Assembly (NCBI GenBank): GCA_937934595.1
Contig: CALGZA010000041.1
Span: 1-64,000, forward strand
DNA from: an uncultured Verrucomicrobiales bacterium
Lineage (GTDB): Bacteria; Verrucomicrobiota; Verrucomicrobiia; Verrucomicrobiales; Akkermansiaceae
DNA: 64,000 nt
Direction: 5' to 3'
Part shown: piece by piece, positions 1 to 64,000 of the stretch
Position numbering within the stretch: position 1 is the stretch's first letter
Layout of the letters: the number at the start of each line of letters is the position of its first letter
The notes under the pieces: generated by a model
Databases searched by the model: none
Seen by the model: only the letters and a program-made list of their open reading frames with translations
What the model was told of the DNA's origin: nothing
Program-made: the position numbers and the translations under genes

Positions 1-1
1 C

Positions 2-148
2 GACGGAGGCATCATCGGCAGCAAAGCCTTCCTCAAAGACACCATCCACCACCTAAAAGGCAACTACCTACACCCCAACCGCAAAAGCAACGGCAAAAAA
101 ATCCCCAACAAAAAACTAAAACTCTGGTCCCTGCGCCAACTCGAATGA
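2..148 (+). CDS. C-terminal end of a REP-associated tyrosine transposase (partial)
   Basis: Only the last 48 codons lie in the window, open from the left edge and ending in TGA at 146-148. The peptide starts DGGIIGSKAFLKD and ends LWSLRQLE. This resembles the C-terminus of Y1_Tnp/RAYT transposases, where a DG-x-x-GS-+-x-F-V segment is followed by a basic stretch and a final SLR-x-L. RAYT proteins are domesticated IS200/IS605-like HUH transposases that act on REP palindromes. The catalytic HUH and Tyr motifs would lie left of the window, so intactness cannot be judged. The call rests on a short C-terminal similarity from memory. Confidence 0.55.
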   Translation, partial: DGGIIGSKAFLKDTIHHLKGNYLHPNRKSNGKKIPNKKLKLWSLRQLE

Positions 149-336
149 AGGCAGCATCACTGAAGGATTCTCCTCGAGATGCAAACGCTTGACATGTCGC
201 AAATAAGCAAAAAACTGGCTTTAACACCATGATAATCAGCAAAGGCTGAACCAATCAAATAAAGTAATACAAAGCATGAACTCACAACAGTAAACCATCC
301 ACGCCCTAATCAAAAAAACTACTACTATAAAAAATC

Positions 337-379
337 GCTCCGGCGCTACAAGGATAAAAACCTTAGTGAGCACCGGAGC
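337..379 (-). terminator. Intrinsic terminator of the M29 aminopeptidase gene
   Basis: An 11-bp stem with one C-A mismatch is formed by 337-347 (GCTCCGGCGCT) and 369-379 (AGCACCGGAGC). A smaller AAGG/CCTT stem sits inside it at 350-353 and 361-364. Read on the minus strand, the hairpin begins 26 nt after the stop codon of the M29 gene and is followed at once by a T-run (six A on the + strand at 329-334). This is the classic Rho-independent layout. A REP palindrome linked to the nearby transposase remnant is the alternative, but the T-run favours a terminator. Confidence 0.75.
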
Positions 380-404
380 TAGTTCATCCCCCAATGAACA
401 ATCT

Positions 405-1667
405 TTATGACCTCATAGCGTTCTTAACGAACTCACTCGGTCTGAAATTTTCTATAATGATCTCAGTCCCTCCCGCCTTGTTCATCCTCACTTCACTGAT
501 ATTAAAGTTAGGAGTCTTATGAGGAGCAAACAAGATATCATCATGCGTACTATTTTCGTGAATTTTAAACATATCAGGGATAATGTCTCCACCCAAGTGA
601 TCATCCCTACCTGTAGCCAAATGGCAAGTCCCGATTACTTTTTCATCCTGAATATCAGAATAAGAAACCGGTAACACCTGGGTGCCAAAACCCAGCTCCC
701 CAATAGTACCAGTCATTGCATCATCTGCTAGCCGAGCATTGTGAGCATCAATAGTAGCTTGATTTCCCTCTATTAAAGATGACTTAACTATATTCCTATC
801 CGTAACAGTTAGCACTCCAAGCGTCCCATCGTCATACTTCATCGGAAACTCACCCCGTGCATCAGTAGGCACAAAATACACCTCTCCAGCAGGCAGATTA
901 GCTACATCAGGCTCTAATCCCTTACACAAACCCTGAGACTTCTGTGCTTCTTGACCATCCAGCCCTAGCCAAGCCGTTAAAACCCGTCCATCTTCTAAAG
1001 TAAAATCAACCTCTATAGAATCTGCCTTCGTCATTGCCGCCCTCATCTTCTCAGCATCTGCAGCCACCTGATTATAATCAACAGCTAGGCCAGATCCCAA
1101 TATAATATCATTCATACCATGCATAGTCGCTCCTCGGAACCCAAATTCCTTACACTTAGCTGTCAGAGGCGCCGTAGCACTCCAGTCTGTTATGCACAAA
1201 ACAATGTCATACTTCTTATAAATATCATCATCCAATGACAAATGATTGCCCGCAGAATCAAACACATCATCCTTCATATCAAGATTCGACCCACAGGTAC
1301 TATAATAAGCATACATCTCACCACCACTCATCCCCAACTTATCCATCACTCCATCTATAAACGGCTGATAGAAATGCTTCACTGCATTCTTTTGCACACC
1401 AAAAGCACCCTCATCTGTATCCAAAAATGCAAAATCCTTCATCCACCGCTGTGGATCATCGAAATCCGTCAAAATACAAACTCGACACCCCTGAGTAGGC
1501 TCAAAAACTGTTCCCAACAAACGAGTTACATCAAAATCAGGAAAAACCCTCTTCTCCGGATTCATCATAATATCATCACTAAGATAATCTACCTGGCTAT
1601 CAACCGTAGCCCCAACTGAACCTTCTGTATACTGCAATGGCATGGTCAAACTATAAGTCCATTTCAC
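405..1667 (-). CDS. M29-family (AmpS/aminopeptidase T-like) metallopeptidase
   Basis: A 420-residue cytoplasmic protein with no signal peptide. The C-terminal half carries the ligand motifs of M29 (thermophilic) aminopeptidases in order: PAGEV (Glu262), GELGFGT (Glu324), GTCHLATG (His349) and STHDD (His375, Asp377). These residues bind the two metal ions in AmpS-type enzymes, so the protein is predicted to release N-terminal amino acids. The N-terminal half (about 1-200) is a less conserved Rossmann-like domain, and overall length fits the family. An alternative start is the Met at residue 9. The gene stands alone and ends in a strong intrinsic terminator. Substrate preference cannot be read from the sequence. 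Confidence 0.72.
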   Translation of the reverse strand: MKWTYSLTMPLQYTEGSVGATVDSQVDYLSDDIMMNPEKRVFPDFDVTRLLGTVFEPTQGCRVCILTDFDDPQRWMKDFAFLDTDEGAFGVQKNAVKHFYQPFIDGVMDKLGMSGGEMYAYYSTCGSNLDMKDDVFDSAGNHLSLDDDIYKKYDIVLCITDWSATAPLTAKCKEFGFRGATMHGMNDIILGSGLAVDYNQVAADAEKMRAAMTKADSIEVDFTLEDGRVLTAWLGLDGQEAQKSQGLCKGLEPDVANLPAGEVYFVPTDARGEFPMKYDDGTLGVLTVTDRNIVKSSLIEGNQATIDAHNARLADDAMTGTIGELGFGTQVLPVSYSDIQDEKVIGTCHLATGRDDHLGGDIIPDMFKIHENSTHDDILFAPHKTPNFNISEVRMNKAGGTEIIIENFRPSEFVKNAMRS

Positions 1668-1822
1668 ATCACAGCAAGTGACTTTTTAAACAACATCACA
1701 CAAATACTCTTCATCACTACCTTATAAGCCATTAGAGATAGTCAATTAAAATTAAATTATGCTTCACTTATGAAAAAATATATTTTATATTTCTTTAACT
1801 CTAATCAATATAAATAAAAATT

Positions 1823-2470
1823 ATGGCCACCCTAAAAGAACCTCGTAAGCAACAAATAAAAGTCAATGAGAAGCAGATGGAAATCTCTAAAGGCTCTCTG
1901 AACGGTGCAGCGCCTATAACAGATGACTTTGAAGGTAAACTAGTCGCAGCTCAACACAAACTTGAACAACTCCAATATCAACAAGAACTTATAGAGCAAC
2001 AAAAAGCAGAACTCGAAGAACTCACTAAAAGAAAAGAAGATTTTCTAGACGGCCAAGTCAACATGACTGAACGACTATCAGGATGTCTAACTTCCATCGA
2101 TCGCTCCATTTACGATATGCGCCAAGACCTAGAAGACCTAGAGCAAACTCGCAAATGCTTCGCCGAGCACCAACAAAAAATCGACAGTATCAACCCAGAC
2201 TCATGGTCACGCGAACAACTTCAAAAAGAACTCAGTAAGGCAATCTCCTTACTAGACCACGCAGAAGACGAATACGACGAAGCCATAACATACTTCGCTA
2301 ATAGCTCACACTCAAACATCTTCGGAAACACCAAGAAAACATCCAAAATATCAGGCAAATTATACGGCGCTCAAAGTGAGTTCACCACCCACTTCAGACA
2401 AGGCCTCGCATTCAACCTACCCATAGTAATTCTCGGCTCACTTGCCATCATACTATTCCTCACAAGATAA
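1823..2470 (+). CDS. Coiled-coil protein with a C-terminal membrane anchor
   Basis: A 215-residue protein that I do not recognise. Residues about 35-125 are rich in Glu, Gln, Lys and Leu and look like a long coiled coil. Residues about 197-214 (NLPIVILGSLAIILFLTR) form one hydrophobic segment ending at the stop codon, so the protein is tail-anchored with its bulk in the cytoplasm. There is no signal peptide or catalytic motif. A second, smaller protein of the same design starts 31 nt downstream on the same strand, so the two are probably co-transcribed and may interact. The upstream region 1740-1820 is AT-rich and may hold the promoter. No Shine-Dalgarno sequence precedes the ATG. Confidence 0.65.
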   Translation: MATLKEPRKQQIKVNEKQMEISKGSLNGAAPITDDFEGKLVAAQHKLEQLQYQQELIEQQKAELEELTKRKEDFLDGQVNMTERLSGCLTSIDRSIYDMRQDLEDLEQTRKCFAEHQQKIDSINPDSWSREQLQKELSKAISLLDHAEDEYDEAITYFANSSHSNIFGNTKKTSKISGKLYGAQSEFTTHFRQGLAFNLPIVILGSLAIILFLTR

Positions 2471-2501
2471 AAATTACCAAACAACATGCCTCCCCCGGAC
2501 A

Positions 2502-2822
2502 ATGGCTAAGCAACTCATTTTACCAGAACTCGAAAACCTCACTGAAGCGAACGAACAAGTCATCAGCGAAATCGAATCGCTAAGACACTTCATTGAAAAC
2601 GAACCTACCAAGCGCCGCGAAGCTGAAATCGAGCGCATGCAAACCCTACCCGCCCCAGAAGAAATAACCATCGCCAGACGTCAAAGAGAATTTTTCGACC
2701 GCCTCAGCAGAGGTGAACTCAAAAATGAACACAGACACCAAGCTCAAAATGGTGCCATCTTCATCATCCTATCAGTCTGTATCATAGGCGTATGCCTCTG
2801 GATCTACCGCTTCATCTCCTAG
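2502..2822 (+). CDS. Small tail-anchored coiled-coil protein
   Basis: A 106-residue protein starting at ATG 2502 (MAKQLILPELENL). An in-frame start at 2442 would overlap the upstream gene, and the ATG at 2486 runs quickly into a stop. Residues about 10-45 are a Glu/Asn/Ile-rich predicted helix or coiled coil, followed by a charged region. Residues about 85-102 (AIFIILSVCIIGVCLWIY) form a single membrane segment close to the C-terminus. The architecture copies the upstream gene on a smaller scale. I see no similarity to a named family. Loss of the pair's partner or of the anchor would argue against a shared complex. Confidence 0.6.
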   Translation: MAKQLILPELENLTEANEQVISEIESLRHFIENEPTKRREAEIERMQTLPAPEEITIARRQREFFDRLSRGELKNEHRHQAQNGAIFIILSVCIIGVCLWIYRFIS

Positions 2823-2838
2823 CACTGAAGCCCCTCCT

Positions 2839-3291
2839 CTATTTCCCCTCCTCACTCTCATCAGACTCATCCTTCTTCCTATTAAGAAGTAATCCTCGTG
2901 TAACGAGTCCAGCCCCCGCTGCTATCAAACAAAATATCAGCAAGAAACTAGACGTCTTCATGTCCATCCTAAATTGAATCCTACTCACCATTTCTATCAC
3001 CAGCATCAACAAACCTCCCCCAGCTAACCACCAACCCCATTGTCTAGAGGAATCATAAAACAATACTCCTATCCCAATTAAAAACGGCAAAAAAACGACT
3101 CCCATCGATGTCGTCTCAAGACCATTTCTACCGCCTCCTATTACACGACTAAAAGCACCATATTGACCAGCCGTCACATGTACAGAATCCATAAAAAAAT
3201 ACAGCCCTGCTATTAGCAACGCTATACCACCTAAAAAATATCCATCACCACCTTCTTGTCCGCCAGGTTTCATAAAACATACCTTAAACAC
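2839..3291 (-). CDS. Small multi-pass membrane protein of unknown function
   Basis: About 144-150 residues; the Met at residue 7 (MKPGGQEGG, start at 3273) is an equally good start. Four hydrophobic stretches suggest four membrane helices, beginning at YFLGGIALLIAGLYFFMDSV and ending before a highly charged tail (NRKKDESDESEEGK) that should face the cytoplasm. The protein converges with the coiled-coil pair, with only 16 nt between stop codons. No family is recognised. Its Gly- and Val-rich composition fits a real minus-strand gene in this strand-skewed sequence. Confidence 0.55.
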   Translation of the reverse strand: MFKVCFMKPGGQEGGDGYFLGGIALLIAGLYFFMDSVHVTAGQYGAFSRVIGGGRNGLETTSMGVVFLPFLIGIGVLFYDSSRQWGWWLAGGGLLMLVIEMVSRIQFRMDMKTSSFLLIFCLIAAGAGLVTRGLLLNRKKDESDESEEGK

Positions 3292-3347
3292 ATACTCATA
3301 CCGTGTAAATGAGATAGTGATTGCAACACTTCAGCAAGAACAGCACA

Positions 3348-4643
3348 CTACTTCACATATCGATACATCGCAGTAGTTTCACCTAGTATCTCTAAAATAA
3401 CCTCCCTCTCCTTAGACTGCAAATGACCAAAACCCTTCACAGGATCATCAGCACTCAAAATCTCATGCAACCGGACAAAAATCAGACCCTTAATAACTTC
3501 AGGTAAAGCCAAAAAAGCCTTACTATGAATCATATAAGAACACCTATACTTAAACATCCGCCCATACAACCTTAGCTTCCTCAAATGCTTCCCAGACTTA
3601 CTTTTCTTAGCACCAGCCATAAAACTCTTCTTAAAAGCCTTCCCTCCCTCAACACCAGATCCTCCTATATCCGCCTCACCACTAAATAATAAAGCCGCCA
3701 CAACATCCTCAGCCCCCCGCTTAGCAGCCTTGAAAGAAGCCCCTGATCCACCACCCCTCATATCGCTAACAGCCAACGCTTTCTCCAAATACAAAGAACG
3801 CTGATAAACCATCTTCACCTCCACCATCAGCGAATGTATCTTACACTGATGCTCTAGAACCATCAGTGCCGCTACATCACTCGTCCCCCTCGGATAACGA
3901 CTTAACTCTACCCTCCCCCCCAGATCACCAAGCTTAGATAATCCTGAATTCCCATTAAAATCATTCCCCATGTGAGTCAGCCCACTCCAGTTACCCGTCA
4001 CATACCAACCTCCCCAGCGCTTATCAACGGCAGTCGTATCATCCACATAATGGCTCCCCCTCTTAAAATCTACCTCACCACTCTTATCTGTAAACACTGA
4101 ACGAACTAACAGCCCAGGAACATCACCAGTCACAGAGCTCACATGACAACTCAAACAAGACTTTCTCCTCACCACCTCATAACCCACCTCTCTAACAGAA
4201 CCAGCATCCCCATCAGCTAAAGGCTTCACTAAATAAAACACCAGCCCCAGCTTTTCATCATGCGTGATCACCTCCAAGTCACCACCTGGAACATAACCTA
4301 CATACACCGAATCAGAAAAATAAATCGCGCGCGGATACCTCGGAAAAATACGCCCCTTCTGAGCGCTAGTCTTAGAATAAACCATACACTGAGAATCCAT
4401 AGGAACATCCAGTTCCCTGAGAACAGACTTCAAAAATTCCAAATCACCACCATAAGCACGCTCACGCCTAAAACCCTTTTCAGACATCTTACTCACAACG
4501 TTCGCCGCCCTACTATCACTATAACGTATCGGCCCAAGCTCAAAAAAATCAACCGCCAGCAAAAATGCACCACAATAACAGAAAAAGAACACAGCCAAAA
4601 AAGCCCTGCACCTCATCCCAATGTAAGCATTAAAACAATTCAT
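3348..4643 (-). CDS. Secreted mono-haem cytochrome c-like protein
   Basis: A 431-residue protein with an N-terminal signal or anchor (hydrophobic residues about 14-31). It has one haem c attachment motif, CLSCH at 163-167. Flanking blocks RAIYFSDSVYVGYVPGGDLE (about 105-124), the VPGLLVRSVF block after the haem site and KRWGGWYVTG (208-217) followed by HMGN (224-227) resemble a protein family I know from planctomycetes and verrucomicrobia. In that family the haem motif is embedded in a conserved globular domain rather than a small cytochrome fold. His or Met of HMGN is a possible distal haem ligand. Function is unknown; periplasmic electron transfer or peroxidase-like chemistry is inferred. 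The C-terminal 200 residues are Lys/Gly-rich and less conserved. No cytochrome maturation genes are nearby. Confidence 0.65.
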   Translation of the reverse strand: MNCFNAYIGMRCRAFLAVFFFCYCGAFLLAVDFFELGPIRYSDSRAANVVSKMSEKGFRRERAYGGDLEFLKSVLRELDVPMDSQCMVYSKTSAQKGRIFPRYPRAIYFSDSVYVGYVPGGDLEVITHDEKLGLVFYLVKPLADGDAGSVREVGYEVVRRKSCLSCHVSSVTGDVPGLLVRSVFTDKSGEVDFKRGSHYVDDTTAVDKRWGGWYVTGNWSGLTHMGNDFNGNSGLSKLGDLGGRVELSRYPRGTSDVAALMVLEHQCKIHSLMVEVKMVYQRSLYLEKALAVSDMRGGGSGASFKAAKRGAEDVVAALLFSGEADIGGSGVEGGKAFKKSFMAGAKKSKSGKHLRKLRLYGRMFKYRCSYMIHSKAFLALPEVIKGLIFVRLHEILSADDPVKGFGHLQSKEREVILEILGETTAMYRYVK

Positions 4644-4676
4644 CTTTAATCAACAACTCAATAACACAACACTCCA

Positions 4677-5810
<1,134 letters not shown>

Positions 5811-5996
5811 CTACCACCACCACCCAACATTGAGAATACTTTTCAGCACAAAAAATCCCCGCCCCACCTCACAATGTCAAAACTAACTAAAATCAATCTC
5901 ATCAACAACCAAAACTCTCCTTCTTCCTAAGCAAGATAACAGTCCCAAATAATAACTACATCATACACCTCTCAACACAAAAAAACACCTTAAACC

Positions 5997-6617
5997 TCAC
6001 TCCATATACCCTCCCACCAAAGGCTCCAAAGCCTCCTCCAGCAGCCCCAGATAAACATCCCGCGGCACCTCATAACCACCAAACTGCCGTAAATGCTCAG
6101 TCATCCACTGAGTGTCCAAAAGCACCACCCCCTCATCACGTAACCACTGAACCAAATGCACTAAAGCTATCTTACTAGCATCCGTTTTACGGCTAAACAT
6201 ACTCTCACCAAAAAAAGCATTCCCCAGCCTCACACCATACAATCCACCCTGCAGCCCCTCCTCATCCCAACACTCAAAAGAATGACCAAAACCCAACTCA
6301 TACAAACCCACATAACTATCCTTTATCACAGGATCAATCCAAGTCTCATCCCTATCAGAACAACCATCCATCACCTCCCTAAACGCAGTATTATGACGCA
6401 CCTCAAAGGCCTCCTTCCTCAAGGACTTCCTCAGACCACGTGGAACGTGAAACCTCTCATCAAGCGGAATCACCCCCCTCTCAACCGGAGAAAACCACAA
6501 CAACTCACCACCATCTGCCATCGGGAAAACTCCCTCAGCATAAGCACCTAAAAGAATATGTGGTTCTAACTTATCCATAGTATAACTCATTAAACACCGA
6601 CTCATCAAACTAATCAA
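5997..6617 (-). CDS. aat: Leucyl/phenylalanyl-tRNA--protein transferase
   Basis: A protein of up to 206 residues that transfers Leu or Phe from aminoacyl-tRNA to the N-terminus of proteins with N-terminal Arg or Lys, feeding them into the ClpS/ClpAP N-degron pathway. Family blocks are clear: AYAEGVFPM, LLWFSPVERGVIPLD, GLYGVRLGNAFFGESMFSR, DASKIALVHL and LLDTQWMTEHLRQFGG. The conserved match begins at MDKLEP (Met14, start 6578), so the first 13 residues may not be translated. The gene is divergent from apt, with starts about 70-110 nt apart, so the two probably share a promoter region. Confidence 0.94.
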   Translation of the reverse strand: MISLMSRCLMSYTMDKLEPHILLGAYAEGVFPMADGGELLWFSPVERGVIPLDERFHVPRGLRKSLRKEAFEVRHNTAFREVMDGCSDRDETWIDPVIKDSYVGLYELGFGHSFECWDEEGLQGGLYGVRLGNAFFGESMFSRKTDASKIALVHLVQWLRDEGVVLLDTQWMTEHLRQFGGYEVPRDVYLGLLEEALEPLVGGYME

Positions 6618-6686
6618 CCCAGATTTCTATTCCTGAACTCATATTTTACGTGCAATATGGGTGGAATACGCTTCTATATTCTACAC

Positions 6687-7202
6687 ATGCCAGAAAGACT
6701 TATATCAGCCATCCGTGACATCCCAGACTTCCCAAAAAAAGGAATTCTATTCAAAGACATCAGCCCCATACTCTCAGACCCTTCACTCCTACAGCTCGCC
6801 ATAGACTTACTCACTGACACCGTCAAAGATAAACAAATAGATAAAGTAGTCGGCATAGATGCCCGCGGCTTCATCTTCGCTGCTCCAGTCGCACTCAAAC
6901 TCAAAGCAGGATTCATACCCGTCAGAAAAGAAGGTAAACTACCCTGGAAAACCTTCAACGAGGCATACACTCTCGAATACGGAAAAAATACCGTCGAAAT
7001 CCACCAAGACGCTATTACCCCCGGTGACAACGTCCTCCTCATAGACGACCTCCTAGCTACCGGAGGAACAGCCTGCGCAGCCGTAAAACTCATAAACAAA
7101 CTCGGCGCTAACCTCATCAATGTATCATTCCTCATCGAACTAGATGAACTCAAAGGAAGAAACAAAATCGACGCCCCAGTCACATCAATCATTCATTACT
7201 AA
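6687..7202 (+). CDS. apt: Adenine phosphoribosyltransferase
   Basis: A 171-residue purine salvage enzyme that converts adenine and PRPP to AMP and pyrophosphate. The start at 6687 (MPERLISAIRDIPDFPKKG) gives the usual length; an in-frame ATG at 6657 would add ten residues with no family match. The PRPP loop VLLIDDLLATGGTACAA, the ARGFIFAAPVALKLKAGF block and the VRKEGKLPW flexible-loop motif are all present. It is followed after 32 nt by pgi in the same direction. No Shine-Dalgarno sequence is present. Confidence 0.96.
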   Translation: MPERLISAIRDIPDFPKKGILFKDISPILSDPSLLQLAIDLLTDTVKDKQIDKVVGIDARGFIFAAPVALKLKAGFIPVRKEGKLPWKTFNEAYTLEYGKNTVEIHQDAITPGDNVLLIDDLLATGGTACAAVKLINKLGANLINVSFLIELDELKGRNKIDAPVTSIIHY

Positions 7203-7234
7203 AAAAAAACATCTAAACCAAACCACACTAAACC

Positions 7235-8791
7235 ATGCCAAACTGGAAACAATACAACCAACTCCTCCGCTACCAAAAACTCAGATTCTCGCTCGATCTA
7301 TCACGCACGGACATAGAACAAAACTACATCCACTCCCTAAAACCACAAATCGATAAAGCATACCATGACCTCACCAAACTAGAAGCTGGCGAAATCGCTA
7401 ACCCCGATGAAAACAGAATGGTCGGTCACTACTGGCTCAGGAACCCAGAACTCGCGCCAAACCAAGAAATCAAATCACAAATCACACAGCCACTCGCACA
7501 ACTCAAAAAACTAGCTCACGACATCCATCACGGAAAAATAAAACCCCAAAACGGTGGATCATTCGAAAACCTCCTCGTCATAGGCATCGGCGGATCCGCT
7601 CTCGGCCCACAACTCGTCTACGATGCACTCGGAAATAACAGTAAACTCAAAACCTTCTTCCTCGACAACACAGACCCCCAAGGCTGTGACACAACACTCA
7701 AAAAAATCAACCAAGCATCCAGCCTCCGTAACACCCTCGCACTCGTCATCTCTAAATCAGGCGGAACCGCAGAAACGCGTAACGCCATGCTCGAGGCTCA
7801 GCACGCATACGAAGAAAAAGGACTCAACTTCGGCGCACACACCATCGCCATCACCGGCACTAACTCAAAGCTAGACCAATACGCAAAATCACACAACTTC
7901 ATCACCACACTACCCATGGAAGACTGGGTCGGCGGCAGATCCTCCATCATGTCCACAGTCGGGCTCGTTCCAGCAGCCCTGCAAGGTATAGACATAGACG
8001 CATTCCTCCTAGGAGCTAAAGAAATGGATCAACGCACACGCTCTCATAACACCGCCGACAACGCAGCCATGCAGCTCGCCATCGCATGGCACCACGCAGG
8101 TAACGGAAAAGGTGACAAAGACATGGTCGTCCTCCCATACAAAGACTCACTCGTGCTTTTCTCAAAATACCTCCAACAACTCGTCATGGAGTCACTCGGT
8201 AAAGAGCAAGACCTAGATGGCAACACCGTCAACCAAGGCATCGCAGTCTACGGTAACAAAGGATCCACTGACCAACACGCATACGTCCAACAACTCCGTG
8301 ACGGAGTCCATAACTTCTTCGCCACATTCATCGAAGTCAGAAAAGGCAGAGCAGGCAGCAGCATCGAAGTAGACTCAGTAAACACCAGCGCAGACTACCT
8401 ACAAGGATTCCTCCGCGGAACACGCTCAGCACTCTACCAGTCAGGCAGAAAATCAATCACCATCTCCATTCATGAAATCACCCCTCACTCCCTCGGCATG
8501 CTCATCGCTCTATTCGAAAGAGCCGTCACATTCTACGCATCACTCGTTAATATTAACGCATACCACCAACCAGGCGTTGAAGCCGGCAAAAAAGCCGCCG
8601 AAGACTTCCTTGACACTCTCAACCAAACTCGCGGCGCACTCACAGGCTGGCAAAAAACAGCCGATGACATTGCTGAAGCCATCAGCCATGACCCAGAAGA
8701 CGTCTACCACGCTCTCGTCCACCTAGCCGCTAACAATGAAGCCATTCAGAGCGAAGGCGCTAACCCCAGCGAAGACACATTCATGCTCTAG
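7235..8791 (+). CDS. pgi: Glucose-6-phosphate isomerase
   Basis: A 518-residue glycolytic enzyme that interconverts glucose-6-phosphate and fructose-6-phosphate. Evidence is the SIS-type phosphosugar-binding motif VIGIGGSALGPQLV, the ISKSGGTAET loop, the WVGGRSSIMSTVGL signature and the late region around VNINAYHQPGVEAGKKAA. The length is between the short (about 450) and long (about 550) bacterial forms. The GHYWLR block near residue 65 is seen in a PGI subgroup from several non-proteobacterial phyla (recollection). It lies between apt and the LptF/G-like gene on the + strand with short gaps, so co-transcription is likely. Confidence 0.96.
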   Translation: MPNWKQYNQLLRYQKLRFSLDLSRTDIEQNYIHSLKPQIDKAYHDLTKLEAGEIANPDENRMVGHYWLRNPELAPNQEIKSQITQPLAQLKKLAHDIHHGKIKPQNGGSFENLLVIGIGGSALGPQLVYDALGNNSKLKTFFLDNTDPQGCDTTLKKINQASSLRNTLALVISKSGGTAETRNAMLEAQHAYEEKGLNFGAHTIAITGTNSKLDQYAKSHNFITTLPMEDWVGGRSSIMSTVGLVPAALQGIDIDAFLLGAKEMDQRTRSHNTADNAAMQLAIAWHHAGNGKGDKDMVVLPYKDSLVLFSKYLQQLVMESLGKEQDLDGNTVNQGIAVYGNKGSTDQHAYVQQLRDGVHNFFATFIEVRKGRAGSSIEVDSVNTSADYLQGFLRGTRSALYQSGRKSITISIHEITPHSLGMLIALFERAVTFYASLVNINAYHQPGVEAGKKAAEDFLDTLNQTRGALTGWQKTADDIAEAISHDPEDVYHALVHLAANNEAIQSEGANPSEDTFML

Positions 8792-8821
8792 CAAGCCTCT
8801 TCTCTATACTAATAAAACCAA

Positions 8822-9922
8822 GTGCTCAGGTTCGACCGCTACATCGCAAAAAACATCTTCACTACGACGCTATTCGCCGTAGCGATACTCAGCGGCGTAT
8901 TCATGCTCGGAAACATCTTCAAAGAAGCACGCCCCCTCTTCGTAGGGAAGCACCCCTCCCCACTCCTCGTCCTAGAATTCATCATTAGTGTGCTCCCATT
9001 CTCACTAATGTTCACCATCCCATTCAGCTTCCTAGCTGCCGTCATGCTTGTCTTCGGCAGACTCTCCGCTGATAACGAAATCCTCTCCATGAGAATGTCA
9101 GGACAAGGACTTCTCCGTATCGCCCTCCCAGTATTCATCGTCGCAGCCATACTATCAGCATTCTGTTTCTGGCTAAACGTCGAAATTGCACCAAAAGCCA
9201 AATCCAGAGTCAAATCCCTCCTCTACGAAGCAGTAAAAGAAGACCCTAACAAATTCCTAGACCCAGGAGTCGTCCAGACACAACTCAAAGATAAACGTAT
9301 CTACGTCAGAGCCAGAAAAGGTAACACCCTCTTCGGCCTCCACATCCACGACATCGCAGCACTAGATAAAAACTTCGCATCAAACACATACATCTACGCA
9401 GAATCCGCACTCATCCATGTCGACATGGAAACCAACCAAATCAAACTAAAACTAAAAGACTCATTCATCTTCGCAAAAGACTCTAACGGAACCAGAACAC
9501 CCATCAAAGTAGCAGACGTAGACCCAGTCATATTCTCCTTTGATAACAAAAAGAAACGCCGCATAAAAGCCTCCTCCATGACCAACTCGGAAATAACAGC
9601 ATACCTCGCCACTAACCCAGAAATCTCCGATAAAAAAAGAGCCAAACTCACCAACGCCGTCACATCCAGACAATCATTCTCACTCGCATGCCTCGCATTC
9701 GCACTCGTCGGTGTTCCACTCGGCATCGGATCCCGCAGAAAAGAAACCTCCACCGGATTCATTCTCAGCCTAATCATCGGTCTAGGCTACTTCCTATTCC
9801 ACATCTTCGCAGGAAAAATAAAAGACAATACCAGCAACCTAGCAGAAATTCTTTTCTGGCTACCTAACCTCCTAGCACTCATAATAGCCATTTGGTTATT
9901 TAGAAAAGCCCGCTCAAAGTAA
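8822..9922 (+). CDS. LptF/LptG family lipopolysaccharide export permease
   Basis: A 366-residue inner-membrane protein of the YjgP/YjgQ family. With LptB and LptC these proteins extract LPS from the inner membrane and drive it along the periplasmic bridge. The N-terminus (LRFDRYIAKNIFTTTLFAVA) is typical. Three N-terminal helices lie in about 15-120, a periplasmic beta-jellyroll domain in about 130-260 and three C-terminal helices from about 280. The start is GTG at 8822. Only one such gene is present here, so LptF and LptG cannot be told apart; the partner must be elsewhere. Confidence 0.88.
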   Translation: MLRFDRYIAKNIFTTTLFAVAILSGVFMLGNIFKEARPLFVGKHPSPLLVLEFIISVLPFSLMFTIPFSFLAAVMLVFGRLSADNEILSMRMSGQGLLRIALPVFIVAAILSAFCFWLNVEIAPKAKSRVKSLLYEAVKEDPNKFLDPGVVQTQLKDKRIYVRARKGNTLFGLHIHDIAALDKNFASNTYIYAESALIHVDMETNQIKLKLKDSFIFAKDSNGTRTPIKVADVDPVIFSFDNKKKRRIKASSMTNSEITAYLATNPEISDKKRAKLTNAVTSRQSFSLACLAFALVGVPLGIGSRRKETSTGFILSLIIGLGYFLFHIFAGKIKDNTSNLAEILFWLPNLLALIIAIWLFRKARSK

Positions 9923-9955
9923 CATACAACAACTAAGCAAGAGATACTAATCCTG

Positions 9956-11839
9956 ATGCAACCCATCCGTAAAATCCTCAATAAAGCAACAAACGCACTC
10001 AAACTGTTCTTCACAGAAAACAGCATCCAAATCTTCCCCGCCAAAAGCGCCATCAAGAACTACAAAAAAAACGATATCAAATACGATATCAAAGCAGCAT
10101 TCAACGTCGCCCTCCTAGCTCTTCCACAAGGAATGGCATACGCCGCCATCGCAGACCTTCCCATCTACTACGGCATCATCAGCTCCATCATAGCATCCAT
10201 CATAGCCCCTCTATTCTCCAGCTCTCGCCACACCATCCTAGGCCCCACCAATGCCACCTCCCTCATGGTATTCACCTTCTTCGCATCCTCAGCCGCTTCC
10301 AGCATGGACAAAGACGCCATCTTCTACATGCCCCTTCTCGTATTCCTCGTCGGCATCATCTCAGTCATAGGCGCTCTCTTCAAAATCGCAGACCTCCTCC
10401 AGTTCGTCTCCCGCAGCGTATTAGTAGGATACATCACAGGCGCATCATTCCTCATCATGAACGGACAGTTTAAACACATCGTCGGCGTCGCTGAACCACT
10501 CAAACAAATCATCGAATCAAACAGAGACAACAACCAAGCAGTTAACTTCTTCACCAACTTCTTCGACCTCACAACACTCTGGGAACAATTCCAATGGCAA
10601 CCCATAATCATTGGCATCCTAACCCTAGCACTATACCTCTACCTCATGAGAAAGCTACCCATGCTTCCTAACTTCGCTCTCTGCCTTACCATATCATCCA
10701 TCATCGCTCTCACCCTCAAAACTACAACTGGCAACTTTAACCTAGAATGCTTCCAGTCATTCCAAATCGATAACTTCTCACCAGCTCTTCCAGAATTCAA
10801 ATTCAACGACATCGCTGCCCTCATCAGCGTCGCATTCGCCATCGCATTCCTCGCCTCACTAGAAAACACCGTCATGGGTAAATCCCTCGGAAGCAGAACC
10901 GGAGAAAGACCAGACGTCAACCAAGACATGTTCTCAGTAGGCATGGCTAACATCGCCTGCTCACTCCTCGCACCCATGCCAGCATCAGGCTCACTAACTC
11001 GATCAGCTCTAAACTTCGAATCAAACGCCAAATCCAGATTCTCATCCATCTACTCTGGTATCCTCTGCATCATCGGCTTCTACCTACTCCTAAAACTCCC
11101 ACTCGTAGAAAACATCCCTAAAGCCACTCTAGCAGCACTCGTCATCGGAATCGCCATATCACTCATCAAATGGAAAAACATCCGCATCTGCCTTCACTCC
11201 ACCAGAGATGATGCCATCGTCATCATCGTCACATTCGCTGCCACACTCATCACCAGACTAGACTCAGCCATCTTCATCGGAGTCGCCCTATCCATATCTC
11301 TATTCCTAAGAAAAGCATCACGCCCGCACCTCGTCGAATACGAAGTCAATGACGAAGGTAACTTCCGCGAACGTGACAACAAAAACGCTCGCCCTAACCC
11401 CGCCATATCCATCGTGCACGTCGAAGGTAACCTCTACTTCGGTGCCGCAGACCTCTTCAGAACTCAAGTACAACTCACAGCATCAGACCCCAACCTCAAA
11501 ATAATCATCCTACGCATGAAAAATGCTCGCCACCTAGACGCCACATCAGTAATGGCTCTAGATGACCTCATCAAACACATGCGTAAACAAGGCAGACACG
11601 TCATCATCTCAGGAGCCACCAGAAACGTCTACATCGTACTCAAACAATCAGGCGTTCTAGAAACCATCCTAGACGGCTGCGATAGATCTCAAGGTGAAAC
11701 CAACCTCTTCTTCTCATCACCAAGTAACCCAAACCTCTCCACCAGAGACGCCCTCATCAGAGCCCAAGAACTACTCGGAACCAAAAACGCAGACATCAAA
11801 ATATTCTTCGACGCTAACCAAAATAAAAAATCAAAATAG
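9956..11839 (+). CDS. SulP family anion transporter with STAS domain
   Basis: A 627-residue member of the SLC26/SulP family of sulfate, bicarbonate or other anion carriers. The transmembrane domain starts at about residue 45 with ALLALPQGMAYAAIADLP (the family motif near helix 1) and includes MPASGSLTRSALNFESNAKS. A C-terminal STAS domain spans about 480-590 (SIVHVEGNLYFGAADLF ... ARHLDATSVMALDDL). A charged linker of about 20 residues precedes STAS. Substrate cannot be assigned; no sulfate-assimilation or carbonic-anhydrase gene lies nearby. It converges with the DUF1704 gene, with 18 nt between stops. Confidence 0.9.
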   Translation: MQPIRKILNKATNALKLFFTENSIQIFPAKSAIKNYKKNDIKYDIKAAFNVALLALPQGMAYAAIADLPIYYGIISSIIASIIAPLFSSSRHTILGPTNATSLMVFTFFASSAASSMDKDAIFYMPLLVFLVGIISVIGALFKIADLLQFVSRSVLVGYITGASFLIMNGQFKHIVGVAEPLKQIIESNRDNNQAVNFFTNFFDLTTLWEQFQWQPIIIGILTLALYLYLMRKLPMLPNFALCLTISSIIALTLKTTTGNFNLECFQSFQIDNFSPALPEFKFNDIAALISVAFAIAFLASLENTVMGKSLGSRTGERPDVNQDMFSVGMANIACSLLAPMPASGSLTRSALNFESNAKSRFSSIYSGILCIIGFYLLLKLPLVENIPKATLAALVIGIAISLIKWKNIRICLHSTRDDAIVIIVTFAATLITRLDSAIFIGVALSISLFLRKASRPHLVEYEVNDEGNFRERDNKNARPNPAISIVHVEGNLYFGAADLFRTQVQLTASDPNLKIIILRMKNARHLDATSVMALDDLIKHMRKQGRHVIISGATRNVYIVLKQSGVLETILDGCDRSQGETNLFFSSPSNPNLSTRDALIRAQELLGTKNADIKIFFDANQNKKSK

Positions 11840-11857
11840 AGCAACTAAATACCCACA

Positions 11858-13864
11858 TCATTCCAATCCACTTATAATATAATCAAAAACCTCATTCTTC
11901 ACCCGCGCTGGATTCGCTAAACTCTTAGTCACATACCTCGGCGCATCAATGATATCACGATCTATCATCTCCATAATCACATCATAATACTCAACAGAAG
12001 TCTTACCCACCAGCAAAGGAACCAGACTCACACCAGATTTCCACATCTTCAACATATCCACAAAACCACACAAATATAAATAATCCTTTGTAAAACCTCC
12101 TCCTCTAAAAACCCGAGTAACAACAGTATAAGAATCAACCTCAGACAACCCATGCTCTCTCACTAAATAATGAAAACACTCAATAAAATCAGCTCCACAA
12201 CACATCATATCCGTTACAACAACGCGTAACGCTATCTTCCTTAACCTCGATAAAGTCATATTCCCACTCAAATACTCCGCCAATAAAGCAATTCCCTCCT
12301 GAGTCTTCGTATTCACCGGCAAACCTAAATAAAACAACTTTAACTTCTCAGCAACCGAGTTCTGAGTAGTAACCATATGCACACCTATCTCATGCTCGAT
12401 TAATGCATCCACCTCCTTATAAGTAAACTTAGCATCAGGACGTATCATAATCGTTTTCTTCGAATTCAATACCATTACCTGAGAAATCACCCTCTCACTC
12501 ATCTCAAGCTTACAGTCAATGCCATAATCCTTCAAGCCTACTCTAAATGCATCAATGGCATCAGCGATAGGCATCACAGGCATCCGCTTAGGCTCTGATG
12601 GCACACCAGGTAAATGCAAAACATACTGAGCATTCTGTAAATCCTTCTTACTAGGCCTACCAAAATAACGTAAAGAATTATAAAGAAACTTCCGTGTTCC
12701 AAGACTAGATAACAAGTCCACCTTATCAAAATGACTACTTATCACAGACTCATAAAGCGCCCTAATACTAACATCAGATATATCCTGAATCTTAATCGAA
12801 CCCAGCTGCTGCTTTAACTCAAAAGCATGCACCCTCATAGGAGAATACTTAAATCTAGGAACCTCAGTAAACTTACTACGGAAAAACCTCTTCTGCTCAG
12901 ACCTAGTATTAATAGGATTAACATAAGCCAAAAGCTCAAAACCCTTGAGCAACCTATACATCTTCCTATCTACAGAAAAAATAGCAGGATCATGCTTCTT
13001 ATCTAATAAATGAGACACACTCTTAGGATACGTATTCGTATTATCTGCACTAAAAAACTGTGCACTATTCAAAATCGCCTGCTTTAGACTATGCTGTACC
13101 TCAGTAATAACCTCCGGAAAATCTACACCCGTCAACTCATCACAATAAACCTTCTTAATCTCAGTCGCTAAAACCAACGTATCCGGAAAATGATCAGTTA
13201 TATACCTCAATACATAACCTCGACCACGAAATACATCATTCTCAGAAGTTACATTCTCAATGCCTGATAAACTTATCATACTAAGCTCAGATTTCCAATT
13301 CGCTATAACCGATGAAAACCGCTCTTTATCAACAAACTCTGTCCCTAAATTAAAAAGAGGAACACTCCTATTCCACCTCTGATAATTATAAGAATGCAGA
13401 TCATAGACTACGCTCCCCTTGAACAAATCATTAAGCTTACTCAACAAAACATAAACTACTTTAAAAAAGTTTGTATGCTTTCGTAAACTAACCTGCCGCT
13501 GCTTATTCGTAAGCTTCCGCCTCCACACCTTCTTACCCCATGCCACATCATAAATACACTCCTCAGGTGACCTATTAAGATCATACTCAAACCTAGAATC
13601 CAAAGCAGTTATAGTTATCGGAAGAGAATCTATAAATCTACCCGTATGCGGATCCTCCTCATACCACCTCTCATACTCATCTAAAAGCATATCGCCCTTT
13701 AAATCACTGCGCAATTTCCCTCCATCATGAATCGCCATACAGCAAAATGGCACATAACGACTTATTTTAATCACAAAAGAACCATCAGCAGACTCCGCCT
13801 CAAAAGTCTGCTCGCTCTTGATCAAACTCAATATCTCACTTATCTCAAGAGCTTGCATTATCAA
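11858..13864 (-). CDS. N-formylglutamate-amidohydrolase-like domain fused to DUF1704 (QEGLA/MATCAP-like) peptidase
   Basis: A 668-residue two-part protein. Residues about 25-270 resemble N-formylglutamate amidohydrolases: CMAIHDGG (His46), an acidic stretch at 60-72, ALDSRFEYDLNR (87-98) and VVYDLHSYN (152-160, His157), matching the zinc-site pattern of that family. Residues about 300-660 match DUF1704, annotated in bacteria as 'flavohemoglobin expression-modulating QEGLA motif protein', with the zincin motif HEIGVH (491-496) and TQEGIALLAEY (521-531). DUF1704 includes the animal tubulin tyrosine carboxypeptidase MATCAP. The start codon lies inside the upstream GshB-like gene (20-nt overlap), implying translational coupling. 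Predicted cytoplasmic, with no signal peptide. The two domains are more often separate neighbouring genes (recollection). Natural substrate unknown; removal of a terminal amino acid or an acyl-glutamate-like group is inferred. Confidence 0.75.
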   Translation of the reverse strand: MIMQALEISEILSLIKSEQTFEAESADGSFVIKISRYVPFCCMAIHDGGKLRSDLKGDMLLDEYERWYEEDPHTGRFIDSLPITITALDSRFEYDLNRSPEECIYDVAWGKKVWRRKLTNKQRQVSLRKHTNFFKVVYVLLSKLNDLFKGSVVYDLHSYNYQRWNRSVPLFNLGTEFVDKERFSSVIANWKSELSMISLSGIENVTSENDVFRGRGYVLRYITDHFPDTLVLATEIKKVYCDELTGVDFPEVITEVQHSLKQAILNSAQFFSADNTNTYPKSVSHLLDKKHDPAIFSVDRKMYRLLKGFELLAYVNPINTRSEQKRFFRSKFTEVPRFKYSPMRVHAFELKQQLGSIKIQDISDVSIRALYESVISSHFDKVDLLSSLGTRKFLYNSLRYFGRPSKKDLQNAQYVLHLPGVPSEPKRMPVMPIADAIDAFRVGLKDYGIDCKLEMSERVISQVMVLNSKKTIMIRPDAKFTYKEVDALIEHEIGVHMVTTQNSVAEKLKLFYLGLPVNTKTQEGIALLAEYLSGNMTLSRLRKIALRVVVTDMMCCGADFIECFHYLVREHGLSEVDSYTVVTRVFRGGGFTKDYLYLCGFVDMLKMWKSGVSLVPLLVGKTSVEYYDVIMEMIDRDIIDAPRYVTKSLANPARVKNEVFDYIISGLE

Positions 13865-14885
13865 TCAAAATTTCCGGCCTAAAATCCTCCTTCAACTCAT
13901 TCCGACTCTCCACAACCGCCTCCAAATAATCTACTATCTTACGCTGTAACTTCACTTTATTCAGTCGATTTATATCAGTTATAGTTCCAGGACTCATCAC
14001 ATTAACCTCAATCAACTTCCCGTTAATCAAATCTAATCCAGCATAATAAATCCCATCACGAACCAGCTTTTCACCAATTTTATGACATAGTATCTTGTCA
14101 TCCTTTGTTAACTTATACTTCTCTACTGATCCACCAGTAGATATATTAGATCGCACATCTCCCGAACAAGGACGCCGCCTTAATGCTCCAATAGGCTCCC
14201 CATTTAACATCAATACTCGCACATCACCCTCTTCAGCACCCTCTATATACTCTTGAAGAATAACATACTTAGATATATCCTTATCCCTATTAACATAAAA
14301 ATCTAACAAAGATCGGATATTAGCCATCGCGGACTTCTCAATCACTATAACGCCACTACCACCATACCCATCCAGTGGCTTCATGATCATCTTATCATTT
14401 TCAGACTCCTTAATTATCCTCAAAAGATACTCTATATTCTTTGAAACATGAGTCACCGGTATGAGCTCTCTGTTTGGATCATAATAAGCAGCCGTATAAA
14501 TTTTATTGTTAGACTTCCTCAGACCATCGATCGCATTAATCGTAAAAACATCATCTTTTATAGAATCCAAAAAATTCAACACTAACCCATCTAAAGGAGG
14601 ATTATCCCTCATAAAAATAACATCAAAATCCTTCAGTTCCTGCATTTCAACATCAAATACAGCATTATTATAAAAAGCAGACAGACTAGATGAAACCTTA
14701 TCCGTCACTACAAATTTCTTACACAGACTGAGTGTCAGACTATCCCTAATCGTGAGATTACTCGGATGAGTGATCGACACCTCATGCCCACGCCTCACTG
14801 ACTCATGAATAATTCTTAACGTCGAATCCTGTGCAGGATCCACTCGCTCCCATGGATACATGATGAAACATAACTTTATCTTCAT
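13845..14885 (-). CDS. GshB-like ATP-grasp ligase
   Basis: A 346-residue ATP-grasp enzyme resembling prokaryotic glutathione synthase. The N-terminal domain begins LCFIMYPWERVDPAQDST and contains IFMRDNPPLDGL (the counterpart of the MDPP motif of GshB). The ATP-grasp core shows MKPLDGYGGSGVIVIEK, VILQEYIEGAEEGDVRVL, GALRRRP, SNISTGGS and the metal-binding end LIEVNVMSPGTI. No gshA-type glutamate-cysteine ligase is nearby, and the gene overlaps the amidohydrolase/DUF1704 fusion. It therefore more likely joins an amino acid to a peptide or protein end than makes free glutathione (inference). True glutathione synthesis cannot be excluded. The minus-strand sequence before the ATG lacks a clear Shine-Dalgarno sequence. 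Confidence 0.8.
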   Translation of the reverse strand: MKIKLCFIMYPWERVDPAQDSTLRIIHESVRRGHEVSITHPSNLTIRDSLTLSLCKKFVVTDKVSSSLSAFYNNAVFDVEMQELKDFDVIFMRDNPPLDGLVLNFLDSIKDDVFTINAIDGLRKSNNKIYTAAYYDPNRELIPVTHVSKNIEYLLRIIKESENDKMIMKPLDGYGGSGVIVIEKSAMANIRSLLDFYVNRDKDISKYVILQEYIEGAEEGDVRVLMLNGEPIGALRRRPCSGDVRSNISTGGSVEKYKLTKDDKILCHKIGEKLVRDGIYYAGLDLINGKLIEVNVMSPGTITDINRLNKVKLQRKIVDYLEAVVESRNELKEDFRPEILIDNASS

Positions 14886-15081
14886 AATTCTTGTAAACTA
14901 TGCAGCTATCCATAATTACCTTTTACCACATTACGAAAGATGCTTTTAAAACTAATTAATATTTTAACAAAGTTACTGATACTTGATAAAAACCAAAACA
15001 CAATCCCAAAATAGAGCAACACATACCAATAAATGAGATTCTCAGGCACACACCCCAAGAATCACAATTTCATCAAAAAAA

Positions 15082-16749
15082 TTATATCACCTTCCTCATA
15101 CAATAGATCATAACCTCACAAGGCTTAAGCCTATCTAGCTCCATGCTCTCATACTCATAATCACCCATCCACCTGCGCGCATTCTTTGAGAACCATATAT
15201 CCACATTATGCATTGTCTCCGTTGGATGAAAATTAATAACCACCAAATAAGCCTGCCGGCTCTTCTTATCATATCGTAAAAAACCATACAACCAGTGCCC
15301 ACTCACATTCTCCCCAGCCAGCCGCCCATAATGGGGATTATCATTATTAAATGAATTCAAACCATACGTCTCACCTTCACGAAACGCTGGCTCCTGTAGC
15401 ACATTAAGCCACCTCCCATACCACTCCCTTAACTCACGCTGTTCATCACTAAGTCCTGAACCATCATAAGAATGGCCACTTACCCACTTCTGCAGCTCCG
15501 GAACAGCAGTATAATCAAATATACTCGTCCGCCCATCGTCTCCACTATAACCCTGAGAACCCAGCGCACGCTCACCCACTTCCTGCCCGTTATAGACCAA
15601 ACAGCCACCACAACCTATTCCAAACAAAAAACCACTTACAGGCATACCTATATTCGCTCCATGCCCACCCCAATGATGAGGCGATGCAATGCGCACCTCA
15701 TCATGATTCTCAACATAACGAGTCATACTATGAAGCCTCTCAGTATCAAAAATAAAATCATCAAGATCGTTGGCCCACTTACCTGACTCATACAACCCCT
15801 TAATCAGATCATAACTCTTGCTATCATACATCTCATTGAATCCCGCATCAATAAGCTCCTTAAAAACATCACTCCTCCTTGGCGTAACCCGCATTGGATC
15901 TGCAGGATATGCCTCTGCTAAAAAATAAACACCAGAATCACGCTCACGCGCCCTACCCACAGCCCACTTCCAAAACTCCGAAGGCACCATATGAGCCATA
16001 TCACAACGAAAACCATCTACCCCCATCTCCTGCCAATACGCCAGAACTAAATCCATCTCATCCCATGTAGCTGGCCGCTTATCACCACCAAAATCACTCA
16101 CTCCACTCGTGAAATCATAACCATAATTAAGCTTCACCGTCTCATACCACTCATTCACCGTCGGACTATGTGTAACTGCATTATTACCCGTTACTCGAGG
16201 AGGACCTTCAGAACTATAACGCCCACCAGGTAAATACAAAGGATGCGCTAAATCTAAATAGTAAAAATGATTCCCTTTATCACAAAATAAATTCACATCA
16301 TCATTCCTACCAAAATTCCTCTCAGGATAAACATCACTATCATAAGCCCTTGAAACATGGTTAGGTATAAAATCAATCAACACCTTTAAACCGACATCAT
16401 GACAACGCTGAACTAACTCTTTAAACTCATCCAGCCTATTATCTACACATACAGCCAAATCTGGTGACACATCATAATAATCTTTCACCGCATAAGGACT
16501 ACCCGCTAACCCTTTAAGTATCAAATCAGAATCTGCAGGCCTGTCAGGATAAGCAGTACCACTAGCATGCTCTAATACACCTGTCAGCCAGATTTGCGTG
16601 AAACCTAATTTCTTAATCTCAGCTAAAGCCTTCGTATTAATATCTACAAACTTGCCACAACCATTGCGCTCAATATCTCCACCATCAGTACAAGTAGTGT
16701 TCAGATTACCAAAATGCCTAACAAACAGCTGATAAGTCGTCGCCTTCAT
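15082..16749 (-). CDS. Glycoside hydrolase family 13 alpha-amylase-like enzyme
   Basis: A 555-residue cytoplasmic GH13 protein with no signal peptide. The four conserved regions are present: VLIDFIPNHVSR (123-134), GVDGFRCDMAH (243-253, nucleophile Asp250), FLAEAYP (276-282, acid/base Glu279) and RYVENHDEVR (344-353, transition-state stabiliser Asp350). The final 80 residues look like the usual C-terminal beta-sandwich. It should act on alpha-1,4-glucans or maltooligosaccharides inside the cell. No glycogen or maltose genes flank it. It precedes the GshB-like gene by 196 nt on the same strand. Confidence 0.88.
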   Translation of the reverse strand: MKATTYQLFVRHFGNLNTTCTDGGDIERNGCGKFVDINTKALAEIKKLGFTQIWLTGVLEHASGTAYPDRPADSDLILKGLAGSPYAVKDYYDVSPDLAVCVDNRLDEFKELVQRCHDVGLKVLIDFIPNHVSRAYDSDVYPERNFGRNDDVNLFCDKGNHFYYLDLAHPLYLPGGRYSSEGPPRVTGNNAVTHSPTVNEWYETVKLNYGYDFTSGVSDFGGDKRPATWDEMDLVLAYWQEMGVDGFRCDMAHMVPSEFWKWAVGRARERDSGVYFLAEAYPADPMRVTPRRSDVFKELIDAGFNEMYDSKSYDLIKGLYESGKWANDLDDFIFDTERLHSMTRYVENHDEVRIASPHHWGGHGANIGMPVSGFLFGIGCGGCLVYNGQEVGERALGSQGYSGDDGRTSIFDYTAVPELQKWVSGHSYDGSGLSDEQRELREWYGRWLNVLQEPAFREGETYGLNSFNNDNPHYGRLAGENVSGHWLYGFLRYDKKSRQAYLVVINFHPTETMHNVDIWFSKNARRWMGDYEYESMELDRLKPCEVMIYCMRKVI

Positions 16750-16961
16750 TACGCCACTAGTAGACCCTCCATCTCCTCACCATTAACAACACATGCACTT
16801 GACTGAATCCACGCAAATACAAATACACAATCAGTACACCTAGCCCACTGAATCTCACTAAAATAACTTGTATCTATTTTGATTGCTAACATTCTCACTA
16901 ATTATCCGATTTTAAATATCCTAAAAAAATTCCAGCGCCTAACCAAAGGCCTAATAACCAA

Positions 16962-18314
16962 CTACTCCACAGGCACCGCTTTAGGAGGCACTCGCCGTGG
17001 AACCTTATTTACCGGCAAATCATCTTCCACCAGTAATGCCCTGGGAGGCTTAACAGGTTTATATAGCTCCTTTTCTATAGCAGGATCAGAAAGCTCAAGC
17101 AGCTCAGGATTACTCTCTATAGCTACAGAATCATCTTCCACTAACAAAGCCTTAGGCGGCTTAACCACTCTAGCCCTTCTAACAGCCGGAACCTCACCCA
17201 ATTCCTCTTTGTTTGGATTCCTCAAAGGTCTTATAACCCTAGCCTTCCTAACTACCCTCGGCTTTTGCTTAATACCATTATCAGACGGTGCACTTTTACG
17301 CATCTTTATCTCCACGCGCCGGTTAATCGCCTGCGCCACTTTATCACCCCCAGCTACTACAGGCTGAGACTCTCCAAGTCCCCTCACATACAACCGATCC
17401 TCAGATACCTTCATCGACTTTATCAACCAATCCTTAACCGCATAAGCCCTCGCAAGAGATAATCTACTATTCGCCTCATCACTGCCAATCAAATCCGTAT
17501 GCCCCTCTATCCAACATTTCATAGTAGGATTCTTATCTATAATCAAAACAACCTTAAGCAAGCTACTCTTAGCACTCTCGCGTAAAGTCGCCTCATTAAA
17601 GTCAAATAACAGATCAGAACCTATCATCCCCTTAGCCTTCTCAAGCTCAGACTGAGAAAGATTCGTCATCTGTGCCAGAGGTGTAAAACCCTTTATCACT
17701 CCATCAGATGCATCACCACCAGCCCCTTTGGCCAACTCTGTATTAAAACGATCAGGATCAAACTCATCAGCCGCTTGTTTCCCAGGATCAATAGTTAATT
17801 GACCCACCTCAGGCTTCAAAAAATCATCAGTACTCCCTATATCTTCAATGCTTTCATTAAAATCAATACCAGACGTAAGATCCGCAGCGCTTGAATCCTT
17901 GCTCCCAGCCAGTGCCATTGCCTCAGTCGGTGCAGATATAGCCACATCATCCATGGTAGGAGAAAAATCAATCTCCATCTTATCAATAGAATCATCTTCT
18001 ATCTCCAACTCCTTAACCAAGCTTTCCACAGCCTCAACAGGATCCGCTAACGCTTCGCTCTCAACCTCACTAGGAACCTCTATATATTCCTTATCCGCCA
18101 CACTCCTCACAACAACACTCCGTGTAACTAACTCCTCAGATCCTTTAGAACTTAAAAAAATTGGAATCTTCTGCATAGCTAACAAAACTATCAAATGACA
18201 AGCTATAGCCAGAATTACAGCTACAAAAATCCAGCGAGACACACCACCCTGACGGGACACCTGTCTACCTGCACCATATCGCACACTCTTCCAGTTATAA
18301 CTATTATCTAACAT
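16962..18314 (-). CDS. Membrane-anchored protein with OmpA peptidoglycan-binding domain and repeat tail
   Basis: A 450-residue protein. Residues about 28-48 form one membrane helix after a basic cytoplasmic stretch, so the rest should be periplasmic and tethered to the inner membrane. Residues 50-210 are acidic and probably disordered. Residues 232-338 are an OmpA-type domain: SDLLFDFNEATLRESAK, then WIEGHTDLIGSDEANSRLSL with the Asp and Arg that bind diaminopimelate, ending NRRVEIKM. The tail (350-450) is basic and Pro-rich with repeats VKPPKALLVEDD (384-395), VKPPRALLVEDD (421-432) and a shorter VPPKAVPVE at the end. The order fits a MotB-like or TonB-like cell-wall link rather than a porin. 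It lies about 500 nt downstream of the pilus/secretion cluster. Confidence 0.8.
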   Translation of the reverse strand: MLDNSYNWKSVRYGAGRQVSRQGGVSRWIFVAVILAIACHLIVLLAMQKIPIFLSSKGSEELVTRSVVVRSVADKEYIEVPSEVESEALADPVEAVESLVKELEIEDDSIDKMEIDFSPTMDDVAISAPTEAMALAGSKDSSAADLTSGIDFNESIEDIGSTDDFLKPEVGQLTIDPGKQAADEFDPDRFNTELAKGAGGDASDGVIKGFTPLAQMTNLSQSELEKAKGMIGSDLLFDFNEATLRESAKSSLLKVVLIIDKNPTMKCWIEGHTDLIGSDEANSRLSLARAYAVKDWLIKSMKVSEDRLYVRGLGESQPVVAGGDKVAQAINRRVEIKMRKSAPSDNGIKQKPRVVRKARVIRPLRNPNKEELGEVPAVRRARVVKPPKALLVEDDSVAIESNPELLELSDPAIEKELYKPVKPPRALLVEDDLPVNKVPRRVPPKAVPVE

Positions 18315-18812
18315 AAGCTAAAATGAGTCACAAAACACATTACATACGCAACTCACTAATATTGTAGCTTAAAAAAATAGAGATTCAACCATATAAACCA
18401 TGAAAATAGATACACTTATATGACCTACTCACCAAAAAAACACCCCCCGCATAGCCTCAACTATCTTTGATTCTCTCCAAAACACCATCAAATCACCAAT
18501 ATTCAGACAATCTAATTTCAATCAACCTACCATACCTCCAACTAATAACATATGAAAAATAATTAAGGTTAAAATAACAAATCAAGACAGCAAAAAAATA
18601 AACCAGAAGAAAGACGTGTAACGGACTAAATAACTCCTCTATTGCAACACTAATTTAACTTTACCAGCATACCAAAAAAATCAGCACTACTAAAAAAATA
18701 ACTACATCCATATTGCCAAAAACAATAAAACAGATCTAGATAAAAGATGTACTGACCTTCAAAGTAGTTTAGTAAAACCTAAATTACGCCCACCACATAC
18801 AAAGTAATACAC
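18315..18812. other. 498-nt intergenic region
   Basis: AT-rich sequence between the OmpA-domain gene and the pseudopilin gene, both transcribed leftward. It should hold the promoter of the OmpA-domain gene at its left end. I find no convincing reading frame, RNA gene or hairpin followed by a T-run. A 6-bp inverted repeat (TAATAC ... GTATTA) overlaps the 3' end of the pseudopilin gene but has no T-run. Confidence 0.5.
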
Positions 18813-19436
18813 TTACTTAAGTATTATATTATCCTTAGAAGCTGCGTCATTACCACCACTATTACCAAAATCTCTATCTGGACCTGCAGAAACAATATCA
18901 AACCCATCATCACTAGTATGATAAGTTCCGCTATAAACACCACCATTATTCTGGTAAGTATAGCGTAGCGGAGTGCCCCAAGAATCAACAATAAGCCACT
19001 TACCATTCACTTCAGCTATATAAGATTCTTTACCCGCACTAGAAACTACCAATTTAGGCAATTTGCTCCTAACTCCTTCATCAGTAGCAATAGATCCATC
19101 CCCATCAAAATCTCCTGTTATATAGTGTATCAGTGCCTCAGTGCTAGTATCTCCTCCATCCCCTTCTGGATAGATTGCACCATCAGGTAATCCCATCTCT
19201 TTCATCTGTGCTGCTGATATATCTGAAGCCCTTGCCTCCATTGCTGATGCTACATCCCTTATAATAAGCTCAGTCTTATCTTCGTTAGCCCTCCCTGTTA
19301 TCAAGAAAAACACACCGTAACTTATCCCTGCCATAGTAGTAATAATCCCCATTACTACTATTAACTCAATAAGCGTGAATCCTCTCTTTCCCCTGTTAGG
19401 GAAATTACCTACTTCCAGATTTGATGAAATTTTCAT
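18813..19436 (-). CDS. Type II secretion/type IV pilus major-pseudopilin-like protein
   Basis: A 207-residue protein with a type III signal peptide: basic leader, cleavage after Gly19, mature N-terminus FTLIELIVVMGI with Glu at position +5, and a hydrophobic helix to about residue 47. The C-terminal half contains WLIVDSWGTPLRYTYQN and SDDGFDIVSAGPDRDFGN, which match the GspG globular domain. Unusually, residues 109-120 (DFDGDGSIATDE) spell a complete EF-hand calcium loop with Asp at 1, 3 and 5, Gly at 6, Ile at 8 and Glu at 12. It follows the GspF gene by 91 nt and should be matured by a PilD peptidase not present here. Confidence 0.87.
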   Translation of the reverse strand: MKISSNLEVGNFPNRGKRGFTLIELIVVMGIITTMAGISYGVFFLITGRANEDKTELIIRDVASAMEARASDISAAQMKEMGLPDGAIYPEGDGGDTSTEALIHYITGDFDGDGSIATDEGVRSKLPKLVVSSAGKESYIAEVNGKWLIVDSWGTPLRYTYQNNGGVYSGTYHTSDDGFDIVSAGPDRDFGNSGGNDAASKDNIILK

Positions 19437-19527
19437 AATTTATAAGATACATTATAATTAAACTGACTAATAGATAATAACTTACTACATAAGTTAAAAA
19501 ATAGCCAATGATATTTTCTGCTGCTAA

Positions 19528-20814
19528 CTATGATGGAACAGAATCCATGAGCTTAATAAGTGGCAAGAACATCGCAATTACAATAGTTCCTACAATAACT
19601 GCCAATAACACAATCATCAACGGCTCAATAACAGACGTTAATGCCGTAACAGCATTATCTACCTCATCGTCATACACATCAGCTACCTTGAGTAACATAT
19701 CAGGTAATTTACCTGTCTCCTCACCAACATCCACCATACTAATAACCATCGGGGGAAAAACTGGACTCGCTGACATCGGCGTCACAATAGACTCACCCTC
19801 CTTAACAGCACTATGTATATTACTGATCGCATTCGATACCACAACATTACCAGATGTCTCACTAGTAATATTCAAGGCCTGTAATATAGGCACACCAGAA
19901 GTCACCAAAGTTCCTAAGGTTCTACTAAATCTAGAGATAGCACTCTTCCGCTGTAAATCTCCTAGCAGTGGCATCTTAAGCTTAAAGCCATCTACCTTTT
20001 CTCTACCAGAGACAGTATTAGACCATTTACTAAACAAGAAGATAAATAACATTAAGCCAAAAATCAACCACACTACCACTGGCAAATAGAACACAATCTT
20101 CATCAACATGTCAGAGAAACCGAAAACAAATTCTGAGATCGGAGGTAATTCGGTATTCAAGTCTTTAAACATGTTCTTGAACTCAGGAACCACTACCACC
20201 ATCAAGAAAATAAGAATCGCCACCGCAATAAACATCACGATGAAAGGATATACCATAGCAGATACAATCTTATTCTTAAGCTTGTTAGCCTTCTCCATAT
20301 ACTCCGCTAGTCTCGTCAACACAACCTCAAGAACACCACCAAGCTCACCCGCCTTTACCATATTCACATATAACTTATTGAATAACTTCGGATGCTGAGA
20401 CAAACTCTCAGAAAAAGTAGACCCACTCTGAATAGACTCAGATATACTTGTTATTGTATGCTTAAGAACTGGATTAGGCTCTTGTTTCCCCAAGACATCC
20501 AGACCCTTAAGAAGCGGCAAGCCAGAATCAATCAACGTAGCTAGCTGACGCGTGAAAATCATCATCACCTTAGGCTTCACCCTGCCACCAGATACTTTTT
20601 TTACCTTAGTCTTACCCTTAGCCTTCTTTCCCACAGAAGTCTTACCTTTGGTAGAAGCTGCGTTAAGACTTCCCTTACCCTGCTCAACTACTTGAGTAGG
20701 ATATAAACCATGCGACCTAATCTGCGAGATAGCATCAGCCTCAGTTGCTGCCTCGATCGTACCTGTCGTCTGTTCGCCTTTAGCATCTAGTGCTATATAT
20801 TGGAAATGCGCCAT
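19528..20814 (-). CDS. Type II secretion/type IV pilus inner-membrane platform protein GspF/PilC
   Basis: A 428-residue polytopic protein. It opens with the short N-terminal domain AHFQYIALDAKGEQTTGTIE typical of GspF/PilC. A Lys-rich linker (about 55-75) is followed by two T2SSF domains: FTRQLATLIDSGLPLLKGL (about 88-106) through the first membrane segments, and RFSRTLGTLVTSGVPILQAL through VIEPLMIVLLAVIVGTIVIAMFLPL at the end. It sits 87 nt downstream of a GspE/PilB gene, in the order ATPase, ATPase, platform, pilin. The platform couples the cytoplasmic ATPase to pilus assembly. G/C skew here is weaker than in most of the window. Confidence 0.94.
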   Translation of the reverse strand: MAHFQYIALDAKGEQTTGTIEAATEADAISQIRSHGLYPTQVVEQGKGSLNAASTKGKTSVGKKAKGKTKVKKVSGGRVKPKVMMIFTRQLATLIDSGLPLLKGLDVLGKQEPNPVLKHTITSISESIQSGSTFSESLSQHPKLFNKLYVNMVKAGELGGVLEVVLTRLAEYMEKANKLKNKIVSAMVYPFIVMFIAVAILIFLMVVVVPEFKNMFKDLNTELPPISEFVFGFSDMLMKIVFYLPVVVWLIFGLMLFIFLFSKWSNTVSGREKVDGFKLKMPLLGDLQRKSAISRFSRTLGTLVTSGVPILQALNITSETSGNVVVSNAISNIHSAVKEGESIVTPMSASPVFPPMVISMVDVGEETGKLPDMLLKVADVYDDEVDNAVTALTSVIEPLMIVLLAVIVGTIVIAMFLPLIKLMDSVPS

Positions 20815-20901
20815 AAGTGAATTGTGTGTGTTTTATACTCTAAACTAGTAAAATGCTGTATGAAAAGCTCAAAGATGAGCAAATTGATAATATCTCAATA
20901 T

Positions 20902-22569
20902 CTATGTATACTTCAGAACCTCCTCAATCGTTGTAGAACCACTATAAATATTACGTAGTCCATCCTCCCTCAAGGTCTGCATGCCTAACTCTATTGCCTT
21001 CTGCTTAATCACTACAGATGGAGATCGCTTTGTTATCAGCTCCCTAATAGGATCTGTAATATCAAGTAACTCAAATAACCCTTGCCTACCCTTATATCCA
21101 TTCCCACACACCTCACATCCCTGACCAGTATGAAATTCCTTATCGCCCAGCTCATGTGGAGATAAACCTAACTGATTAATCAAAGCCTCACTCGGCTCAT
21201 AAGATGCTCGGCATCCATTACATATAGTTCTCACTAATCGCTGGGCCAATACACCCTCAAGTGACGCAGCCACCAAAAACGGCTCCACTCCCATATCAAC
21301 TAGACGCGTTACCGCCCCAGCAGCATCATTCGTATGCAACGTAGATAATACCAAGTGACCAGTCAACGAAGCCTGAATAGATATTTGCGCAGTCTCCTTA
21401 TCTCGTATCTCCCCCACCAATATCCTGTCTGGATCCTGCCTCAAAAACGCCCTCAATATCCTAGAAAAATCCAAATCTATAGCCTCATTAACAGGAATTT
21501 GTATTATCCCATCAATATCATATTCAACAGGATCCTCAGCAGTCAGCAACTTAGCATCTATAGTATTTATCTTCCGCAGCGCAGCATACAGCGTCGTCGT
21601 CTTTCCAGCACCAGTCGGACCAGTCACAATAAAAATCCCATTTGGCTTATGTATAGTCTCCGTCACATAATTATACATCTCATCAGGTAAACCAAGAACC
21701 TCTAACTCAAGATTAACATTACTCCTATCAAGGATACGTAAAACAACACTCTCACCATGTTGAGTAGGCAGTGAAGAAACACGCATATCTACCTGCTTTT
21801 CACCAATATTTTTAACTATTCGCCCATCCTGAGGAACACGCGTCTCAGCAATGTTCATATTAGACATCACCTTCAAACGCGATATTATCGCCCTTGCCAA
21901 ATTCATCGGAGGTGGTGACATCTCAAACAATGTCCCATCCACCCGATAACGTATCTTAAACTCATGCTCAAATGGCTCAAAATGTATATCTGACGCCTGT
22001 GAATCTATCGCCTGATACATCACCTGGTCAACATATCGTATGATAGGCGCAGAATTAGCTTCAGCCTCCAAGTCACCATCAGAGGAATCGCCCAGCCCGG
22101 TCACCTCCATATGACTGAGAACCTCCTCCATATCATTACCACCACGGTAATACTCTGATATCTTGTTCTCTACCAAGTAATCCGGCGCAACCTGAATAAT
22201 AATCTCCTTACCTAAGGCAAACCTGAGATCCTCAGCTGCCTGAGGATTCAATGGATCAGCCAGAACAACATGCAAACCCTCCGCTGTCAAATTCACAGGA
22301 AACGCACCATGTAACCGAGCCATTCCACCAGGTATCTGTCCTATCAGCTCATCAGGCGGAACAAAACTACCCAGATCAATCAATTCCGCACCAAGCTCGG
22401 AAGCTATAACAGGCCATATATCATCCTTATCAGAAACAATATCAAAGTCCGCAAGTGTCTCAGCTATACCCTTCCCACTCGTCTCCATGGAAGTAATCAT
22501 ATCCTGAGCCAAATACCTATCTACTAAGCCTCTCGCCATGAAGAGGTCTATAACCTGTTGTTTGTCCAT
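20902..22569 (-). CDS. GspE/PilB family assembly ATPase (second copy)
   Basis: A 555-residue secretion/pilus ATPase. An N-terminal MshEN-type domain (about 1-140) precedes the ATPase core with Walker A GPTGAGKTT (317-325), the Asp box, Walker B ILVGEIRDKETA (383-394) and the His box TGHLVLSTLHTND (403-415). The C-terminal zinc motif has Cys450, Cys453, Cys485 and Cys488. ATP hydrolysis by the hexamer drives pilin assembly through GspF. The gene begins 65 nt after the stop of a second ATPase of exactly the same length, so the operon encodes two paralogous motors. No retraction-type PilT is seen. Confidence 0.94.
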   Translation of the reverse strand: MDKQQVIDLFMARGLVDRYLAQDMITSMETSGKGIAETLADFDIVSDKDDIWPVIASELGAELIDLGSFVPPDELIGQIPGGMARLHGAFPVNLTAEGLHVVLADPLNPQAAEDLRFALGKEIIIQVAPDYLVENKISEYYRGGNDMEEVLSHMEVTGLGDSSDGDLEAEANSAPIIRYVDQVMYQAIDSQASDIHFEPFEHEFKIRYRVDGTLFEMSPPPMNLARAIISRLKVMSNMNIAETRVPQDGRIVKNIGEKQVDMRVSSLPTQHGESVVLRILDRSNVNLELEVLGLPDEMYNYVTETIHKPNGIFIVTGPTGAGKTTTLYAALRKINTIDAKLLTAEDPVEYDIDGIIQIPVNEAIDLDFSRILRAFLRQDPDRILVGEIRDKETAQISIQASLTGHLVLSTLHTNDAAGAVTRLVDMGVEPFLVAASLEGVLAQRLVRTICNGCRASYEPSEALINQLGLSPHELGDKEFHTGQGCEVCGNGYKGRQGLFELLDITDPIRELITKRSPSVVIKQKAIELGMQTLREDGLRNIYSGSTTIEEVLKYT

Positions 22570-22634
22570 TGTTCTTCTCTAAACTCTATGTTCCTTAATA
22601 ATTAATCCAATCTTCCTACCCGTAAATACTACTT

Positions 22635-24302
22635 CTACATCCCATCAGCCATCGTCACCCCTATAACCTCTTCAGCAGAGGTCATCCCAGATAACACCTT
22701 GCGGATACCATCCTCTCGTAAGGTCCTCATGCCCAACTCACGCGCACGCTTCCTCAACTGAGGTGAAGACAAATTATCATTAATCAAGTGACTAACCTCA
22801 TCATCAACCTTGAAAATCTCAAACAAGCCCATCCGCCCTTTATAACCAACATTCCTACATGCATCACAACCCTCAGGTCCATAGATAGAACTCTCCATCA
22901 TCTGCGAGGCATCTATGTTAAGCATGCGTAACTCTCTATCAGATAACGCCGCAGGCGTCCTACACGCAGGACATAGTTTTCTTACCAAACGCTGTGCTAT
23001 AATCGAACGTATCGCAGACGCTATCAAAAACTTCTTAACTCCTATATCTGCCAAACGAGCAATAGCACTCGGCGCATCATTCGTATGCAATGTTGAAAAC
23101 ACCAAATGACCAGTCAGCGCAGCATTAATTGCTATATTTGCTGTCTCCTCATCTCGTATCTCACCTATCATGATCACATTCGGCGCCTGTCGTAACATCG
23201 CCCGCAGTGCAGCTCCAAATGTCATCCCTATATCTGTCTTTACCATCACCTGGTTAATCCCAGGCATCTCATATTCCACAGGATCCTCCACCGTAATAAT
23301 CTTCTTATCCGGCCTATTTATAACATTCAAACACGCATACAACGTAGTCGTCTTACCACTACCCGTAGGCCCTGTTACCAAAATAATACCATCAGGCAAA
23401 CCTATCATCTCCCTAAAAGTATCCTGGTCATCTGATAAAAAACCAAGCTCAGGTAAACCCAATAGCAACGAGGTCTTATCAAGTATACGCATCACTATAC
23501 TCTCACCATGATTACTAGGAACACTAGATACACGCAAATCTACATCCTTCCCAGATACCTTAATCTGTATCCTTCCATCCTGTGGCATGCGCTTCTCAGC
23601 GATGCTCATCGTACCACTCATCACCTTTAAACGTGCAACAATTGCCGGCAACAACTTCCTAGGATGGTTATCAACCTCAATCAACTTTCCATCCACCCGG
23701 TAACGTATGCGCAATGACTGCTCTAAAGGCTCAATATGAATATCACTCGCCTTCAAATTAAAAGCCTCTACTAAAATATGGGATACTAACTTAATAATAG
23801 GCGCATCATTTGGATCAGCCTCATCATCTTCACCCCAGCTTAAACCCTCCTCTTCCACTACCTCACCACCTGCTGCACCATAATTCTGCTTCAACAGCAA
23901 ATCAATCGCACTAGGAGTAGCACACACAGGACTTATCTCCCTACCTATAACATGCGGCAACGTATCCAAAGCCTCAAAATTCAGCGGGTCTGCCAAAGCT
24001 ATCACCAAATAACCACCACTCTCACTAACAGGAACCGCCTTAAATCGACGAGCCACCTCCTCAGGAACAAGCTCAAAAATATCTGGGGATATCGGTGTAT
24101 GAGCCAGATCTATATAATCCACACTTGAACTCTGAGCACACACCTGAGCCACCTGCTCCTCAGTCAATTTCCCCTCCTGTATCATCAGTTCTATCACACC
24201 CTGCTGGTCAGTCAGATTGTTGCGATACAATTGAACATCATCCGCTGTGATCAACCCATGCTCGGCGATCAGCTCTAGTAAGTAGTTTTCGTTGGAATAC
24301 AC
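22635..24302 (-). CDS. GspE/PilB family assembly ATPase (first copy)
   Basis: A 555-residue ATPase and probably the first gene of the cluster. The N-terminal MshEN-like domain (about 1-140) is followed by an acidic linker (149-165) and the core with Walker A GPTGSGKTT (311-319), VIMIGEIRDEETA and TGHLVFSTLHTND. The zinc motif has CPAC and CDAC pairs. It resembles its neighbour throughout but has diverged clearly in the N-terminal domain and in the region after Walker A, so the duplication is old. The two may form a mixed hexamer or serve different states of one machine (inference). A promoter is expected in the 155 nt to the right. Confidence 0.94.
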   Translation of the reverse strand: MYSNENYLLELIAEHGLITADDVQLYRNNLTDQQGVIELMIQEGKLTEEQVAQVCAQSSSVDYIDLAHTPISPDIFELVPEEVARRFKAVPVSESGGYLVIALADPLNFEALDTLPHVIGREISPVCATPSAIDLLLKQNYGAAGGEVVEEEGLSWGEDDEADPNDAPIIKLVSHILVEAFNLKASDIHIEPLEQSLRIRYRVDGKLIEVDNHPRKLLPAIVARLKVMSGTMSIAEKRMPQDGRIQIKVSGKDVDLRVSSVPSNHGESIVMRILDKTSLLLGLPELGFLSDDQDTFREMIGLPDGIILVTGPTGSGKTTTLYACLNVINRPDKKIITVEDPVEYEMPGINQVMVKTDIGMTFGAALRAMLRQAPNVIMIGEIRDEETANIAINAALTGHLVFSTLHTNDAPSAIARLADIGVKKFLIASAIRSIIAQRLVRKLCPACRTPAALSDRELRMLNIDASQMMESSIYGPEGCDACRNVGYKGRMGLFEIFKVDDEVSHLINDNLSSPQLRKRARELGMRTLREDGIRKVLSGMTSAEEVIGVTMADGM

Positions 24303-24457
24303 GGTAATAATTAAAATGATTAAAAATTAAAATCTAACATCAAAACAGTCATTATTACTTGCTCTAATGCTACAATATCACACTGAACAACTACCACCTC
24401 CACGTCAAGCATACTGGTAAATAAATCTCATAAACCATAAAACAAACTCACTAACCA

Positions 24458-26518
24458 TCACATACCCAAAACCTTCAACACATCCCTCGGATCCTTTCGT
24501 AAATGCCAAACCCCCACAAACTCACCAGCTACATAAGGATCATTCAACGGACAACTAACCTCAACACCCCCCAAATCCAATCCACCCATAAGCCCATCTA
24601 ACCACGCCCCCACATCCCCAAGTCGCGACTTCCTTAATATCTCAAACACACCACCACCAGCATAACCAGACTTAATCAGTAACTCCAGCGCCACCCTCCC
24701 CATAGTCATCCGTGGATTCACCTCCACCACTCTCCTTAACCTCAACTCCCCACCATCTCTATACACCATAGCATCCACCCCAAAGTTCCCCCTATAATCA
24801 TCACCTAAAAATCCACCCAAAACCTCAGGCACCTCCTCCTTATATAACTCTCTCACACCAGCATGCCTAAACAAAAACTCAGTCATCTCAGGCTCCAATC
24901 CACTAGTCCACTTCGAATGAACAAACGTACCCAAATACCTCCCCATTACATCATTCATAACCCGCGTCATCCCCACCAACTTCACCCCATCCTCACTCAC
25001 CTCATACTGTGCTGAAAAATCCATCACCCTATCCAGCCACGGCTCCACCACCACACCACCCTGCTGAACCAGCATCTTATCCAACCAAGCCCTTGACCCA
25101 TCAGACCACTCGCCACCCACCAACCTCATATGCCCTCTCCCAGCACTCGACCACAACGCCTTCAACAACACATCACCACCACCAGCCCCCTTTAACTCAT
25201 CCACCGCAGACAGCACCTCATCCACACCTAAACACAAACTACCAACCTCCTCACCCAGAACCCTCGCCAGCTCTAACCCACTCCCCTTAGAAAATAAATC
25301 TCCAGAACCAGCACCCCACTCCCTCCAGCCCAGCTCCACCCCCTCCTGCAAGCCCACCTTAAACCGACTCATAAACTCACAAGCCACAGGACCCCAAGCC
25401 CACGGCTTCAGACCACCAATCTTCCTCTCTAACAAATCACCATCCTCACCTATCTTCATCAACTCAGGAATCACAAACCCACACCGCTTCAACCTCAAAA
25501 CATGCTCCCTACTTGGCAACTCATCCACCAAAACCACATCATCCCTCCTCGCCCAAGCCATCGGCAACAACCCCAAATCTCGCTCTAGCATCAAATGAGA
25601 CTTCTTAGGCTGAAACCTCACATCACCACCACCCGCCATCGCCAACTCCTCATTAGGATTAAACCAATGCAACACAGGCGTCCGCCCCCTACTCTGCTCT
25701 ATAACCTCAAGCGAGTCTATCCACTCAGCATCTATCCCCACCCTCTCTCGCCCATCCCTATCATAAGGAGCCATCCCCTTAGCCCGCGCTAAAGTCAGCG
25801 GAAAATGCAGCTGCTTCTTAAACGCCGCCCAGTCAGTCACACCCTCATCCTTCCACCTCCTAAACCACTTCAACCCATGACCCACATGACCTATCTCATC
25901 CTCATAAATCTTCTCTAACACCGCAGCAGTCGCCGTATCACCCACCTCCCTAAACAACCGCCCATAATACAAAGAATAATCCAAATTTGCCTGCTCAAAA
26001 ACCAAACTCAACCGACTCACAAAATCCATCGGACACTCCATCGGCGCCACCATCCTCCAGAAATAATCATTCACCGGTAACTCACCAAACTCCATCCCAC
26101 ACTCACGCATCCGCCGCATATACATCAACGTATGCGCCTGCTCCTCACGCATCGTCTCATACACACCTCGCCTAAACTCCTCCGGCGCATGAGGAAACTT
26201 CAACAACACCAACGCCATCAACTCAGTCGCCAACAACTCATGGTTAGCCAAAAAATGCAACATCTTCCCACGCTCAGCCTTCTCATCCATCCTATTCACC
26301 TTCGGAAAACTACTCACCCCACCACCACTCACACCACGCTCAGATATCATCAACTCACTCGGCCTGCCTGGCAACTCAGGCATACTCAACCCACACTCAC
26401 GCACCACATCCGTCACCTCCCTCGGTGCACCACCCCTAAAATCACCCACACACAACTTCTCATCCAGACTACGTCCAAACAAAACCCCCTCAGCCACCTC
26501 TCGTATCTCCATACTCAT
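24458..26518 (-). CDS. DUF455 ferritin-like domain fused to an ATP-grasp-like domain
   Basis: A 686-residue fusion. Residues about 70-270 match DUF455 (COG2833), a ferritin-like four-helix domain. The di-iron pattern is complete: Glu99, Glu126 with His129 (EEQAH), Glu175 and Glu208 with His211 (EIGH). Residues about 275-686 look like an ATP-grasp fold: LLKALWSSAGRGHMRL (451-466) as the ATP-binding strand-turn, VVEPWLDRVMDFSAQYEV (490-507) as the hinge strand and VVEVNPRMTMGRVALEL near residue 620 as the metal-binding Glu/Asn/Arg motif. A diiron oxidase or monooxygenase coupled to ATP-dependent ligation is inferred. No signal peptide. Neighbours give no pathway. It is very Gly-rich and poor in Asn and Thr. 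Confidence 0.7.
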   Translation of the reverse strand: MSMEIREVAEGVLFGRSLDEKLCVGDFRGGAPREVTDVVRECGLSMPELPGRPSELMISERGVSGGGVSSFPKVNRMDEKAERGKMLHFLANHELLATELMALVLLKFPHAPEEFRRGVYETMREEQAHTLMYMRRMRECGMEFGELPVNDYFWRMVAPMECPMDFVSRLSLVFEQANLDYSLYYGRLFREVGDTATAAVLEKIYEDEIGHVGHGLKWFRRWKDEGVTDWAAFKKQLHFPLTLARAKGMAPYDRDGRERVGIDAEWIDSLEVIEQSRGRTPVLHWFNPNEELAMAGGGDVRFQPKKSHLMLERDLGLLPMAWARRDDVVLVDELPSREHVLRLKRCGFVIPELMKIGEDGDLLERKIGGLKPWAWGPVACEFMSRFKVGLQEGVELGWREWGAGSGDLFSKGSGLELARVLGEEVGSLCLGVDEVLSAVDELKGAGGGDVLLKALWSSAGRGHMRLVGGEWSDGSRAWLDKMLVQQGGVVVEPWLDRVMDFSAQYEVSEDGVKLVGMTRVMNDVMGRYLGTFVHSKWTSGLEPEMTEFLFRHAGVRELYKEEVPEVLGGFLGDDYRGNFGVDAMVYRDGGELRLRRVVEVNPRMTMGRVALELLIKSGYAGGGVFEILRKSRLGDVGAWLDGLMGGLDLGGVEVSCPLNDPYVAGEFVGVWHLRKDPRDVLKVLGM

Positions 26519-26620
26519 GTGTAAACTGATACCAAATAATCACCCCACAACAAACAAATACACACCATCATTGCTTTTCACCTCCCATAAAGTAAGCTAA
26601 CTACAGACACAACAACCCAG

Positions 26621-29600
26621 ATGGCAACCAACAAAACATCTGCTCAACCCACCTCTGAGTCCTCATCAAAAGACCAGCACAAAGGTGACACTAAGCAATC
26701 AAAACAAACCAAAAAACGCCCCTGGCTAAAGCGTTTCACATGGTTTTGCGCCATCATCCTCACACTAGGCATCCTACTCAACGGCCTAATCGCCCGTAAA
26801 GTAATAGCCCACTACCTGAACCAAAGCCTACAAGACCAAGGCATGTCAGGATCAGCAGACATCAATGGCTCCATACTCTCAGGATTCCAGATCAAAAACC
26901 TCCACTACACCGGCAACCAAGGAATCCAACTCCTTCAAATCGGATCCCTCAGCCTAAACTACCAGATCACCAAACTCTCAGATCTAAAAATCGACTCCCT
27001 CAAACTATCCAACATCGTCACAAAAATCGACATCGCCAAATTCAAACCAAGCACAAAACCCACAGAAAAAACCAACTGGAAAAAAACCATCGAAGACCTA
27101 AGGCCACTCATCACACACCCCAACATCAAACTAGAAAACATCAACATCACCCTCCTCAAAAACAACAAGAAAATCCTACACACCAACCTCGAATCCATCC
27201 ACCACCAACCAGAATCTAACCAATTCCATATCAAAAACTGGCACACTTCAGACGCACACTCACTAACCACTCCCATCCAGTCCACCACACTCACATGGAA
27301 TCCTCAACAACTCAAAATTAATAAACTCACCCCACTCCCAGAACTCTCCCTAACAGACACCAACATCAACTGGAATGCAAAACCCACAGCCCACACCTCT
27401 CTAAACTATCAAGACGCCACCATAACCCTCAGCGCCTCAGAATCAATAGACCTCCAGCTCATCAGCGGAACCATCCGCTCAGCAGAAATCCTCCATACAC
27501 TCAACAAACTAAAAATCACCATCCCAAACATCCACCCATCCGCTGACATAAACATCAACAAACTCAAACTCACCATCCCAGCCAATGACCTCCAAAAACA
27601 ACCACCCCACTGGAACACAACCTGTCACCTTGGAATCCAATCCGCTCGCTGGGAAAACCACTTCATAGAAAATACAAACCTAGAAATCCACCAAACAGAC
27701 CTACAATACAACCTAAAACTCACAACCACAGCCAACCAAGCACCCATAAACCTAAACCTAACAGGAACATGGACACTACCAAACTCCAAAACATGGTGGG
27801 AATCCACCACCTCAGACCTCAACCTCAAAACACAAACCAACCAACAAATCCTCTCACTCATCCCACAACTCCAAAACATCCCCAAAAACATCAACATCAA
27901 CCAAACCAAAATCCACGCCAAAATCTCATCCAACATAATCAACCAAAAACCACTAGCCGCCACCGCCAATATCACCCTAAAAAATATCACCATCGACAAA
28001 ACCCCACTCCCAACAATCCAAATCAATTCAACACTAAATCAATCAAAACTCAACCTAAACATCTCCCCCACAAACACCAACATCAACCTCAACGCCAACC
28101 TAGATCTAACATCCCTCGCATACCAAGCCACCCTCATCACCAATACCAACCTCAAAAAAAACCCCTGGATAAACGCCCTAGCAGAAACATACAACGCACC
28201 CATCACCCTCGCTAACACACTAGACATAAACTGGAACAGCAAAGGAAATCTCCAACAAAAATCACACTCAGGCACCCTCACTACCAAAAACCTCACACTC
28301 ATTCAACAAAACACCACACCCACCACACTAAGCCTCACCACAGAATACAACTGGCCAAAGTCACTCCAAATCAAAAGCCTCACAGTCGCCCAAGACGAGC
28401 TACTCGCCACCGCATCCCTCCACTGGAACGGAACAGAAATCAATATCCCATCCTCACAACTCAAAAGAAACGGTGAACTCATCGCAAACATAAAAGGCAA
28501 AATCCCATTCACCATCAACATCAACAACACCAAAAAATTCTTCGCCCAAACCACCCCTTGGAACATCAACATCAAAACCGAAACCCTCAGAATCAAACGC
28601 ATCACAGAAATAATCCCAGCCGCCAGCAACCTAAAAATCCTAGGAACATTCCAGACCAAACTCAACATCACAGGCTCACCACATACTCCTAACATCAACG
28701 GAAATATCCAGCTAGACACAACAGACAACGGACTCAACATAGGTATCAACAAAATATCACTAAAAGCAGACCTAAACACCAAAAACAAACTACTCAACAT
28801 CAAAAGCACCCTCAAAGAAAACACCCTATCACTCATCACCACAGACATCCAGTTCCCATTCACCCCTCACCTATGGCTAGAAGACAACAACCTCATCGAA
28901 ACCATACACAAAAGCTCCAAACTCAAAGGAACTGCCAAAATCAACAAACTCCCACTAGGAAAATTCAGCTCCCTCATCCCAGAACTCGAAAAACTAGAAG
29001 GAACTCTAAACGCAACAGCACAGTTCAATGGTACCATCGCTAACCCCAAATACAAAATCAACTTCAACGCACAACTACCCATCGTAAAAACCAAAAACAC
29101 AGGAGTAGACGATATCACAGACATCCGTATCTCTGGAACCATCGACCAAAACATGATCGCCAAAACACAGATGAACGCAAAAATCAACGGAGGCAAATTC
29201 ACCACCAAAGCAACCATAAACATCCAAGACCCTAACACCCCAGTATTCAACATAAACATACTAACAGACCACGCACTAGTCTACAGAGATGACATCCTCG
29301 CCATGCGCACTAACGCCAACCTCATCATCAAAGGCACCATCGAAAACGCCACCATCAGCGGCAACATCGGCATCCTAGAATCCCTCCTCTACAAAGACAT
29401 CGACCTCATCCCCATAGGCATCCCATCATCCGCCACCAGCAACATCTCACTTCCTTCACTAAACACCAAAGCACAAGAAACTCTCCCCATCCCCGCACCA
29501 TTTGACAAATGGAAACTAAACCTAACACTCAACACCACAGACCCCATTCTCATCAGAGGAAACGTAGGCAGCGGACAAATCAAAGGAACTCTCAAAGTCC

Positions 29601-30172
29601 GCGGAACACTCACCAAGCCAACACTCCAAGGAACTCTCTACGCACAGAAAATCAAAGCCAAGCTCCCATTCAGCATCCTAACCATAGAAAACGGAAAAAT
29701 CATTTTCAGCCCAAAAAACGGATTCATCCCAGCACTAGACATCCGAGGAAAATCACAAGTCGGAACACATAACCTAAACATCTACGCATACGGCTCAGCC
29801 ACTAACCCAAAAACCGCACTCAGCTCATACCCAGCCCTACCAGAAAATGAAATCATGACCCTCCTCGCCACAGGCACCACCAACTCAGGCATCACAAACA
29901 CAGAAGTCGCCACATTCAAAACTCTCCAACTACTACTCCACGAAATCAAACAAAAAAACGACAGACCAGGAGGAAATAAACTCTTCAGTAAAGTCCTCTC
30001 CAGCATCGACAAACTTGACCTCAAAGTCGGAGAAATCAATGAACTAACAGGTGAAAAATACGCCTCAGCCACCCTCAAGCTACACCGCCGCTGGTACCTA
30101 ACAGCACAAGTCGACAGCGACCGCCCACCACAGTCTCGCGGACTCCTCATCTTCGCACTCAGGTTCAGATAG
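26621..30172 (+). CDS. tamB: TamB/DUF490 family translocation and assembly module protein
   Basis: A 1183-residue AsmA-superfamily protein. It has a basic N-terminus and one membrane helix (about 39-60), then roughly 850 residues of repetitive beta-strand sequence expected to form a hydrophobic groove across the periplasm. The C-terminal DUF490 domain (about 850-1183) contains GTLYAQKIKAKLPFSILTI, SYPALPENEIMTLLATGTT and a terminal beta-strand. TamB-like proteins carry phospholipids or assist outer-membrane protein insertion with TamA. The tamA-like gene follows after 9 nt. Composition is extreme: residues 134-282 contain neither Gly nor Val. Length is near the family norm of about 1200. Confidence 0.9.
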   Translation: MATNKTSAQPTSESSSKDQHKGDTKQSKQTKKRPWLKRFTWFCAIILTLGILLNGLIARKVIAHYLNQSLQDQGMSGSADINGSILSGFQIKNLHYTGNQGIQLLQIGSLSLNYQITKLSDLKIDSLKLSNIVTKIDIAKFKPSTKPTEKTNWKKTIEDLRPLITHPNIKLENINITLLKNNKKILHTNLESIHHQPESNQFHIKNWHTSDAHSLTTPIQSTTLTWNPQQLKINKLTPLPELSLTDTNINWNAKPTAHTSLNYQDATITLSASESIDLQLISGTIRSAEILHTLNKLKITIPNIHPSADININKLKLTIPANDLQKQPPHWNTTCHLGIQSARWENHFIENTNLEIHQTDLQYNLKLTTTANQAPINLNLTGTWTLPNSKTWWESTTSDLNLKTQTNQQILSLIPQLQNIPKNININQTKIHAKISSNIINQKPLAATANITLKNITIDKTPLPTIQINSTLNQSKLNLNISPTNTNINLNANLDLTSLAYQATLITNTNLKKNPWINALAETYNAPITLANTLDINWNSKGNLQQKSHSGTLTTKNLTLIQQNTTPTTLSLTTEYNWPKSLQIKSLTVAQDELLATASLHWNGTEINIPSSQLKRNGELIANIKGKIPFTININNTKKFFAQTTPWNINIKTETLRIKRITEIIPAASNLKILGTFQTKLNITGSPHTPNINGNIQLDTTDNGLNIGINKISLKADLNTKNKLLNIKSTLKENTLSLITTDIQFPFTPHLWLEDNNLIETIHKSSKLKGTAKINKLPLGKFSSLIPELEKLEGTLNATAQFNGTIANPKYKINFNAQLPIVKTKNTGVDDITDIRISGTIDQNMIAKTQMNAKINGGKFTTKATINIQDPNTPVFNINILTDHALVYRDDILAMRTNANLIIKGTIENATISGNIGILESLLYKDIDLIPIGIPSSATSNISLPSLNTKAQETLPIPAPFDKWKLNLTLNTTDPILIRGNVGSGQIKGTLKVRGTLTKPTLQGTLYAQKIKAKLPFSILTIENGKIIFSPKNGFIPALDIRGKSQVGTHNLNIYAYGSATNPKTALSSYPALPENEIMTLLATGTTNSGITNTEVATFKTLQLLLHEIKQKNDRPGGNKLFSKVLSSIDKLDLKVGEINELTGEKYASATLKLHRRWYLTAQVDSDRPPQSRGLLIFALRFR

Positions 30173-30181
30173 CCACACACC

Positions 30182-32173
30182 ATGAGAAAGCTCATCACAC
30201 TCACCATCACCACCCTCTACCTCCTGCTCATCAAATCCCAAGCAGCAGAAGTCATCGTCCGCGGTCTCCATGAAGAACTCAGAAACACCATGACCGCTCT
30301 CATGAAACCCAGACTCGAATTCATCGAAAAACGCCCCGCAACAGAATGGAGAGCTGATGACGCAGCATTCTTCCTCCACCAGCTACTCATAAAAAAAGGA
30401 TACCCACAAAGCTCCGTAAAATGGAAAATCACAAAAAACAACACCATCACACTAACAGCAAAGCTAGGTACACAATACACCCTAGGAAAAATCTACAGTA
30501 AAAACACAGACATCATCACTCCTAAAACCATCGATGACTACTTCACAGAAATCATCACAGAAGGAAATAGACTCAAACGTAAAAATGCTCCCTACCTAAC
30601 AGAATACCCACCAAAAGGTGCCGCAAACATAGAAAACTACCTCAAGTCACAAGGACATTGGGATGCCAAAGTCATCATCATCGCAGAAACCAAAAACACC
30701 AACGGAACCGTAGACATCAAGCTAGATATCAAACCAGGAAAAATCCACCACATCCTACCACCAAAGATCACTGCCATCCCACAATCCCTAATACCATCCG
30801 TCTCACAAAAATCCGCCCCATTCATCGGCTCACCAGCCACCAGCGAAAACATAAGCGCACTAACAAATACCATCCATAAACACTACCGTGACCTCGGATA
30901 CCAATTCGCCACACTAGACATCTCATCACAAAACACCTCAGGCATAAAAATCACATTCAACATCAATACAGGAAATATCTACAAAATCAGAAACATCAAA
31001 GTCATCGGGAATAAACGCACCAGAAGATCAAGATTCAACCGCTACATCAGCCCCATTCAAGGTGAAACCTACCGTGAAAACGAAGTAAACAACGTCGCTA
31101 AAAAACTACTCCAAACTGGCGCCTTCAAATCAGTTCGCCTCATCCCAGAAAAAATAAACTCCCACCAGCTAGACCTAACCCTCCAAGTCAAAGAAGAAAA
31201 ACCACGCTTCATCCGCGCCTACGGCGGCATCGCCAGCTACGATGGCGCCACCCTCGGAGCATCATACACCAACCAAAACTTCTTCAAAAAACTCCTCACC
31301 CTCTCAGCCAGATCAGAAATCAGCTCACGCGGACTACTCGGAGAAATCAGCCTCACAGAACCCTACTTCGCAGGCAAACCCATCGCTCTCACAGCCAGAA
31401 TCTACGCTCTCCAACGCAGATTCGAAGGATACAAAAAAAATCTCAGCGGATTCGAAACCTCATTCAAATGGACACCAAAAGAATCCATCACATCCAGACT
31501 CTTCGCCAGCATTGACTACGTCACTCTCAACTCAGAATCCATCACCCCCACAGAACTCGGTCCCAATGACTACCTTAATACCAAAGTCGGACTCGAACAA
31601 ATCATAGACTTCCGTAACAGCCCCATCCTCCCCACCACCGGATTCTACGCCCGCGGACTTCTCGAATACGGAACCATCAACGGAGACGCATCTAACAGCT
31701 ACTTCAGAACAGACTTAAACACCTCATACCGCCACCTACTAACAAAAAACAACCACAGACTAGTCCTACGCTTCAGCACCGGAACCATCCTCCCATCCAC
31801 CTCCAGTGACCTCCCCATTGACCTAAGACTCTTCAGCGGCGGTGCAGACTCAGTCAGAAGCTTCAGCGAGAGAGAACTCGGCCCACTATCCTCATCCCTA
31901 AAACCACTCGGAGGTGAAGCCTACTGGAACTCCAGCATAGAATACATACACCCACTTAACGACCTCTTCTCCACATCCATCTTCTGTGATGCAGGAAACG
32001 TATTCACCAGAACCAGCCAATACACATTCTCAAAACCAAGCATAGCAGCGGGTATCGGAATCAGACTAGACCTACCCGTCGGTCCAGCCAGATTAGAATA
32101 CGGATACAACCTCACACGCATACCCGGAGAGCCAAGAGGATCATTCCACTTCGCCATCGGCACACAATTCTAA
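30182..32173 (+). CDS. tamA: TamA/BamA (Omp85) family outer-membrane protein
   Basis: A 663-residue Omp85 protein. A signal peptide ends near residue 22 (KSQAAEVIVRG). About three POTRA domains fill residues 23-340; the last contains IRNIKVIGNKRTRRSRF and KLLQTGAFKSVRLIP. The C-terminal 16-stranded surface-antigen barrel runs from about 345 to the end and includes the RLFSGGADSVRSF motif, the counterpart of the barrel-lid RxFxxGG/GxxSVRGY motif. The last strand ends in Phe, as in most outer-membrane barrels. Placement 9 nt after tamB makes TamA more likely than BamA. Confidence 0.88.
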   Translation: MRKLITLTITTLYLLLIKSQAAEVIVRGLHEELRNTMTALMKPRLEFIEKRPATEWRADDAAFFLHQLLIKKGYPQSSVKWKITKNNTITLTAKLGTQYTLGKIYSKNTDIITPKTIDDYFTEIITEGNRLKRKNAPYLTEYPPKGAANIENYLKSQGHWDAKVIIIAETKNTNGTVDIKLDIKPGKIHHILPPKITAIPQSLIPSVSQKSAPFIGSPATSENISALTNTIHKHYRDLGYQFATLDISSQNTSGIKITFNINTGNIYKIRNIKVIGNKRTRRSRFNRYISPIQGETYRENEVNNVAKKLLQTGAFKSVRLIPEKINSHQLDLTLQVKEEKPRFIRAYGGIASYDGATLGASYTNQNFFKKLLTLSARSEISSRGLLGEISLTEPYFAGKPIALTARIYALQRRFEGYKKNLSGFETSFKWTPKESITSRLFASIDYVTLNSESITPTELGPNDYLNTKVGLEQIIDFRNSPILPTTGFYARGLLEYGTINGDASNSYFRTDLNTSYRHLLTKNNHRLVLRFSTGTILPSTSSDLPIDLRLFSGGADSVRSFSERELGPLSSSLKPLGGEAYWNSSIEYIHPLNDLFSTSIFCDAGNVFTRTSQYTFSKPSIAAGIGIRLDLPVGPARLEYGYNLTRIPGEPRGSFHFAIGTQF

Positions 32174-32183
32174 CAGAAAACCA

Positions 32184-33278
32184 CTACCTAGCTCTCTTAG
32201 CACCTCCCAACGGAGACCTTCGCTTCGACGGATTCAAGAGCGCATCAACCGTCAAAGTCGCAAATGATCCCACTATCCCACTAAACTGTATCTTACCCAG
32301 CTGATCAATCACATAACAATGTGGCGGAGTCCCCACCCGGTACTTCTTAAAAATCGCCTGCTGCGGATCAGAAACATTGACCCTCGTCGTCACACCACCC
32401 TTCTCTAGCTCTCTCAAATTCCCAATCTGGTCCCTGTTCACACCTATTAAAGCAAACTGCTTACCCAAATACTGCTTCTCCACATTACGCATCAGAGCCA
32501 ATAGCTCAATCGTCTTATCATTAGACAAATCAAAACTAGACCAAAAAACCAACATCACCACCTTACCCTTATACTGTGACAGACTCACCTTCGCTCCAGA
32601 ACTATCTACTCCCACCACAGCAGGCGCCATACAGTTCTTAGTCAGATTCTTCAGCCGGTAAACTATCTCCATCGCCACCTCCCCCACATCAGTCCCTCCT
32701 AACTTCACATCCTTAGCATGAATGATAGCCTCCTTCACCAGTGATAGCCTACGCGCATTATTCCGCCCAGTATCACCTAGCTCACTCAAAACCAACGCCA
32801 AGGCTACAGCAGCCACACCCCTCTGCTCCTTATCTTCCATACCCTTGCGTGCCTTATCAATAAACAACTTCCTAGCCATCACCGGCTGCTGTGAAAGCGC
32901 CACATCATAACAAAAAACACCCAAGTCAGGTGCAGCCATATGATACTTATTCGCATACTCCATAATAAACTTCACATCCTTCTTACCCAATGCCGTATTC
33001 CTCAAAAGCCAACCCGCATACTTCAACGACCAACCATGCTTAAACTCAGCACCCACTACACCAATCATGCGCTTCTTGTATTCCTCCATACTCGGCTTCT
33101 TTGCCTCAATCTGACGCATCATCTCCATCGACCTCGCACCAGCAAGCTCAGCCTTCCACGCCGCCATCAACCTCTTATGCTCCTGCACTATCGCCTCAGC
33201 CTGCGCCGGCGTGCCAGCATCTGCTAATAATGCTCCCATCACAAAAAAACAAATCATCTGAATGTGTCTCAACTTCAT
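32184..33278 (-). CDS. Periplasmic thioredoxin-fold (TlpA/redoxin-like) protein lacking the CxxC
   Basis: A 364-residue protein from Met at 33278 (MKLRHIQMICFFVMGALLADA, a signal peptide); an upstream in-frame start at 33317 would put 13 residues before it. The first 220 residues are helical. From about 235 a TlpA/AhpC-type thioredoxin domain is visible: KVSLSQYKGKVVMLVFWSS, FALIGVNRDQ, VGTPPHCYVIDQLGKIQFSG. The position of the catalytic CxxC after VFW is SSFDLS, so both redox cysteines are missing. A scaffold, chaperone or binding role is inferred. It converges with tamA with 10 nt between stops. Confidence 0.75.
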   Translation of the reverse strand: MKLRHIQMICFFVMGALLADAGTPAQAEAIVQEHKRLMAAWKAELAGARSMEMMRQIEAKKPSMEEYKKRMIGVVGAEFKHGWSLKYAGWLLRNTALGKKDVKFIMEYANKYHMAAPDLGVFCYDVALSQQPVMARKLFIDKARKGMEDKEQRGVAAVALALVLSELGDTGRNNARRLSLVKEAIIHAKDVKLGGTDVGEVAMEIVYRLKNLTKNCMAPAVVGVDSSGAKVSLSQYKGKVVMLVFWSSFDLSNDKTIELLALMRNVEKQYLGKQFALIGVNRDQIGNLRELEKGGVTTRVNVSDPQQAIFKKYRVGTPPHCYVIDQLGKIQFSGIVGSFATLTVDALLNPSKRRSPLGGAKRAR

Positions 33279-33397
33279 AAAAAGTAAATTAACAACAGAA
33301 TGACCAATGACAAGCAATCAAAACAAAAATGTAAATATTCAAATCCTACTCCATCTCTAGTTGACTACCTCCTAACTTCACTTAAATTAAACACACT

Positions 33398-33826
33398 ATG
33401 GAAGCAGACACCACCAACAACACTAAAAAACCTCGCCTCATCCTTATCAGAATCATAAGCATCCTCGGATTCCTCCTCTTCGCCATGTTCTCATCCCTCC
33501 AAGCAAACGATGTTTCACAATACGGAACCACTCAATGGCTAACATACGCATGGATAATAGGATACGGAGCTCTCGCATTCATCTGCCTATTCAATGCCAT
33601 AAACCCACTCAAACCTAAAATCTTCCTCATCCTAGCAGGCATCACTTTCTCACTAGCCATCTTCCGCGCTAGGCAGATCAACTTTGACCTCCCTCTATTC
33701 TGCTTCACATCACCAGAAGAATTCGCCAAGAAAAACCCAGCCGGTAACGAAACCGGCGGACTCATCATCATGACCCTCTGGCTACTACTAGTCTTCTGGA
33801 CAAACAAAAAATCACTAAAAAAATAA
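33398..33826 (+). CDS. TMEM220-like small membrane protein
   Basis: A 142-residue protein with four probable membrane helices: LIRIISILGFLLFAMFSSLQ, LTYAWIIGYGALAFICLFNA, IFLILAGITFSLAIFRA and LIIMTLWLLLVFW. The spacing of the short polar segment after helix 1 (ANDVSQYGT), the GYGALA segment and the final E-x-GGL-I-x-x-LW motif resemble the TMEM220 family, a small membrane family of unknown function found in bacteria and animals. The usual QYNDPDP motif after helix 1 is degenerate here, so the assignment is tentative. It is a single gene, facing away from the TlpA-like gene. Confidence 0.5.
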   Translation: MEADTTNNTKKPRLILIRIISILGFLLFAMFSSLQANDVSQYGTTQWLTYAWIIGYGALAFICLFNAINPLKPKIFLILAGITFSLAIFRARQINFDLPLFCFTSPEEFAKKNPAGNETGGLIIMTLWLLLVFWTNKKSLKK

Positions 33827-33869
33827 ATCCTCCCCACCTCCCTATCCTAAAACTTCCACACCCATAAAC

Positions 33870-34535
33870 CTAACTTACCCTATAACCCACACCCCTTACC
33901 GTCTCAATAATCGGCGCCCCACCACAAGCTATCTTCTTCCTCAAAACAAAAATATGCTGATCCAGCGTCCTCGAATCAGGGAAATAATCTATCCCCCAGC
34001 ACTCATCCAGTAACCTATCTCGGTGAACCGCCTCACCCTGACACTTAAAGAGTAACCTCAGTATAGATATCTCACGCGGAGTTAGCTCTATCTGCTCACC
34101 ATTTCGCTCACCCCTCAGCTTACTAGGCTCAACCACCAAATCCTGTAACTGAAAGCTCTCATCTTTGCTCCTCGGCTCCACCCTCCGCATCAGAGCATGA
34201 ATACGTGCCATCAGCTCAGCACGATTAAACGGCTTACGAATGAAATCATCAGCCCCAAGCTTCAGACCTAGCACCAAATCACGCTCCTCATTCTTGGCTG
34301 ACAAAAATAAAATAGGCACCTTCCCATCCCTCTCCCGGATCTTCTGGCACAGCTCATAACCATTCAGCTCAGGCATCATAATATCCAGACAGATCAAGTC
34401 TGGACACTCACGCTCCCATAAACCCATTCCCTCCACCCCATTCTCACCACAGATCACCTCAAACCCATCCGCCTTAATACATTCAGAGATCGCCTCCAAA
34501 GTCAACGGATCATCATCTACTACTAGCACTTTCAT
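33870..34535 (-). CDS. OmpR/PhoB family response regulator
   Basis: A 221-residue two-component regulator. The receiver domain (1-120) has the acidic pair Asp8/Asp9, the phosphorylation site Asp51 in LICLDIMMPELNG, and the SAKNEE switch lysine region. The C-terminal winged-helix domain (about 130-221) shows LTPREISILRLL, the acidic-helix region and TVRGVGYRVS at the end. The start codon overlaps the kinase stop by 4 nt and is preceded by GGAGGAG, the clearest Shine-Dalgarno sequence in the window. Target genes are unknown. Confidence 0.95.
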   Translation of the reverse strand: MKVLVVDDDPLTLEAISECIKADGFEVICGENGVEGMGLWERECPDLICLDIMMPELNGYELCQKIRERDGKVPILFLSAKNEERDLVLGLKLGADDFIRKPFNRAELMARIHALMRRVEPRSKDESFQLQDLVVEPSKLRGERNGEQIELTPREISILRLLFKCQGEAVHRDRLLDECWGIDYFPDSRTLDQHIFVLRKKIACGGAPIIETVRGVGYRVS

Positions 34536-36106
34536 AACATTTCTCCTCCATCAATGGGTAACAATAACTCTACATGACATCCCTCATCCACCTCAATCAC
34601 CCTCAAAGCCCCACCCAACTTAATCGCCAGATCACGTGCTATGGATAAACCTAAGCCCGTACCACTTGACCCCTCACTCACAGAATTTTCCACACGCTCA
34701 AATGACTGAAAAACCCTCTCATGAGCATCCACAGGTATCCCAGGCCCACGGTCAACCACAGATACCCTATAAAACTCATCATCACAGCTCGTCCTCACAG
34801 CCATCCACCTTCCTGAATAAGCATACTTCTCAACATTAGAAATTAAATTAGCCACAATCTGTAAAAGTGCATCTGAATCACAATCTATGCTAAAATCCAC
34901 ACCAGCCCCATACTCCACCTCCACCTCCAGCTTCCTCCTCTCCAACGCAGGCCTAAAAGAATCCACCAACTCAGACAAAAGAGCATCTGGAACAACAGAC
35001 TCCACATGTAACTCTAAAACACCCCTATCCTGTTGCGAAAATGTCAACACATTAGCCACCATCCTATTCAAGCGTGCCACCTCCTGAGATATCACACCCA
35101 TCCGCCGCCTAGCACCTGCCGGATCACTATCAAGCAGATCCACCGCCAAATCCAAATTCAAAGTCATATTCGTAAGAGGTGAACCCAGCTCATGAGAAAC
35201 CTGGTTCACAAACGAGACCCGCTTCCTAGCCAGTGCTATCGCTCGCTTCTGTTGCAGATACAAAAATAAACCCACAACCAAAAAGAAAATACCCAATAAC
35301 GAAGCCAGCGTTACCACCAACAAATCATAACTCTTCCTTACAGACACCCCATCCCATGCTAAAACACGCCAATCCCACAACTTCGTCCCTACAGGTATCA
35401 TAATAGCAGCAGCCCCCCGCTGCCCATCTGCACGGTGATCCACCACAATCTGATCTGCACCAGATTCAATCGTAAAATACTGACCACTCTCAACAAGCGG
35501 TGCCATAGGCTTAGTCAGCCACTCCTGAAAATGCTTATTAATCGTATCCTCCAACTCACTTTTATTCACCACCAGAACAATCAACCTACCATCAGCCATT
35601 AACCTCCAATACAAACAATGCAAGCCATCAGGAAAATCCCTCCAACCATTAACACCCTCAGCACCCTCAGCATCCTCAGCAGCTTCATCAAAAATAGAAA
35701 TGGGAAATATATAAGCTCGCTTAGATCTCATAGGAGACACCTTCTTCTCAATCCCAACTTTAGGCACTGAAGCAGAACCAGCACCAAATACACGAGACTC
35801 ATACAATTTCTTCCTCCTATTAAATACATAAATCGACTTAACAGCAAAAGAATTCCCTCTAACTAACTCATCAGTATCATCAGCCCCATGCAGCTCATAC
35901 ATTTCAACAATACCATCCAAGCCATTATGGTATAAAATATTCAGCCTAGACAACTCCTGCTGACACAAAAACGAAAAATCAATTAATTTCTCACGGTCCG
36001 CAGGAATACGGTCTTCTATCTCACGCACAGCCAGACGCTCTCCACCTATCATGGTGAAAAGCGCTGCCAACAGCATAGGCAATAAAGTGAGACAGAATAA
36101 ATGCAT
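34532..36106 (-). CDS. Membrane sensor histidine kinase
   Basis: A 524-residue HisKA-type kinase. It has an N-terminal membrane helix (about 5-21), a periplasmic sensor region of about 235 residues and a second helix at about 261-284. The HisKA dimerisation domain follows with phospho-acceptor His305 (QVSHELGSPL; the usual R-T/S-P-L appears as G-S-P-L). The ATPase domain has LISNVEKYA (N box), DRGPGIP (G1) and GTGLGLSIAR (G2). It is upstream of, and overlaps, its cognate response regulator. The sensor region contains a short acidic Ala/Glu/Asp repeat (140-152) and no recognisable ligand-binding fold, so the signal is unknown. Confidence 0.93.
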   Translation of the reverse strand: MHLFCLTLLPMLLAALFTMIGGERLAVREIEDRIPADREKLIDFSFLCQQELSRLNILYHNGLDGIVEMYELHGADDTDELVRGNSFAVKSIYVFNRRKKLYESRVFGAGSASVPKVGIEKKVSPMRSKRAYIFPISIFDEAAEDAEGAEGVNGWRDFPDGLHCLYWRLMADGRLIVLVVNKSELEDTINKHFQEWLTKPMAPLVESGQYFTIESGADQIVVDHRADGQRGAAAIMIPVGTKLWDWRVLAWDGVSVRKSYDLLVVTLASLLGIFFLVVGLFLYLQQKRAIALARKRVSFVNQVSHELGSPLTNMTLNLDLAVDLLDSDPAGARRRMGVISQEVARLNRMVANVLTFSQQDRGVLELHVESVVPDALLSELVDSFRPALERRKLEVEVEYGAGVDFSIDCDSDALLQIVANLISNVEKYAYSGRWMAVRTSCDDEFYRVSVVDRGPGIPVDAHERVFQSFERVENSVSEGSSGTGLGLSIARDLAIKLGGALRVIEVDEGCHVELLLPIDGGEML

Positions 36107-36199
36107 CTAGTATTTTATACAGTATGCGTTAGATAAAACATTATTCCAACTATTAAAGTAACTTCCCTAATAGGAATAATCCGTCTCTAACCTCATGAC

Positions 36200-36988
36200 C
36201 TACAGTTCAGATTCAGAGACCGTCACCATAACAAACCATATTTTAGGAACTGCATTCACTTCTTTGCTAATGTATTTAAAAGTATTCACTAGAACGGGTT
36301 TTCCTATCATCCCCATAACTGTTGTGTCCACTTTATTGGTCCTAAATTTAGGCATCTTTGTCATGGACTCATCTTTACCATACTCACTAAATCCCAGTAA
36401 TCTCGGAAACTCGTAACGGTATTTAAGATCAAATAACTTGCCATCATCATCAAGGCTAAAATCAAAGTAATAAGTATCGCCTGTATTGCGTGTCTCAAAA
36501 GCTGTTGGCAAGGCTGGTAAGCCATTCGCCTCAAAGATCTTTTTCTCTTGAAGAGAATAGTTTCCTTTCTTGTCTTTATTGAGAATAGTTCTACCACCAA
36601 CAGCTACTTTACCAGGTTCATATTCAGTCGGGTAAATAACCTCATCTACATCGTGGACTGCTACCGTCTCTCCTGATTTTACCAGTAAGGTCGAAAACTT
36701 CTCTAAAGTCCCTTTTTTTAGCAACTTCTCATACCGCTGACTATCATTAGACGTCTCTCGCATGAGCTTCGCAGCATCAGTCATAGACAAACTAAACATC
36801 TCTGTAGTTATGTGAATATTACTAGCTTTAAACGCCTTATTCTCACTTGCCTTTACCGCTGACTTCTTGCCAGTAAATGGATCCGCATGCTGCCCGTAAA
36901 GTGAACTGCTCATACAAATAGCAAATGCACCCCCCACTAAAAGCGGACGTATCTTCTTATTCAACTTTTTCAATGTATTCATTTTCAT
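36200..36988 (-). CDS. Exported protein resembling the core of a verrucomicrobial secretin-like protein
   Basis: About 262 residues from Met at 36988 (MKMNTLKKLNKKIRP); an upstream start at 37021 adds 11 residues. A signal peptide ends near SSSLYGQ. The C-terminal half has EVIYPTEYEPG, LPALPTAFETRNTGDTYYF, LLGFSEYG and PKFRTNKVDTTVMGMIGKPV in the order seen in the beta-domain of GspD/PilQ-like secretins (from memory: YPTEY, PTAFETRNVGVTLEV, then a Pro-x-F/I-x-T-x-x-V-x-T-x-V ... GxxVV motif). It is too short to make a gated ring on its own. Its C over G excess is far weaker than that of its neighbours (for example 9 C and 10 G in 36241-36300). High expression or recent acquisition could explain this. 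Confidence 0.5.
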   Translation of the reverse strand: MKMNTLKKLNKKIRPLLVGGAFAICMSSSLYGQHADPFTGKKSAVKASENKAFKASNIHITTEMFSLSMTDAAKLMRETSNDSQRYEKLLKKGTLEKFSTLLVKSGETVAVHDVDEVIYPTEYEPGKVAVGGRTILNKDKKGNYSLQEKKIFEANGLPALPTAFETRNTGDTYYFDFSLDDDGKLFDLKYRYEFPRLLGFSEYGKDESMTKMPKFRTNKVDTTVMGMIGKPVLVNTFKYISKEVNAVPKIWFVMVTVSESEL

Positions 36989-37021
36989 TATTCTATTTTT
37001 TCTAGTTATTGACCTAGACAC

Positions 37022-37368
37022 ACACTGCCTTGAATCAACTGCATACTGTCACATTTCCTCACCCCTTATGTCAAAATTATGTCAAAAAAAACAATGGTTA
37101 TACAAAAACACCTAATTCAATACACTCATAGCCTAATAAAAAAACTAGCAACACACCCAAAAAATCAAGGTATGCCATACAATGACACAAATCACATCCC
37201 CCCCCCCAACATACTCATCAACAACAAAAAACACTCCCTCAAAAAAAATCTCAAAAAACGAACTCCTCACCAGAACCCTCTAAATCTATAATCCAAAATC
37301 CATAATATCCTCTTGCACAAAACAACCCTATGCCCCATATAACAACCATTAACACAATTTTCCCACTA
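37022..37368. other. Intergenic region with a poly-C tract
   Basis: About 350 nt between divergent genes: the secretin-core-like gene to the left and the iron-transporter operon to the right. It contains a run of ten C at 37198-37207 within an A/C-rich low-complexity stretch. No gene or RNA is recognised. The right end should contain the promoter of the iron-uptake operon. Confidence 0.5.
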
Positions 37369-37383
37369 ATGAGAACCATTCTT
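37365..37383 (+). promoter_or_regulatory. Fur-box-like site at the start of the iron transporter gene
   Basis: The 19 nt ACTAATGAGAACCATTCTT match the Fur consensus GATAATGATAATCATTATC at 13 positions. The site overlaps the ATG at 37369 of the ferric-iron binding protein. Both the position and the function of the gene fit repression by Fur with Fe(II). Overlap with the coding start is unusual and the match is partial, so it could be chance. Confidence 0.4.
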
Positions 37384-38388
37384 AATAAGACAGCAGCCAT
37401 TCTTCTACTCAGCCTCACAGCTCTATCCGCGAAAGAAGTCACCATCTACTCATACCGCCACTACGAAGCTGACAAAAAACTCTACAAGCAATTCACCGCA
37501 GAAACAGGCATCAAGGTCAACACAGTCAAAGCCAAAGCAGACGCTCTCATCACCAGAATCAAAGAAGAAGCAGACAAATGCCCAGCTGACCTCTTCATCG
37601 CAGCCGACGTAGGCAGACTTGTAAAAGCTCAAGAAGAAGGCATCCTACAACCAGCCACCAGCGAACTCCTCCAAAAACAAGTCCCAAAAGCACTTCGTGA
37701 CAGCAACAACTTCTGGACCGGATTCACCGTCCGCGCTCGCATCATCGCCTACGCCAAAGACCGCGTTAAAAAAGGAGAAATCAACTCCTACCAAGACCTC
37801 ATGCTTCCAAAATGGAAAGGCAGAGTCATCGCTCGTTCATCATCTAACATCTACAACCAGTCACTCCTCTCCGCATACATCGCCAACCACGGCGAGAAAA
37901 AAGCCTTCCTCTGGGCCAGAGCAGTCAAAAACAACATGGCGCGCGAACCAGAAGGCAGCGACCGTGACCAAATGCGCGCCGTCGCAGCCGGCATCGCTGA
38001 CGCATGCATCGTTAACACCTACTACGTCGGACTCCTTACCAACTCCAAAAACGAAAAAGACCGCCAAGTCGCAGAAAAACTAGCCATCTGCTTCCCTAAC
38101 CAAGCAGAAAACCAAACCGGAACCCACATCAACATCAGCGGAGGCGCCGTCTGCAAGCACGCCCCTAACAAAGCAAACGCCATCAAACTCCTAGAATTCC
38201 TCACCTCCAGTAAAGCACAGTCCACATTCTCTGAAACCACCAGCGAATACCCACTCATCAGAGAAAACGCCACATCAAAACTACTCAAATCCTGGGGCCC
38301 ATTCAAAGCAGACCCCATCCCACTTGACACCATCGGCAAACACCGCAAAGCCGCTGCAAAAACATTCCTCAAAGCAGGCTGGAAATAA
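37369..38388 (+). CDS. fbpA: Ferric iron ABC transporter, periplasmic binding protein
   Basis: A 339-residue protein starting at ATG 37369 (MRTILNKTAAILLLSLTALS, a signal peptide); an in-frame ATG at 37330 would place 13 extra residues before it. The mature sequence begins KEVTIYSYRHYEADK, typical of the FbpA/FutA family of Fe(III)-binding proteins. Residues RSSSNIYNQSLL, the paired tyrosines in VNTYYVGLL that ligate iron, and HINISGGAVCKHAPN are family landmarks. It is the first gene of a three-gene operon with a permease and an ATPase. A Fur-box-like site overlaps the start. Confidence 0.92.
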   Translation: MRTILNKTAAILLLSLTALSAKEVTIYSYRHYEADKKLYKQFTAETGIKVNTVKAKADALITRIKEEADKCPADLFIAADVGRLVKAQEEGILQPATSELLQKQVPKALRDSNNFWTGFTVRARIIAYAKDRVKKGEINSYQDLMLPKWKGRVIARSSSNIYNQSLLSAYIANHGEKKAFLWARAVKNNMAREPEGSDRDQMRAVAAGIADACIVNTYYVGLLTNSKNEKDRQVAEKLAICFPNQAENQTGTHINISGGAVCKHAPNKANAIKLLEFLTSSKAQSTFSETTSEYPLIRENATSKLLKSWGPFKADPIPLDTIGKHRKAAAKTFLKAGWK

Positions 38389-38433
38389 CCACCACGAGCT
38401 ACCAACACATCAGCTCAACAACCTAAAACAAAC

Positions 38434-40101
38434 ATGCTAAACAAGCTAAGATCCCTCCCATGGCTACTTAGCACCCTCCTCATCGCAGCCATCGCTGCCA
38501 GCCCACTCTACTTCATCCTAACCGAAGTCCAAAAACCCACCCAAGAAATGTGGGAATTCATCTCAGAGGAAATAGAAATCCCCGCAGACCCCGCAGACAC
38601 ATCCCCCCCAGAAAACGAGCCATCACCCCTGCAGAACTACATCTCAGGCTCACTCATCATGCTCGCCGGCGTCACCACACTCACCCTCATCATAGGCATC
38701 TCCACCGCCTGGCTCACCACCACATTCCGCTTCCCCGGCCGTACCACACTCACCATCCTCCTCTGCCTTCCCATGGCCATCCCCACCTACGTCATGGCAG
38801 TCATGTACAACGAACTCCTCGAACCACACAAATTCTCACTCTTCCTCTGGATCAGAGACACATACTCTCCAGCCGCTGCAGCACAGTGCTCCATCTACTG
38901 GAAATTCACCCTCGCCATTCTCATCCTATCACTATCATTCTACCCCTACGTCTTCCTCGCAGCAAGAATGGCATTCAAAAAACAATCCCAAGCCTACATC
39001 GAATCATCTCGCATACTCGGCAGATCCATCACCTCCACATTCATCCGCATCTCACTACCACTCGCAAGACCCAGCATCATAGCAGGCCTCACACTCGCAC
39101 TACTAGAAACCATCAATGAATTCGGAGCCATGAAAATCCTCGGCATCGAAACCCTCACCACAGGCATCTTCTCCGCATGGCTAGACTTCGATGAACTAAA
39201 CTCCGCTGTTAGAATCTCAGCCATCATGATGCTCATCATCTTCACCCTCCTCATCCTCGAGCGCCTACTCAGAGGCAACAAAAAATTCCACACCCACCGC
39301 TCCGCTGCCTCAGAAAACCCAGGCATCACCACCAGTAAGTCCAACATCACCATCATCTACACCACAACCCTTGCCATCACCACACTCGCCTTCATCCTCC
39401 CCATATACAAGCTCATCCAGCAAGCATCTCTCGCACTACCAGACCAAAACCTACAGCCATACCTCGACCTCATACTCAGCAGCTCATGGCTCGCCATCAG
39501 AGCCAGTATCCTCATCATCATAGCCGCCACCCTACTCGCATACACCGCCAGAATCACCCCCAAATGGTGGATCCTCCTCACCACCAAAATCAGCCTCCTA
39601 GGCTACGCCATCCCAGGAGCCATCCTAGGAGTCGTCCTCCTCTCAGTCAAAGGAACCCTCCACCAGTCAGCAGACTCCACAGCACAATGGCTCTTCCACA
39701 CCACAGTCACAGGACTCATCATCGCATACGCCATCCGCTTCCTAACCGTCGGATTCAACCCCATCGAAGCAGGATTCAAAAAAATAAACCACAACCTAGA
39801 CGAAGCCTCAACATCACTCGGCAGAAACAAACTCACCACACTCCTAAAAATCCACCTCCCACTCCTCCGCCACTCCTTCCTCGCCGCAGCCATCATCCTC
39901 TTCGTAGACATCCTCAAAGAACTCCCCCTCACACTCATACTCGGCCCATCTAACAACGATACCCTAGCCACCAAAACCTACGGCCTATTCGCCGCAGAAG
40001 AACGCATCCCAGAAGGCTCCATCCCCGCACTCATCCTCGTAGCAACATCACTCCTAGGTCTCCTCATCCTATCCACCATCCTCAAAGACAAACAACCATG
40101 A
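38434..40101 (+). CDS. fbpB: Ferric iron ABC transporter, fused permease
   Basis: A 555-residue permease with two internally related BPD-type transmembrane domains, about 75-275 and 345-545, giving roughly 12 helices. Each half carries the cytoplasmic EAA loop that docks on the ATPase: ESSRILGRSITSTFIRISLP (about 190-209) and EASTSLGRNKLTTLLKIHLP (about 456-475). This is the normal layout of FbpB/SfuB. It lies 45 nt downstream of fbpA, and its last codons overlap the ATG of the ATPase gene. Confidence 0.93.
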   Translation: MLNKLRSLPWLLSTLLIAAIAASPLYFILTEVQKPTQEMWEFISEEIEIPADPADTSPPENEPSPLQNYISGSLIMLAGVTTLTLIIGISTAWLTTTFRFPGRTTLTILLCLPMAIPTYVMAVMYNELLEPHKFSLFLWIRDTYSPAAAAQCSIYWKFTLAILILSLSFYPYVFLAARMAFKKQSQAYIESSRILGRSITSTFIRISLPLARPSIIAGLTLALLETINEFGAMKILGIETLTTGIFSAWLDFDELNSAVRISAIMMLIIFTLLILERLLRGNKKFHTHRSAASENPGITTSKSNITIIYTTTLAITTLAFILPIYKLIQQASLALPDQNLQPYLDLILSSSWLAIRASILIIIAATLLAYTARITPKWWILLTTKISLLGYAIPGAILGVVLLSVKGTLHQSADSTAQWLFHTTVTGLIIAYAIRFLTVGFNPIEAGFKKINHNLDEASTSLGRNKLTTLLKIHLPLLRHSFLAAAIILFVDILKELPLTLILGPSNNDTLATKTYGLFAAEERIPEGSIPALILVATSLLGLLILSTILKDKQP

Positions 40102-40739
40102 ACCATCAACAAACAACCCTAACAGCAAAAAATATCTCAAAAAAACTCGGCGGCAAACCCATCCTCAAAGACATATCCCTCAACCTCATCCAAAGCGAAA
40201 TCATCGCCCTACTAGGTAACAGCGGATGCGGAAAAACAACCCTCCTCAGAATCATCGCAGGACTAGAAACACCAGATCAAGGAACCATACACCTATCAGA
40301 AAAAAACATCACCACACTCCCACCAGAAAAACGTAACATCGGACTCGTATTCCAAGACTTCGCACTCTTCCCACACATGTCAGTCAAAAAAAACATCCTC
40401 TACGGACTCCACAACCTACCCAAAAAACAACGCAACACAAGAACACAAGAAATCCTAAAAACAACCAGCCTAACAGAACACCAAAACAAATACCCACACC
40501 AACTCTCCGGCGGCCAACAACAGCGCGTAGCACTCGCACGCGCACTAGCACCATCACCATCACTCGTCCTCCTAGACGAGCCATTCTCAAACCTAGACGC
40601 CTCACTCAGAGAAAACCTAAGAAAAACTGTGCGTGAGATCCTAAAAAAATCCCACACACCAGCCATCATCGTCACCCATGATCAAGCAGACGCCGACACA
40701 GTAGCCGACCGCATCATCACGATGACGAATCAAACATAA
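40098..40739 (+). CDS. fbpC: Ferric iron ABC transporter, ATPase (short form)
   Basis: A 213-residue ABC ATPase that energises the FbpB permease. Walker A GNSGCGKTTLLR, Q-loop VFQDFALFPHMSV, signature LSGGQQQRVALARAL, Walker B LVLLDEPFSNLD and the H-loop IVTHDQADA are all intact. The protein stops straight after the ATPase core. Typical FbpC proteins have about 350 residues with a C-terminal TOBE-like regulatory domain, which is missing here. The 4-nt overlap with the permease suggests coupled translation. The gene converges with htpG with 6 nt between stop codons. Confidence 0.9.
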   Translation: MNHQQTTLTAKNISKKLGGKPILKDISLNLIQSEIIALLGNSGCGKTTLLRIIAGLETPDQGTIHLSEKNITTLPPEKRNIGLVFQDFALFPHMSVKKNILYGLHNLPKKQRNTRTQEILKTTSLTEHQNKYPHQLSGGQQQRVALARALAPSPSLVLLDEPFSNLDASLRENLRKTVREILKKSHTPAIIVTHDQADADTVADRIITMTNQT

Positions 40740-40745
40740 AACAAC

Positions 40746-42590
40746 CTACTTCACGATCCTCGCCAACAAGTCATTCATCCTATTCACCATACTCTGAGGA
40801 TTATCCATCATCCCAGCAGACAACAACGCATTATCAGTAAGCTGCTCAGTAACCATCGCAGCCAACTCCACATCACTATCCCTAAGAGCTGACAAATTCT
40901 TAATCACCTCATGCCTAGGATTCACCTCCAGCACCACCTTAGCCTCAGGCGCATCCTGCCCCATCGCCTTCATCATAGCTCGCATCTGAGCATTCGGAGC
41001 ATCCTTAGGAGCCAGCGCAGCCACAGGACTATCCACCAAGCGCTTACCAGCCTCCACCTTCTCCACACGCTCACCCAGAGTCTCAGCCATCCAGCCAGTC
41101 AATGAGCCCAGAGCCTCATCATCCAGAGCCTCACCCTCACTCACAACATCATCCAGATCTATATCAGCCCTATCCGCACTCACCAGCTTCTTACCCTTAA
41201 ACTCAGGCATCGTATCAAACACATACTGATCAACAGCATCCGTAAACATAGCCACCTCTATCCCACGCGCCTTAAACGCCTCAAGATAAGGACCACTCTC
41301 TATCACCTCGCGAGAAGCACCCACTATATAATAAATCTCTTCCTGGTCCTCCTTAGCCCTATCAATATACTCCGCAAACGAAGTCAACTTCCCAGCATCA
41401 GTCATCGTAGACTCAAACCTCAACAAACTCGCAAGTGAATCCTGATGCTCAAAACTAGTAGCTATCCCCTCCTTCAAAAAGCGACTAAACTTACCAAAGA
41501 ACTCCTCATACTTCTCAGAATCATCCTTAGCCTGCTTCTCCAAAAACTTTAAAAAACGCTTCGTAATCAACTTATTCAACTTCTGTATAAGCACACTATC
41601 CTGCATACTCTCACGGGAAATATTCAACGGCAAATCCTCACTATCAATCACACCCTTCAAGAACCGCAACCAATCCGGCAACAAATTCTTAGGCTTCGCA
41701 TCAATAAGAACCTTTCGGCAATACAAAGAAACCCCAGCCTCCATCTGACCCATCCCAAACTGCTCCTGATTCTCCTGCGGAACAAACAACAACGAATTAA
41801 TCGCCAATGGAGCATCAGCACTAAAATGCATCTTATAACGTGGCTCATCCCATGCACCAGCCACAAACTTATAAAACTCCGTATAATCCTCATCAGAAAT
41901 ATCACCCTTAGACTTCAGCCACAAAGCCTCAACCTTATTCACCACCTCACCATTCAACTGTATCGGAAACGAAACAAAATTAGAATACTTCTCCAAAATC
42001 GCCTTAATCCTATCCGCCTTAGCAAACTCCTCCTGCCCCTCCTTCAGCTTCAGCACCATCCTACTACCACGCGTGATCCCATCACTATCCTCTATCGTAT
42101 AACCAGTAGACCCATCACTCGTCCATACCAAATGCTCACCTGCCCCCTCATCCCAACTACGCGTATGCACCTCCACCTCATCAGCCGCCATAAACGCACT
42201 ATAGAAACCAACACCAAACTGACCAATCACATCCGCATTACTCTCACCCTTCTCCTTCAACTGCTCCAAAAAAGCCTTCGTCCCAGAATGTGCAATCGTA
42301 CCCAAATTCTCCTGCAGCTCCGCACGCGTCATCCCTATACCTGCATCAGATATCGTCAGCGTATTCTTCTCCTCATCAGTCGTAATATGGATCTCCAACG
42401 GCAAATCCCCATCCACTACACTATTCTCAGTAAGCTGCTTCAGCCTCAGCTTCTCAAGCGCATCAGCAGCATTAGATACCAGCTCTCGCACAAAAATCTC
42501 CTTATCCGTATACAGCGAATGAATAACGATATCCAATAACTGCTTAACCTCCGCCTGAAACCCATGTTGTTCTTTCTCTACAGTTGCCAT
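40746..42590 (-). CDS. htpG: Molecular chaperone HtpG (Hsp90 family)
   Basis: A 614-residue Hsp90 homologue from Met at 42590 (MATVEKEQHGFQAEVKQLLDI); an in-frame start at 42644 would add an unrelated 18 residues. The GHKL ATPase domain has ELVSNAADALEKLR, the DAGIGM motif, the lid region GTIAHSGTKAF and GQFGVGFYSAFMAA. The middle domain (about 230-480) has PLNISRE with the catalytic-loop Arg, and the C-terminal dimerisation domain ends near MVNRMNDLLARIV. Length matches bacterial HtpG (about 620-630). No CIRCE or HAIR element was found upstream. Confidence 0.97.
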   Translation of the reverse strand: MATVEKEQHGFQAEVKQLLDIVIHSLYTDKEIFVRELVSNAADALEKLRLKQLTENSVVDGDLPLEIHITTDEEKNTLTISDAGIGMTRAELQENLGTIAHSGTKAFLEQLKEKGESNADVIGQFGVGFYSAFMAADEVEVHTRSWDEGAGEHLVWTSDGSTGYTIEDSDGITRGSRMVLKLKEGQEEFAKADRIKAILEKYSNFVSFPIQLNGEVVNKVEALWLKSKGDISDEDYTEFYKFVAGAWDEPRYKMHFSADAPLAINSLLFVPQENQEQFGMGQMEAGVSLYCRKVLIDAKPKNLLPDWLRFLKGVIDSEDLPLNISRESMQDSVLIQKLNKLITKRFLKFLEKQAKDDSEKYEEFFGKFSRFLKEGIATSFEHQDSLASLLRFESTMTDAGKLTSFAEYIDRAKEDQEEIYYIVGASREVIESGPYLEAFKARGIEVAMFTDAVDQYVFDTMPEFKGKKLVSADRADIDLDDVVSEGEALDDEALGSLTGWMAETLGERVEKVEAGKRLVDSPVAALAPKDAPNAQMRAMMKAMGQDAPEAKVVLEVNPRHEVIKNLSALRDSDVELAAMVTEQLTDNALLSAGMMDNPQSMVNRMNDLLARIVK

Positions 42591-42910
42591 AATAAATTTA
42601 ATGTTTAATAAGTTCGCGAAAACATAATCACCAATAACCACCAATCAAGCCCAAACTAACGATTTTTATCTAAAACCCACCATTCACCATCTACACCCAG
42701 CCAAACCCCCATCCCACAAGACTCCCTAATGGAACAACATAGAAACCATCAAACTCCAATCAAACCAAAAAACTTACCAACTCACCCAGCAAAAACCACT
42801 TCACTCTCATAAAAACAAAATAAAAACACTCCACAGTAAAACAAACTAGACCCCAAATCCAATATTGACAGAAACATCACATATTGAATGATCCCCACAC
42901 ACAAATCATC
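42591..42910. other. Divergent promoter region between htpG and the SNF2 helicase gene
   Basis: About 320 nt with no convincing gene. It must carry the promoters of two divergent genes. The sequence is A/C-rich on the + strand with little G. I looked for the CIRCE inverted repeat expected for HrcA-controlled heat-shock genes and did not find it. An in-frame TTG at 42884 could extend the helicase gene by nine codons. Confidence 0.5.
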
Positions 42911-45900
42911 ATGATTCCCGCTTCACAACTCCAACAAATCAGCACCTGTTTGAAAAAATCAAACTGGAAAAAACTAATTGAACCAACACTACTACAGCGT
43001 GGTAAAAAAATATTCAATTCAACAAACGTAAAACTACTCCGCTCAACAAAACATAAAGACTATTTCATAATAGATTTTGAAGTAACAGGTAGCCATCCCT
43101 ACGACACCAGCATCGCTATTTACGACGACTCCGATATAGCAGGAACATGTGACTGCCTATACCCACACACCTGCAAACACATTGCCGCCGCACTGTTCAA
43201 AATTGAATCCCTATCCAATAAACCAAAAAAACAAACCCCACCAAACAAACAATCCATAGAAAAATGGATCAATCAACTCCAAGAAACACTCAAAGAAGAC
43301 CCAAAAACAACACAAATCAATAATGACCTAACAGTTAGCAAAAACACCAAAACCAGAGTCATCTACCTCCTCCAACCTCACGTCTACCTAGACAACATAT
43401 ACCAAATCAAAGCAACAAAAGCGAACCTCCTCAAAAACGGAACCTACTCAATCCAAAGCTCAAGCATCACTCACAACCTCAATGAATACAACATACCAAA
43501 ATACATCTCTCCCCTTGACCTAGAAATACTCCTAGAGCTATCAGCCAACCATAACCTCTACGGATACATCATAGAATCCAGATCATCATCCTTTGCCAGA
43601 ATCCTAGAAAAATGCGGAACCACAAACCGCCTCTTCATACCAGAACCCCATCAAGATAAAAAACTAACCCCATTCACATTCACACAACCCAGACAACTTA
43701 TGCCAAACTGGGAAGCATCCTCTACCGGCACACTCAAACCATCCGTCACACTAACCCCCCCTGCATCCACTATACTAGAAACATATCCACAAATCTTCAT
43801 CGATAAAACAACCAGAGAAATAGGCCTCATAGAACAATCTCACTCAGATTCATTCCTCTCACAATGGCTAAACGGCCCCACCCTCACTTCTGAACAAGCC
43901 ACTAAAATAACTCCTCTCATCTCAAAAATAGAACCAGTCACAACCAACCCCACTCCAAAACCAACCACAAAACAAAGAAACATCCCATCCCCACCAAGCC
44001 AAATAAAAATAACCAAAGCCAAACCCATACCAACCCTCAGCATCCAAAGCTTAGACCTCACCCCTGAGGATAACATCTTCTTAAACGCGAAACTACTAGA
44101 CGTCATCACAGGCCAAATCTCATTCTCATATGACGGCGTCAGCATACCCGCCAAAACCACAAAACCAGAAATCATCGTCAATAAAGACAACGTCATCAAC
44201 ACAATCAAACGTAACGTATCTGCAGAAAAAAAATGGCTAAAAACCCTAAACAGCACTGAACTAATACCTACACAAATGGTATTCTCAGAAGCCATAAACA
44301 ACAAATACCTCTCAAGCTACCTTTTCTCAGACAACAAAACCGCAAACACCACACAATGGATTAACTTCCTCGCAGCACACGAAGAAACACTCAAAAAGCA
44401 AGGATGGAATATAGAAACCATCGGTGACCTCGGATACTCCATCCAAGAATACGATGACATCTTCGAAGATCTAGGCCAATCAGATAACAACTGGTTCAAA
44501 TTCGACCTCGGCATCCTACACAATGGCAAAAAAATCAGCCTCATCCCAGCCATCGCCAACGCTATCCAGTCAGGCATGTTCAAAAACTACAACTTCCCCA
44601 CCCATAAAAATGCTAAAATCCCCATCCCACTAGAAAATAACCAATACATCTATTTCCCAGCTGCCAGATTCAAAGAAATACTCGAAAAAATACAAGACCT
44701 ATTCCAACACATCAACGACCGCGGAGAAATCGAAATACCACACCTCAGAGCTGCCACACTAGTCGATGACCTAGACCTCGCAAAAACAAACCAAACTCTA
44801 ACAAACCTCGCAGAACTCGGATCCAAAATCAAAAACATTGACGGACTACCAAAAACTCGCGTCCCAAAAAACCTCAATGCAGAACTACGCGACTACCAAA
44901 AAATAGGCTTCCAATGGCTTCAATTCCTCGCAACCTATAACCTCAATGGCGTCCTCGCAGACGACATGGGTCTCGGTAAAACACTCCAAACCCTCACACA
45001 CCTACTCGCTGAAAAAAACAGCAAAACCAAAAACACAAAAAAACTCCCATCACTCGTCATCGCACCCACATCCGTCATACCAAACTGGCACTCAGAAGCT
45101 AAAAAATTCACCCCATCTCTCAAAATACTCCCACTCCATGGCCTCACAAGACACGAGCACTTCAATGACATAAAAAAACACGACATCATCCTCACAAGCT
45201 ACGCCCTACTCCAAAGAGACCAAGACATCCACCTCAAACAAGATTACCACATCATCATCCTAGATGAATCACAATACATCAAAAACGCCGCCACCAAAAC
45301 CACCAAAGTCGCCAACAAACTAAAAGCAAATCAACGCATCTGCCTCTCAGGAACACCCATGGAAAACCACCTCGGCGAACTATGGAGCACATTCAACTTC
45401 CTCATGCCAGGACTCCTACAGTCATACAAAGCATTCAACACAACCTTCAGAAGACCCATCGAAAAAGACGGTAACTCAGACATCCAAAACTCACTCAGCC
45501 GCAGAGTCTCACCACTCATTCTACGCCGCACAAAAGACGTCGTCGCCAAAGAACTCCCACCTAAAACCATCATCCCACACTACATCACACTCAATGAAGA
45601 ACAAATCGACCTCTACGAAATAATCAGAGCATCCATGGACAAACGCGTCAAAGACGCCATCAAAGACAAAGGATTCAATAAATCTCAAATCCTCATCCTA
45701 GACGCACTACTCAAACTCCGCCAAATCTGCTGCCACCCACAATTACTAAAAACAGCAAAAGCAAAAAAAATCAAAAACTCCGCTAAACTAGACTACCTCA
45801 CACAACTACTCACCACATTCATCAAAGAAAAAAGAAGCATCCTCATCTTCTCACAGTTCACATCCATGCTCAAAATCATCGAAGAGCACCTCATTAAAAA

Positions 45901-46291
45901 CAACATCCCATTCGTCAAAATCACCGGAAACACAAAAGACAGACAAACACCAGTAGACCAATTCCAAAAAGGCAAAATACCCATCTTCCTCATCTCCCTC
46001 AAAGCAGGCGGAACAGGCCTTAACCTCACCAAAGCAGACACAGTCATCCACTACGACCCATGGTGGAACCCAGCAGTTGAAAACCAAGCCACAGACCGCG
46101 CATACAGAATTGGCCAGAAAAATCCTGTCTTCGTCCACAAACTCATCTGCAAAGGAACCATCGAAGAACAAATACAAACACTCCAAGAACAAAAAGCAGA
46201 ACTCGTCGAATCCCTACTCTCTAACTCTACCAATAAATTCAAACTAGACCAAAATACCCTCAGCGGACTACTCGCACCCATAGAAACATAG
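42911..46291 (+). CDS. SWIM-domain SNF2 family helicase
   Basis: About 1126 residues from ATG 42911 (MIPASQLQQIS). An N-terminal SWIM zinc finger is complete: CDCLYPHTCKH with Cys80, Cys82, Cys88 and His90. A middle region of about 500 residues matches the accessory domain that often precedes bacterial SNF2 modules. The helicase core has motif I LADDMGLGKTLQT, motif II ILDESQYIKN, motif III LSGTPMENHLGELWS, motif V GGTGLNLTKADTVIHYDPWWNP and motif VI QATDRAYRIGQ. Such proteins are DNA-dependent ATPases that move along double-stranded DNA or remodel bound proteins (e.g. the RapA/HepA relatives). Specific role unknown. There is no adjacent methylase or nuclease gene to suggest a defence system. 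Confidence 0.9.
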   Translation: MIPASQLQQISTCLKKSNWKKLIEPTLLQRGKKIFNSTNVKLLRSTKHKDYFIIDFEVTGSHPYDTSIAIYDDSDIAGTCDCLYPHTCKHIAAALFKIESLSNKPKKQTPPNKQSIEKWINQLQETLKEDPKTTQINNDLTVSKNTKTRVIYLLQPHVYLDNIYQIKATKANLLKNGTYSIQSSSITHNLNEYNIPKYISPLDLEILLELSANHNLYGYIIESRSSSFARILEKCGTTNRLFIPEPHQDKKLTPFTFTQPRQLMPNWEASSTGTLKPSVTLTPPASTILETYPQIFIDKTTREIGLIEQSHSDSFLSQWLNGPTLTSEQATKITPLISKIEPVTTNPTPKPTTKQRNIPSPPSQIKITKAKPIPTLSIQSLDLTPEDNIFLNAKLLDVITGQISFSYDGVSIPAKTTKPEIIVNKDNVINTIKRNVSAEKKWLKTLNSTELIPTQMVFSEAINNKYLSSYLFSDNKTANTTQWINFLAAHEETLKKQGWNIETIGDLGYSIQEYDDIFEDLGQSDNNWFKFDLGILHNGKKISLIPAIANAIQSGMFKNYNFPTHKNAKIPIPLENNQYIYFPAARFKEILEKIQDLFQHINDRGEIEIPHLRAATLVDDLDLAKTNQTLTNLAELGSKIKNIDGLPKTRVPKNLNAELRDYQKIGFQWLQFLATYNLNGVLADDMGLGKTLQTLTHLLAEKNSKTKNTKKLPSLVIAPTSVIPNWHSEAKKFTPSLKILPLHGLTRHEHFNDIKKHDIILTSYALLQRDQDIHLKQDYHIIILDESQYIKNAATKTTKVANKLKANQRICLSGTPMENHLGELWSTFNFLMPGLLQSYKAFNTTFRRPIEKDGNSDIQNSLSRRVSPLILRRTKDVVAKELPPKTIIPHYITLNEEQIDLYEIIRASMDKRVKDAIKDKGFNKSQILILDALLKLRQICCHPQLLKTAKAKKIKNSAKLDYLTQLLTTFIKEKRSILIFSQFTSMLKIIEEHLIKNNIPFVKITGNTKDRQTPVDQFQKGKIPIFLISLKAGGTGLNLTKADTVIHYDPWWNPAVENQATDRAYRIGQKNPVFVHKLICKGTIEEQIQTLQEQKAELVESLLSNSTNKFKLDQNTLSGLLAPIET

Positions 46292-46413
46292 AAAACCAAT
46301 CACAATAATCCTTCCCAATCAAAAGATAACAGTACATGAATATAACTTAAATAAATAAAACTGCCTACAAAGCAAACTACCATAAATCATTAATATACAA
46401 CCCAAATACATTC

Positions 46414-47073
46414 ATGAAAAATAAAATCACCCTCACCTTACCCACCATACTCATCGCGCTAAACCTCAATAGCCAAGCAGCTATCATCCTCCCCTCAGAC
46501 CTAGGATTCGGCATAGCACAAGCCGGTGACAAAATCACAGGCTTATTCGATGTCAGTACAGTCACAGGAGTGGCCGGCTGTGAGCTATTCCTTGGCACTG
46601 ACGGCCCATTCGTTAACAGCACAGGCACAGGCTGGGAACTAGGTGTAGATAACTCAAGCCTATCTGACAATTTCTCCCTCCATGTAAACTCAGCAGACGC
46701 TATCATTCGAATAACAATGGGAAGTATCTTTGATCCAGGAGAAGATATAATAAGCTCTTTACCGCTCATCGGAAATAACCCAGACCCTTCTGTTTTCGAT
46801 ATCTCATCTCTACAAACAAGCATCAGAATTGAAAACACCTCCTCCAGCGCAGCAGATTGGGGATCACCCTTAGTCTTCGAGGGCAGTGACCCAAGCTCAA
46901 TCTTCCCCGGAGACTGGGTTCGCGCTGACTTCGCCGCACTCGTCTCAAACACTCCCAACACCACCGCAACTCCAGTCACCATCGAAATCCTAAAACCCAT
47001 CCCAGAACCCACATCAATAGCACTAACCCTCATAGGCCTGGGAGCACTCACCATAAAACGCAAAAGAAACTAA
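46414..47073 (+). CDS. PEP-CTERM sorted extracellular protein
   Basis: A 219-residue exported protein. A signal peptide covers about residues 1-22 (LNLNSQAA). The C-terminus is a textbook PEP-CTERM signal: PIPEPTS, a hydrophobic segment IALTLIGLGALTI and the basic tail KRKRN. PEP-CTERM proteins are processed by an exosortase and linked to exopolysaccharide production. The body (about 25-190) is rich in Ser, Thr, Gly and Asp and probably forms beta structure; no catalytic motif is seen. No exosortase gene lies in the window. The extreme C-rich skew makes the antisense strand open too, but the signals above fix the coding strand. Confidence 0.87.
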   Translation: MKNKITLTLPTILIALNLNSQAAIILPSDLGFGIAQAGDKITGLFDVSTVTGVAGCELFLGTDGPFVNSTGTGWELGVDNSSLSDNFSLHVNSADAIIRITMGSIFDPGEDIISSLPLIGNNPDPSVFDISSLQTSIRIENTSSSAADWGSPLVFEGSDPSSIFPGDWVRADFAALVSNTPNTTATPVTIEILKPIPEPTSIALTLIGLGALTIKRKRN

Positions 47074-47141
47074 ACCATCTCCCATCATCCTTTACTCCTT
47101 TCCAAATCCCATTTTTCAGTTAAAATATACACTCAGATACC

Positions 47142-48035
47142 ATGAGTGATAACCCCAAAAACAAATCCACTAACACAACTCACTACGCCGTAGAGATTAA
47201 CAACCTCGTAAAAACATACAGCTCCTCATTCAAACGTAAAAAATTCAAAGCAGTAGACAACGTTTCCCTAAACATCTCCCCAGGTGAAGTCTACGGACTC
47301 ATCGGACCTAACGGATCAGGTAAATCCACCACCATGAAAGCCCTCCTCGGCCTCATCTCTCCCACTTCAGGTCATTGTAAAATATTCGGTTGTGACTCCA
47401 AACGCATCGATGCCAGAAGCGAAATCGGCTTCCTACCAGAAAACCCATACTTCTATAAACACCAAACCGCAGCAGAAACTCTCAAATTCTACGGCAAACT
47501 CTGCGGAATCAAAAGCAAAGCTCTCAATGAAAGAGTCGATGAACTGCTCGAACTCGTATCCCTAAACCACGCCAGAAACAGAAGACTTGCAGGATACTCA
47601 AAAGGAATGCTCCAGCGCGTAGGACTCGCTCAAGCACTCATCCAGAACCCACAGCTCGTAATACTAGACGAGCCCACAGCAGGCGTAGACCCCATCGGAT
47701 CACGTGAAATACGTGACCTCATATTCAAACTCAAAGAAGATGGCGTCACCATCTTCCTCTGCTCCCACCTCCTCGAACAAGTCCAAGAAGTCTGCGACCG
47801 TGTCGGCATCATCTTCGAAGGAACCCTCGTCAACGAAGGAACCCTAGAACAACTAACTGCCATCCAAAACCAACAAGAAATCATCATCGAAAATGCCGAT
47901 CAAGGACTCCTAGAATCCATCTCAGAAATCATCCAAAAACACAGCAGCAGCGGCGCCAAACTCATCAGCTCCAATAAACCAAAATCATCACTCGAAACAC
48001 TTTTCATCAACACAGCTAAAAGCAGACAAAAATAG
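47142..48035 (+). CDS. ABC-2 type transporter ATPase
   Basis: A 297-residue ABC ATPase of the NatA/CcmA/GldA type that exports substrates or energises membrane remodelling. Walker A GPNGSGKSTTMKALLGL, Q-loop GFLPENPYFY, signature YSKGMLQRVGLAQAL, Walker B LVILDEPTAGVD and the switch histidine in LCSHLLEQV are intact. The C-terminal 70 residues are a short accessory domain. The membrane partner follows after 7 nt, and a third gene follows with a 3-nt gap, so the three form one operon. Substrate is not predictable. Confidence 0.92.
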   Translation: MSDNPKNKSTNTTHYAVEINNLVKTYSSSFKRKKFKAVDNVSLNISPGEVYGLIGPNGSGKSTTMKALLGLISPTSGHCKIFGCDSKRIDARSEIGFLPENPYFYKHQTAAETLKFYGKLCGIKSKALNERVDELLELVSLNHARNRRLAGYSKGMLQRVGLAQALIQNPQLVILDEPTAGVDPIGSREIRDLIFKLKEDGVTIFLCSHLLEQVQEVCDRVGIIFEGTLVNEGTLEQLTAIQNQQEIIIENADQGLLESISEIIQKHSSSGAKLISSNKPKSSLETLFINTAKSRQK

Positions 48036-48042
48036 CACCACC

Positions 48043-48981
48043 ATGGCCACTCACAACGCGCAACTAGAATTAAAAAAAACCTCATTCATCTCCCTTAACA
48101 GAATAGCCGTCATTGCCGGCCACACATTCACTCAGCTAGTCAGAATGAAGGTCTTCTACTTCCTCGTAGCCTTCGTCATCCTAATCTGGGCCACCAAACA
48201 AATCATCTTCCCTAACGAAACAGGAGGAAGCGGAAGCCCAGAACAAGAGCTCAGACTCCTAAAAAGCACCGGCTTCGCAGCCATGAACATCTTCTCCCTC
48301 CTACTCGCTCTCGCTTCTACCGCTCTCCTCATCCCCAAAGACATCGAAGACCGCACACTCTACACCATACTCTGTAAACCCGTACCCAGACTAGACTACC
48401 TCCTCGGAAAGCTTGCAGGTGTCCTACTCCTCATCTTAGTCTCTCTCTTCGTCATGGACCTCATTCTCAGCCTCTTCCTACACCAAAAACTCTCTGGAAT
48501 GATAGCCATTCATACAGAACAACTAGCCGCCAGAGGAATACCAAAAGAAGCCATCCAAGAATACCTAGCAAGATACGAAGCTCACGGCGTCACCGCCAAC
48601 ATTCACTACGCTACACTCACCATCTTCCTCAAAGCCATGGTCATCGCATCCATCGCACTCCTCATATCCACCTTCTCATCATCCACTCTATTCACCATCA
48701 TCGCCACCCTCGTCATCCTCATCATCGGCCTCATCGTCGCTGACGCTCGTGAATACGTCATCAACATGGCCGCCATCGGACAAGAAAGTAAACTCGTCAG
48801 CACAGCTCTCGCCATATCCATCCTCTTCCCAGACCTCCAGTTCCTCTCCATCGAAGACGGCGTCATTGACGGAAGAACTGTACCGTTCAGCATCATGAGA
48901 CAAATTCTAATCATCGCACTCCTCTACGTCGCCACATACGTCGTCCTCTCATGGTTCGCATTCAGAAAAAAAGAATTCTAA
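48043..48981 (+). CDS. ABC-2 type transporter permease
   Basis: A 312-residue membrane protein with about six helices, the partner of the upstream ATPase. Segments include YFLVAFVILIWATKQIIF, MNIFSLLLALASTALLI, LAGVLLLILVSLFVMDLILS, MVIASIALLISTFSS, LFTIIATLVILIIGLIV and ILIIALLYVATYVVLSWFAF. The cytoplasmic loop after helix 2 (IPKDIEDRTLYTILCKPVPR) is characteristic of ABC-2 permeases, where it contacts the ATPase. The pattern fits gliding/NosY-type transporters, but no neighbour supports that specific role. Confidence 0.88.
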   Translation: MATHNAQLELKKTSFISLNRIAVIAGHTFTQLVRMKVFYFLVAFVILIWATKQIIFPNETGGSGSPEQELRLLKSTGFAAMNIFSLLLALASTALLIPKDIEDRTLYTILCKPVPRLDYLLGKLAGVLLLILVSLFVMDLILSLFLHQKLSGMIAIHTEQLAARGIPKEAIQEYLARYEAHGVTANIHYATLTIFLKAMVIASIALLISTFSSSTLFTIIATLVILIIGLIVADAREYVINMAAIGQESKLVSTALAISILFPDLQFLSIEDGVIDGRTVPFSIMRQILIIALLYVATYVVLSWFAFRKKEF

Positions 48982-48984
48982 ACC

Positions 48985-49959
48985 ATGAAAACCCTTATCA
49001 ACTCCATCCTCGTCATAGCCACACTAGCCATCACTGGCTGGCTCAAAATGCCATTCGAGCAAAAACTCGCTGAACAAATGCACGAGCTCAAACTCGTCCC
49101 TCCCAGACTCACTCTAGAAGAAAGATCCAAGCTAAAACAAAAAGCATTCATCGCCACATACGGAAGCCTCAGACCCACCATCGCAGCATTCTCCAGCGTC
49201 CAGACCACCCAATACCACTCCAAACAAGAATGGGACAAAATAGAAAATGCATTCTCAGAAATCGTACTCCTAGACCCATACAACCTATACTACTGGGAAA
49301 CAGCTTCATGGCACATGGCTGCTAACGCCGCCGCAAACAAAAAACAAGACCTCTCACTAACAGAAGTAGCCAGAAAAAGAGAATTTAAAAAATACATCCA
49401 AAAAGGCAAAGACATCATCGAAAAAGGTATCAAAATCAACCCAGACAACTGGAAATTACTCAACCTAAAAGCACGCCTCCTTTCAAACAGATACCGTAAC
49501 CCAAACTACCACGCTGCCATCAAAACATACCGTGAAATCCTAAAAACCCCAAACCTAAGCTTCCACAACACAAAAAACACAGAATTCGTCATCCAGCAGT
49601 GCCTACTACAAATCCCAGAAAAACACCAAGAAGCATACGATAACGCACTCAGACTATTCCACTCCGCACCACAATACAGAAAACCCACAACTCAAAACGC
49701 CATTTTCGTCGGCCAAAACCACCCACTCAATAAAGTAGCAAAAAAAATGTCCATAAATGAAATCTACGGCTCTCCACATGATGCCTACAGAATCCTCAAC
49801 ATCAAATGGCAAAACCGAAAACTCGGCCCACCCCCATACGGAATAGAAAAAACCATCAGACTACTTGAAAATGAACTCAAAATTCCAAACAACAAAAGAG
49901 TCTTCCCTACTAAACCACTTTCCATCAAATCAACAACTACCCACATCATCGCAAAATAA
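48985..49959 (+). CDS. TPR-like helical protein of the ABC exporter operon
   Basis: A 324-residue protein starting 3 nt after the permease stop. One N-terminal membrane anchor (about 4-22) is followed by helical repeats. The pair NAFSEIVLLDPYNLYYWETASWHM and GIKINPDNWKLLNLKARLL resembles TPR motifs, with P-x-N/D ending the helix before the next repeat. The C-terminal 70 residues are basic and Pro-rich. I do not recognise a named family. Close spacing implies it works with the ABC transporter, perhaps as a periplasmic or membrane scaffold (inference). Confidence 0.65.
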   Translation: MKTLINSILVIATLAITGWLKMPFEQKLAEQMHELKLVPPRLTLEERSKLKQKAFIATYGSLRPTIAAFSSVQTTQYHSKQEWDKIENAFSEIVLLDPYNLYYWETASWHMAANAAANKKQDLSLTEVARKREFKKYIQKGKDIIEKGIKINPDNWKLLNLKARLLSNRYRNPNYHAAIKTYREILKTPNLSFHNTKNTEFVIQQCLLQIPEKHQEAYDNALRLFHSAPQYRKPTTQNAIFVGQNHPLNKVAKKMSINEIYGSPHDAYRILNIKWQNRKLGPPPYGIEKTIRLLENELKIPNNKRVFPTKPLSIKSTTTHIIAK

Positions 49960-49991
49960 AATCCAACTAAACATTTTTTTCTTTCCTTTTC

Positions 49992-50016
49992 TGCCCCACA
50001 AGTCATTTAGTGGGCA
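49992..50016. other. Hairpin upstream of the metallophosphoesterase gene
   Basis: TGCCCCAC at 49992-49999 can pair with GTGGGCA at 50010-50016 (one bulged C, 10-nt loop). The hairpin lies 31 nt before the ATG at 50047. The T-rich tract is on its left, so it does not look like an intrinsic terminator for + strand transcripts. It could be a weak mRNA control element or part of a processing site. Confidence 0.3.
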
Positions 50017-50046
50017 TCACATAAGTAGTTCTAAAAATCAGAGTAC

Positions 50047-50769
50047 ATGAAAATCGCATTATTTGGAGATATCCACGCAAATCTAGAAGCCCTTGAAACC
50101 GTCCTCGCTGACGCTCGTTCTCAAGGCTGTGACAGCTATGTATGTCTCGGTGATGTCGTCGGATACAACGCGAACCCATCAGAATGCCTCGAAATCGTTC
50201 GCGAAATGGGCTGCCCAGTCGTTAAAGGTAACCATGACGAAGATGCAGGCGGGGACCACTCACTAGAAATGATGAACCCAGTTGCAGCAGAAGCACTTCA
50301 ATGGACTCGTGACCAACTAAACGCAGAACAACGTGAATACCTAGCCAGAATGAGAATGGTCAGACAAGTTCAAGACTTCACCATCGTTCACTCCACTCTA
50401 GATCAACCAAACGTCTGGAACTACGTCACAAACAAATTTGACGCCATGTCAAACTTCTCATACCAATTCACCCAGGTATGCTTCCATGGCCACACACACG
50501 TCCCTAGAGTCTTCGTCAGAGGAACAAAAGTGCAAGACGTCCCACCTGAATCGATCACTATCGAAGAAGGTATGAAATACTTTATCAACGCAGGATCAGT
50601 TGGTCAGCCCAGAGACGGAGACTGGAGAGCATCATACTGCATCTACGACGTCCCATCTAAAACCATCTACTTCCGTAGACTAGACTACGACATCGCAACT
50701 ACACAAAAGAAAATCATCGCCGCAGGACTCCCAGAAGCCCTCGCTAACCGTCTCGCTGTCGGAAGATAA
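50047..50769 (+). CDS. Calcineurin-like metallophosphoesterase
   Basis: A 240-residue cytoplasmic phosphoesterase. The metal-site blocks appear in order: FGDIHANLEAL (motif 1), CLGDVVGYNANP (motif 2), VKGNHDEDAG (motif 3) and FHGHTHVPRVF (the GHTH motif). The fold and length match the YfcE/serine-threonine phosphatase-like subfamily common beside housekeeping genes. Substrate unknown; cyclic-nucleotide and protein phosphatase activities both occur in the family. Codon use is less C-biased than in neighbouring + strand genes. The gene is single, followed by two hairpins. Confidence 0.88.
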   Translation: MKIALFGDIHANLEALETVLADARSQGCDSYVCLGDVVGYNANPSECLEIVREMGCPVVKGNHDEDAGGDHSLEMMNPVAAEALQWTRDQLNAEQREYLARMRMVRQVQDFTIVHSTLDQPNVWNYVTNKFDAMSNFSYQFTQVCFHGHTHVPRVFVRGTKVQDVPPESITIEEGMKYFINAGSVGQPRDGDWRASYCIYDVPSKTIYFRRLDYDIATTQKKIIAAGLPEALANRLAVGR

Positions 50770-50791
50770 TTCCAAAATGTCACCCCGCTGC

Positions 50792-50817
50792 CAGAATCTA
50801 TAAATCAACAGATTCTG
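50792..50817. other. Hairpin 1 downstream of the metallophosphoesterase gene
   Basis: CAGAATCT (50792-50799) and AGATTCTG (50810-50817) form a perfect 8-bp stem with a 10-nt loop, 23 nt after the stop codon at 50767-50769. It is not followed by a T-run, so it is a weak candidate for an intrinsic terminator. It may slow 3' exonuclease decay of the upstream transcript. Confidence 0.4.
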
Positions 50818-50836
50818 CACACCAACACTCCTCCAC

Positions 50837-50855
50837 AGGGCAATTTAAATGCCCT
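50837..50855. other. Hairpin 2 before the Nudix gene
   Basis: AGGGCA (50837-50842) and TGCCCT (50850-50855) form a perfect 6-bp stem with an AT-only 7-nt loop. It lies 29 nt before the ATG of the Nudix gene and 19 nt after hairpin 1. No T-run follows. It may mark the end of the upstream transcript or act in the 5' region of the Nudix-serB mRNA. Confidence 0.35.
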
Positions 50856-50884
50856 AGCTCAATCACGCTTGAAAAATCATCAGC

Positions 50885-51295
50885 ATGAATCCAATAAACG
50901 TAGTCTGCGCTCTCATCCTTGACCCAGCTGGCCACCTACTTGCCTGCCAGCGCAGCCTCAACTCATCTCACCCAGGAAAATGGGAACTGCCAGGCGGCAA
51001 AATTGAACATAACGAATCCCCCACAAACGCCATCATACGCGAAATCAAAGAAGAACTAAACATCAACATCTCTATCACAGCAAAACTAACCACCGTAAAC
51101 CACACATACCCACACCCCGGACCATCCATCAAACTCACACCATTCCTCTGTAAAATAAACAACCAAGAAACCCCAAAAGCAATCATACACAGCAAAATCC
51201 TCTGGATTAAACCCACCCAAGCACACACCCTAGACTGGACACAAGCAGACATCCCCATCATCCAACAATTCATCACATCTACGCAACAAGCATGA
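50885..51295 (+). CDS. MutT-like Nudix hydrolase
   Basis: A 136-residue protein with a complete Nudix box: Gly in LPGGKIEHNESP, the G-x5-E spacing, and REIKEELNI, giving GX5EX7REUXEEXGU. It begins VVCALILDPAGHLLACQRS, as in 8-oxo-dGTP diphosphatases and the CTP pyrophosphohydrolase group. It should hydrolyse a nucleoside diphosphate linked to another moiety, releasing a monophosphate, and may clean oxidised nucleotides. Its stop overlaps the start of the phosphatase gene by 4 nt (ATGA), so the two are translated together. Confidence 0.87.
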   Translation: MNPINVVCALILDPAGHLLACQRSLNSSHPGKWELPGGKIEHNESPTNAIIREIKEELNINISITAKLTTVNHTYPHPGPSIKLTPFLCKINNQETPKAIIHSKILWIKPTQAHTLDWTQADIPIIQQFITSTQQA

Positions 51296-51936
51296 ACCAT
51301 AACAATAAAATCATCATCTTCGACTGCGACTCCACACTATCAAAAATCGAAGGCATCGATGAACTTGCACGTGAAAAAGGAACTAACATTTTTAACCAAG
51401 TCGAAGCTCTCACCCACGCCGCCATGAACGGAGAATCCCCACTCACAGACGTATTCGAGCGCAGACTACAAATCATCCAGCCAAACCTCAAAACCTGCAA
51501 AATAATCCAACAACGCTACATCGAAACCATAGAACCCACAGCCATACAAACCATCAACACCCTCAAACTAAAAGGATACACACCCATCATCCTCTCGGGC
51601 GGCTTCAAATCACTCATAGAACCACTCGCAGCTCACCTCGGTATCAACAGAATCGAAGCCGTCCCACTCAACCTCGACAAACTCGGCAACTATCTATCAT
51701 TCGACAAAACCTACCCCACCACATACAACGGAGGCAAACTAGAAATCATCAAAAAAATCAAACAAGAACTAAACCCCTCACACACCATCATGGTAGGCGA
51801 CGGCATCTCAGACCTAGAAACTAAACCAGCAGTAGACCTCTTCATCGGATTTGGCAAATACACAGACCGCCAAATAGTCAGGGAACAAGCCCACCACTTC
51901 ATCTACTCGCTCGCTGACATCATCAAACTCATCTAA
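51292..51936 (+). CDS. SerB-like HAD phosphatase
   Basis: A 214-residue HAD-superfamily hydrolase. Motif I is IIFDCDSTLSKIEGIDELA (Asp nucleophile and the DxDST pattern), motif II is PIILSGGF with the Ser after the strand, and motif III is MVGDGISDLE. The helical cap after motif I (GIDELAREKGT) resembles phosphoserine phosphatase, so serine synthesis is the best guess. Other phosphatases of the family cannot be excluded. It overlaps the Nudix gene by 4 nt, and its 3' end overlaps aroB on the other strand by 8 nt. Confidence 0.78.
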   Translation: MNHNNKIIIFDCDSTLSKIEGIDELAREKGTNIFNQVEALTHAAMNGESPLTDVFERRLQIIQPNLKTCKIIQQRYIETIEPTAIQTINTLKLKGYTPIILSGGFKSLIEPLAAHLGINRIEAVPLNLDKLGNYLSFDKTYPTTYNGGKLEIIKKIKQELNPSHTIMVGDGISDLETKPAVDLFIGFGKYTDRQIVREQAHHFIYSLADIIKLI

Positions 51937-53017
51937 CGTCCTCACGTAAAAACTCTATCGCATCACGTATATCCCCCTCCGTAACCCTTTCAGATACAAA
52001 GCTAGAACCCAACTTATCCAATAAAACAAACCGGATCCCACCATCCACAAACTTCTTATCACTCATCAGCTTCTCCATAATCCGCTCACTCCCTATCCCC
52101 TCATCAAGAACCACAGGCAGACCAAACCGCTCTAATAAAGAAACAATACGCCCACCATCCTCATCTGACAAGGAACTCAACCTCTGAGACAAGTAAACCG
52201 CCGCTCGTATCCCCAAAGAAATAGCCTCACCATGCAGTAACTCACCATAAGGCACACTAGCCTCTATTCCATGACCTATCGTATGGCCAAAGTTCAACAA
52301 CGCACGCACCCCAGCTAACTCCTCCTCATCCTCCTCCACCACACGCGCCTTAATCGCCAAATTCCTCGCCAACAAAGCAGCTGGCGGCCTCTGATCCATC
52401 GGATCTATCCCCTCCAAATCAGCAAACATACTCGCATCCCTTATCGCAGCATGCTTTATCACCTCCGCATATCCCTCCCTATACTCCCTACTCGGCAAGC
52501 TCTCTAAAGTATCCGGATCCACCACCACCAACTGAGGCTGATGAAATGCACCCACCAAGTTCTTACCCTCAGTAATATTTACCCCAGTCTTCCCACCCAC
52601 AGAACTATCCACCTGAGAAACAATCGTCGTCGGTATCTGCACAAACGGAACTCCCCTATAAAAAACTGCCGCCACAAACCCTGCCAAATCCCCAACCACA
52701 CCACCCCCAAGTGCCACCACAAAAGACCCTCGCCCATGACCAGCCTGTGTCATCTCCCTACATAACCCCTCCACTTGCTCCAAGCTCTTAGAACCCTCAC
52801 CAGCCTCCACAACATGCCTGCTAACCCTATAACCACTAGCCTCCAGCGCTCCCACAACCTTATCACCATAAAACCCATCCACATTCCTATCCGTTAAAAC
52901 AGCACAGTAACCAGTCATACCTACACCTGCCACCTTCTCGCCCACAGAACCCAACAAACCATAATCACACAACACATCATACCCCCGTGAACCCAAATCA
53001 ATACGTATATTATTCAT
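51929..53017 (-). CDS. aroB: 3-dehydroquinate synthase
   Basis: About 362 residues from Met at 53017 (MNNIRIDLGSRGYDVLCDYG); an upstream start at 53035 adds six residues. It converts DAHP to 3-dehydroquinate using catalytic NAD+ and a divalent metal, the second step of the shikimate pathway. The NAD-binding region has ALGGGVVGDLAGFVAAVFYRG; the next block is QIPTTIVSQVDSSVGGKTG, followed by NLVGAFHQP. The metal histidines lie in LNFGHTIGHGIEA and GELLHGEAISLG. Length is normal. It is convergent with the serB-like gene, with an 8-nt overlap of the coding ends. Confidence 0.96.
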   Translation of the reverse strand: MNNIRIDLGSRGYDVLCDYGLLGSVGEKVAGVGMTGYCAVLTDRNVDGFYGDKVVGALEASGYRVSRHVVEAGEGSKSLEQVEGLCREMTQAGHGRGSFVVALGGGVVGDLAGFVAAVFYRGVPFVQIPTTIVSQVDSSVGGKTGVNITEGKNLVGAFHQPQLVVVDPDTLESLPSREYREGYAEVIKHAAIRDASMFADLEGIDPMDQRPPAALLARNLAIKARVVEEDEEELAGVRALLNFGHTIGHGIEASVPYGELLHGEAISLGIRAAVYLSQRLSSLSDEDGGRIVSLLERFGLPVVLDEGIGSERIMEKLMSDKKFVDGGIRFVLLDKLGSSFVSERVTEGDIRDAIEFLREDVR

Positions 53018-53173
53018 AAAACTCAAGTAAAGCATGCCTCACATGAAGTAAATCATCAATTCAGGCTGGAAAAATAAAATCGAACGAATAAGATCCTCAA
53101 CAGACTAAATACATAAGATTAATACCTAACAAATTCCCCACCCCAAAAATTCAACCGCCACCAATCATCGATC

Positions 53174-54784
53174 ATGGAAAAAATTCAAATCAAATGCACA
53201 AAATGTGGACAAAAATTCAACGTCGCACCCACATACTTAGGCAAAATGGTCGCCTGCGGTAACTGTGAAAACAAATTCAAAGTCGAAGGATCTGCCATCA
53301 CCAAACAAAAAAAACACTACCCAGGTGACAAAACAGAAAATAACTCCCAGCGCTTCACAAAAGCCAACATCACCACTGATAACCAAAACATCGGCTTCCA
53401 AACTGCCAGCTACCAAAACGTCAGCGCCAAACACGTCCAGCCTAACAGCCCACTGAAAATGCTCATGCTCATAGTCGGCCTCATCTTCATCACCCTAGTC
53501 ATCACTCTATTCCTCATCGGAGGAACGGAAGGCGGACTACTCCAAAATCTCGATGACTCAAAACGCCTCATCCTCGCTGGCTTTGTCGCCATAGCCGGAT
53601 CTATACTCATCATCGCAGGATCAAAGTTTAAATCCAAAGGCATCACCCTAGCTCTCATCCTAGGCAGCTCCCTCGCAGCCATGCCATTCCTATTCCCCCA
53701 AGTCATCGACAAAAGCAAAACAACAAAATTCCCTCTAGCTGATAACCCAGAAACCACAGAACTAACAGAACAACCAGACTCCCCAGACACCCTTTTCGCT
53801 AAAATAGAACAATACAAAAAAGACATCGGATTCAGCAAACTCAAAGAAGCCAGAATAGAAGCATCCAAAGAAGGAAAAATCCCAGAACACTTCAAAGCAC
53901 TCGTACTCACCAACAACAAAGTTCAATACCTAGACATCATACTCCCATACATCCAAATCGCTCTCAACCTCTCAGACACGCCCACAGTCTACGAATACGG
54001 CAGAGAAATTAACGGCCAAACTGCAATGCTCGTCACTTTCGAAACCACCGCCAACATCAAAAAAATTGTCGATGTCTCAAAACGATTCGGAACCCCTCAC
54101 AAAATGGACAAAGTCAGATCACACCTCAACGTCGTCGAAGTAGACGTCGACGGCACCACCCTCATCAGCCAACCATCAAAATTCACGCACGACAAAAATA
54201 GCCAAAACTACTTCCACGCTAACTACAACGAACTCAGAAACATCGACCGTAACAAACAAATAGATGCAGCAAGAAGACTAGAAACTGCCACCAATAAAGG
54301 CAGACAAGCAGACATCACCTCAGCTCTCACCAAACTCATCAACAACAGCGACCACGAGCTCTCATCTCAAGCCATCGCTACTCTCTACCACTGGACACTC
54401 CCAGAATACAAAACCAACCCAGCCGTCCTAGAATACGCATCAAAAATCACCGGGACCAAATTCATGACCAGACCAGTCATGAGATACCTCGCTGACAAAA
54501 ATGTCGCAGGTGCAGAAACTATCCTCGCCAAGCAATGGAGCCTACCACAAGGACATCTCCTCTGGGAAAACTACCTCATCAAAGCAGGACATCGTGGCGA
54601 ACTCGCAGTCATCGCAGCTATTCCAAACATCACCGAATCCCACTACAGATCCGCCGCAACCATCTTAACCAGAGTAGGCACTGAAAAATCCATCCCCTCA
54701 CTAAACACACTCATCCAAAAAGCAAACGAAGATCAAAGAAAATTTTTAAAAGCAGCTATTGACGAAATCAAATCTCGACAGTAG
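53174..54784 (+). CDS. Zinc-ribbon membrane protein with helical repeats
   Basis: A 536-residue protein. The N-terminal zinc ribbon has two Cys pairs: KCTKCGQKF and VACGNCENKF (MJ0042/FYDLN-type finger). A polar linker (40-95) leads to three hydrophobic segments: LMLIVGLIFITLVITLFLIG, LAGFVAAIAGSILIIAGSK-like and ITLALILGSSLAAMPFLF. Residues about 205-350 are a soluble domain, and residues about 365-536 look like HEAT-type helical repeats (LTKLINNSDHELSSQAIATL, LTRVGTEKSIPSLNTLI). No family name is known to me. Zinc-ribbon plus membrane proteins of this type are frequent in Planctomycetes and Verrucomicrobia (recollection). It stands just before the tRNA gene. Confidence 0.62.
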   Translation: MEKIQIKCTKCGQKFNVAPTYLGKMVACGNCENKFKVEGSAITKQKKHYPGDKTENNSQRFTKANITTDNQNIGFQTASYQNVSAKHVQPNSPLKMLMLIVGLIFITLVITLFLIGGTEGGLLQNLDDSKRLILAGFVAIAGSILIIAGSKFKSKGITLALILGSSLAAMPFLFPQVIDKSKTTKFPLADNPETTELTEQPDSPDTLFAKIEQYKKDIGFSKLKEARIEASKEGKIPEHFKALVLTNNKVQYLDIILPYIQIALNLSDTPTVYEYGREINGQTAMLVTFETTANIKKIVDVSKRFGTPHKMDKVRSHLNVVEVDVDGTTLISQPSKFTHDKNSQNYFHANYNELRNIDRNKQIDAARRLETATNKGRQADITSALTKLINNSDHELSSQAIATLYHWTLPEYKTNPAVLEYASKITGTKFMTRPVMRYLADKNVAGAETILAKQWSLPQGHLLWENYLIKAGHRGELAVIAAIPNITESHYRSAATILTRVGTEKSIPSLNTLIQKANEDQRKFLKAAIDEIKSRQ

Positions 54785-54845
54785 TCTCCCTCGCAGGAAA
54801 TCAATTTATTTGATCTCCCACTCTTTCTGAGACACTTTTGGAAAG

Positions 54846-54929
54846 GCCACCGTGGCGGAATTGGTAGACGCCCCAGACTTAAAATCTGGTGTCCTTCGGG
54901 GCGTACCGGTTCGATCCCGGTCGGTGGTA
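54846..54929 (+). tRNA. tRNA-Leu (anticodon UAA)
   Basis: An 84-nt type II tRNA. The acceptor arms GCCACCG (54846-54852) and CGGTGGT (54922-54928) pair with one G-U at the end, followed by discriminator A. The anticodon stem CCAGA/TCTGG (54873-54877 and 54885-54889) encloses CTTAAAA with anticodon TAA at 54880-54882, reading UUA. A long variable arm (GTCCTTCGGGGC) and the T arm GGTTCGATCC are clear. The terminal CCA is not encoded. A + strand gene ends 61 nt upstream. Confidence 0.97.
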
Positions 54930-55051
54930 TTTTCTCTTTCCACACAGCCATCTATCTAAATAAATCCGATAGACCTGAGCCACCTCACATGCACAATAGA
55001 TCATAGCTTGATCACCACGCATGCATAATAATCTCAACCCCATATCCTAAA

Positions 55052-56311
55052 ATGTCAGACACACTCAATCTCGCCATATGCGGATGCGGCGCACGCTCAC
55101 GCACCTACTCTAACATAGCCATGTCCCTCCACGGACAATTCAAAATAACCGCCGGCGCAGACCCCATAGAATCACGCCTAAACGCCATCCGTGAAACCTC
55201 AAATAACCCCGAATTCCTCGCTTTCAAATCCGCAGATGAACTCCTCCAGCAGCCAAAACTAGCAGATGTCATGATCATCGGCACCCAAGACTCATACCAC
55301 TTCGAACCCGCAAAAAAAGCGCTCGAACTCGGATACCACCTCCTACTAGAAAAACCCGCCGCTCAAAACATCGAACAAATCAAAGAACTCGCCCAAATCG
55401 CCAAAAAAAAGAACCGTAAAATCATCCTCTGCTTCGTACTCAGATACACAGACTTCTACTCAAAAGTCAAAGAAATCGTCGATTCCGGCATTCTAGGAAA
55501 CATCGTCTCCATTCGCGCACACGAAGGAGTTGAACCCTTCCACCAAGCACACTCATACGTCCGCGGACACTGGGCTAAATCCGCAGAATCAACCCCCATG
55601 ATCATCGCTAAATGCAGCCATGATACAGACATCATCAGCTGGCTCGTAAACTCACCATGCAAATCAGTCTCATCCATCGGAAACATCGCATACTTCTCAG
55701 AAAAAAATACCCCACAGGGCGCCACTAACAGATGCACAGACGGATGCCCCATCGCAGAAACATGCTCATACAGCGCTCTCAGATACACCACAGACAAAGA
55801 ATCCTGGCTGCGCATGATCTACCCAGACCCCAACAAAGATAGACAAACTCATGAAATCATCGACTGGCTCAAAGTCTCACCCTGGGGCCGCTGCGTCTAC
55901 AAATGTGACAACGACGTAGTAGACCACCAACAAACACTCATCGAATTCGAAAACGGAGTCTCTGCCACTCTATCCATGACCGCATTCGACTCCGGAAGAT
56001 CACTAGAAATCTACGGAACTAAAGCCTCACTCCGTGGAGGAGACGCCATCAAACAACAATTTAACACCGACATCGTCATCCGTAACCACCACAACGGAGA
56101 ACTAGAAAAAATCACCCTCGAAACACCAGAAGAAAATGAATACGCAGGCCACGGCGGCGGTGACTACGGACTAATAAAAGCACTAAAAGGCATCATTCAA
56201 GGCTCATCAAACTCAGACGCATCACTCATAGAAGCATCCATCCAAGGACACATCATCGGATTCTCAGCAGAAAAATCCAGACTCCAAAACGGCATCAAGA
56301 TCAACCTATAA
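55052..56311 (+). CDS. Gfo/Idh/MocA family oxidoreductase
   Basis: A 419-residue NAD(P)-dependent oxidoreductase. The Rossmann domain starts LAICGCGARSRTYSNIA; GCGARS is the dinucleotide loop, and the strand then gives GADPIESRLNAI. The EKPAAQNIEQ motif (Glu-Lys-Pro, the catalytic Lys) is near residue 107. The C-terminal domain holds a Cys cluster, CTDGCPIAETCSYSA (about 229-243), typical of one subfamily acting on sugars or inositol-like compounds. Substrate unknown. It stands alone after the tRNA; no carbohydrate operon is around it. Confidence 0.88.
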   Translation: MSDTLNLAICGCGARSRTYSNIAMSLHGQFKITAGADPIESRLNAIRETSNNPEFLAFKSADELLQQPKLADVMIIGTQDSYHFEPAKKALELGYHLLLEKPAAQNIEQIKELAQIAKKKNRKIILCFVLRYTDFYSKVKEIVDSGILGNIVSIRAHEGVEPFHQAHSYVRGHWAKSAESTPMIIAKCSHDTDIISWLVNSPCKSVSSIGNIAYFSEKNTPQGATNRCTDGCPIAETCSYSALRYTTDKESWLRMIYPDPNKDRQTHEIIDWLKVSPWGRCVYKCDNDVVDHQQTLIEFENGVSATLSMTAFDSGRSLEIYGTKASLRGGDAIKQQFNTDIVIRNHHNGELEKITLETPEENEYAGHGGGDYGLIKALKGIIQGSSNSDASLIEASIQGHIIGFSAEKSRLQNGIKINL

Positions 56312-56416
56312 ACCAAAATCATAAACAACTACCAAACTTGCATCAGAAAGAACCAAGTGTAACATTCAGTATAAATAACATCCCCCCCCACACACACCCA
56401 CAGCGATAAAACTGAA

Positions 56417-57190
56417 ATGAAACCTCACAGCCATAAAACACCCTATTACAAAAGAGCCTTCCTCCTCGCCGCACTCCTACTCATCACCCAAACCACAGCC
56501 TACTCCACCACACCCAGCACACCAACCCTCCACCAAATATCCCACCAAAAAATCCACTTCAGCCTCATCACATTCCACACCACCTCCCATCACCTCATCA
56601 TCGCAGACCAGCCAAAAGGACCAGGCTCAAAATGGCAAAACGCTGCCGCCGCTGCGAAACACCACAAAGGCATCGCAGCCATCAATGCAGGATTCTTCAC
56701 ACCCACAGGAAAACCACTTGGCATCATCATCGCCAACGGAAAAAAACGCGGCTCATACAACCACTCATCCCTCGGATCAGGAATCTTCTACAGCACAAAA
56801 AATAAAGCCAAAATAACACGCAGATCAGCCTGGAAAAAACTAGCAAAAAAACCACCCACACACCTCCTCCAATCAGGCCCCATGCTCCTCGAAAACAACA
56901 AACCAGTCAAAGGCCTCTCCACCAAAAACCCCCGCCCCAGATCATTCATCGCATCAAACGGCAACAACCACTGGCTCATCGGTCACGCATCACAAGCCAC
57001 TTTATCACAACTCGCTAATGCACTAAAAACCATCAAAATCCCAAATATCAAAATAACCACAGCACTAAACCTAGACGGAGGACGCTCATCAGACCTATGG
57101 GCATCATCATCAGTCATCAGCGGCCCCATCCAAGTAAGACCATTCTGGAATAAACCAGTCAGAAACTTCCTCATTCTCAAAAATAACTAG
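56417..57190 (+). CDS. Phosphodiester glycosidase (NAGPA/DUF2233-like) family protein
   Basis: A 257-residue exported protein. The N-terminus has a hydrophobic signal (RAFLLAALLLITQTTAYS). The core shows AAINAGFFTPTGKPLGIIIANG (near residue 90), the key block of this family, then LLQSGPMLLENNKPVKGL, and the acidic/Gly block ALNLDGGRSSDLWASSSVI near residue 217. NAGPA-type enzymes cleave GlcNAc from phosphodiester links; bacterial members act on cell-wall or teichoic-like phosphodiesters or extracellular metabolites. The periplasmic or secreted substrate here is unknown. A related but degenerate gene starts 15 nt downstream. Confidence 0.83.
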   Translation: MKPHSHKTPYYKRAFLLAALLLITQTTAYSTTPSTPTLHQISHQKIHFSLITFHTTSHHLIIADQPKGPGSKWQNAAAAAKHHKGIAAINAGFFTPTGKPLGIIIANGKKRGSYNHSSLGSGIFYSTKNKAKITRRSAWKKLAKKPPTHLLQSGPMLLENNKPVKGLSTKNPRPRSFIASNGNNHWLIGHASQATLSQLANALKTIKIPNIKITTALNLDGGRSSDLWASSSVISGPIQVRPFWNKPVRNFLILKNN

Positions 57191-57205
57191 CCACACCAAA
57201 ACTAC

Positions 57206-57799
57206 ATGTCACCACAAAAACCATTCAAACTCACGCTGCTGCTACTCATCATCATCAACTGCACAAACTCAGCATCAGCTAACTTCATCCAAAAAATGCT
57301 CCCAGTAAACAAACTCAACAAAAAAGTCACCTTCACCTTCTACCACTTCAATAAATCTAACAAACCAGCTATCAAAAACGTTTCATCCAACCTCGGAGAA
57401 ACCGCCAAAAAAAACAACAGCAAAGCCGCCATCTCAGCATCCAGCGCTCCTAAACTTACATTCAGATCAGGTAAATTCTTCTTCCCATCTACTACCCCAC
57501 TCCTCATCAAAAACGGCACACCAGCTAGCAACCATAATAAATCCTCTCGCAGCTCCAAACACACACTCATCCTCACCAACAACATAGACCAACACGCCAT
57601 CTGCTACTCCCCAAGCATCAAGCTGAACGAACTCACCTACGCTCTCACTAAATACATCGCCTACAACAAAGCCAACTTCACAACAGCCATCATCATCGAC
57701 TCAGGAAACAACTGCGGATTCTATAAACCAAATGGAAAATACCGCCCATACTACCTAAAAGAACTCAAAAAACCCCAAAAAGCACTCCTCCTAAACTAA
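57206..57799 (+). CDS. Degenerate paralogue of the phosphodiester glycosidase
   Basis: A 197-residue exported protein with a signal peptide (LTLLLLIIINCTNSASA). Its order of segments copies the upstream gene: AAISASSAPKLTFRSGKFFF aligns with the AAINAGFFTPTG region, PLLIKNGTPASN with MLLENNKPVKG, NELTYALTKYI with SQLANALKTI, and AIIIDSGNNCGFY with ALNLDGGRSSDLW. The INAGFF and DGGRSS active-site blocks are replaced by ISASS and SGNNC, so it is probably catalytically inactive. Conserved spacing and an intact reading frame argue against a pseudogene. It may be a regulator, inhibitor or binding protein for its neighbour (inference). Confidence 0.6.
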   Translation: MSPQKPFKLTLLLLIIINCTNSASANFIQKMLPVNKLNKKVTFTFYHFNKSNKPAIKNVSSNLGETAKKNNSKAAISASSAPKLTFRSGKFFFPSTTPLLIKNGTPASNHNKSSRSSKHTLILTNNIDQHAICYSPSIKLNELTYALTKYIAYNKANFTTAIIIDSGNNCGFYKPNGKYRPYYLKELKKPQKALLLN

Positions 57800-57816
57800 C
57801 CCAACCATATCACCCA

Positions 57817-59565
57817 TCAACCATCACCAATCCCCAACCACCGCTCCACATCCCCCAGTCCCATCGTATTCACCACATCATCCTTCGTCAGCCACCCCTT
57901 CCTCGCCAGCCTCACCCCATAAGATAAATACTGTAACTGCTCCACACGGTGAGCATCAGGATTAATACTACACCGCACACCCTTCTCCCTCGCCTTCTTC
58001 CAATAGCGCCAATCCATATCCAACCTCATCGGATTACAATTCAGCTCTATCACCGTCCCAGTCGCCGCTGCACAGTCAATAATCTTATCCACATTCACCG
58101 CATAAGCATTCCTCTTCAAAAGTAATCGACCCGTCAAATGCCCCAGCATCGTAACATACTCATTCTCCATCGCACGGATTATACGCGCAGTCATATCATC
58201 CTCAGACAGCGTAAACGCATTATGCACAGAAGCTACACAATAATCTAACTGCCTCAAAACATCATCCGGATAATCCAAACTCCCATCCTTCAAAATATCC
58301 ACCTCAGATCCAGCCAAAATCCTAAATTTCCCATCCCAGCACTCATTCCCATTAAGAACCCTTATCTCTTCCACCTGCCTCAGCAACCTATCCGCATACA
58401 ACCCATTCGCCTGAAAAGATGACTTACTATGATCCGCTATCCCCAGATACTCCAGCCCCAGATCAACCGCAGCCTCAGCCATCTCCGCCAAGCTATTCCG
58501 CCCATCAGATGCCGTCGTATGATTATGAAACGTCCCGCGTAACTGCTCCAGCTCTATCAACCTAGGAATCTCTCCCCTCTCCGCAGCCTCTATCTCTCCC
58601 CTATTCTCCCTCAACTCAGGAGGAATAAAATCCAAACCAAGAGCACGGTAAATATCCGCCTCATCATTCACCTCTGGTAATTCTACCGTCTCATCATCCC
58701 CCCGGAAGTCATACTCATTCAATGACCACCCCCTCTGCTTAGCTCGCCTACGCAGCTCCACATTATGCTCCTTACTACCACTAAAATACTGCAACGCAAA
58801 TGGATACGCAGCATTAGAAACCGCCCTCAAATCACACTGTAAACCATTATCTAACCGTATCGTAGCCTTCGTATCTCCACACACTATCACAGAACTCACC
58901 TCAGGTAATTTAGTAAAATACTCAGTAAGCTCAGCAGGATTATCCGTCGCCACCAACAAATCAATATCATGCAACACCTCCTTAGATCGCCTATAAGATC
59001 CAGCATGAGCACAGCGCAACGTCGCAGGATGCTCCCTCACCGCCTCTAACAATGTCTCAGCCATCACCGCCACACTCCCAAGCCTAAAATGACTCGCAAA
59101 CTTCTCCTTCATCTCAATAGCCTCCATGATCTTCACCACAGTCTTCTCCCCAAACCCACTAAGCTCAGCAACCTTACCACTCACACACACATCCTTCAAT
59201 GCCTCCACAGAATCCACCCCCAGCTTATCATAGAGCGCCTTTATCTTCTTAGGACCTAACCCAGACAAATCAAATAAATCAAACAACCCCTCAGGAAACT
59301 CACCCTTCAAATCCTCATAATACGTCATCCTCCCAGTCTGAACCAGCTCAGAAACCTTCTCCCTCAACGCCTTACCAAAACCCTTCAACTCACCAAGCCT
59401 CCCCTCCATCGCCAACCCCATAAAATCCTCCTCACTATGCAATGCCACCTCAGCCCCACTCCTATACGCCCTCGTCTTAAACACATTCTCACCCTTCAGC
59501 TCTAACAATAAAGCTATCTCCTCAAGAACCTCAGCCACATCCTCTCGTCTCATTTTCATAAACAC
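57817..59565 (-). CDS. polX: PolX family DNA polymerase with PHP domain
   Basis: A 582-residue bacterial/archaeal family X polymerase. The N-terminus has paired helix-hairpin-helix motifs (GLGPKKIKALYDKLG, ELSGFGEKTVVKIMEAI) that bind DNA. The nucleotidyltransferase core has AGSYRRSKEVLHDIDLLVAT (about 192-211), with the two Asp of DIDLLV as metal ligands, and a later Asp in LQCDLRAV. The C-terminal PHP phosphoesterase domain (about 345-582) has HNHTTASDG, GIADHS, AGSEVDIL, ASVHNAF and INPDAHR. Such enzymes fill gaps in base-excision repair. The N-terminal start at 59565 gives the normal length. It converges with the degenerate glycosidase gene. Confidence 0.93.
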   Translation of the reverse strand: MFMKMRREDVAEVLEEIALLLELKGENVFKTRAYRSGAEVALHSEEDFMGLAMEGRLGELKGFGKALREKVSELVQTGRMTYYEDLKGEFPEGLFDLFDLSGLGPKKIKALYDKLGVDSVEALKDVCVSGKVAELSGFGEKTVVKIMEAIEMKEKFASHFRLGSVAVMAETLLEAVREHPATLRCAHAGSYRRSKEVLHDIDLLVATDNPAELTEYFTKLPEVSSVIVCGDTKATIRLDNGLQCDLRAVSNAAYPFALQYFSGSKEHNVELRRRAKQRGWSLNEYDFRGDDETVELPEVNDEADIYRALGLDFIPPELRENRGEIEAAERGEIPRLIELEQLRGTFHNHTTASDGRNSLAEMAEAAVDLGLEYLGIADHSKSSFQANGLYADRLLRQVEEIRVLNGNECWDGKFRILAGSEVDILKDGSLDYPDDVLRQLDYCVASVHNAFTLSEDDMTARIIRAMENEYVTMLGHLTGRLLLKRNAYAVNVDKIIDCAAATGTVIELNCNPMRLDMDWRYWKKAREKGVRCSINPDAHRVEQLQYLSYGVRLARKGWLTKDDVVNTMGLGDVERWLGIGDG

Positions 59566-59644
59566 ATTCCTACCCCAACACCCTTATAAATCAAAACAAA
59601 TATCATCATTGCAAAGCCACATATCATAGTTTATAAATAATGAC

Positions 59645-60178
59645 ATGATTCCAATCAAAGTCATCGTGTCCGTACTATCTCTCACTACAATCAGCTACGC
59701 GTCCGATCTCATAGCTAACCTCAGCTACGGTGAATCTAGAACAGAAGTCGCAAAAAAACTCAATGCCAGCAAACTCGTTAGCGGTAACATCGATGCCAGC
59801 CTGATCGCTCGTATCGGACTAAACGGAACATTCACCACTACAAAAAAACTCAAAGGACTCAAATTCTCACTCTACTTCGACTGGAGAAAATCAGGAGGAC
59901 TCAGAGAAATAACCTACCGCTCAGAAACACTACCTCACCACAACTATAACCATAGACTCAAACAAACCTGGGAATACGCCATTAACCTACTCAGCGCCAT
60001 CCACGGCAAAGCCAGAAACGCAGGCGAATACCCAGCTCAGGCAGATGTAAAACCAGATAACATCCAGTTCTCTCACGAATGGAGAACCGGTAACGGATTC
60101 GTCTACCTAGGAGTCGGCCAAGAAAATAACAAATACAGCATCAACATCACATTCTCAAAAATCCTCCTCAGCGACTAA
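59645..60178 (+). CDS. Small secreted protein of unknown function
   Basis: A 177-residue protein with a signal peptide (MIPIKVIVSVLSLTTISYAS). The mature part begins LIANLSYGESRTEVAKKL, where a short helix follows a Gly-Glu-Ser turn, as in small secreted or lipoprotein-associated domains of about 150 residues. Later segments alternate in hydrophobicity (LKFSLYFDW, LREITYRSE, FVYLGVGQENNKYSINIT), suggesting a beta-rich fold. No cysteine pairs or catalytic residues stand out. I do not recognise the family. It lies between polX (divergent) and recQ (35 nt downstream, same strand). Confidence 0.6.
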   Translation: MIPIKVIVSVLSLTTISYASDLIANLSYGESRTEVAKKLNASKLVSGNIDASLIARIGLNGTFTTTKKLKGLKFSLYFDWRKSGGLREITYRSETLPHHNYNHRLKQTWEYAINLLSAIHGKARNAGEYPAQADVKPDNIQFSHEWRTGNGFVYLGVGQENNKYSINITFSKILLSD

Positions 60179-60212
60179 TCCCCCACCTCACACCTTACCA
60201 CTCATCAAGACC

Positions 60213-62138
60213 ATGCCACACCAGGCACTCAAAAAATACTTCGGACTCAACGAGTTCCGACCCTACCAGCTAGAAATAATCAACCACATCCTAAACGGAA
60301 ACAACACCCTCGCCACTCTCCCCACAGGCTCTGGTAAATCTCTCACCTTCCAGCTCCCCTCATTCCTCCTCAGCCACCTCGGCACCACCATCATCATCTC
60401 ACCACTTCTCTCACTCATCAGAGACCAGGTCCAGAAACTCCAAAACCAAGGAATCGCAGCCTGCCAAATAGACTCCACACTAACCAACGAACAGCGTACT
60501 AAAAACCTAGCAGATATCAAAGCAGGCAAAATCCAGCTCCTCTACACCTCAACAGAAACACTAGGAAATCCAAAACTCCTCAACATACTTAAAGAAATCA
60601 ACATCTCCCTAGTAGCCATAGATGAAGCACACTGCTACTCAGAATGGGGCCACAGCTTTCGCCCCTCATACCTATCACTCCCTCAGCTCACCAGAGCCAT
60701 CAAACCTCACGCCATACTAGCACTCACCGCCACAGCAACCAAAAAAGTAGCCTCAGACATTCGCAAAGCATTCCGTATCAAAACCGCACACCACATCGCA
60801 GCATCCCCCAGAAGAGACAACCTCAGCTACACCATCATCCCCACACCAGACAAACAACGCAACGACCAACTCACCAGCATCCTAGAACAACCAAACCACC
60901 TCCCCGCCATCGTCTACGCCATGCGCCAAAAGCAATGCGAAGCCATCGCCCACCACCTCACATCACAAGGAATCCCCACCAAGTCCTACCACGCAGGAAT
61001 GTCCACCCAGTCACGGAAACAAATCCAAGACGACTTCCTCAACAACAAAAACAAAGTCATCGTCGCCACCATAGCATTCGGAATGGGAGTCGATAAATCA
61101 AACATCCGCTCCATCATACACTACCACCTCCCAAAATCACCAGAAGGCTGGATGCAAGAAAGCGGCAGAGCAGGCAGAGACGCTAGCCCCGCTCACACAT
61201 ACCTCCTCGCATGCGCAGATGACATCACCCCACTCACCAACTTCATAAGAGCCAGAGAACTAGAAGAAAACTCCATCAATCGTCTCATAACCACACTTAC
61301 ATCCCAAGGAAAAACCGCAGCCATCCAGCCCTACCACACCCGCGTCAACCTAAGCATGCTCACCTCCACACTAGACGTACTACTCGCCAAACTAGAACTT
61401 CTAAACTTCTCCAAATACTCCCACACAACCTGGAGATACATCAAAATGAACATCCTCTACGGCAGAACGCTAAACCTAACAGACTACCCAAAATCTCACC
61501 GAAAAGCAATCCAACACATCATTCAAGCAGATGACCGATACGACCTCCACAACGCCACACAAGACTTCAACATCGCCCCAGAAAAGCTCTACCATACACT
61601 CACAGAAATAAAACACTCCGGAGAATGCTACATGCGCTTCTCAGGTTGGCAAAAACACTACAAAATAAATAAACAACTTAACAACCAACAAATAAAAACC
61701 CTCACATCAGAACTCTTCCAATACCACCAAAACCAACTCATACACGACGAAGAAAGACTCCAAGAAGTAGTCCGCATCAGCACCACACGCAGCTGCATAC
61801 CCCTCCAGTTCGAAAAATGGTTCAGCATCCAAAAAAAACAACACACCCCCTGCAACAACTGCTCATCATGCAACGGAGATAAACGCCCCACCAAACTAAC
61901 CCACACAGCCACCACAAAAAACACCAACATCAACACACAACAACTCGAAACCATCAAAGAATTCCTCCTAAAAAAGAAAAAATACATCCACACCCCTGCC
62001 CAGCTCACCTGTATCCTCTGCGGAATAGGCACACCATACATCCGCCACTACCGCCTCCACCTCCACCCCATTTTCGGAACCCTCCAGCACCACCCCTACG
62101 ATGACATCCACCCCTACTCAACAGCCCTCCTAACATAA
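60213..62138 (+). CDS. recQ: ATP-dependent DNA helicase RecQ
   Basis: A 641-residue RecQ-family 3'-5' helicase. Motif 0 is FRPYQLEIINHIL, Walker A TLPTGSGKSLTFQLP, motif II AIDEAHCYSEWGHSFRPSY (the aromatic-rich loop reads YSEWGHSFRP, close to the canonical ISQWGHDFRP). Motif VI region QESGRAGRDASPAHTYLL and the VATIAFGMGVDKSNIR block follow. The RQC zinc site is the cluster RSC then CNNCSSC at about 528-550. The C-terminal part is atypical, ending about 60 residues after the zinc site with no clear HRDC domain. It should act in recombination repair. A minus-strand rhodanese gene ends 14 nt after its stop. Confidence 0.9.
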   Translation: MPHQALKKYFGLNEFRPYQLEIINHILNGNNTLATLPTGSGKSLTFQLPSFLLSHLGTTIIISPLLSLIRDQVQKLQNQGIAACQIDSTLTNEQRTKNLADIKAGKIQLLYTSTETLGNPKLLNILKEINISLVAIDEAHCYSEWGHSFRPSYLSLPQLTRAIKPHAILALTATATKKVASDIRKAFRIKTAHHIAASPRRDNLSYTIIPTPDKQRNDQLTSILEQPNHLPAIVYAMRQKQCEAIAHHLTSQGIPTKSYHAGMSTQSRKQIQDDFLNNKNKVIVATIAFGMGVDKSNIRSIIHYHLPKSPEGWMQESGRAGRDASPAHTYLLACADDITPLTNFIRARELEENSINRLITTLTSQGKTAAIQPYHTRVNLSMLTSTLDVLLAKLELLNFSKYSHTTWRYIKMNILYGRTLNLTDYPKSHRKAIQHIIQADDRYDLHNATQDFNIAPEKLYHTLTEIKHSGECYMRFSGWQKHYKINKQLNNQQIKTLTSELFQYHQNQLIHDEERLQEVVRISTTRSCIPLQFEKWFSIQKKQHTPCNNCSSCNGDKRPTKLTHTATTKNTNINTQQLETIKEFLLKKKKYIHTPAQLTCILCGIGTPYIRHYRLHLHPIFGTLQHHPYDDIHPYSTALLT

Positions 62139-62151
62139 CCACCCTCCAACT

Positions 62152-62616
62152 TTACCCTTTATCCTTCCCTGCCTTCAAAGCCTTCCACCCCCCATGCAGA
62201 TAATAAACCTCATCATGAGCCTCAGACTCCACTATCTTCTCCCTTATATACTTACTACTACCACAACCATCAGTCTGACAAAAAACAACCACCTTCACCC
62301 CCTTACCCTTACCAGCAAAAAGCGTCTGTAGCACCTCCATCGTCCCCAGATCCTCATCCGCACTTGCCTCCCTAATGATAAGAGCACTCCCAAACTCCTC
62401 CTCCCTCTCCTCATCTGCCCGCGCATCCACCCAGATCACATCCCCACCCCAGTCATCCATAACCCTTGCCAAGCAAACCTCATGCGCCTCTAACTTACTA
62501 GCATCACACGGCACACTCCTATCATACTCACCATGAACTAAATACGTCCCCAGCGCACATAACACCGCTACACCTCCTAAAAGAATACTCTGAATCAACC
62601 AACTCATAAAACACAC
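62152..62616 (-). CDS. Membrane-anchored rhodanese-like protein
   Basis: About 151-154 residues; start at 62616 or at Met4 (62607). An N-terminal helix (about 5-27) anchors it. The rhodanese-like fold shows VIWVDARADEE early and an active-site-like loop VVVFCQTDGCGSSKYIREKI, where the first Cys is at the catalytic position before a Gly-Cys-Gly-Ser-Ser turn. The end YYLHGGWKALKAG matches the last rhodanese strand. It may carry sulfane sulfur or have lost activity. The start overlaps the end of the unknown gene to its right by 4-13 nt, so they are likely co-transcribed. Confidence 0.75.
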   Translation of the reverse strand: MCFMSWLIQSILLGGVAVLCALGTYLVHGEYDRSVPCDASKLEAHEVCLARVMDDWGGDVIWVDARADEEREEEFGSALIIREASADEDLGTMEVLQTLFAGKGKGVKVVVFCQTDGCGSSKYIREKIVESEAHDEVYYLHGGWKALKAGKDKG

Positions 62617-62882
62617 TCTTCCTCAAAAATCACTCCACCACAAGGCGAAAGAATCCCTACCCCCCCAGCCGCACTAACCCGCACCCCCACCAGCTCAAAC
62701 TCATCCATATCAAGATGAGCCACAGTCGCCGCACCCATCAGCGATAAATAATCCCACAACCCTACACTCATAATAGAACTCCCCACACACACGATAAGAA
62801 TCACCAGCCATTCCTCGTTAAATACAAAAAAACACCAACCCTGAACCACCAGACTCCATCCAACGAAACCTATCTCCGTCAC
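62604..62882 (-). CDS. Small hypothetical membrane-associated protein
   Basis: A 92-residue frame with a Trp/Phe-rich hydrophobic first half (VQGWCFFVFNEEWLVILIVCVG) and a second half of alternating Val, Gly and acidic residues (HLDMDEFELVGVRVSAAG). No family is recognised. It is supported by the lack of any other gene in the region and by overlap with the start of the rhodanese gene. Minus-strand frames in this sequence stay open by composition alone, so the possibility that it is not translated is real. Confidence 0.4.
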   Translation of the reverse strand: MTEIGFVGWSLVVQGWCFFVFNEEWLVILIVCVGSSIMSVGLWDYLSLMGAATVAHLDMDEFELVGVRVSAAGGVGILSPCGGVIFEEECVL

Positions 62883-62961
62883 ACACCTAGGCTAACACCC
62901 AGAGCAAACTCCAAGCGCAAGCTCAGCCCATCACCTTACACCCTTCAACCCCTTAAAAAAA

Positions 62962-63041
62962 CATCACTTCTTAGGATGATCCACTATCAACCCAACACTA
63001 AACGAATGATACCTCGGAATCTTACTATCCGTATAAAACCT
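62962..63041 (-). repeat. 80-nt perfect repeat at the 3' ends of the DUF1573 genes (unit 1)
   Basis: Positions 62962-63041 and 63746-63825 are identical over 80 nt, starting 2 nt before the stop codon of each gene (counted on the + strand) and covering the last 26 codons. Sequence upstream in each gene is only similar. A perfect block beside diverged sequence suggests recent gene conversion or a recent duplication with selection on the rest. Confidence 0.95.
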
Positions 63042-63680
63042 CAGCGCCTCCATTCGAGGCGTAGCCGTACTCAATGGAGTCACCGTCACCTTATACCCCC
63101 TCCCATCATTTACAGACTCTACCTCATACTTAAATACCTTACTAATACCAAAGACATTACTATGCCTCGCTATACTAATAGGAGTCTCACGATCATCTGT
63201 AACCTTAATCATAAATACCTTCGGATCCAGCTTCTCTCCCACCTCCCACTTGACAGACCTCGTATCAGAATAAATCAACTCAGGAATAGTCACCCGTGAT
63301 GTCAAAACAATCGATGGCTCCTTCCCTTTATCCTTATCTGTCCGAATCTTAATCACCTTATCGATCGTACCTTTCAGCCTACCAAAATCCAACACACCTA
63401 TCACAGTCCCCTTCTCCCCAGGCTGAAATACAAATGACTTCTTCTCATCTGCACGCATCAACTTAGCATCCATACAAATACAAGGAGCATCATACTCCAC
63501 TATCTTAATAGCCTCATCTGACTTATTCTGAAAATGAAAAGAAACACGCAGCACCGTCACATCAGGCCGTGTAGTCACCTCCTTCAGAGTCTTCTCAAAC
63601 GTAAGCTCCGCCCCAAACACAACAACCGTAAAAGACAAATAAACAACCATCAACCTAAACAACATTCTAAACATAATCAC
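62964..63680 (-). CDS. DUF1573 family exported protein, copy A
   Basis: A 238-residue protein with a signal peptide (MLFRLMVVYLSFTVVVFGAE after a short leader). The mature part begins LTFEKTLKEVTTRPDVTVLR, then FHFQNKSDEAIKIV, DAPCICMDAKL, KGTVIGVLDFGRL and IVLTSRVTIPELI, matching the Ig-like DUF1573 fold often found on surface proteins of Bacteroidetes and PVC bacteria. The CIC pair sits at the position of the CGC/CxC motif commonly seen in the family. A nearly identical C-terminus occurs in the next gene to the right. Function unknown; a carrier or envelope-structure role is inferred. Confidence 0.8.
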   Translation of the reverse strand: MIMFRMLFRLMVVYLSFTVVVFGAELTFEKTLKEVTTRPDVTVLRVSFHFQNKSDEAIKIVEYDAPCICMDAKLMRADEKKSFVFQPGEKGTVIGVLDFGRLKGTIDKVIKIRTDKDKGKEPSIVLTSRVTIPELIYSDTRSVKWEVGEKLDPKVFMIKVTDDRETPISIARHSNVFGISKVFKYEVESVNDGRGYKVTVTPLSTATPRMEALRFYTDSKIPRYHSFSVGLIVDHPKK

Positions 63681-63745
63681 AATATACCCCCACCAAAAAA
63701 AATAGCCAACCCTAAATCATCCATCACCTTTCAACCATTAAAAAC

Positions 63746-63825
63746 CATCACTTCTTAGGATGATCCACTATCAACCCAACACTAAACGAATGATACCTCG
63801 GAATCTTACTATCCGTATAAAACCT
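63746..63825 (-). repeat. 80-nt perfect repeat at the 3' ends of the DUF1573 genes (unit 2)
   Basis: Second unit of the exact 80-nt direct repeat, offset by 784 nt from the first. It covers the 3' end of copy B. An exact direct repeat at this spacing could recombine and delete one copy. Confidence 0.95.
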
Positions 63826-64000
63826 TAACGACTCCATAACAGGTGTATCCGTCTTCAATGGAGTCACCGTCACCTTATAATCCCTCCCATCATTTAAAGC
63901 CTCTACCTCATACTTAAATACCTTACTACTACCAAAGACATTACTGTGCCTAGCTACCCTAATAGGAGTCTCTCGCTTGTCGGTTACCTTTATCATAAAA
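63748..64000 (-). CDS. DUF1573 family protein, copy B (3' part; 5' end beyond the window)
   Basis: The last 84 codons of a second copy, reading in from the right edge. It matches the C-terminus of copy A at 71 of the last 82 residues; the final 26 residues (LRFYTDSKIPRYHSFSVGLI and on) are identical. Differences cluster before that point. The genes are tandem with the same orientation, separated by 67 nt from copy A's start at 63680. The N-terminal part, including any signal peptide, is not visible. Confidence 0.75.
   Translation of the reverse strand, partial: FMIKVTDKRETPIRVARHSNVFGSSKVFKYEVEALNDGRDYKVTVTPLKTDTPVMESLRFYTDSKIPRYHSFSVGLIVDHPKK

Follow-up and report, generated by a model that had tools for sequence, protein, structure and literature searches.

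The window, a stretch of 64,000 nucleotides from an uncultured Verrucomicrobiales bacterium, carries on its reverse strand two overlapping genes, one for an ATP-grasp ligase resembling glutathione synthetase (GshB) and one for a protein that joins an amidohydrolase-like half to a DUF1704 metallopeptidase half (Table 1). Both reading frames lie where the first-pass annotation had placed them, and every motif quoted there is found. That annotation had also described a 20-nt overlap with a 668-residue protein; the overlap itself stands, but its extent probably does not. Most close relatives in the alignment begin at the column of ATG 13858, two codons past TTG 13864, for which reason we regard this ATG as the probable start; the fused protein would then have 666 residues and overlap the ligase gene by 14 nt. 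Residue numbers nevertheless follow the TTG-based (668-aa) numbering of the earlier description. Downstream of the fused gene lies a convergent gene of the sulfate-permease family, identified by its Pfam profile, and upstream of the module an alpha-amylase-family gene (15082-16749) that remains below all NCBIfam equivalog cut-offs. No Rfam elements were found in 9000-18000. Throughout the whole window (1-64000), over genes on both strands, GC skew is very strongly negative (-0.29 to -0.59 per 2 kb) and AT skew is positive.

Table 1. Features of the module and its surroundings in the window, with sulfurtransferase-like genes of related loci (L-numbers)
Feature	Position	Strand	Basis or remark
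GshB-like ATP-grasp ligase (P0002), 346 aa	13845..14885	-	Pfam/NCBIfam profiles, AlphaFold2 model
Fused amidohydrolase-metallopeptidase, 666 aa	11858..13858	-	Probable ATG start; TTG at 13864 gives 668 aa
N-formylglutamate-amidohydrolase-like domain, residues 27-276, M14-like fold	13037..13786	-	PF05013; 2q7s, 2odf
HDGG motif (H46-G49)	13718..13729	-	H46, G48 in 31/31 intact relatives; lost in 17 group B pseudo-domains
DSRFEYDLNR motif (89-98)	13571..13600	-	S90, R91, D95, N97, R98 in 31/31 intact relatives
YDLHSYN motif (154-160)	13385..13405	-	H157 in 30/31 intact relatives; mostly W in pseudo-domains
MATCAP/DUF1704 (QEGLA) metallopeptidase domain, residues 312-668	11861..12931	-	PF08014, TIGR02421, 7z5g
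HEIGVH zinc motif (H491, E492, H496)	12377..12394	-	Aligned with HEIGTH of human MATCAP
E523 of TQEGIA, putative third metal ligand	12296..12298	-	Aligned with EEG motif of KIAA0895L
Possible promoter (extended -10) upstream of ligase gene	14961..14989	-	Consensus match only; region has fewer such matches than shuffles
Possible terminator of upstream amylase-like gene, parting it from module	15037..15063	-	Pattern match; region: 4 observed vs 1.5 expected
Sulfurtransferase-like genes	L092:3770-4609, L093:3802-4641, L100:8316-9137, L030:473-1309

What kind of ligase is this? It matches PF02955 (GSH-S_ATP, E 7.8e-51) and PF02951 (GSH-S_N, E 2.9e-22), and the RimK profile as well, and misses every curated NCBIfam cut-off, narrowly or widely. 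The score is slightly below the cut-off for NF009110/PRK12458 ‘glutathione synthetase’ (392.1 vs 408), and likewise falls short for the GshB equivalogs TIGR01380 (227.6 vs 299.05) and PRK05246 (267 vs 272) and for the RimK family TIGR00768 (87.3 vs 143.4). The AlphaFold2 model (pLDDT 83.1, 15 sequences) matches E. coli glutathione synthetase 1gsa with Z 31.7, RimK coming second with Z about 24, and residues K128, K169, R245, N247, D285, E293 and N295 are invariant in the 47 ligases compared. The ligase is nearest to GshB, not to tubulin-tyrosine ligase. It shares the fold, the N-terminal domain and the catalytic residues with GshB (1gsa) and PRK12458, but differs from GshB in lying below all equivalog cut-offs, in residing in a genome without GshA and in having a peptidase partner in nearly all loci of groups A and B, which are defined below.

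This gene is the sole GSH-S_ATP gene of the window genome (95.9% complete), where neither GshA family (PF04262, PF04107) was found; both families are also absent from 12 of the 21 carrier genomes. Since the genome has no GshA of either family, glutathione synthesis is rejected for it. Public records name the genes glutathione synthetase and N-formylglutamate amidohydrolase, following which one would see here a true glutathione synthase beside unrelated hydrolases. We consider this very improbable, given the missing GshA, the missed TIGR01380 and PRK05246 cut-offs and a fused protein without a match to the HutG model.

The C-terminal half of the fused protein is matched by PF08014 at residues 325-663 with 302.5 bits against a cut-off of 27 (E 5.3e-90). 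It also scores slightly above the cut-off of TIGR02421 (341.9 vs 338.65), which makes it by curated standard a member of the ‘flavohemoglobin expression-modulating QEGLA motif protein’ family, a name that conveys no activity. In the AlphaFold2 model of the fused protein (pLDDT 89.4, pTM 0.80; 12 sequences of the window and relatives) this half has the fold of human MATCAP (7z5g: Z 25.9, rmsd 3.0, 295 residues, 20% identity). Residues H491, E492, H496 and E523 are kept in all 80 peptidase domains compared across groups A, B and C. The EEG motif of KIAA0895L, with which E523 aligns, has been named the third metal-binding residue (PMC10499314). A sequence match to MATCAP in the PDB was obtained with the window protein and the group A profile, and none with the one group B and one group C protein queried. 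Human TMCP1 and TMCP2 take off C-terminal Tyr and Glu, acting as detyrosinases and deglutamylases (PMC10499314). The window protein shares with human MATCAP/TMCP1 (KIAA0895L) the peptidase fold and the HExxxH motif with a downstream Glu, but belongs to a bacterial fusion and operon with no microtubule; by analogy, its MATCAP half is probably a C-terminal carboxypeptidase.

The N-terminal half is matched by PF05013 (FGase) at residues 42-227 (42.8 bits vs cut-off 28.9, E 9e-11), and its model resembles 2q7s (Z 24.2, rmsd 2.4, 236 residues) and 2odf (Z 21.4). The next structural matches, at Z about 11, are M14-type enzymes, including succinylglutamate desuccinylase, carboxypeptidases and a phage poly-gamma-glutamate hydrolase. 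E235 is invariant in all 31 intact domains, and D95, N97 and R98 are deleted in 17 of 17 group B pseudo-domains. From their order along the chain, we tentatively equate N97-R98 with the carboxylate-binding Asn-Arg pair of M14 carboxypeptidases, H157 with a zinc His and E235 with the catalytic Glu of those enzymes. The window protein is absent from the matches to the HutG equivalog model TIGR02017 at E up to 0.001, and 5 of 12 stand-alone relatives match it only weakly (best 5.4e-5). A sequence-profile search of stand-alone amidohydrolases against the PDB returned nothing meaningful, although fold comparison did find a match. The domain has the fold and family signature of HutG-type N-formylglutamate amidohydrolases (2q7s, 2odf; PF05013), but lacks both the HutG equivalog match and a histidine-degradation context and represents a distinct subfamily. 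The metal sites of both hydrolase halves were judged by residue conservation rather than by geometry, and by the conservation of catalytic residues among relatives the active sites of the fused protein are intact. Profiles and predicted folds uphold all three identities put forward earlier: a GshB-like ATP-grasp ligase, an N-formylglutamate-amidohydrolase-like first half and a DUF1704 second half.

PF08014 is found in 6 of 289 genomes of the same phylum, one of the six below cut-off. Among 395 Bacteroidota genomes, counting the centre genome, 19 have it. Three well-supported groups emerge from a maximum-likelihood tree built on the peptidase domain: A, mostly fused; B, of about 610-640 aa; and C, about 430 aa long and standing alone. 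All but one of the 19 Bacteroidota loci fall in A or B, and with one query-biased set of loci left out of the frequencies, the ligase gene belongs to the operon or is no more than about 1.2 kb away in 18/18 of them, while an amidohydrolase, fused or separate, is near the peptidase in 15/18. Ligase and amidohydrolase are both present at all five same-phylum loci above cut-off. Of the three outcomes that the first-pass annotation had named as refuting, none arose: linkage with ATP-grasp genes is conserved at these 18/18 and 5/5 A/B loci, the amidohydrolase match is significant and no catalytic residue is broken. In rhizobial and other plasmid records the genes follow the order amidohydrolase, QEGLA, glutathione synthetase, with the ligase in one instance falling in a stretch left unannotated, and TIGR02421 records in Rhizobiales, Burkholderiales and Vibrionaceae have the same operon partners as the window module. 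At the 35 group C loci, most of them viewed with 1.5 kb on each side, neither ligase nor amidohydrolase was found to be linked. Stand-alone 430-aa DUF1704 proteins of this group are frequent in Bdellovibrionota (L056-L085, L103), where 61 of 192 genomes have PF08014; the loci examined showed no partner gene in their vicinity.

Pairwise distances of peptidase and ligase are correlated (Mantel r 0.86 over 43 pairs, 0/5000 permutations), also within group A (r 0.84) and within group B (r 0.79; 0/5000 permutations each). This co-variation is partly due to shared ancestry, and the gene pair is inherited together across several bacterial phyla. The amidohydrolase is absent from four operons, and one fused gene, in Vibrio sp. 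HDW18 (L013:7971-9962), has no adjacent ligase gene. Ligase and peptidase are the most constant partners; the amidohydrolase is usual, not universal. An all-against-all comparison of neighbours revealed no further partner gene shared across lineages, and a biosynthetic cluster with more conserved genes was rejected.

The history of the fusion can be read from the degenerate copies. In group B proteins the N-terminal 240 residues are a decayed amidohydrolase (hhalign 98.1%, E 1.1e-13, 236 columns) without the metal and substrate motifs, and in most group B operons an intact amidohydrolase is encoded by a gene of its own. Group A proteins have an intact fused copy, which is split into two genes in a branch that contains Flavobacteriaceae. 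The simplest reading is that the fusion probably predates the split between A and B, and that the fused amidohydrolase of group B has become catalytically dead, to judge from its lost motifs, and has usually been replaced by a separate gene. Among TIGR02421 members the window protein stands apart from group B in having its amidohydrolase both fused and intact. The fusion had been taken as strengthening the link between the two hydrolases; it is indeed more than chance and probably ancestral to two clades, but by itself it is no proof of a shared substrate.

The window protein nests inside Bacteroidota fused sequences of group A, where it pairs with a Bacteroidia MAG (support 98/87, 62% domain identity), and the PF08014 search found no peptidase of its type in the listed genomes of the same family. 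The G+C content at its gene is 0.39-0.40 against 0.47 in the left flank. Tree position, absence from the family and lower G+C together fit horizontal acquisition, although G+C is also rather low in the next 8 kb rightward.

What could be the function of this module? Our search of open-licence papers found no functional description. Ligase and carboxypeptidase are almost never apart, which suggests opposing or sequential steps at one C-terminus, and the likeness of the ligase to GshB favours a small glutamate-containing peptide. We hypothesize, tentatively and at somewhat less than even chance, that this is a ligate-and-trim module controlling the amount of a probably small peptide that contains glutamate but is not glutathione. 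The GshB-like enzyme would activate the C-terminal carboxylate of the peptide with ATP and join an amino acid or another amine to it; the MATCAP-type metallopeptidase, with its HExxxH motif and downstream Glu, would take off a C-terminal residue; and the fused M14-fold amidohydrolase would cut the amide beside a free-carboxylate, glutamate-like residue. We infer these reactions, the common substrate and its small size. The ligate-and-remove idea proposed at the outset is supported in part: the pairing of ligase and carboxypeptidase holds, whereas action on one bond, a protein end as substrate and removal of an acylated glutamate by the amidohydrolase half are conjecture. The idea is refined in that these two are the most constant components and the amidohydrolase a frequent companion.

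In view of RimK and the tubulin system, the substrate could conceivably be a protein tail. In that case some bacterial protein would receive an amino acid such as Glu at its C-terminus from the ligase and lose it again through the MATCAP and M14-like halves. All three folds have counterparts acting on the tubulin tail (TTL/TTLL ATP-grasp, MATCAP/TMCP, CCP), the second-nearest structure to the ligase is RimK, which joins Glu to protein C-termini (Z about 24, beside 25.9 for MATCAP and about 11 for the M14-like enzymes), and TMCPs are both detyrosinases and deglutamylases (PMC10499314). The window module shares with RimK and the TTL/MATCAP cycle the logic of ligase plus carboxypeptidase at a C-terminus, but its ligase is of GshB type, N-terminal domain included, and an orthologue of neither TTL nor RimK, and the neighbour comparison brought up no candidate target protein recurring beside the module. 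Such a role seems unlikely. Less likely still is its broadest form, a widespread bacterial C-terminal writer-eraser with tubulin-tail enzyme folds, from whose eraser MATCAP would derive.

Some physiological clues come from Vibrionaceae. In Photobacterium damselae the adjacent genes A0J47_RS17020 and A0J47_RS17025, which bear the names GshB and QEGLA, rise 38.4- and 27.5-fold in 1% NaCl, with RimK and polyamine genes responding alongside (PMC10308900). From the adjacent locus tags and the arrangement in another Photobacterium record (L014) we infer that this is the group A pair of ligase and peptidase. The tie between peptidase and ligase suggests that this pair, so strongly induced at low salinity, has a function other than glutathione synthesis, and some lineages may use the module in low-salinity adaptation. 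The clade 2-specific genes of V. vulnificus include a COG3930 gene adjacent to one for glutathione synthetase (PMC3091676). Gamma-glutamylputrescine oxidase likewise belongs to the response of P. damselae to low salt (PMC10308900) and, with the polyamine genes and the FGase fold and motifs, could point to a module that breaks down N-acylated glutamyl compounds, the ligase acting in salvage. We regard this as rather improbable: the most constant partner is an ATP-consuming ligase, the amidohydrolase is dispensable, and no hut or transport genes recur nearby in the neighbour comparison.

In four Bacteroidota operons only, a 3-mercaptopyruvate-sulfurtransferase-like gene (CG[ST]G[IL]TA) separates the ligase gene from that of the amidohydrolase (Table 1), and some Bacteroidota modules may have a sulfurtransferase partner. 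Together with the GshB-like fold and loop of the ligase and the GshA-like genes of some carriers, this gene would suit a low-molecular-weight thiol pathway, in which the ligase makes a glutathione-like tripeptide from the dipeptide of an unrecognised enzyme and the hydrolases recycle it. The window genome and most examined carriers have no known GshA, however, and the sulfurtransferase is confined to a few Bacteroidota loci, so that we think this reading doubtful. Two of these operons (L092 and L093) carry an extra gene of 108-112 aa, the L092 copy without a family match.

Relatives of MATCAP are common in some bacterial groups under a name silent on activity. One clade is linked to a peptide ligase and bears an amidohydrolase domain, either live or dead; this gives the ligate-and-trim reading a handle on the substrate, because there the ligase product should equal the peptidase substrate. 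The module may also bear on the origin of the animal tubulin carboxypeptidases.

Several minor observations concern individual loci. MscS-type channel genes lie within 5 kb of the module at L010:520-1398, L012:9769-10650, L026:4540-6351 and L099:4816-6063, two of them directly adjacent; with four matches in about 660 kb, this linkage is suggestive only. Like the sulfurtransferase genes, the MscS neighbours are few and were noticed post hoc. An unannotated record of Pseudomonas phage Y1 (OQ572403.1:63533-64087) matches the QEGLA domain with 37.6% identity over query residues 472-645; phage origin of the module is rejected, this being one weak match in an unannotated phage record. The fused gene of L022:8112-9989 shows up as two ORFs, which indicates a disrupted gene or a sequencing error. 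In one genome (L011:4730-15985) the QEGLA-ligase pair occurs three times in tandem beside a single amidohydrolase gene, which speaks for the pairing; the copies are 44-55% identical in the peptidase and 66-73% in the ligase.
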